Source of the DNA: a virus
Reading direction: 5' to 3' (one strand)
Length of the DNA stretch: 21,764 bases
IMG/VR virus record: IMGVR_UViG_3300009024_000082
Location: 1-21,764 of that record
Shown: piece after piece, positions 1 to 21,764 of the stretch
How the letters are laid out: each line of letters opens with the position of its first letter
How positions within the stretch are numbered: position 1 is the stretch's first letter
Position numbers and translations under genes: made by a program
The notes under the pieces: model-generated
What the model was told of the DNA's origin: nothing
Seen by the model: only the letters and a program-made list of their open reading frames with translations
The model's database searches: none

Positions 1-106
1 CGGCCTTGTCGTCTTCAAGACTAGTAACACTAATCTCCCAAGACTTAATCTTCCCAGTTGAGGCTATACCATATAGCTTAGGGAACTTTTTAATACTAAT
101 TTTCAT
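1..106 (-). CDS. Start of a probable ATP-dependent DNA ligase (partial, runs off window)
   Basis: Only the first 35 codons are present. The start codon is ATG at 104-106, five bases after an AAGGAG Shine-Dalgarno at about 112-117. The peptide contains FPKLYGIASTGKIKSWEISV. In phage ATP-dependent DNA ligases a short N-terminal segment of the type LY..tSTGkiq.WeI.V precedes the adenylation domain, and this matches from memory. A ligase to seal nicks would fit the replication genes upstream, but the catalytic KxDG motif lies outside the window, so the call rests on the N-terminus alone. A WGR-like or other small domain protein is the main alternative. The gene is separated from the operon above by about 300 bases of non-coding DNA with terminators and probably has its own promoter and leader. 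Confidence 0.5.
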   Translation of the reverse strand, partial: MKISIKKFPKLYGIASTGKIKSWEISVTSLEDDKA

Positions 107-267
107 CTTAACTCCTTAAACTAATTATAAGATAGGAAGGCTAGCTTCCTCTGCATGCATGCCCTGGCGACGGCGTGCACTGCAGTTCTCATCCGCCGGA
201 TCCGGTCATCCCGGGGACGAGCTCTTCAGTTAGGGATCACAAGCGTAGCTTGGGATAACAACTGAAG
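107..267 (-). promoter_or_regulatory. GC-rich structured leader of the probable ligase gene
   Basis: On the minus strand this leader folds into successive hairpins. Hairpin A (224-267) has an 8-bp outer stem, CTTCAGTT/AACTGAAG, an internal loop with a near-repeat (TATCCC/GATCCC), and an inner CAAGC/GCTTG stem closed by three bases. A 10-bp palindrome CCGGATCCGG sits at 196-205. Hairpin B (151-185) is about 12 bp with one bulge and one mismatch. Hairpin C (134-150) is AGGAAG/CTTCCT with a five-base loop. Next to the start codon, ATCTTA (128-133) can pair with TAAGAT, which includes the first bases of the ATG, and the CCTT of hairpin C can alternatively pair with AAGG of the Shine-Dalgarno. By hand count GC is about 65% over 151-230, far above the surroundings. 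It looks like a regulatory leader or structured RNA, but I do not recognise a known riboswitch, tRNA or ribozyme. Confidence 0.45.
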
Positions 268-270
268 AAT

Positions 271-300
271 ACTATATAAAAATACCTAATTGGTAATCAA
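271..300 (-). promoter_or_regulatory. Possible sigma70-type promoter for the leader and ligase gene
   Basis: On the minus strand TTGATT (295-300) and TATAGT (271-276) are separated by 18 bases. TATATA at 273-278, with a 16-base spacer, is an alternative -10. Either would start transcription at about 264-267, at the beginning of hairpin A. It lies just after the terminator hairpins, where a new promoter would be needed. The elements are only fair matches in AT-rich DNA. Confidence 0.3.
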
Positions 301-331
301 AAATATTGTAGCAGCTTGACTGCTACATATT
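297..331 (-). terminator. Rho-independent terminator, likely bidirectional
   Basis: TGTAGCAG (307-314) pairs perfectly with CTGCTACA (320-327) around a five-base loop. With one bulged T, the AT pairs at 302-306 and 327-331 extend the stem to about 12 bp. On the minus strand the stem is followed by a T run at about 299-303. On the plus strand it is followed by TTTT at 330-333. It closes the long minus-strand operon. Confidence 0.7.
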
Positions 332-348
332 TTCTAGACTTTCTAGAC
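331..348. repeat. Tandem 9-bp direct repeat
   Basis: TTTCTAGAC occurs twice back to back, at 331-339 and 340-348, between two terminator hairpins. Each copy contains the palindrome TCTAGA. No function is evident. Confidence 0.7.
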
Positions 349-352
349 CTTA

Positions 353-367
353 AGACTCTTTGAGTCT
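353..367 (-). terminator. Small hairpin between two terminators
   Basis: AGACTC (353-358) pairs with GAGTCT (362-367) around a three-base loop. It is one of three hairpins in about 120 bases after the end of the operon. There is no clear T run next to it, so it may be an RNA-end stabiliser or processing hairpin rather than a terminator. Confidence 0.3.
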
Positions 368-389
368 CTTAGTTCTTTAACGATCTTTA

Positions 390-417
390 AAATATATAAA
401 ATGGTTATTCAACCATT
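390..417 (-). terminator. Terminator hairpin overlapping the end of the operon's last gene
   Basis: AATGGTT (400-406) and AACCATT (411-417) form a 7-bp stem with a four-base loop. On the minus strand the stem spans the stop codon of the 409-870 gene and is followed by TTATATATTTT. The stem is AT-rich and so weak, which may explain the second, stronger terminator about 70 bases further on. Confidence 0.5.
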
Positions 418-870
418 GTTATGTTTATTGTATCGTTTCTTTCTGAATTCTCTTGCCCTAACTAGACGCTCCGGTTCAGGAGCTTTAAGGCACTCGTAGG
501 AGTAATCACTACTAGGATACTTTGTACTATCTATTACTTTCTTTAGCTTTTTAGATGTCATCTCAGAGACGTCACCATCAAGCCTGACTACTTTAATCCC
601 ATTCTCATTAGAGAAATTAACTTTTGTATTGTCTCTTTTAATAGAAGAAATATATCCATTGATATCTTTGTGAAAGTGTTCCACAAAATGATCATGTTGT
701 CTGCCATCATATTCAATAGCAACGCCCAATTCTTTAACAAATATATCGTACCTCTGTCCTAGACTAGGAATTACCTGTTCATATATAACAGTGTAAGAAG
801 GATAAATCTCTTCCATTAGTTCAAATAAATATCTCTGAGGAATAGAACCACGACCATCAGGCCTACTCAC
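409..870 (-). CDS. Vsr/DUF559-like PD-(D/E)XK endonuclease
   Basis: This 153-aa protein looks like a small nuclease of the Vsr/DUF559/DUF2726 branch of the restriction-endonuclease fold. It has a glutamate in the first helix (LFELMEE, about 16-21), RYDIFV with D42, then the hallmark IEYDGRQH at 52-59, followed by a basic stretch ending in NGIKVVRL. In this fold the D and the E-x-D/Q residues bind the metal that cleaves DNA. Possible roles are nicking at mismatches or phage-specific sites, or a free-standing homing-type enzyme; I cannot tell which. The start is GTG at 868-870 in a GTGA overlap with the upstream stop codon, so translation is probably coupled. It is the last gene of the operon and runs into a terminator. 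Confidence 0.65.
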   Translation of the reverse strand: MSRPDGRGSIPQRYLFELMEEIYPSYTVIYEQVIPSLGQRYDIFVKELGVAIEYDGRQHDHFVEHFHKDINGYISSIKRDNTKVNFSNENGIKVVRLDGDVSEMTSKKLKKVIDSTKYPSSDYSYECLKAPEPERLVRAREFRKKRYNKHNNG

Positions 871-1154
871 TTTTTAGCACCCGGCAATAAACCGTTTAAA
901 TTCAAGAACATAGAGTAAGCCTCATGCTCTTCATCGGAAATCTTCTCAAAGTTATCTGCCCTCAATATGTCTGTGGCAAATCTATTCTTAACTCTTTCTA
1001 TATAGTGACTTGACTGAACGTTATCCAGTATAAGTACTATCATATCGCTACCATCTAAAATAATAGCAGACACTATTTGTGCCCCATAAGAATCAGTTAC
1101 TGGCTTCCCTTGTACTGAACCATCAACAAGCGGAGATCCATAAATTAATCTCAT
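867..1154 (-). CDS. Small protein of unknown function (95 aa)
   Basis: I do not recognise this 95-aa protein. It starts with ATG in an ATGA overlap with the upstream gene and overlaps the next start as well, so it is clearly a gene of the operon. The middle contains alternating hydrophobic stretches (IVSAIILDGSDMIVLILD, about 27-44) that suggest two beta strands joined by a DGSD turn. A charged helix follows and the C-terminus is LLPGAKK. There are no cysteines and no obvious catalytic motif. It lies between a degenerate Cas4-like protein and a Vsr-like nuclease, so a role in DNA transactions is possible, but only by position. Confidence 0.7.
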   Translation of the reverse strand: MRLIYGSPLVDGSVQGKPVTDSYGAQIVSAIILDGSDMIVLILDNVQSSHYIERVKNRFATDILRADNFEKISDEEHEAYSMFLNLNGLLPGAKK

Positions 1155-1918
1155 ATTATATTCTTACCTTTTACCCTATCTCTTAGGGTACATTTTTTAT
1201 TATAAGGACACAGTACACAGTAAAATGTATTGATCCTACTATTGTCAGAGTCACTAATAATCTTAGTGATAGCTTCTTTAACTAAGCTCTTAGGATAAAT
1301 CCTTCTGACATTTACACTCTTATCTCCGAAGCCTCTTGCATAAGAGATCTCAATTACTTCATCAAGATTAAGACCAGACTCATAAACATATTCCAATCCA
1401 AACATAGTGTCAGGATTATCGGTAACATGAGAAGTTATATGAGAATGATTGGTTGGAACTATTGTAAGTAATGTAACCTTAGAGGAGTTCTTCCTCATCA
1501 GTAAAGCATCTATCTTAAAGTTAAAAGGTCTTCTAATCCTAGTAGACTTATGAAACTCTATATTGGTATAAGCTAAGTCATATCCTTCAAGTATTTTAAA
1601 TAGTTTATTATAAATTTCTACTAGCCGCATCCAACCCTTGGCTAAAAGTGGGACTGATATCACATCTCCTACCAGCCCCGAGGTATATCCATTATACAAA
1701 GCCTCTAACGTCTTAATATCAATATCTAGATCCTTTAGATATTCTTCTAAACACCTATAAATAAGTACATTAATATAGAGCTCAGGAAATTCCCTGATGT
1801 GAGCAAGCTCTAAGTTGTACTTGGATAGTGTATTAGAAAACTCAATATGCCTGTCTTTGTAAGACAATATATTAGGACATAATGCATTAAGTGCTAAGTC
1901 ATTAGAGGTAAGTCTCAT
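1151..1918 (-). CDS. Cas4/RecB-like Fe-S nuclease-fold protein, probably catalytically inactive
   Basis: This 255-aa protein has the outline of a Cas4-type nuclease. It opens with SNDLALNALCPNILSY, where C14 is the typical first cluster cysteine. A FKIDALL strand carries D137, and the protein ends with C-x2-C-x5-C (C234, C237, C243), the usual 4Fe-4S ligand set. In active members the strand after the aspartate carries (D/E)-x-K; here that position reads LLTIVPT (150-156), with neither acid nor lysine. The QxxxY helix is also altered (GLEYVY). I infer a structural or DNA-binding relative that has lost cleavage. A true Cas4-like nuclease with all residues is encoded at 4717-5658, so this may be a divergent duplicate or a partner. 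It lies six bases downstream of the primase-helicase. Confidence 0.5.
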   Translation of the reverse strand: MRLTSNDLALNALCPNILSYKDRHIEFSNTLSKYNLELAHIREFPELYINVLIYRCLEEYLKDLDIDIKTLEALYNGYTSGLVGDVISVPLLAKGWMRLVEIYNKLFKILEGYDLAYTNIEFHKSTRIRRPFNFKIDALLMRKNSSKVTLLTIVPTNHSHITSHVTDNPDTMFGLEYVYESGLNLDEVIEISYARGFGDKSVNVRRIYPKSLVKEAITKIISDSDNSRINTFYCVLCPYNKKCTLRDRVKGKNII

Positions 1919-1924
1919 TTTATG

Positions 1925-4489
1925 TTATCCAAAACGATTAAGTGCGGGCATTTGTTCTGCCTCTCGTTGTAGCATTGCTTCTGCTTGCGCATGTTGCAAG
2001 TTGCTTTGCACTAGTTCTTCTACTTGTTGTCTAGTAACTTCCATGTAGAAAGCTTTTTCCGGATAGAACTTATAAAAGATGTCACCCTTAAAAGAGTTGA
2101 TCTTATTCTTTCCAAAAGCTTCCTCTATGATAGGATACTTTGTGACCCCATCAGGTCCTAAGAAGAACTTCGGAGACTCTTCCCTAAGGTCATGCAATTC
2201 TGAATACAGATGCATTATGCAATTAGAATCATATTCTAACTGGACCGTCTCCGCTAAATTATTATTACTAGGCTTTATCCCTTTCGGAATCTTAGTATAT
2301 TCCACAGTGCTAATGATTGTTGAATCAAATTGTACAGCTACCTGCTTCAGGGCGTTAGATAAGTTTTTATACTTAGTCCTACCGTCCTCATACCCTGGCA
2401 TGTCCACTAGGTGAAAGTTGTCTATGAACATGATTACCCTTTTATCGGGAAATAACTCTGTGTAATTTCTAACAGTGTTCCTGATGTAATCTATACTACG
2501 ACCACCATTTGAATCCAGTACAACCATCTTATTTTCTCTAGACAGTTCTAATAAGTTCCGGTAAGAAATTTCCTTTTCTTCCATGATGGCATCATACTCA
2601 ATATTGTTCTTATATAAGAACGGAGTAGCTATTTTATTAATTGTTATTAGATCAAATAGGTCTCTATTGGTATCATAATTCCTCTTAGCTATATCGTAAC
2701 TAACAAGTCTTGGCACAAACTCTTTAGCACTATCATCAATAGTTAAGACTATTGCGATCACATCATCATTGAGGCTAGCTAAATTCCATGCTAAATTTGC
2801 AAACTTGGTAGTCTTACCTGTGTTCGCTCCACCTCCCAGAAGGATCATCTTCTGTCTGAGGTCCCCTGATAATGCTGCTTTAAGAGTTCTGAAGTTTTCA
2901 CCAAAGTTCAGGCCTACATGCAGATCCTCAGATTCTGAGTACTGCTTTATAGCTAATATGTTATTAACCATAGTATTGGCATCCATTGCCGGGCCATTAT
3001 TGTCTTTATCTATTTTATAAAGATCATCGCTTGCCTTCTGAAGTACAACTTCAAATGACTCCTTGCGATTCTTTAGTGACGAAATCATGTTGTCAACAAC
3101 GGCTTCCCTACCGAGTTGAATCCTTGCATCTTCCGTACTCTTCAGCTTATCCAGCTCTTCCTTGATTACTTTTTCCGGAAAGCCAGTATGATCTGATAGT
3201 TCCTTTACCATACCTTGACGCCTAATAGGCGAAGGTTCATTCATAATGATTGGTATCATACTGAAACAGATGGTTTCCGGATCAGTCTCTCCTTCCCTTT
3301 CAAACTCCTGTAATCTCCATTCGAAGGGATTGACTCTACGTAAGGACATGAAAGATTCAAGGCCATTCTCTCTAACATAACTGTCAGGATCAACCTTTAC
3401 ACTAATCACACTTCCGTCGTCAAGTTTGACTTCCTTTTCTTCAAGAAATATAAACCTAATCTTAATGTCATGTACATGATGTAACACTTCATCAAGCAAG
3501 GCCTTAGCTTTCTCTTGTCCTGCTTTATCTCCGTCAAGACAGAACACCACATCATAGCATCCATTTCTACGACATGTATTTAGATGGTGCTCACTCAACT
3601 CGAGCGCACCTATCGCTACTGAGCCCTCAAGCCCAGCCTGCTGCAACGTAATTGCATCACCATAACCTTCGAAGATATATAGTGGTGGAGATTTTCTCTT
3701 AGCCTTGTGCATCAAGTAAAGTCTTTCAGACTTCCTGTAGATATTACACTTAGCTCCAGTGGTACGAGTATTATTAAACTTAGTTCCATTAATAAGTCTA
3801 CCCGTATCAACATCCTTTACACCGTCAAAGTTCAAGTTACGTGCAGCAAAACCGACCGGACGACCATGCTCGTCACAGACAGTAAATATGAGATTACTAG
3901 GTGCAAATATCTTATCATTTCCAAGATCGATTTCATCTAGGAACTTGGCTGAAAAACCAAGTGTCTTCATATGAGTTCTGAACTTAGGAAAGTCATCACA
4001 ACATACTATAAGATTTTCTTTTGCAAACTTAGGGTCCCATTCTCTCTTAGCAAGTTCAGCAAGTTGAGCTTCACCCATAGGACATCTAGCCAAGTAGTCT
4101 GTCGCAGCCTTATAGGCTTGATAGGTACTCATTTCGTAGATCTCTTCTTCAGTTAAAGCCTTAACTGGTACTTCAATATCATACTTCTTAGCTAAGTAGA
4201 GAACATTGTCATCTATAAAACCAGGTCCCATGATAGGCTTATGTTCAAGCACATGGGCAGCAGTAAATATGTCTGCATTAAAACCACAAGCAAAGCAATG
4301 CATCTGCTCATGACCTTCCTTAACAGTAAAGGAAGACATAGATGGAGACCTATCGTCATGATTTGGATTCAAACACTTTATCTTTTTGCCATTACTTATA
4401 TCATGGCCTTGCTCTTTCAAATAATCAGGAAGATGCATCCTAATTTTCTGAAGTTGTTCTTCAAGTTTATCTATCTTAACTAATGACAT
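1925..4489 (-). CDS. Bifunctional DNA primase-helicase (zinc finger, TOPRIM, DnaB-like)
   Basis: This 854-aa protein has the layout of T7 gp4: primase and replicative helicase in one chain. The N-terminus has a CHC2-type zinc finger (C39, H44, C65, C68), which reads template sequence for priming. The TOPRIM domain follows, with YIFEGYGDA (E274) and FCLDGDKAG (D319, D321), the metal site for RNA primer synthesis. A long helical linker (about 380-520) leads to a RecA-fold helicase with Walker A GGGANTGKT (552-560) and Walker B VIMFIDN (685-691, D690). It would unwind DNA at the fork and prime the lagging strand for the split polymerase encoded upstream. It is longer than T7 gp4 (566 aa), mainly through the linker and a C-terminal tail rich in Q and E. 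The upstream gene ends ten bases before it. Confidence 0.93.
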   Translation of the reverse strand: MSLVKIDKLEEQLQKIRMHLPDYLKEQGHDISNGKKIKCLNPNHDDRSPSMSSFTVKEGHEQMHCFACGFNADIFTAAHVLEHKPIMGPGFIDDNVLYLAKKYDIEVPVKALTEEEIYEMSTYQAYKAATDYLARCPMGEAQLAELAKREWDPKFAKENLIVCCDDFPKFRTHMKTLGFSAKFLDEIDLGNDKIFAPSNLIFTVCDEHGRPVGFAARNLNFDGVKDVDTGRLINGTKFNNTRTTGAKCNIYRKSERLYLMHKAKRKSPPLYIFEGYGDAITLQQAGLEGSVAIGALELSEHHLNTCRRNGCYDVVFCLDGDKAGQEKAKALLDEVLHHVHDIKIRFIFLEEKEVKLDDGSVISVKVDPDSYVRENGLESFMSLRRVNPFEWRLQEFEREGETDPETICFSMIPIIMNEPSPIRRQGMVKELSDHTGFPEKVIKEELDKLKSTEDARIQLGREAVVDNMISSLKNRKESFEVVLQKASDDLYKIDKDNNGPAMDANTMVNNILAIKQYSESEDLHVGLNFGENFRTLKAALSGDLRQKMILLGGGANTGKTTKFANLAWNLASLNDDVIAIVLTIDDSAKEFVPRLVSYDIAKRNYDTNRDLFDLITINKIATPFLYKNNIEYDAIMEEKEISYRNLLELSRENKMVVLDSNGGRSIDYIRNTVRNYTELFPDKRVIMFIDNFHLVDMPGYEDGRTKYKNLSNALKQVAVQFDSTIISTVEYTKIPKGIKPSNNNLAETVQLEYDSNCIMHLYSELHDLREESPKFFLGPDGVTKYPIIEEAFGKNKINSFKGDIFYKFYPEKAFYMEVTRQQVEELVQSNLQHAQAEAMLQREAEQMPALNRFG

Positions 4490-4498
4490 CCATATTAC

Positions 4499-4717
4499 CT
4501 ATGCTGATCTTGCGTATGTTACCCAGAATATAGCTTCATTAAGTTTATCTAATGCTTTAGAAACTGTTTCGTTAGATCCAGCTTTAAGGATCTCATCTCT
4601 AAGATCCTGTGCTTTCATCTTAACCTGGGTTAAATGATTTATTATTGTTGAGTCTAGCTCTTTAGTTTTAATTCTAAAGGCATCCTCTGAATTTTCTCTT
4701 AATACTGAATCGGACAT
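4499..4717 (-). CDS. 72-aa helical hairpin protein resembling Acb2/Tad1 anti-defence proteins
   Basis: The protein is predicted to be almost wholly helical: a helix from about 10 to 45, a short turn at KAGSNE, then a second helix. Its C-terminal half, ETVSKALDKLNEAIFWVTYA, resembles the ending of phage Acb2/Tad1 hairpin-domain proteins, which I recall as ALTKLEEAxMWAvkA. Acb2 proteins form small oligomers that bind cyclic oligonucleotide signals of CBASS and block abortive infection; some also bind Thoeris signals. If the match holds, this is a cyclic-nucleotide sponge. The likeness rests on length, helical hairpin pattern and the final motif, read by eye. It could also be a general coiled-coil protein. 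The start ATG overlaps the upstream stop (TAATG), with AGGAGG about ten bases before it. Confidence 0.45.
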   Translation of the reverse strand: MSDSVLRENSEDAFRIKTKELDSTIINHLTQVKMKAQDLRDEILKAGSNETVSKALDKLNEAIFWVTYARSA

Positions 4718-5658
4718 TAAATTCCGTCCTCCTGATGTGCTTTACATAGATCTCTATAGTCGCACCAAGCGCATTGCCAATCACCGATAGGATTGTTCTC
4801 AGGGTTTCTGACATACTTCTCCATCTTAGTCTTGGCTATTAGCCCAGCCGTATTCATTTCTTCAACTTTGTTAGCCGAATAGGTGATGTCATAATCAGGT
4901 CTAGGTATCTCATCAGCAATAAGCGAAGCCTTAAGGCCAGCATACCTATCATAGATACCCTCTAAACTTATTCTCTGATCAGTCCATGTCTGAAGATTAC
5001 CTTCAATATCTATTACAGATATCTTTGGCTTTCTACGATCACCAACTTGGTCTATCTCTACCGTAAACTGTTTATTATTTTCAGGGCCACCAGCTGCTCT
5101 ATCTAAATAAGTTAATAGAGTCTTACTGATCCCTTGATCACCAAAATGACCTAGATATAGAAATGACTGCATAACGTTAGAATCTTTTGGCTTAGGGTTC
5201 GCGGCAGGACTACCTCTCCATGCTCTGCTTCCACAGATTTCTTTCTTGGCTTGGTAGTTAGCTGAACTGTAGGTCTTATTCTCTACAATCATAATCTCAC
5301 CTGTGTCAGGATCCCTAACAACTATATCAACCTCACCAGATATATTTCTTTCTATATCTTGAAACTTAATACTATTGGCAACCCAAATACCCATCTGCTT
5401 AGTTCTTTCAGTAAGCCAATCTTCCCAACTGTTACCAGCTGCAAATATGTACTGAGAGTAAAGCCCAGACGGATTAGTCTTGTCGTATCCTCGACATCTA
5501 TAGAACTGTGATCGCATACAAGCACCAAGTGCCTTGCCACCACCATTCTCTGATTCATCTATACACGAAGCTGCACTTGGATAGAAAGTTGGTAATCTTT
5601 TAATCCTTAGCGCTGGAGCTTCCATTAGATGCTCATCGAGAAGTTTAATTAGTTCCAT
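4717..5658 (-). CDS. Cas4/RecB-family PD-(D/E)XK exonuclease with Fe-S cysteines
   Basis: This 313-aa protein carries the complete motif set of RecB/Cas4-type nucleases. ISGEVDIVV has the metal aspartate D111, IVENKTYS has E126-x-K128, and QSFLY (164-168) is the QxxxY motif. Cysteines C47 and C55 near the N-terminus and C296, C299 and C305 at the C-terminus (QCAWCDYRDLC) can hold a 4Fe-4S cluster as in Cas4 and AddB. Such enzymes resect or trim DNA ends with single-strand exonuclease activity. In this setting it probably processes ends for RecA-mediated recombination or replication. It follows a coiled-coil protein with a four-base gap and overlaps the Acb2-like gene by one base. There is no Cas1 or CRISPR array, so it is not a CRISPR adaptation gene here. 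Confidence 0.8.
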   Translation of the reverse strand: MELIKLLDEHLMEAPALRIKRLPTFYPSAASCIDESENGGGKALGACMRSQFYRCRGYDKTNPSGLYSQYIFAAGNSWEDWLTERTKQMGIWVANSIKFQDIERNISGEVDIVVRDPDTGEIMIVENKTYSSANYQAKKEICGSRAWRGSPAANPKPKDSNVMQSFLYLGHFGDQGISKTLLTYLDRAAGGPENNKQFTVEIDQVGDRRKPKISVIDIEGNLQTWTDQRISLEGIYDRYAGLKASLIADEIPRPDYDITYSANKVEEMNTAGLIAKTKMEKYVRNPENNPIGDWQCAWCDYRDLCKAHQEDGI

Positions 5659-5662
5659 ACTT

Positions 5663-5947
5663 TTATCCTTCTAAAAATTTCTTATTGTTTTTTGCAGACC
5701 TGATTATGTTCGCAGCCTTTTTGTCGACTAACTTTAAATCCAAGCCTGCTGATTCAGAAAGAACTTGTTGAAGACCTTCAAGCCTAGCCATTACAGCAGC
5801 ATGAATAGGGCCTTCCATGTCCCTCTTACTTTCTAAGTTCTCTAACCTTTCCTGAAGGTCTTCGAAGTGATACTTTACTCCGCTTGAGGTGCGACCGAAC
5901 TTTTCGATACACTTCTTTTCAAATAGCTCATCTTCAAGCTTTATCAA
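5663..5947 (-). CDS. Small coiled-coil protein of unknown function (94 aa)
   Basis: I do not recognise this protein. Residues about 25-45 (FEDLQERLENLESKRD) have heptad spacing suited to a short coiled coil. The C-terminus is basic (SAKNNKKFLEG). The start is TTG at 5945-5947 in a TTGA overlap with the polymerase stop codon. No ATG lies early enough to replace it, so translation probably depends on coupling to the polymerase gene. A role as a polymerase or nuclease accessory protein is suggested only by its place between the polymerase C-half and the Cas4-like nuclease. Confidence 0.6.
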   Translation of the reverse strand: MIKLEDELFEKKCIEKFGRTSSGVKYHFEDLQERLENLESKRDMEGPIHAAVMARLEGLQQVLSESAGLDLKLVDKKAANIIRSAKNNKKFLEG

Positions 5948-8448
5948 CTGCTTCTGCTCACATATATATCAGCATGCCTACCTAAGGATCTCAACATTGG
6001 AATATCTATACGCTTACTATTAAACTTCTTTATCCTAAAGACGGCATCTCCTATGTCCATGCATAGGGTCATCTTAAATCCACTATCTTCTTCTACCACA
6101 TATTCTGAGATAGCATTAAAGATAGTCTTAATTCTTACAGTACCAGGTGGCTCCTTGAAGTGAATATCTATTGACCTCATCTCCTTTTCAGCTTCTATCT
6201 GGTCTGAAACATTGTCTACCTCAGAAGTAATATCTCTAATTGCATCAGCAAAGTAGGACTTCTTACCTCCTTTAGACTCAGTACGTGTCATTATAAGTAC
6301 GTAGTTACCTTCACTAATACAATGTTTATACAAGGCATACGTAGTAGGAAACACAACAAAGCTGGTAGCTCCACCAACACTGTCTGCAACATCTATAAAA
6401 CACATCTCTTTCTTTTCTGCTTTGGTTACAGTTTTCTTGATCTTGTTTATTTGGCCAAGAATATATCCCTGTCCATCTCTATGTTCAAAGTCTCCTATAT
6501 TATAAAAGTCTTCTTCCACTATAGTAGCAACAATATCAAATGGGTTACCTGATATATGTATACCCATAAGAGTCTTTTCCATATCTAATATTCTTAGCAT
6601 AGGATACTCAGCTTGATTGGGATCACTAAACAATCTTTCCTCAGCTTCAAGCAACTCTTTTTTAACTGCCTTAATCTCCTTAGGATCTTCAGTAGCACCG
6701 AGTAACTTAATATAGGTAGCAAGGAAGTTCTCGAAGTTCTTAATCATAGATGATCTTTTATAACCAAAACAATCACAAGCACCACACTGAATGAGTGCCT
6801 CTATGATCTTTTTATTAATACCCTTAGCATGATAGGACTTAATTAAGAAGTCTCCAAAACTACTAGAGGGTGCTACAGATAAGATCTTTGTGATAGCTCT
6901 ACCACCAACACCTTTGATCTGATTAAAACCAAAAAGAATGTCACCATTCTTAGCAACAGTAAAGTCTTTAGAAGACCTATTGATGTCAGGTGGTAATACA
7001 GATATACCAATTCTCTTAGCGTCTTCTATATAAACAGACTGTCCCTCAATCGTATCCTCAAAAGCAATGACTGCAGCTAGGAATTCAGAAGGATAGTATG
7101 CCTTCAACCACGCGGTCTGATAACCAATCTCCGCATAGCATATAGCATGTGACTTATTAAAACAATACCTAGCAAACTCTTCCATCTCATCAAATAAGGC
7201 TGAGATCTTAAGTCTGTCTTGACCATTGGCAACAGCACCATCAACAAACCTTTCCTTCTGTGCCATCAGAAGGGCTCTATCTTTCTTACCAACAGCTTTT
7301 CTAAGAACATCAGCCTCTATGTCACTAAAGCCACACATGTCCTTAGAGAGGATCATAAGCTGTTCTTGGAATACTAGAAGACCATAGGTCTCTTTAAAGA
7401 TGTAATCATATTCAGGAATAGGGAACGTGGATGCCTGCTTACCATTCTTACGCATAACATAATCAACGTGAGCATTCATACCCATAGGGCCAGGTCTATA
7501 CAGAGATATAACAGCTGCCATCTCAGTAAGATTAGACGGCTTTGCAGCCGCAGCAAAATCTCTTAGGCCTTGTGAGCCTTCAATCTGAAAGACGCCATAG
7601 CTATTACCACTACCTATTATGTCGTAAGCTTCAGGATCATCAGGAAGTATATCGGCAACACTGATATCTTTTCCTTGAACTTTCTTGATAAGTTCAAATG
7701 TTTTACTAATGGCAGAAAGGTTCTTAAGTCCGAGTATGTCATACTTAATAAGTCCAATCTTCTCAAGGGTTTCTCCATCGAACTGAGTAACTGCGCCATC
7801 TTTCGAGGAGAATAATGGGATGGTATCAGTAAGTGGGTCAACGGATATGCACATCCCGCAGGCGTGAATACCAACGGTCTTGACTGTTCCTTCAAGATTT
7901 CTTGCATACTCTATAATCTCCCTAACTTGTTTGTCGGTGTCATATAACTTCTTAAGGTCAGAACTCATCTCAAGTGCCTGAGTAAAGTCCTTTAAATCAG
8001 GATCATCAGGTATCATCTTAGATATTTCATTAGACCTAAGGAAGTCTAGATCATATAGTCTAGCTATATCTTTCCATAAACCTTTCGGCTTAGGAAACAT
8101 AAAGGTACCGATAGATGCAACTCTATCTTTACCATACTTATCAACAAGATGCTGCTTAACTTCATCTCTTCTATCCTTTTCGAAGTCTAGATCTATATCC
8201 GGAAAGGAACCGCCAACAGTTGTTATCCTACCAGTAGGTTCATCATCAGTTATGCCTAGAAGGAATGCTATATTAGAATTGTTTGGATTCTTCTTAGCCT
8301 TTATTCCACTATCGAGCATAGCTAATAGATATTCATCGGTATCATGGAGCTCTAAATGATTAAGCTCAAAATTAATATCTCTTTCATGTAGTGCATACCA
8401 AGGGTTATCCTTAGCAGCCTCTACTTCTTGTCTCAATGTTCTACTCAT
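5944..8448 (-). CDS. dnaE: DNA polymerase III alpha subunit, C-terminal part (catalytic palm, fingers, OB)
   Basis: This 834-aa protein is the larger part of a split C-family replicative polymerase. FPDIDLDF (82-89) holds catalytic D84 and D86, and KYDILGLKNL holds the third aspartate, D237. Further matches are YRPGPMG, GLLVFQEQ and the fingers segment NKSHAICYAEIGYQTAWLKA. An OB-fold region with GYILGQINKIKK lies near residue 670. The PHP domain and the GRGS part of the palm are missing and are encoded at 12822-14141. Residues about 56-75 (NNSNIAFLLGITDDEPTG) look like a decayed copy of the GSLVAYxxxITxxDP segment that is intact in the other half. The first 50 residues have no DnaE counterpart I know and may be a docking segment. 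The start ATG overlaps the stop codon of the preceding gene. The two proteins presumably assemble into one polymerase. Confidence 0.93.
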   Translation of the reverse strand: MSRTLRQEVEAAKDNPWYALHERDINFELNHLELHDTDEYLLAMLDSGIKAKKNPNNSNIAFLLGITDDEPTGRITTVGGSFPDIDLDFEKDRRDEVKQHLVDKYGKDRVASIGTFMFPKPKGLWKDIARLYDLDFLRSNEISKMIPDDPDLKDFTQALEMSSDLKKLYDTDKQVREIIEYARNLEGTVKTVGIHACGMCISVDPLTDTIPLFSSKDGAVTQFDGETLEKIGLIKYDILGLKNLSAISKTFELIKKVQGKDISVADILPDDPEAYDIIGSGNSYGVFQIEGSQGLRDFAAAAKPSNLTEMAAVISLYRPGPMGMNAHVDYVMRKNGKQASTFPIPEYDYIFKETYGLLVFQEQLMILSKDMCGFSDIEADVLRKAVGKKDRALLMAQKERFVDGAVANGQDRLKISALFDEMEEFARYCFNKSHAICYAEIGYQTAWLKAYYPSEFLAAVIAFEDTIEGQSVYIEDAKRIGISVLPPDINRSSKDFTVAKNGDILFGFNQIKGVGGRAITKILSVAPSSSFGDFLIKSYHAKGINKKIIEALIQCGACDCFGYKRSSMIKNFENFLATYIKLLGATEDPKEIKAVKKELLEAEERLFSDPNQAEYPMLRILDMEKTLMGIHISGNPFDIVATIVEEDFYNIGDFEHRDGQGYILGQINKIKKTVTKAEKKEMCFIDVADSVGGATSFVVFPTTYALYKHCISEGNYVLIMTRTESKGGKKSYFADAIRDITSEVDNVSDQIEAEKEMRSIDIHFKEPPGTVRIKTIFNAISEYVVEEDSGFKMTLCMDIGDAVFRIKKFNSKRIDIPMLRSLGRHADIYVSRSS

Positions 8449-8942
8449 TAAATATCTACCTCATAGCAGTCGAAATTATCTTTTTCTGGATAAGTAACTA
8501 TGTCTTTAATAAGTCTGATAGAGGCAAACCTTCCATACAAAATATAAACCCCTGCCATAATCTTTAAGCTATCAACACTATCATACATCTTCTTAATCAT
8601 TCTACACGGTAGTCCATCAGCAGTACGCATCATAAGACTATCAAGACGATTATTCTTGCCATAATTTATAGCAGCCACTGCAGCCACCTGTATTATCGGT
8701 AGCATATTCATTCTACAAAACCTAGGGTGAGGCCAGTAAGTAGTACCGACCTCCTTAAGCTTTGTATATATGTGCAATAAGAAGAAACCTATATCCCTAT
8801 TGTCTTTATGGACTATGTATAAATCGTAATCATTAAGTTGTTGTATAGAGTCAAAATTATTCCTATAAGAATTAAAAGCAAATGCTTCACCTAGCCACTG
8901 CTTGTCAACCTTATTAATATTAACTTTACGAACAAATATCAT
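8448..8942 (-). CDS. Possible GNAT-like acyltransferase (second of two in the radical SAM island)
   Basis: This 164-aa protein is not securely recognised. Its order of elements suggests a GNAT fold: an opening strand FVRKV, a helix, strands YDLYIVHK and IGFFLLHIY, a long helix (about 85-97, IIQVAAVAAINYG), a strand SLMMRTA and a helix LPCRMIKKMYDS. The acetyl-CoA loop Q/RxxGxG/A is not clear, so the call stays tentative. GNAT enzymes transfer acyl groups from CoA to amines. It directly follows the SPASM radical SAM gene in an ATGA overlap, just as the other GNAT-like gene follows the first radical SAM gene. That repeated pairing suggests both act in one modification pathway. Confidence 0.4.
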   Translation of the reverse strand: MIFVRKVNINKVDKQWLGEAFAFNSYRNNFDSIQQLNDYDLYIVHKDNRDIGFFLLHIYTKLKEVGTTYWPHPRFCRMNMLPIIQVAAVAAINYGKNNRLDSLMMRTADGLPCRMIKKMYDSVDSLKIMAGVYILYGRFASIRLIKDIVTYPEKDNFDCYEVDI

Positions 8943-10408
8943 ATACTGCTCACGGTATCGTTAGGAAACTTCCTATTATGAAGAATCTCTAGTGTTAATT
9001 TAAGTGTACTCACGTCCTTAATTAGCTGAACCATCTCAACATTAGATCCTTGAACGTCATGACATCCACAGTTATCTTCTTGAGGCTTATAAGGTTCATT
9101 CATCAGTAGTGCCTTAACAAGCATAAGCATATCTTCAACCTTACACTCTATTTCAGATATAGCTTCAGCCTTAGTAAGACCTATCTTAGATGCCATCTGT
9201 CTATTAATTCTAGTAAGGCTAGTCATCTCCAAAGTATTCTCATACAGGTCAGCTAAGTCTTCACACCATAGAGATGAACAAAAATGAGCATCATGATGTA
9301 ATAGATTCTTAACAGAACACTGAAAACAATACTTCTTCTCACAACTACCACACTTAGGGTCGTAGTTAGGATTAAGCTTATAGATATTACCACGCTCTAT
9401 GTTGACAGCTTCAGTTATGAAGTTGCCCATAATATCTGCATCCATTTCTGCGTGAGCAGTAAAGTAACATGAGTAGATGCCACCATCTGGATTAACAGCT
9501 AGCATAGTATGTCCAGCACCACAGTTATGATTCTTTTTATTAACACCTTCCATACACTCTATCTCAACATTAGATGTCTCAATAGCATAGGCACACACAT
9601 CATTTATGACATCAGTAACCTCTTGGTATAGCTCAGTAGTCCATGGAGCATTGGCTTCAGTAGTAACCGGATGAATGATTATATTCTCTGGCCCATAGTC
9701 GACCATCTCATATAGGTCTTCCTTAAGGATGTCCCAATATTGAGGCATAACACTAACTCTGAATGATGAACACTTGAAGATCCTATAGTAGTTATCCTTC
9801 ATGTTCTGAATATTCTTTCTTATCAGAGTCATTAAATTATTATTCTTATCACCAGTAGTATGCCTAGACTTAACTCTATCAAAGCCATCTAGGCTAAGTA
9901 GAAATGTTATCTCTCTACCACTAGTATTTTCTTCTAACCATTTAAGCTTCTTATCATCCAGCAAAACTATGTTGGTACTAATATTAAACTCTATGAGTCC
10001 AGGATACTTATCTAATCCATATCTCATAAAATCTTTTATGGTATCCCATTCAAGTAGTGGCTCACCACCAAAGAAAGATAATACCACTGGCTTAGCATCT
10101 GCTGGTCTCTTCTGATGCTTGATCCAAGTAATTAGTTGATCAAAGTTTGTATAATTCCAAGGGACATCATCAGGTAGATCTTTATCTTCTACGCAGTAGT
10201 CACATCTGAAGTTACATTTCTTAGTCATAAGCAGGTTAACCATAACCAACTCATCGAACTTACCTTTAAACTCTTCTCTAGTACCTCTAGAGCCAAGGCC
10301 GGCACCTATTGGCCCAACCTCTCCCTTGAGGTGGTTAAGTCCTTCATCGAGGTTTAAATTAAGGGCTGGAATCATTTGAGGATTGACTGTCTTCATTCCA
10401 GTATCCAT
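8939..10408 (-). CDS. Radical SAM protein with SPASM domain
   Basis: From this start the product is 489 aa. I chose ATG at 10406-10408 because GGGAG lies four bases upstream; a TTG at 10442-10444 would add 12 residues. KKCNFRCDYC carries the CX3CX2C motif (C65, C69, C72) that binds the radical SAM 4Fe-4S cluster, and SFFGGEPL (111-118) is the SAM-binding GGE motif. C296-X12-G-X4-C314 followed by C353, C356, C361, C364 and later cysteines match the SPASM layout for auxiliary clusters. SPASM enzymes modify peptides or proteins, for example by thioether bonds, formylglycine formation or other crosslinks. About 50 residues precede the barrel, including IPALNLNL, which resembles IPAVNLSG at the N-terminus of the other radical SAM protein. 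The target may be the 76-aa protein at 12592-12822 (inference). Confidence 0.9.
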   Translation of the reverse strand: MDTGMKTVNPQMIPALNLNLDEGLNHLKGEVGPIGAGLGSRGTREEFKGKFDELVMVNLLMTKKCNFRCDYCVEDKDLPDDVPWNYTNFDQLITWIKHQKRPADAKPVVLSFFGGEPLLEWDTIKDFMRYGLDKYPGLIEFNISTNIVLLDDKKLKWLEENTSGREITFLLSLDGFDRVKSRHTTGDKNNNLMTLIRKNIQNMKDNYYRIFKCSSFRVSVMPQYWDILKEDLYEMVDYGPENIIIHPVTTEANAPWTTELYQEVTDVINDVCAYAIETSNVEIECMEGVNKKNHNCGAGHTMLAVNPDGGIYSCYFTAHAEMDADIMGNFITEAVNIERGNIYKLNPNYDPKCGSCEKKYCFQCSVKNLLHHDAHFCSSLWCEDLADLYENTLEMTSLTRINRQMASKIGLTKAEAISEIECKVEDMLMLVKALLMNEPYKPQEDNCGCHDVQGSNVEMVQLIKDVSTLKLTLEILHNRKFPNDTVSSI

Positions 10409-10430
10409 GTAGCTCCCGGGTTCGTATTGC

Positions 10431-10994
10431 TTAACAGTATTCAAATCTATTCTCTCTTACTTTTCCAAATTTATATAATTTATCAGGATTGATTATACGA
10501 TCATAGATCACAACCCAATCATCCTTATCTTCTTTAACCTTAATCGGCTCAAAGCCATACTCAATAAACTTACCATAAACAAAAGGTAGACTGGCCTCAA
10601 AGAAGCAATGAGTTCCACCATAGATATTAAACCACATACTTAAAGTAAATGTAGGTGCCACAGTAGACCTCTTTCCCTCTAGATATAATTCAGAGCCCCA
10701 GCACTTGCTAACGTACCCATTAGTATTATCATAAGTAGGTGTACTAATGTTATGTATAATAGAGCATGCATTAAGCGTACCATCTGAATCAAATATCACA
10801 TGGGAGTTATTGTATAGGCCTGTATTATAATTTTCTTCTAGTCGTTTATAAGTTGGTGGGTTTTGATACCCATGCTCTTTATAGAATTTCTTTAGGTAAG
10901 GATGAAAGTCTTTTAAATCAGACTCTCTAACCTTCCTATAGAACCACAGTTCATCACGAGCGACAAAGGAACCTTTCTCTATTAGGTTGTGCAT
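10431..10994 (-). CDS. Possible GNAT-like acyltransferase (first of two in the island)
   Basis: I place the start at ATG 10992-10994, with AGGA about ten bases upstream; the open frame extends to a TTG at 11054 deep inside the radical SAM gene. The 187-aa product begins after about 14 residues with LWFYRKVRESDLKDF, a common GNAT opening strand and helix. It ends with a helix-strand pair (LPFVYGKFIEYGFEPIKVK, then DWVVIYDR) of the kind that closes GNAT domains. The central part is divergent and the acetyl-CoA loop is not clear. Cysteines are scattered, and the protein ends in EYC. It overlaps the radical SAM gene before it by 41 bases and ends 22 bases before the next radical SAM gene. An unknown fold is the alternative. 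Confidence 0.45.
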   Translation of the reverse strand: MHNLIEKGSFVARDELWFYRKVRESDLKDFHPYLKKFYKEHGYQNPPTYKRLEENYNTGLYNNSHVIFDSDGTLNACSIIHNISTPTYDNTNGYVSKCWGSELYLEGKRSTVAPTFTLSMWFNIYGGTHCFFEASLPFVYGKFIEYGFEPIKVKEDKDDWVVIYDRIINPDKLYKFGKVRENRFEYC

Positions 10995-11964
10995 AGTACA
11001 TAGTCCTATTAATATTCTCTGCCTTTGCAATAGTAGCAAAGTTCTCCGTATCAAGAGGTACTGTTATACCAGCCTTATTGGCCATTGCTTCTAATATAAT
11101 GCATGCAGCATCTGTTGTTTCATTTAATTCATTTAAGATATCATCGTCTAGATTGTAATAAGCTGCTACGTGACAAGCACTTGAGAAACCATTTACATCT
11201 ACAGCTAATTGCTTTTTACTTCTGAAGTTACAGCAATTCATTTCATGTTGTTTAGTTGAAAACACTGCTTCATTAAGGCCTATGTCGTACTGACCTCCGC
11301 TTTTAATTGAAGCAAGATTAGCTTCCATGCACCAATAAAGAAACTTATTCCTAATATCTTCTGTCATAACATAGTTATTGTCACCATCAAACATTACAAT
11401 ATTAATATCAAACTTAGTGGCACCAGATATCTCAAAGATATCTTCAACCCTTTGTATAATAGAATAGTCAGGAGCCTTTCTTATGTCTAGAGTAGTACTA
11501 AATATTAACTTCTCTGAGCCTACCTTAGAGGCAAGCCACTTAATGTTATTAATAACCTTAGTGTACTCTTCAAATGATGACCACCTAGTAGGATCATTCT
11601 CATAGTTACCATCAAGACTTATATAGATTACATTAAATTGTTTCCAATATTTTTCATCTAGCTTATCTATATAAGTACCATTAGTTATAACCTCATAGTA
11701 CTTATCAGGATAAGAATCCATAACCTGCGCTATTAGTCTCCTATTAAGCAATGGCTCACCACCAAAGAACTTAATAATAGTAGGATCAGTTTCCTCTATG
11801 TGTCTAAACGCATCAGCTACATCCATTTTCTGTTCAGGAAAGTGCTTTTCATAGCAATAGTCACACTTCATGTTGCATCCCTTAGTGACCACAAGGGTAA
11901 GCTTTTCAACCTTACTAAAGCCACTTAGGTTAACAGCAGGTATACTATTTTTCTTTCCACTCAT
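10954..11964 (-). CDS. Radical SAM protein with partial SPASM (Twitch-like) end
   Basis: This 336-aa enzyme has the radical SAM signature GCNMKCDYC (C30, C34, C37) and KFFGGEPLL with the GGE motif at 68-70. Further strands follow the barrel pattern (EVITNGTYID, VIYISLDG). C245-X13-G259-X4-C264 matches the first half of the SPASM signature, but the CX2CX5CX3C half is absent. The auxiliary cluster, if any, is therefore a reduced Twitch-like site. The N-terminus NSIPAVNLSGF resembles the second radical SAM protein. Known relatives install crosslinks or other changes on peptides and proteins using a 5'-deoxyadenosyl radical. It overlaps the unknown helical gene upstream by 20 bases and the GNAT-like gene downstream by 41 bases. 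Confidence 0.9.
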   Translation of the reverse strand: MSGKKNSIPAVNLSGFSKVEKLTLVVTKGCNMKCDYCYEKHFPEQKMDVADAFRHIEETDPTIIKFFGGEPLLNRRLIAQVMDSYPDKYYEVITNGTYIDKLDEKYWKQFNVIYISLDGNYENDPTRWSSFEEYTKVINNIKWLASKVGSEKLIFSTTLDIRKAPDYSIIQRVEDIFEISGATKFDINIVMFDGDNNYVMTEDIRNKFLYWCMEANLASIKSGGQYDIGLNEAVFSTKQHEMNCCNFRSKKQLAVDVNGFSSACHVAAYYNLDDDILNELNETTDAACIILEAMANKAGITVPLDTENFATIAKAENINRTMYYAQPNRERFLCRS

Positions 11965-12601
11965 CAGCTAAACCTTTAATATTATTGAGATATGAATCAT
12001 TCATAGCAACGATTTCTCTAAACTTTAATTCAGAATTTAAGAAGTAAGAGTACAATATATCAGACAAATGATACTCAGAAGAGTATCTAGACCATACACT
12101 ATAGGACTCATCCTTAATCTTATTCGTACTTGCACTAAACTTGGTAGCAGTATCTATAGCAGCACTCTTCTCAAAGAAGACTAATGCTTTCTTAACACCA
12201 TCAAAGTAATCAGAGAAGCCTTCACCTTGCATAAGCTTTTCATATACACCTTTGCTATCACCTCTAACAAACGGTATGTAAGAGAAGCCTATGGTCTCTA
12301 GTACTATTGATACTATCGGAGCATCTAAGCCTTCAATACTATCAAGTAAGGTTGTCCTACATGTATTCATCATCTCTGCATCAACCTTAGACCTAGAAAA
12401 GAAAACTATCTCTCTATAGTGAGACATAGCCTGACATAGATTAAAGATCTGAGAAGGAAGTACCTTCTTACTCTTAGATATTGTAATCAATATACCTTTA
12501 ATAATCTTTGTAGCAGATTCAACACTCTCTATTCCAAGATTCATAGCTTCTTCTCTAACTTTTAAAAAGCCATCGAGTATCTTCTTGTCTTCTATCCGCA
12601 T
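11945..12601 (-). CDS. Helical protein of unknown function in the radical SAM island (218 aa)
   Basis: I do not recognise this protein. It reads as mostly helical, with several amphipathic segments (for example 34-60 and 135-160) and no signal peptide or cysteine cluster. Tyrosine and serine are frequent in the C-terminal third (SVWSRYSSEYHLSDILYSYF). Its ATG overlaps the last codons of the 76-aa Gly-rich protein, whose final TGC-GGA-TAG is read in another frame here, so the two genes are translationally coupled. It ends inside the start of the first radical SAM gene. This position between candidate substrate and enzyme would suit a carrier, recognition or structural partner, but nothing in the sequence proves it. 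Confidence 0.7.
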   Translation of the reverse strand: MRIEDKKILDGFLKVREEAMNLGIESVESATKIIKGILITISKSKKVLPSQIFNLCQAMSHYREIVFFSRSKVDAEMMNTCRTTLLDSIEGLDAPIVSIVLETIGFSYIPFVRGDSKGVYEKLMQGEGFSDYFDGVKKALVFFEKSAAIDTATKFSASTNKIKDESYSVWSRYSSEYHLSDILYSYFLNSELKFREIVAMNDSYLNNIKGLADEWKEK

Positions 12602-12822
12602 GTAGTAGTTCCTCCGCCACCCGATGAGTCAGTATACTCATGAGTATGACCTATAAGTAGTTCGATTTGATCTCTAAGTTCATTAATATCCTTAGCTTTT
12701 ATCTTATCTTTAGTAGGCAAGATTCTTTTACCCTGAAAAGGGCCACCTGTTGTAGCTCCATTAATCCAAAAATTAATTCGTGCTGTAGCCTCATTTGGAT
12801 CTGACGGGAAAGTAGTTGGCAT
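12592..12822 (-). CDS. 76-aa protein with HxH motif and Gly-rich tail ending in TTTCG; candidate radical SAM substrate
   Basis: This short protein has three parts: an N-terminal region with FPSDPNEATARINFW, a helix KDINELRDQIELLIG (44-58), and a C-terminus GHTHEYTDSS-GGGG-TTTCG. Helix-GHTHxYTD segments occur near the ends of phage tail and fibre proteins, where HxH motifs can bind metal, so it may be or mimic a virion tip protein. It is nevertheless encoded far from any tail gene. It sits directly before a radical SAM/GNAT cluster and ends in a flexible Gly run with a penultimate cysteine (C75). That layout resembles precursor peptides modified at the C-terminus by SPASM enzymes. Substrate status is inference. 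It starts in a TAATG overlap with the polymerase N-half and has AAGGAA upstream. Confidence 0.75.
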   Translation of the reverse strand: MPTTFPSDPNEATARINFWINGATTGGPFQGKRILPTKDKIKAKDINELRDQIELLIGHTHEYTDSSGGGGTTTCG

Positions 12823-14141
12823 TATTTGGTTTCCTTATATTTATCTATTGAAAATTCTTCAAATTCTATTTGCGGTCTTTTCGCTCTTCCACGATTTAAA
12901 AATCTTTCGAATAATAAATCATGCTCAATAGGATCTATACCAGTTATCTTCATACAATAAGCTACTAAAGATCCAGCTGCAGAGCCGCGTCCGCCGCCAA
13001 CCATTATACCATTATCTTTAGCCCATTGTGTATACTCAGCTACTACATGAAAGTAATCAGAGAACTCCATCTTACGAATAACTTCTAGCTCATGCCTAAG
13101 TCTCTCATGGTACTTTGATATTAGTGCAACATCAGTAATCTTACGATCAGAAAGATACTTAGAGAGATATTCATAAGACTCTGCAGCTAAAGCCTCATCA
13201 GGGTTCTCTACAATCTCAGGTATGATCTTAAGACCATCAATAAAGTCAACATTACACATGTCAGCTATATCATTAGTAGCATTCATAGCCTGTTCAAACA
13301 TGGGTAGGAAATCTTCACCATGATACTGTAGATAATGTCGCTTAAGATCCTCATAGGACTTAATGTAGTACTGTTCTTTCTCATAGTACATACCAGAGTC
13401 ATCCTGATCTGTATCAGCATTGACCTTGATCTTACTTATGTTTCCAGTATTAATACTTACTAATGTTCTATGATAGTCCCACTGATCCTTCTCAACATAG
13501 TGAGAGTCAGCAGTTATGACAAGCTTAATGTCATGCTTCTTAGCCATAGAGATCAAGAAGTTATTAGCTTCAGTCTGAAGATATACACCGTCTTCACTTA
13601 ACCCAGTATGGGTAAGCTCTAAGTAATACCTGTCTCCAAGTATTTGTTTCATCTCAAGTATATGGTCTTCAGCTTCTTCAGATCTATTCTCTAAGAATAA
13701 CTGAGATGGTCTACCACCAAGGCATGCACTAGTAACAATTAAACCTTCGCCCCATTGAGCTAACCTAGTTGTATCTATTCTAGGCTTATAATATTTACCT
13801 TCTAGCCACGACCAACTTGTTAGGCGCATAAGATTCTTATGACCCTCCTTGTTCATAGCCACGACTATTAGATGATAGTAAGGTTTTTCACCATCAACTT
13901 TTTCTTTTACTGTAGCACTACCAGGAGCCATATACATTTCATTGCCGAAGATTGGTTTAATGCCATGCTTCTTACAAGATTTATTTAACTCATACCAACC
14001 AAAGCAATTACCATGATCAGTTAAAGCCACTCCTTTCATACCCAGCATCTTACATCTTTCAACCATCTTATCTATCTTAGAAAAACCATCTAATACAGAA
14101 TAGACACTATGCTGATGTAAACCAGTGTACGTTTGAGACAA
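12822..14141 (-). CDS. dnaE: DNA polymerase III alpha subunit, N-terminal part (PHP domain and start of palm)
   Basis: This 439-aa protein is the N-terminal part of a split C-family polymerase. The PHP domain appears complete: H9 and H11 (LHQHS), D42 and H43 (LTDHG), E68, H90, C140 (TSACLGG), D212 and H214 (ADSHYV). An intact set suggests working 3'-5' proofreading inside the alpha subunit. The palm begins with GGGRGSAAGSLVAY (382-395), part of the dNTP-binding site, and continues to LLFERFLN. The protein then ends in RPQIEFEEF (422-430), where a whole DnaE would have PDxDxDF: both catalytic aspartates are replaced, and the real motif is in the 5944-8448 gene. The start codon is TTG at 14139-14141, seven bases after AAGGAT. 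It needs its partner for DNA synthesis. Confidence 0.93.
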   Translation of the reverse strand: MSQTYTGLHQHSVYSVLDGFSKIDKMVERCKMLGMKGVALTDHGNCFGWYELNKSCKKHGIKPIFGNEMYMAPGSATVKEKVDGEKPYYHLIVVAMNKEGHKNLMRLTSWSWLEGKYYKPRIDTTRLAQWGEGLIVTSACLGGRPSQLFLENRSEEAEDHILEMKQILGDRYYLELTHTGLSEDGVYLQTEANNFLISMAKKHDIKLVITADSHYVEKDQWDYHRTLVSINTGNISKIKVNADTDQDDSGMYYEKEQYYIKSYEDLKRHYLQYHGEDFLPMFEQAMNATNDIADMCNVDFIDGLKIIPEIVENPDEALAAESYEYLSKYLSDRKITDVALISKYHERLRHELEVIRKMEFSDYFHVVAEYTQWAKDNGIMVGGGRGSAAGSLVAYCMKITGIDPIEHDLLFERFLNRGRAKRPQIEFEEFSIDKYKETK

Positions 14142-14159
14142 AGTTTATATCCTTAAAAC

Positions 14160-14366
14160 TTATAACTTCTCACATCTTTCAAGGAAGATGTTCAGTGGTC
14201 TTGACCACCACTTAATATAATCTGTGTTGAAATAGACAGCAGTAGGTTCCCAGTCGGAATCCTCATTGGTTATATATCTTAACCAATATAAGCTGCCTTT
14301 CTCTTTGTGCCTGTACAGTCCAAGCCTTTCATCTACGTTAGGTTTAGTAACCTCAAAGTCATCCAC
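14160..14366 (-). CDS. Small DUF1653-like protein
   Basis: This 68-aa protein contains GLYRHKEKGSLYWLRYI, then AVYFNTDYIKWWSRPLNIFLE. DUF1653 domains have the same order: YRHxKGxxYxVL, a linker, VVYxxLYG, then WVRPLxMFxE. The domain is a small beta fold of unknown biochemical role, often found in phages. The start is GTG at 14364-14366, with GAGG about eight bases upstream. It is the last of three small genes between the pyrophosphohydrolase and the polymerase N-half. Confidence 0.6.
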   Translation of the reverse strand: MDDFEVTKPNVDERLGLYRHKEKGSLYWLRYITNEDSDWEPTAVYFNTDYIKWWSRPLNIFLERCEKL

Positions 14367-14369
14367 AAC

Positions 14370-14594
14370 CTATGCCTCATTCCATTCATCCTTAGGAGTA
14401 CTAGGTGCATGACACACGAAACAGTTATGAGTATTCTTAAGTCTCGTCTTCTTACCGTCAGCCTTAACTATTTTCAATCCTTCATCAGTAAAGCCAATAA
14501 CTCTGGCTTCTTCTATCCATAGGCTACTACCACTACGTACAGGGTACGCAATGATACATCCTTCAAAGATTTCATTATTAAAATGATCTCTCAT
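14370..14594 (-). CDS. Small beta-rich phage protein of unknown function (74 aa)
   Basis: The sequence reads as a compact beta barrel: GCIIAYPVRSGSSLWIEEAR, VIGFTDEGLKIVKA, then KTRLKNTHNCFVC. It is reminiscent of small SH3/KOW-like phage proteins in which a G-x-x-IAY-x-VR-x-GS strand opens the fold, but I cannot assign a family. Two cysteines near the end (C58, C61, as CFVC) could bind metal. ATG follows a GAGGAA Shine-Dalgarno at good spacing, and only a few bases separate it from its neighbours. Confidence 0.7.
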   Translation of the reverse strand: MRDHFNNEIFEGCIIAYPVRSGSSLWIEEARVIGFTDEGLKIVKADGKKTRLKNTHNCFVCHAPSTPKDEWNEA

Positions 14595-14596
14595 AT

Positions 14597-14845
14597 TTAT
14601 TCCTCAACTACAATCTTTAGGTTTTCACAGTCCATAAAGTAACTATCAAGACCTTTCTCAATCAGATGCATTAAAACATCTGTTGGATCTCTTTCTTCAC
14701 ACAGGTCAGTAGACACTAGATGAATAGTTTTATTCTTACCAGTAAAGGACATAAGAGTATTAGGTGGTTGAGCTACACCAATTGTGACTAACTCACCAGC
14801 TTCATCATCAAAACCTTCTTCTTCTATTTCGAATACTGCATCCAT
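14597..14845 (-). CDS. Small acidic protein of unknown function (82 aa)
   Basis: I do not recognise this protein. It is acidic, with an N-terminal EIEEEGFDDEAGE stretch and a C-terminal IVVEE. A helix DVLMHLIEKGLDSYFM lies near the end. It sits two bases after the pyrophosphohydrolase stop codon and two bases before the next gene, so it belongs to the operon. Confidence 0.65.
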   Translation of the reverse strand: MDAVFEIEEEGFDDEAGELVTIGVAQPPNTLMSFTGKNKTIHLVSTDLCEERDPTDVLMHLIEKGLDSYFMDCENLKIVVEE

Positions 14846-14847
14846 AA

Positions 14848-15375
14848 CTAAATACCAGAGTCTAAGTTATGAAATGTTTCAGTAAGATTATCAGCAGCTA
14901 TTGGATAACAACCTGCTTTAAACATAACATCAGCGGCATCAACCTTAAAATAGTCTGGCCCTTTAAGAACTTTACCATCATCTCTATAGATAGGCTTACC
15001 ATCAGGCCCAAGCTTACTCATATTAGAGCGTTGTCCTTCATCAAACATAGCATCCTGATCGACACCAAAGGCATGGCCAGCACCTAACACAACATACTCT
15101 AGATCAAATAACTCTTTAGATAAGTTAACATGATTAATGGATATATCTTCTGGTGTAAGGTCAGCAATCAACTTAGACATAGTAGACAAGATAGATTTAC
15201 CAGTCATACCATTAATACTACTAGAGGACACTACCTCAGAAAATACTTCCTTGAACTCTTCACATATAAGTTCCATCCTAAGCTTAACTATATCAACACC
15301 TGGATCTACAAATTGTTTGTGGACATCCTGCCCAAAAGTACTCATAAAAGTACCTACATCTTTAAAGTGACTCAC
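14848..15375 (-). CDS. PRA-PH/MazG-like nucleoside triphosphate pyrophosphohydrolase
   Basis: This 175-aa protein belongs to the all-alpha NTP pyrophosphohydrolase superfamily. It opens with a helix DVGTFMSTFGQDV, then RMELICEEFKE with the EExxE metal motif (E39, E40, E43), and KELFDLEYVVLG with the partner ExxD (E88, D91). The C-terminal stretch QRSNMSKLGPDGKPIYRDDG, continuing to KVLKGPDYF (115-143), is typical of the phage/bacterial PRA-PH-like branch. Such enzymes hydrolyse NTPs or dNTPs to the monophosphate and pyrophosphate, removing unwanted nucleotides or adjusting pools. The start is GTG in a GTGA overlap with the recA stop codon. Confidence 0.85.
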   Translation of the reverse strand: MSHFKDVGTFMSTFGQDVHKQFVDPGVDIVKLRMELICEEFKEVFSEVVSSSSINGMTGKSILSTMSKLIADLTPEDISINHVNLSKELFDLEYVVLGAGHAFGVDQDAMFDEGQRSNMSKLGPDGKPIYRDDGKVLKGPDYFKVDAADVMFKAGCYPIAADNLTETFHNLDSGI

Positions 15376-16463
15376 TTCTTGTCTTCCTTTGAGAACTTTT
15401 CTAGTTCTTCTAAAACTTCTTCTTCAGTTATGTCTTCTTCAAAGACGACTTCACCAGCCAGATCTTTATTGATAGACATTAACTTATCTAATATTATTTG
15501 ATACTTCTCAGGTTCTGTTCTAAAGAATTCTACGACCTTAGACTTACCTTGGAACCTAATCTTATTATCAGTACCTTTATCAACATAGTACCAAGCACCA
15601 CCTTGATCAATGATACCAGCCTTAATAGCCTCATCTACAAGCTCTGCCTGTCTATCAAAACCTTTATGAAAATAAAGATCACATTCAACAACACCAAAAG
15701 GATTGCCTACCTTATTCTTTATAACCTTAATTTCAACTGACTGACCTATAGGGGTCGTGCCATCCATGATGACATCTTTCTTTCTAAGCTTAAGTCTAAC
15801 TGATGCGAAATAAGGTAAAGCCTTACCACCCATAGTAGTATCTTTAGGTCCATACATATCCATAGTAGCTCTTTGTTGATTAATAAATACAACAAGAGTC
15901 CCATGTTTATTAGCAGCCTTAACAATCTTAGGCATAGTCTGACTCATGATCCGAGCTACTTCGCCCATAGTCTCTTTGCCTATCTCGCCTTCAAGTTGTC
16001 GCTTAGTTTGAATACCGCCAACAGAATCAAGAACTAACACTGAGAACCCACCAGTTTCAACTAGGTTAAGCAGTATCTCTAATGCTTCTTCACCAGAGCT
16101 TGGTTGAGCAAACCAAGTCTTATCCTCACCCATCTTCATACCAAGACTAGCAGCATAAGGTGGATTAAAAGCATGCTCTACGTCAACAAAACCTATAAAC
16201 TTATCCGGATGTTTCTTCTGAGCCTCTCCGCATAGTATAGATACTAGACTTGTCTTACCGCATGACTCACCACCAAAGATTTCAACAATCCTGCCTTCAG
16301 GTAAACCGCCTATACCAATAGCATTATCTAGAGATGGTGAACCAGTAGATATAGATTCCATTTTTAATGTACTGGATGAATCCCTAAAGGTTTCTTCACC
16401 GTACTTCTTTTTAAGTGCATTCTTTGCAGCAACTAATGCTCTCATTACGTCCTTATCAGCCAT
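15372..16463 (-). CDS. recA: RecA recombinase, bacterial type
   Basis: This 363-aa protein matches bacterial RecA in length and motifs. Walker A is GGESCGKT (64-71), the catalytic glutamate lies in FVDVEHAFNP (E96), Walker B is VLVLDS (D146), and QLEGEIGKETMGEVARIMSQ follows. FINQQR begins loop 2 and GGKALPYFASVRLKLR closes the core. It forms filaments on single-stranded DNA and drives strand exchange for repair and recombination-dependent replication. It is closer to cellular RecA than to T4 UvsX by these motifs. The C-terminus is strongly acidic with a short basic end (EEDITEEEVLEELEKFSKEDKK), which in RecA restrains DNA binding. AGGAG lies five bases before the ATG. Resolvase, possible mediator and HU-like genes are next to it. 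Confidence 0.97.
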   Translation of the reverse strand: MADKDVMRALVAAKNALKKKYGEETFRDSSSTLKMESISTGSPSLDNAIGIGGLPEGRIVEIFGGESCGKTSLVSILCGEAQKKHPDKFIGFVDVEHAFNPPYAASLGMKMGEDKTWFAQPSSGEEALEILLNLVETGGFSVLVLDSVGGIQTKRQLEGEIGKETMGEVARIMSQTMPKIVKAANKHGTLVVFINQQRATMDMYGPKDTTMGGKALPYFASVRLKLRKKDVIMDGTTPIGQSVEIKVIKNKVGNPFGVVECDLYFHKGFDRQAELVDEAIKAGIIDQGGAWYYVDKGTDNKIRFQGKSKVVEFFRTEPEKYQIILDKLMSINKDLAGEVVFEEDITEEEVLEELEKFSKEDKK

Positions 16464-16471
16464 TTCTTCTC

Positions 16472-17101
16472 CTAAAATAACTTATCATATATATAATTTT
16501 CTATTTCCATATCGTCCATCACATCTAAGCAATCTAGAATACTTTCCTTATCATCAATCTTTCTGTACCAAGGAAAACCAATGTCCATCCCCGCAAACAG
16601 CTTAAGATTAGTAACAGAAGACTCTCTGGGTAATCCATATACAAAATGAAGAGAGTCTTCATCTATCATACCATTGTATATTGTCCAGTCTTGTTCACTG
16701 GATAGCATAGGTCTATTAGTACATATGTCAGAGGCGAATATATTATTAAGTACACCTGCATCATCTATGAATACTGGGATAGAATAGTGATAACAAATCT
16801 TTAAAAAAGAAGTACTCTCATTGTCTAACAGTGCTTCTTCAGTGAAGGAACATATGAACTCTGGAGTACTTATTGGCATCCTATTTCTAGTAAATGTATT
16901 ATTAAACAATCTATTAGTAATCTTTCTCAATACAATCAATGAGTTGTCAACATCATCGTTGTTTATGATTCCTAAATTTGTTAGTTCTTTTAATAAATAA
17001 TTAGCACTTATTCTAATAGCACTTATGTTATCTACATTATCAATAACATATTGCCTAACTTCTGTTGCGTCTTCTGCTATATGTAAAACACTAATCGTCA
17101 T
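16472..17101 (-). CDS. Protein of unknown function before recA (209 aa)
   Basis: I do not recognise this protein. It is acidic at the C-terminus (DCLDVMDDMEIENYIYD) and carries three cysteines without metal-site spacing. The first 80 residues look helical. A mixed region follows, with YHYSIPVFIDDAGVLN in the middle and LKLFAGMDIGFPWYRK nearer the end. GGGAG lies seven bases before the ATG, which overlaps the HU-like gene by 11 bases. It ends nine bases before recA. Confidence 0.75.
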   Translation of the reverse strand: MTISVLHIAEDATEVRQYVIDNVDNISAIRISANYLLKELTNLGIINNDDVDNSLIVLRKITNRLFNNTFTRNRMPISTPEFICSFTEEALLDNESTSFLKICYHYSIPVFIDDAGVLNNIFASDICTNRPMLSSEQDWTIYNGMIDEDSLHFVYGLPRESSVTNLKLFAGMDIGFPWYRKIDDKESILDCLDVMDDMEIENYIYDKLF

Positions 17102-17381
17102 TCAAGAACTCCCATTCGCTTTTTAATTTAGGAAAGACTCTAGCTTTAATCTTAGATTTATCGGGGACAGTTATCCTTCTATCACCAAGAGCATAACGCT
17201 CATGACTAGGAGTTATATGTTCCCTAATGGCAGCTAGGTCAAATAGATTAACTTCTTTACCCTCACAGAGGGCTTCAACACACTTATCGTGAATGGTGTC
17301 GTATAATATAGATGCATCCTCTTTAGTGATGAATGCACTCCTTAATATGTTTACTAAAAATTCTTTACCAGTCTTTTCCAT
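17091..17381 (-). CDS. HU/IHF-like DNA-binding protein
   Basis: At 96 aa it has HU length and layout. A helical N-terminal half (FLVNILRSAFITKEDASILY, then a helix ending CVEALCEG) is followed by KEVNLFDLAAIRE, equivalent to the GEKVxLPGFGTFEV strand of HU. An arm region and ITVPDKSKIKARVFPKLK correspond to the ExxIPASKxPxFKPGKxL end. HU-type dimers bend and compact DNA and help replication and recombination. The usual arm-tip proline is not obvious, so bending may differ. It lies between the possible UvsY-like gene and an unknown gene upstream of recA. Confidence 0.7.
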   Translation of the reverse strand: MEKTGKEFLVNILRSAFITKEDASILYDTIHDKCVEALCEGKEVNLFDLAAIREHITPSHERYALGDRRITVPDKSKIKARVFPKLKSEWEFLNDD

Positions 17382-17923
17382 TAATGCACATACTTACTTT
17401 CAATGTTCTTCAATATGTTCATACCTGTAAGTCTATCCCCAATGATCTTTAACTTCTCATGATGAGTCTTAAAGAATTCATAGAAGACTTCTGCAACCCT
17501 ATGAGCTGATATGGCTTGAGCATTCATCTCCATTGCCCTATCATTAAGAGTGTCCTTGGATGGGATTTTCCTTTTAGGAGTGTTAGTAGGTACAGAATTC
17601 CACTGTATGATCCTACTTTCTATAGCTTTCTTCTCACGTAGAATAGATATTTCCATATGATTTTTAGTGTAATGTAATCCTGCCCTAGCAGAAGCAAGTG
17701 CATCCATAACTAGATAAGAGTTATTAACATATAGATGATTAAATTCCTCTAGCTGATGTAACGTCATATCATGATTAATATATGGTAGCTTTATTTCTTC
17801 AGACCACTGACTTAATGTTTTACCTTTGAATGGAATTTTAGTCTCAACCACGTGCATTATCTGCTCGTATTCCATTAGGCCTTCACCATTTGTAATGGCA
17901 GACTCTTCTACTATATTAGACAT
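17381..17923 (-). CDS. Possible UvsY-like recombination mediator
   Basis: This 180-aa helical protein has a pattern like T4 UvsY. A region of about 50 residues (64-117) holds a helix with YVNNSYLVMDALASA and a charged stretch HMEISILREKKAIES. A variable linker follows, then a C-terminal helical block AHRVAEVFYEFFKTHHEKLK with IIGDRLTGMNILKNIES. UvsY ends in a similar block that contains an R-G-x-x-I-x-x-I segment. UvsY loads the RecA homologue UvsX onto SSB-coated single-stranded DNA, which would fit the recA gene 1.4 kb downstream. The similarity is one of pattern, judged by eye and weak; an unrelated helical phage protein is quite possible. Confidence 0.35.
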   Translation of the reverse strand: MSNIVEESAITNGEGLMEYEQIMHVVETKIPFKGKTLSQWSEEIKLPYINHDMTLHQLEEFNHLYVNNSYLVMDALASARAGLHYTKNHMEISILREKKAIESRIIQWNSVPTNTPKRKIPSKDTLNDRAMEMNAQAISAHRVAEVFYEFFKTHHEKLKIIGDRLTGMNILKNIESKYVH

Positions 17924-17926
17924 AAC

Positions 17927-18199
17927 CTACTCCACGCTTTCAGACCACTTAAGTATTGCATGCCCCTGAAGTACGGAAGACAGGTGAACATCATTAGGAT
18001 TCTGATTAAGAGTTAACTCAACTGACACAGAGTCATTAATATTAACATCAGGAAACTTATTCATGCTATCCATACCAGTTTTTCCAAATGATATCAATAG
18101 GTTAGCAACAAAAACAAGATACTCTTTGTCAGAGATAGTATCTTCCTTCATCTTAGTACCAACCATTGTCATTAAATCTTCAATCTTATTTAGATTCAT
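17927..18199 (-). CDS. Small protein of unknown function (90 aa)
   Basis: I do not recognise this protein. The N-terminal half is helical (KIEDLMTMVGTKMKED, then KEYLVFVANLLISFGKTG). The C-terminal half has alternating residues that suggest strands (VSVELTLNQNPND). It overlaps the ruvC-like gene by 14 bases and precedes the next gene by three bases. No catalytic motif is visible. Confidence 0.65.
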   Translation of the reverse strand: MNLNKIEDLMTMVGTKMKEDTISDKEYLVFVANLLISFGKTGMDSMNKFPDVNINDSVSVELTLNQNPNDVHLSSVLQGHAILKWSESVE

Positions 18200-18704
18200 T
18201 TTTAACTTCTTCCATCATCTTAATAGCATACGCAACGCCTATAGCAGCACTATCGCTTTCATCTAAATTATTAAATTTAATTTTATTTCTATTTATAAAC
18301 TTAGTCATAACTACATCTCTAACGGTCTCCTTTGATGCTCTACCATCACCAGTAACCAATTTCTTTACTGATGACGGTGCGATAACATCGAAGCTTTTAT
18401 TATTGTCAGAGATATACTTCTTAAACATTCCGTTTAGCTCACCAAGGTCAGCTAGGTGTCCCACAGAACCATACGAATAGTTCTCGAACACAAAAAAGGA
18501 AATAGTATCTATCCTACTGTCTAGATAAAACTTCCAAAGTTCATACATATCCGTCTTCTTCTTCCATCTGCTCAGATACTTAGTCTTTTTAGTGGACAAA
18601 GTAACCTTATCTATTAGCTCAAACTTACCATCCTCCCTAGACTTAATTAGGGATATGGCTGTACAACTTATTGATGGATCTACTGCAGCGAATATGATAG
18701 TCAT
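18186..18704 (-). CDS. ruvC: RuvC-type Holliday junction resolvase
   Basis: This 172-aa protein has the RNase H-fold signature of RuvC: FAAVDPSIS with D9 in the first strand, FVFENYSYG with E74, the basic VTGDGRASKETVR segment that contacts DNA, and LDESDSAAIGVAYA with the final aspartates (D148, D151). It would cut four-way junctions made by recombination and by replication restart, and also free branched phage DNA before packaging. Length matches bacterial RuvC (about 173 aa). The start ATG directly follows the stop codon of the gene before it (TAAATG). Confidence 0.9.
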   Translation of the reverse strand: MTIIFAAVDPSISCTAISLIKSREDGKFELIDKVTLSTKKTKYLSRWKKKTDMYELWKFYLDSRIDTISFFVFENYSYGSVGHLADLGELNGMFKKYISDNNKSFDVIAPSSVKKLVTGDGRASKETVRDVVMTKFINRNKIKFNNLDESDSAAIGVAYAIKMMEEVKNESK

Positions 18705-19124
18705 TTAGCTATCAGTCTTTTCAAAAGACTTTAATAGTTCTGCAAGACCGGCAACTAGTCCTTCAGCCTTAGGGTCTCTGACGGCATCATTATCACTACT
18801 AGCAGCAATCTGATCAGAAAGATTCTGAATAGAGCCAACAATATTAGCCTCAGAGTTCTTGCCACCTTGGATAACTTGCTTAAGGCCAGGATGAATAAAC
18901 TGTTGTACAGTTAGGTCAACTATAGTCGTATACAGTGCACCAAATACTTCATGGACTTGGAAGCTACCATCAAGATTAAAAGATACCTTGCCATCAGGAG
19001 CTAACTTAATGAGTATTGCTCTATCTCTTTCTTCAGCTACGACTTCTTCAGTTGCATCAAAGTCCATCTCTATTTGACTAGCTTCTTCGTCCGGGACTGC
19101 GTTTCCAGTTTTCATTTCGTTCAT
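18705..19124 (-). CDS. Acidic protein of unknown function (139 aa)
   Basis: I do not recognise this protein. The first 35 residues are very acidic (EMDFDATEEVVAEERD) and probably disordered. A small domain follows with ILIKLAPDGKVSFNLDG, then helices. AGGAGG lies 12 bases before the first ATG, rather far; a second ATG three codons later is possible. It overlaps the zinc-ribbon gene by 47 bases. The acidic tail could mimic DNA or bind a basic partner, but that is a guess. Confidence 0.7.
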   Translation of the reverse strand: MNEMKTGNAVPDEEASQIEMDFDATEEVVAEERDRAILIKLAPDGKVSFNLDGSFQVHEVFGALYTTIVDLTVQQFIHPGLKQVIQGGKNSEANIVGSIQNLSDQIAASSDNDAVRDPKAEGLVAGLAELLKSFEKTDS

Positions 19125-19377
19125 ATGCGGTTAAAACCTCCTCAGGTATGTGTAATTGTGATCTACATTCAGGGCATTTTTCTAATTCATCTATCTTATG
19201 TAAAACATGTAGCCTAAAGTCCATACCACAATTACCACAAGTGACAATAGTATTATTTATAGGGTCCATAGTCTCAGTAAAGAAGTTGTCGATGTAGTAA
19301 ACAAGCTTCTTAGATATATGAATTATAAGGGATGTTAGAAATCCCTTTATTAGTTTAGTCAGAAATATTGGTTCCAT
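19078..19377 (-). CDS. Zinc-ribbon protein with hydrophobic N-terminal segment
   Basis: I chose ATG at 19375-19377 because GGAG lies six bases upstream; the longer frame from 19407 lacks such a site. The 99-aa product begins with a hydrophobic and basic segment (5-33) containing FLTSLIIHISKKLVYYI, possibly a membrane helix or an amphipathic membrane-binding helix. A four-cysteine zinc ribbon follows, CGNC (47-50) and CPEC (68-71). Zinc ribbons of this type bind nucleic acid or protein. The tail is basic (NWKRSPGRRS). It overlaps both neighbours, by 23 and 47 bases. Confidence 0.6.
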   Translation of the reverse strand: MEPIFLTKLIKGFLTSLIIHISKKLVYYIDNFFTETMDPINNTIVTCGNCGMDFRLHVLHKIDELEKCPECRSQLHIPEEVLTAYERNENWKRSPGRRS

Positions 19378-20179
19378 TCTTTTCTCCAAAGGTAATAGTA
19401 CCTGCATTAAGATGCACGCTTACCTTTAGCACAGTAACAAGATCTTTAAAGGTTATCTTTAAACCCTCATCTGCTTCTGGAACTCTATTAGTAGGGTAGA
19501 CTGTCAAGTCTCCACTGCCTGTACTCAATGTAAACTTTTCATACTTAGATAGTGATTTACCTAAGCCATTATCAGCTAGGTTAACATGTTCATACAGCGC
19601 GTTCAAGCATTCATTTACATCAATTGGTATATCACCCAACTCAGTATTGATAGGTGCTTTTTCTACCATAGCTTTAGTAACCACTGGCTCAATAGCCTCG
19701 GGCAAAGGCTGCTCAACATTCTCAACCTTACTGCCATTAACACTAACATCTTCTACTGCACCATTATCAGATGGGCCAGCAGTCATATCAGGTAAGGCAT
19801 CATCAAAAGGAAAGTAATTCTTATAGTACTTAACTAATTGATCAAGCTTAGCCTTAGTTAGCATCTTGTCTTCCATAGATCCCATCATATCATTAACCGT
19901 AATAGGTATATTAAATAGATGGAATCCTCTAGTAGGATCGACAACGTCTCTTCCTAATAGTTCTGTAGCTTTGTATGTACCAGCAGCAATCAATGCCCTA
20001 GTAACTTTTATTAATGACCGATCAGTAGTCAGTACGAAATGCTTCTCTCGCAAGTCTACATCTTCATGATCAAGATCAACAAACTGAATCTTCTCAGGTT
20101 CAATCTGAAAATGTGTCATTATCATTCTAAAATTACTCTTATCCATTGCTGAAAAAGAGTTCCCGTAGACATATATCAT
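19355..20179 (-). CDS. Two-part protein of unknown function downstream of the reverse transcriptase (274 aa)
   Basis: I do not recognise a family. Residues 1-125 look like a compact alpha/beta domain (MIYVYGNSFSAMD, IQFVDLDHEDVD, FVLTTDRS, HLFNIPITV). A flexible linker rich in acidic residues, valine and proline (about 130-170) leads to a C-terminal domain with helices and strands (ECLNALYEHVNL, FTLSTGSGDLTVYP, VHLNAGTITFG). HLFNIP recalls a segment of some uracil-DNA glycosylases, but no active site is convincing. AAGGAA lies upstream of the ATG. It starts ten bases after the reverse transcriptase stop codon, so it might work with it. Confidence 0.75.
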   Translation of the reverse strand: MIYVYGNSFSAMDKSNFRMIMTHFQIEPEKIQFVDLDHEDVDLREKHFVLTTDRSLIKVTRALIAAGTYKATELLGRDVVDPTRGFHLFNIPITVNDMMGSMEDKMLTKAKLDQLVKYYKNYFPFDDALPDMTAGPSDNGAVEDVSVNGSKVENVEQPLPEAIEPVVTKAMVEKAPINTELGDIPIDVNECLNALYEHVNLADNGLGKSLSKYEKFTLSTGSGDLTVYPTNRVPEADEGLKITFKDLVTVLKVSVHLNAGTITFGEKNGTNISD

Positions 20180-20189
20180 TTATTATTCC

Positions 20190-21740
20190 TTAAAATGGTA
20201 ATCCTTCAGCAAAGTCTGCAAAAATATCTACAGCCTCTGCCATATTATTATTAGGTTGTGCCCTATCAGTTCTATTTACGTAGTCTGGATAGAAGTCATA
20301 AGTTAAGCCACGTCTTATCTGACCACCAGGCTTAAACATTACTATGCTAGGAGTGTTCCTTAGCCTACTATGCCTAAATGTCTCACGTCTTTTCTGCTTA
20401 GCCGCATGGGGCGAGGGAAGCTTATGGGTAAGTATGCAACTATTATCCATACTATTTCTTATAAATTGGTACTGATCCCTGTTTATGGATTTAACCCACT
20501 CAAGAATTCCACGCTCTCTTGGGTCAAGATTGTGAAGCCTCTTACCTTCAAGCATCTTCTTTATCTCAAGCTTTTTATTAGAACCTATAGATAACTTAGG
20601 CGTGTCACCAGACGTATCTAAAATGATGCCGGCAATCTTCTTCTTATCACGAGGCCCCATAATGTGAGTCTTATCATAGTTGAGATAGAAACTAGAACCA
20701 TTAACTATTCTTTCCAGCTCCAATACATAATCCATATTCAATACAAAACTACCATCCTCATTGTAACCTTCCATAGAGGAGATACAGATATCATCTGCAT
20801 ACCTCGTATACTTTATGTTACCACTAAGATATTTCTTAACAGAAAGATCCATAGGAGCAAATATAATATTAGATACAACAGGTGAATAGTTAGCACCAGT
20901 AGGTAGTAAACCATTATGAGTATAGTAGTTCATAATATTTATGAAACTAAGATTGATAATGTTGAATAGATTTCGAAGCACTTGAAAGTGGTTCGGATTA
21001 GTAAAAGTTTCGGGGGCAAAGTCCATACCAGTACGTATCTTAAAGCTTGCGATAAGTGACTTAAGATATAGATCATTGGTAATGATAGTAGACAATGATA
21101 TGCTGTCATAGAACTTACTTATGTCTACACTAATAGCAGACTTACATCCTAGATGTTCTCTGGCATGCTCAACATAAGACTTACCTCTAACAAACCCAGT
21201 TACATTATTCGCTAATGAATCAGGTAGGCCTGGATCAATATAAAAGTTATAATAAACTTTATACATATCATCAGCAAAAGATATAAGTTCATCTTTAATA
21301 GTTTCTCTTAGCTCTACAGGAAACTTTCTATTTATAACAGATATTCTTCTATCCTTAACTTTAGCATGCCTAAAGATACATGTGTTTGATAGGTTGCCAT
21401 AAGGAGCAGCAAACATATTCATGTCTTCCGCAAAAGACATTAGCCAATCATCATTACATAAGGTAGCATCGAAGCTATTGCTACAGAGTCTATTAATATC
21501 TCCATAATCACAATGATGTGAAACTCTTTCCTTGACCCTATCATGAGCCTCTGCACCTAGCTCTCTGTAGATATCAATATTATCTAGCATAAATGTATTA
21601 ACATTTTCAGGAAGCTTAGACTCTTCAGCAAATGCAATAGCATGAGCAGTAGACTCCATCTTCTTAAGGCGTCCGGTATAGACGCCCAGTATACTGTTAT
21701 AGTCTTTAACTAAAGACATAAAACTACGTTTACCAATCAT
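20190..21740 (-). CDS. Reverse transcriptase, retron/group II-like
   Basis: This 516-aa protein has the RT motifs in order. RISVINRK precedes VTGFVRGKSYVEHA (180-193), as in retron and group II enzymes. SVDISKFYDSI carries the first catalytic aspartate (D206). LLPTGANYSPVVSNIIF (278-294) is the primer/template-grip motif, and YTRYADDICIS carries YADD (314-317). IAGIILDTSGDTPKLS and the thumb-like ILEWVKSINRDQYQFI follow. About 120 residues precede the core, and an extended C-terminus has the basic run AAKQKRRETFRHSRLR (446-461). There is no maturase or endonuclease domain and no obvious retron effector. The ATG follows AAGGA at five bases. The region upstream, where a retron RNA would lie, is cut off by the window end. 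Abi/UG-type phage-defence RTs and diversity-generating RTs are alternatives. Confidence 0.88.
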   Translation of the reverse strand: MIGKRSFMSLVKDYNSILGVYTGRLKKMESTAHAIAFAEESKLPENVNTFMLDNIDIYRELGAEAHDRVKERVSHHCDYGDINRLCSNSFDATLCNDDWLMSFAEDMNMFAAPYGNLSNTCIFRHAKVKDRRISVINRKFPVELRETIKDELISFADDMYKVYYNFYIDPGLPDSLANNVTGFVRGKSYVEHAREHLGCKSAISVDISKFYDSISLSTIITNDLYLKSLIASFKIRTGMDFAPETFTNPNHFQVLRNLFNIINLSFINIMNYYTHNGLLPTGANYSPVVSNIIFAPMDLSVKKYLSGNIKYTRYADDICISSMEGYNEDGSFVLNMDYVLELERIVNGSSFYLNYDKTHIMGPRDKKKIAGIILDTSGDTPKLSIGSNKKLEIKKMLEGKRLHNLDPRERGILEWVKSINRDQYQFIRNSMDNSCILTHKLPSPHAAKQKRRETFRHSRLRNTPSIVMFKPGGQIRRGLTYDFYPDYVNRTDRAQPNNNMAEAVDIFADFAEGLPF

Positions 21741-21764
21741 AAGAATCCTTATGCCGCAGAGGCA

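Follow-up and report, generated by a model that had tools for sequence, protein, structure and literature searches.

The window, by which we mean the whole stretch of DNA analysed, is a virus record of 21,764 bases whose minus strand holds all substantial genes. It represents a compact phage sequence with a single gap of at least 150 nt between coding-strand ORFs of at least 60 aa (positions 107–408; the gap listing runs 1–408, the window end cutting the ligase gene). On the minus strand, this 302-nt gap extends from the stop codon of a homing-endonuclease-like gene to the Shine-Dalgarno sequence of a ligase gene. The ligase ATG is located at 106, with 106 bases of the gene (1–106, minus strand) inside the window. 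The complete gene is present in L002 (5526–6656), an IMG/VR contig that is 99.95% identical to the window over 5,631 bases, and this copy (phrog_114, E 1e-74) confirms the originally predicted ligase as an ATP-dependent DNA ligase. The upstream gene (409–870, minus strand) carries an EYDGxQH motif and matches phrog_559 (3e-10) and phrog_9084 (3e-9). Three further distinct genomes, L003, L004 and L007, share the same gene order, with a homing-endonuclease-like gene at the equivalent place and gaps before the ligase of 396, 373 and 504 nt, respectively. As in the window, no gap other than the pre-ligase one reaches 150 nt in L003, L004 and L007:1–13738.

Several other genes of this phage lineage deserve mention. 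The window encodes a reverse transcriptase (20190–21740), for which the nearest NCBIfam models are retron St85-type reverse transcriptases, below cut-off. A 49% identical homologue is found in the L007 phage (L213:3894–4853); thus, the reverse transcriptase seems to be a regular gene of the lineage. At 8448–12822, genes for two radical SAM proteins (PapB-like SPASM, below cut-offs) and for two small proteins lie beside a 76-aa ORF that ends in SSGGGGTTTCG; the L007 phage has a homologue of this small ORF. This cluster could be involved in peptide modification on a virion protein. In L007 (1147–3612), an intein-like insert splits a radical SAM gene directly after the CxxxCxxC motif, and the insert-bearing gene weakly matches an intein-containing radical SAM family. 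DNA polymerase III alpha is distributed over two ORFs about 4 kb apart (window 12822–14141 and 5944–8448), and its second half is likewise a separate ORF in L007.

The gap is occupied by an array of hairpins, described here in the direction of the ligase gene (minus strand throughout). A small hairpin lies across the point where the upstream nuclease-like gene stops (401–416). It is followed by the hairpin AGACTC-AAA-GAGTCT (353–367; the same inverted repeat is also listed on the plus strand), and by TCTAGA-AAG-TCTAGA (333–347), in which each arm is palindromic. A terminator scan identified a strong intrinsic-terminator-like hairpin with a T tail at 307–327, which probably ends the upstream operon. 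Next is an AT-rich dyad, TACC-AATTA-GGTA, recognized by eye and followed by TTTTTATATA (275–298). The GC-rich portion begins with hairpin 1 (223–267), which has a TAC loop and the predicted near-symmetrical internal loop, TATCCC (257–252) opposite GATCCC (238–233). Hairpin 2 (188–221) contains the palindromes CCCGGG and GGATCC, with GAGCTC at its 5′ edge, while hairpin 3 (151–185) contains CTGCAG, GTGCAC, GCATGC, ATGCAT and a second GCATGC. The array ends with a closing hairpin, AGGAAG-CTAGC-CTTCCT (134–150), and the sequence AUCUUA (128–133), which is better conserved than any other part of the leader, upstream of the ligase Shine-Dalgarno sequence AAGGAG (112–117). The original prediction placed a structured, GC-rich block at 107–267. 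The structure and the composition (GC 0.52, compared to 0.37 for the window) hold, but the array is on the minus strand, runs from the upstream stop codon (about 416), and is split by the terminator at 327–307.

The strong hairpins predicted within about 160 bases are borne out by folding statistics. A 201-nt piece covering 107–267 folds on the minus strand with −66.5 kcal/mol (z −3.8), a value matched by 1 of 200 shuffles, and the whole gap, 107–408, reaches a z of −7.3 (40 shuffles). The structure of the leader is real at the sequence level. Its strand-specificity is not clear: the opposite strand of the 201-nt piece folds nearly as well (z −3.95), and sense and antisense z values (40 shuffles each) are −4.1 and −3.7 for 107–267, with −6.2 antisense for the whole gap. 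Among the relatives, the sense values are −9.2 (L003), −6.8 (L004) and −7.1 (L007), compared to −7.1, −7.8 and −6.6 on the antisense strand, such that L004 folds better antisense. GU pairs account for 5.8–7.9% of the pairs in the ligase leaders in the sense direction and 2.2–6.3% antisense, the two strands of L007 being about equal; the sense value is close to that of 12 phage tRNAs (8.2%). Predicted sense-strand folds of L003 and L004 have the loops GUGA, UCCG and GGAA and a fourth loop, GAAA in L003 and GGAA in L004. When only uninterrupted hairpins are counted, GNRA or UNCG tetraloops make up 1/4 (L003) and 2/7 (L004) of the sense tetraloops and 0/6 in each antisense strand, while the window and L007 leaders have none on either strand; the loop evidence is therefore confined to two close relatives. 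From these pairing and loop features, the sense strand is probably the one that is read in the ligase leaders.

The array is unusually rich in six-base palindromes, most of which are held in predicted stems. The window gap contains 19 (5.6 expected), L003 20 (8.2 expected) and L004 20 (7.4 expected), counts that were reached in 0 of 2000 dinucleotide shuffles of each leader. Their density is 50–68 per kb in the two parts of the window gap, L003 and L004, compared to 17–20.5 per kb in four coding stretches and 5–14 in six phage tRNA arrays. Thus, palindromes are three to four times denser in these three leaders than in coding DNA. L007 and L002:12002–12640 both have 28 per kb, and L007 is accordingly only weakly enriched overall. 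Palindromes with at least four G+C occur at 0–50 per kb in the window, L003 and L004 (none in window 268–408, 50 in 107–267), 8 in L007, 6 in L002:12002–12640, 0.6–2.4 in coding DNA and 0–2.1 in tRNA arrays. The palindromes themselves differ between relatives: CCCGGG, GGATCC, CTGCAG, GTGCAC and GCATGC in the window, and GAATTC, AGATCT, GGTACC, GGGCCC and CCATGG in L003. One possibility is that the excess reflects symmetric pairing between identical molecules. In PMC12286853, palindromes of GOLLD, ROOL and OLE are described as covarying in symmetric kissing loops.

All comparative statements are limited to the four distinct ligase leaders that were found (window, L003, L004 and L007). The N-termini of the L003, L004 and L007 ligases are 55–57% identical to that of the window lineage, with no difference between L003 and L004 in this part (100% identity). 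At the nucleotide level, BLASTN with short words did not match the window gap to the L003, L004 or L007 leaders at E up to 5, and the sole close copy of the window gap is identical over 302/302 nt. The L003 and L004 leaders can be aligned, with 339 of 373 columns identical (91%), 34 substitutions and a 21-nt deletion. Since 4.35 kb of mostly coding DNA from the same pair is 87.5% identical, the gap is under constraint and does not drift freely. Paired columns take 15 of the 34 substitutions in the L003 fold (P 0.025) and 12 in the L004 fold (P 0.0005). The substitutions break 8 pairs in each fold, compared to means of 16.3 and 16.7 when placed at random (2000 trials, minimum 8 broken pairs). 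Compensated changes are found in 2 of 112 pairs of the joint fold. This substitution pattern gives moderate support for a conserved structure. Searches for more leaders with a primase profile (genome collection), a nuclease-like profile (loci examined) and two narrower patterns returned no relative, no further leader-bearing genome and known contigs only, respectively. In L135 and L136, a ribonucleotide-reductase-like gene follows the nuclease-like gene, as judged from the ORFs. The records of the distant primase relatives L008–L011 contain no ligase match and no similar gap, and blastn against a phage collection gave one weak match to L007 and none to L002.

In all four genomes, the last hairpin is followed by AUCUUA just before the ligase Shine-Dalgarno sequence. 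The closing hairpin is AGGAAG-CUAGC-CUUCCU in the window, AGACC-CUUGC-GGUCU in L003 and L004, and AGAUC-UUUAC-GAUCU in L007. The element also recurs within the arrays. In L007, 12362 and 12533 carry the same 26 nt (26/26, E 2e-7). In L002, far from the ligase, a stretch of 25 nt is repeated at 12291 and 12583 (24/25, E 7e-5), and a variant is located at 12140. At the internal boundary in L003 and L004 there is a longer version, GAUAAC-AUCC-GUUAUC-UAUCUA. Where one module gives way to the next, a small AT-rich dyad and a T-rich stretch come after the element. This arrangement was seen by eye and a pattern was derived from it; the strict pattern finds 6 sites in arrays, from which it was built, and 1 elsewhere, and misses the window copy of the dyad (275–298), the counterpart of the module-opening dyad in the relatives. 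Read antisense, the dyad may resemble the T7 promoter. A promoter role was rejected, as its spacing varies as in a hairpin.

The covariation that the original prediction called for was found for the closing hairpin. Across seven instances of the element (six distinct), all five pairs are formed in every distinct row (30/30 cells) and both sides have changed in 3 of 5 pairs; in 500 shuffles, the covariation score was never reached, and as many pairs changed on both sides were seen in 14. The instances were first spotted by eye or by hairpin search, and their pairing is therefore partly selected. A covariance model was built from seven instances, window excluded, and searched against 78,394 bases with filters off. 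The window copy (128–150) was the best untrained match (15.0 bits, E 0.25, tied with the L002 copy of the same leader) and sits where it should be relative to the Shine-Dalgarno sequence, just upstream of it; this E-value alone is not significant, and the same model gave matches of up to 17.9 bits in 37 other loci (327 kb). The weight of the window match is its position. In an IMG/VR pattern scan for the closing hairpin, most of the paired-stem matches outside the leader genomes, among the matches listed, were AGGATATAACAGAGGCTTACCCTCTATCTT, a conserved element of phage tRNA arrays in many IMG/VR contigs (L022, L024, L029, L103 and others), which lies opposite in strand to the tRNAs and has no Rfam name in the scanned loci. 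AGGATATAACAGAGGCTTACCCTCTATCTT was treated as unrelated to the closing element, because the search pattern itself imposes the likeness.

Masking of the ligase start and a promoter at the first hairpin, both parts of the original prediction, were not supported. In the window, AUCUUA (133–128) is able to pair with UAAGAU over the ligase start codon, but this pairing is absent from the relatives. The start region has a mean unpaired probability of 0.61, compared to 0.48 (sd 0.08) at the starts of 25 further window genes, and values of 0.47–0.48 were obtained for L003, L004 and L007; the start is not less accessible than those of other genes. The sigma-70-like match TTGATT-18-TATAGT (300–271), which overlaps the AT-rich dyad, is no better than chance (one found, 3.8 in shuffles). 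Terminator-like sites are in excess, with 5 in positions 1–1200 compared to 0.5 in shuffles. The hairpin at 327–307 has the GC-rich stem and T run of an intrinsic terminator, which the closing hairpin (150–134) does not. The only copy of the closing element scored as a terminator is a terminator-like match at L003:4083–4101. As for a leader peptide, the sense strand offers only a 23-aa ORF.

A second structured region is found in L002. A 1.1-kb non-coding region (11875–13011), flanked by a long tail-like gene and by a ribonucleotide reductase gene, starts with a tRNA-Thr and contains three copies of the closing element and a locally reversed GC skew; the change of sign is confined to this kilobase. 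Within it, 12002–12620 folds better antisense (−205 vs −167 kcal/mol), with a GU share of 7 and 11% antisense compared to 4%. The direction of the closing element is the same as in the ligase leaders, despite the reversed fold preference. Judging from these sequence features, the region may be read from the other strand and is possibly a larger non-coding RNA.

The array has the appearance of a structured non-coding RNA unlike any described so far. Our tentative reading, at somewhat less than even confidence, is that structured RNA modules are arrayed on the sense strand with hairpin-AUCUUA marking off each one, and that the ligase is translated from what follows. The modules, one in the window and two or more in the relatives, would consist of GC-rich hairpins transcribed in the ligase direction, each opening with the small AT-rich dyad and ending with the hairpin and AUCUUA. 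We infer that the latter marks the 3′ end of each module through processing or partial termination. A stable small RNA, with whatever target it may have, would be released, and the 5′ end of the remaining ligase message would be short and unstructured. A more specific version is improbable: modules built largely of self-complementary segments, in which identical molecules pair through palindrome-rich stems and loops to form symmetric oligomers, relatives exchange one palindrome for another without losing self-complementarity, and tandem modules are cut apart at hairpin-AUCUUA.

A DNA-level element is an unlikely alternative to this modular RNA. Here the inverted repeats would act in double- or single-stranded DNA, as a replication start or as a site of recombination or protein binding, and RNA folding would be a by-product. 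It would account for the good folding of both strands, for GU pairs below shuffled values, and for the enriched loopless 6-bp palindromes, which RNA folding does not require. However, the GU share equals that of phage tRNAs, and the only shared candidate binding sequence, hairpin-AUCUUA, sits just before the Shine-Dalgarno sequence in all four genomes. The GC skew also does not change sign across the ligase leader, and there is thus no sign of a bidirectional origin, which argues against a replication origin. A cis-acting ligase leader (riboswitch, protein-binding leader or attenuator) that controls translation or read-through is rather more doubtful. Its location directly upstream of the ligase in 4/4 genomes, the closing hairpin and AUCUUA adjoining the Shine-Dalgarno sequence, and the L003 terminator-like match would agree with such a role, but the start sites are as accessible as others, and there is neither a conserved core nor an Rfam match. 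Copies of the same element are also present at module boundaries and at sites without a start codon (L007, and L002 far from the ligase); the element is therefore not a ligase translation switch.

Two further explanations were considered. Selfish GC-rich palindromic insertions, similar to the yeast mitochondrial GC clusters and perhaps associated with the homing-endonuclease-like neighbour, would explain GC-rich hairpins in AT-rich DNA, their fast turnover and the adjacent gene. We consider this improbable, since the array bodies are not repeated elsewhere in the examined genomes, the L003 and L004 leaders are constrained, and the array occupies the same place in four genomes. An ordinary intergenic spacer with a terminator, a promoter and chance hairpins is the least probable; the strong terminator at 327–307 and the weak promoter-like match fit it, whereas the folding and palindrome statistics and the recurring closing element do not. 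If the modular array is a functional RNA, it would represent an undescribed class in an environmental phage lineage, unusual for a near-complete sequence turnover with retained architecture and for 6-bp palindromes in three- to four-fold excess. Dense palindromes together with hairpin-AUCUUA would then provide a simple handle for finding more members.

In agreement with the original prediction that the leader matches no known RNA, no Rfam match was obtained at the gathering score in the window and 9 loci, except for the tRNA in L002; a permissive threshold added four chance-level matches at E up to 10. We found no description of such a hairpin array in the literature searched. A riboswitch or protein-binding autoregulatory leader is expected to keep a conserved core. 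The leader matches none of the Rfam riboswitch aptamer models and has no sequence core across relatives. Among the types originally proposed, a stable phage RNA fits best, while a riboswitch or protein-binding autoregulatory leader is not supported, there being no alignable core. Rfam cis-regulatory leaders (riboswitches and ribosomal-protein leaders) are likewise structured and directly precede a gene, but the array lacks a conserved core and its closing element is also found away from gene starts. Intrinsic terminators in series also form hairpins at operon boundaries, and one clear terminator is present here; however, the recurring hairpin ends in AUCUUA instead of a T run. The put-type antiterminator RNA of HK022 is a two-hairpin RNA acting on RNA polymerase. 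Mitochondrial GC clusters and hairpin elements, the subject of PMC4478555 among others, are similarly GC-rich palindromic hairpins in AT-rich intergenic DNA. Mobile GC clusters have several similar copies per genome, whereas here only the 25–26 nt closing element repeats, and within arrays; the array as a whole is not repeated in the genome, and its position is conserved and under constraint.

The GOLLD and ROOL RNAs form homo-oligomeric cages through kissing loops and A-minor contacts. Their Rfam covariance models have no match in the window and 9 loci. The array resembles them as a candidate structured non-coding RNA in phage, and the structured gap in L002 directly follows a tRNA-Thr; GOLLD and ROOL are often near tRNA islands, according to PMC12286853. 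It differs in that the ligase array is much shorter (302–504 nt) and modular, precedes a DNA-metabolism gene, and has its palindromes mostly in stems. If it is a functional RNA, the array raises the question of whether phage RNAs beyond GOLLD and ROOL self-assemble.

What the first reader, a model, noticed from the sequence alone, without database searches (positions are those of the whole stretch)
8448..12822. Radical SAM / GNAT-like island with a Gly-rich, Cys-ending small protein: candidate phage peptide-modification system
Six overlapping genes form a unit: a 76-aa protein ending GGGGTTTCG, a helical unknown, then radical SAM, GNAT-like, radical SAM-SPASM, GNAT-like. SPASM enzymes typically modify peptides or small proteins, and the first gene looks like a substrate with a flexible tail and a penultimate cysteine. 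The alternation enzyme-acyltransferase, enzyme-acyltransferase suggests two successive modification steps. If true, this is a phage-encoded RiPP-like or structural-protein maturation system. The HTH metal motif hints that the product could be a modified virion tip or a secreted effector.
Basis: partly seen in the sequence, partly recalled or inferred. Interest (0 to 1): 0.87.

Follow-up and report, generated by a model that had tools for sequence, protein, structure and literature searches.

The report
Phage radical-SAM cassette with tail-type peptide
A phage carries, wedged between the two halves of its split DNA polymerase gene, two radical-SAM enzymes and a tiny tail-fibre-type protein; uncultured phages elsewhere carry much clearer versions of the same pairing, which suggests that some phages chemically modify the tips of their own tail proteins.

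Summary
The island is real: six overlapping minus-strand genes at 8448-12822, exactly between the halves of a split viral DnaE. Two are radical SAM (rSAM) enzymes, the second with a full SPASM-type cysteine set. The 'GNAT-like' labels are not supported by any search. The small protein carries a helix-HTHxYxD module. The same module occurs in uncultured phages beside tail-fibre genes, where a 65-93 aa protein ending like HTHIFYDDYSTACNCNCNCNC(T/S)RG precedes an rSAM array: a motif-only search gave 20 contigs, all 20 with rSAM genes, against 1 of 11 phage records chosen otherwise. The window's rSAM2 groups with that family's first rSAM (97/94 support, but a long branch). Salmonella phage SPN3US and others repeat the theme. 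For this window it stays inference: one Cys only, overlapping the next gene's ribosome site and start codon; no orthologues of the small protein; and the nearest DnaE relative lacks the rSAM and small-protein genes at the same site. Chemistry and target are untested. No description was found in the open papers searched.

The parts
12592..12822 (-). 76-aa protein: virion-type helix-HTHxYxD module (residues 40-65) plus SSGGGGTTTCG tail; proposed substrate
   Evidence: Module profile built without the window: 25.9 bits, only good hit among window ORFs, best of 2000 shuffles 8.3 bits; HTH-Cys profile 10.7 vs 5.7 bits; phmmer to L022 tail-region protein E 4e-4, 0 of 100 shuffles reach 0.01
11945..12601 (-). 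218-aa protein of unknown family; start overlaps the end of the 76-aa gene, ribosome site inside its Gly codons
10954..11964 (-). rSAM1, 336 aa, CxxxCxxC and a shortened SPASM-like end
   Evidence: PF04055 2.4e-13; cysteine map; joins the window rSAM2/rSAM-A group in the tree, 95/84, long branch
10431..10994 (-).
   Evidence: no support for GNAT
8939..10444 (-). rSAM2, up to 501 aa (TTG start), SPASM-type; proposed maturase
   Evidence: PF04055 1.5e-11; PapB model 107 bits, below its cut-off; nearest solved sequence 5wgg; sister of HTH-Cys rSAM-A clade 97/94
8448..8942 (-). 164-aa protein, GNAT not shown; a relative sits alone between the DnaE halves of L010, so it may belong to the site and not to the rSAM module
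   Evidence: E 8e-10 to L010 815-1408
12822..14141 (-). N-terminal half of split DnaE (flank, not part of the module)
5944..8448 (-). C-terminal half of split DnaE (flank, not part of the module)

Best explanation
The island is a phage-encoded protein-maturation cassette. The 76-aa protein is a stand-alone virion-type module (a helix ending in HTHxYxD, of the kind found in tail-fibre regions) with a flexible Gly/Thr/Cys tail. rSAM1 and rSAM2 (SPASM-type) use S-adenosylmethionine radicals to modify that tail, most likely by making a thioether or similar bond at the single Cys or by altering neighbouring Gly or Thr residues. The 218-aa and 187-aa proteins assist, for example in recognition or a second step. 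The product would be mounted on, or act as, a small fitting of the phage tail. Shown here: gene order, rSAM identity, kinship of the small protein's module with tail-region proteins, the recurring pairing of such proteins with rSAM arrays in phages, and the tree position of rSAM2. Inferred: that the 76-aa protein is the substrate, the bond type, the role of the helpers, and the place in the virion.
For: Six overlapping genes. The small protein matches a module family found in phage tail regions. 20 of 20 viral contigs found only by the HTHx[YF]xDDYxxxCxC ending carry rSAM genes, against 1 of 11 control records. rSAM2 is sister of that family's first rSAM, 97/94. Cys-rich C-tails are enriched next to phage rSAM genes, 18/375 vs 1/310. 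A tail-fibre protein in L048 itself ends in such a tail beside an rSAM gene. SPN3US and CR5 have tandem rSAMs after two Cys/Gly proteins. The nearest enzymes are peptide maturases.
Against: Only one Cys in the tail, and it overlaps the start codon of the next gene; the Gly codons hold that gene's ribosome site. No orthologue of the 76-, 187- or 218-aa proteins, so conservation of the tail is untestable. rSAM2 sits on a long branch. The island is not in the tail gene cluster. No RRE, peptidase or exporter was seen. L010 lacks the module.
Confidence: 0.5

Rival explanations
1. The rSAMs modify a protein, but not the 76-aa one: their target is another tail protein of the phage or a host protein. 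The 76-aa protein is an ordinary small structural module, and its Gly/Cys end is largely a by-product of translational coupling with the next gene.
For: GGAGG ribosome site inside the Gly codons and Cys codon overlapping the next ATG; Cys-free HTH modules are common in the related tail regions; tail-type genes lie about 12 kb away.
Against: Direct overlap of the small gene with the rSAM genes, far from the tail genes; in the related family the protein next to the rSAM array is the one with the Cys tail. The two 5' Gly codons are not needed for the ribosome site.
Confidence: 0.25
2. The rSAMs act on a small molecule, nucleotide or sugar (for example base or surface-polysaccharide chemistry), and the 76-aa protein is there by accident.
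For: Phages do carry rSAMs such as QueE-type enzymes; weak viperin similarity of the core.
Against: Best models and nearest solved sequence are SPASM peptide maturases; kinship with a family tied 20 of 20 to a tail-type small protein.
Confidence: 0.1
3. The six genes are not one functional unit: a homing-type or site-specific insertion between the DnaE halves collects unrelated genes.
For: DnaE is split at the same place in L010 with only a relative of the 164-aa gene between; L010 also has HNH-type and GIY-YIG-type insertions in its replication genes (sequence read).
Against: Tight overlaps, and pairing of this module type with this rSAM clade in independent phages.
Confidence: 0.15

Closest known systems
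Phage HTH-Cys small protein plus rSAM array
   Same: Small protein with the same helix-HTHx(Y/F)xD module directly upstream of rSAM genes; rSAM2 sister of its rSAM-A
   Different: Window tail is SSGGGGTTTCG with one Cys instead of four or more; two rSAMs, no rSAM-B or rSAM-C; lies between DnaE halves, not beside tail-fibre genes
CXXX-repeat peptide modification (TIGR04114 target, TIGR04115 rSAM), seen in phage contig L011 and distantly in SPN3US
   Same: rSAM/SPASM next to a tail-region protein with a Gly/Cys end
   Different: Window protein has no repeats; rSAM2 scores far below TIGR04115 cut-off (53.7 of 350 bits)
PapB-type ranthipeptide maturase (NF047865) and 5wgg (recalled as the SCIFF maturase CteB)
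   Same: Closest curated model and closest solved sequence; rSAM-SPASM layout
   Different: 107.5 of 340 bits; no known precursor motif; no RRE domain detected
Split phage DnaE (PHROGs 7513, 12219, 11165)
   Same: Two polymerase halves encoded separately
   Different: Here the halves flank a six-gene island and share an overlapping, complementarily decayed segment

Membership tests
rSAM/SPASM peptide maturase (RiPP type) | Radical SAM domain with CxxxCxxC | tested here: met
   PF04055 2.4e-13 and 1.5e-11; C77/C81/C84 in rSAM2
rSAM/SPASM peptide maturase (RiPP type) | SPASM domain | tested here: inconclusive
   Cysteine pattern complete in rSAM2 but Pfam SPASM below cut-off; rSAM1 shortened
rSAM/SPASM peptide maturase (RiPP type) | Adjacent ribosomal precursor with a modifiable core | tested here: inconclusive
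   76-aa protein adjacent, one Cys; no orthologues to show a conserved core
rSAM/SPASM peptide maturase (RiPP type) | RRE, leader peptidase or exporter | tested here: not met
   No such family found in the island proteins
rSAM/SPASM peptide maturase (RiPP type) | Detected modification of the peptide | not testable with these tools
   Needs mass spectrometry
   25.9 bits vs best shuffle 8.3 of 2000
   Tail is SSGGGGTTTCG
   Sister of the clade at 97/94, not inside it; long branch
   Only two rSAMs, between DnaE halves
CXXX-repeat system (TIGR04114/TIGR04115) | Cys repeat target and rSAM above 350 bits | tested here: not met
   No repeat; rSAM2 53.7 bits, rSAM1 29.7 bits
PapB ranthipeptide maturase (NF047865) | Score above 340 bits | tested here: not met
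   107.5 bits
GNAT acyltransferase (187-aa and 164-aa proteins) | Acetyl-CoA fold recognisable by sequence or structure | tested here: not met
   No significant hit; the model of the 187-aa protein is too poor to decide by structure

The most novel reading that the evidence does not exclude
Many unrelated phages, including cultured jumbo phages such as SPN3US, mature the ends of their own tail proteins with radical-SAM enzymes that modify Cys/Gly-rich C-terminal tails; the window carries a stripped-down, divergent version acting on a one-cysteine tail.
Probability: 0.4. Interest if true: 0.88.

Novelty: new variant of a known kind. Interest (0 to 1): 0.72.

Why it matters
rSAM peptide maturation is known from bacterial natural products. 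If phages use it on virion proteins, it would be a new way to build rigid or protease-proof tail parts, would give a role to orphan rSAM genes in jumbo and environmental phages, and would uncover overlooked small virion genes: the Cys/Gly ORFs of SPN3US are unannotated and one is hidden under a gene called in another frame. It can be tested directly by mass spectrometry on cultured phages.

Tried and rejected
Single-protein scans of viral contigs with rSAM2 and the 76-aa protein found no relatives. INPHARED search with rSAM2 hit short contigs from human faeces; the three I read carry SCIFF-type rSAMs among bacterial housekeeping genes and are probably not phage. A pattern for HTHxYTD..GGGG found nothing. 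AlphaFold models of the 187-aa and 218-aa proteins had pLDDT about 40, so no fold search was run. GNAT tests failed. A control pattern for Cys-free HTH modules gave one contig already in the set, so a small control of 11 other phage records was used instead. The 28-aa module query against INPHARED was too short to be useful. Viperin, QueE and CXXX-repeat membership were considered and rejected on scores. Nine literature searches found no description of phage rSAM enzymes acting on tail proteins; the library lacks most subscription papers.

Full report
What is there. The window is a 21.8-kb virus record. On the minus strand, 8448-12822 holds six ORFs that overlap end to start: a 76-aa protein, a 218-aa protein, rSAM1 (336 aa), a 187-aa protein (the 207-aa ORF starts at an unlikely TTG; ATG at 10994), rSAM2 (up to 501 aa) and a 164-aa protein. 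Both rSAMs match PF04055. rSAM2 has a full SPASM-type set of cysteines, rSAM1 a shortened one. The two 'GNAT-like' genes and the 218-aa gene match nothing, and AlphaFold models of the 187- and 218-aa proteins are too poor to use.

Where it sits. The island lies exactly between the N-half and C-half of a DnaE-type polymerase. Both halves carry a copy of the same palm segment, decayed in complementary ways: the N-half keeps GRGSAAGS but has PQIEFEEF where PDIDIDF belongs; the C-half keeps PDIDLDF but has lost the GRGS part. L010, the nearest relative found by the polymerase (49%), has the same split and a similar decay. Between its halves L010 has only a relative of the 164-aa protein (E 8e-10), with no rSAM and no small protein. 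So the split is older than the rSAM module (or the module was lost in L010), and the 164-aa gene may belong to the site rather than to the module. A sibling contig, 99.95% identical over 5.6 kb, shows that tail-type genes (a tail assembly protein, phrog_9600, 6e-38, and a 1409-aa SPRY/RCC1 protein) lie roughly 12 kb from the island on the same strand.

Other phages with the pairing. tblastn with rSAM1 led to jumbo phages. Salmonella phage SPN3US has tandem rSAMs gp102/gp103 preceded by two unannotated ORFs of 130 and 134 aa rich in Cys, Gly and Ser; its annotated gp100 runs in a different frame over one of them. Cronobacter phage CR5 has the same. A gut phage contig, L011, has a 193-aa CXXX-repeat protein directly after a tail-fibre-like gene, then two small proteins and an rSAM scoring 300 bits with TIGR04115. 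A scan of viral contigs with an rSAM alignment gave 48 loci. Among them, ORFs with at least five Cys in the last 40 residues are enriched within 3 kb of an rSAM gene: 18/375 against 1/310 further away, p=1.5e-4. Some loci are near-copies of each other, so the number of independent cases is smaller. In L048 the Cys/Gly tail (phrog_6085, the SPN3US family) is the C-terminus of a tail-fibre protein (phrog_2631, 2.7e-32).

The closest family. Two of the best matches to rSAM2, L022 and L023, lie just downstream of 65-68 aa proteins ending HTHVFYDDYTTACDCNCDCNC... and HTHQYFDDYNTVCECQCQCQ.... A DNA pattern made from that ending alone found 20 viral contigs. All 20 carry rSAM genes, mostly three or four; of 11 phage records picked for other reasons, one has one (Fisher 2.5e-7, or 2e-6 counting 15 distinct small proteins). 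The order where seen: tail-fibre genes, a protein with two Cys-free HTH modules, the HTH-Cys protein, usually one or two unknown proteins, then rSAM-A (about 510-600 aa), rSAM-B (about 360 aa) and rSAM-C (about 430-490 aa); L023 and L163 also carry a DUF3050 haem-oxygenase-like gene. No cultured phage in INPHARED has the small protein, and rSAM-A finds only distant rSAM hits there.

The link to the window. A profile of the Cys-free modules from these contigs, built without the window, finds the 76-aa protein as the only good hit among window ORFs (25.9 bits; best of 2000 shuffles 8.3). The profile of the HTH-Cys proteins also ranks it first (10.7 bits against 5.7 for the best shuffle). Maximum-likelihood trees place rSAM2 as sister of the rSAM-A clade (98/92 for the group that also holds rSAM1; 97/94 with 19 bacterial rSAMs added and rSAM1 left out). 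The branch is long and the tree program warns that such joins may be false. rSAM1 joins the same group in the first tree (95/84).

Reading. The simplest account is that the window carries a divergent, reduced version of a phage system in which SPASM-type rSAMs modify the Cys-bearing tail of a small tail-type protein. Shown: gene order, module kinship and enzyme kinship. Inferred: the substrate, the bond and the place in the virion. Caveats specific to this window: one Cys only; the GGAGG ribosome site of the next gene lies inside the Gly codons and the Cys codon overlaps its ATG, so the tail composition could partly reflect coupling; no orthologues to test conservation; location away from the tail genes.

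Compared with what is known. It works like rSAM RiPP systems but was not shown to belong to one: NCBIfam scores are far below the PapB and CXXX-repeat cut-offs, and no RRE, peptidase or exporter was found. The nearest solved sequence is 5wgg (recalled as the SCIFF maturase CteB). Nine literature searches of the open library found no account of phage rSAM acting on tail proteins; this does not cover subscription journals.

Noticed in passing
window 5944-8448 and 12822-14141; L010 1-852 and 1338-2702: Split DnaE whose halves share an overlapping segment of roughly 100 residues with complementary decay: GRGSAAGS kept in the N-half, PDIDLDF kept in the C-half. The same split exists in L010.
   Followed up: partly
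window 20190-21740 (-): 516-aa reverse transcriptase with retron/DRT-type matches in the replication region of a phage; role unknown.
   Followed up: no
L008 5085-5477 and 5488-5892 (SPN3US); L016 3142-3534 and 3504-3947 (CR5): Unannotated Cys/Gly/Ser-rich ORFs before tandem rSAM genes; annotated gp100 of SPN3US overlaps one in another frame.
   Followed up: partly
L048 4955-6310: 451-aa protein: tail-fibre N-terminal part with a Cys/Gly-repeat C-terminus, beside a 686-aa rSAM gene in a 284-kb phage contig.
   Followed up: partly
L023 6797-7564; L163 7348-8094: DUF3050 haem-oxygenase-like iron enzymes beside the HTH-Cys rSAM arrays; a possible extra oxidative step.
   Followed up: no
L045, L049, L052, L057, L058, L060, L065, L068: Viral contigs with four to nine rSAM-like genes, often on both strands, without an obvious Cys-tail protein.
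   Followed up: no
L010 2764-3441 and 7849-8556: Homing-endonuclease-like ORFs (a LAGLIDADG/HNH-type and a GIY-YIG-type reading by eye) interrupt the DnaE C-half and the primase-helicase.
   Followed up: no
L156 1-12091: Sibling contig of the same virus from another dataset extends the genome by 12 kb: DNA ligase, tail assembly protein, 1409-aa SPRY/RCC1 protein, ribonucleotide reductase, thioredoxin.
   Followed up: partly
L003, L004, L005 (MT836133, MT837768, MT836984): Records labelled 'Bacteriophage sp.' that hold bacterial housekeeping genes and SCIFF-type rSAMs; probably not phage.
   Followed up: no
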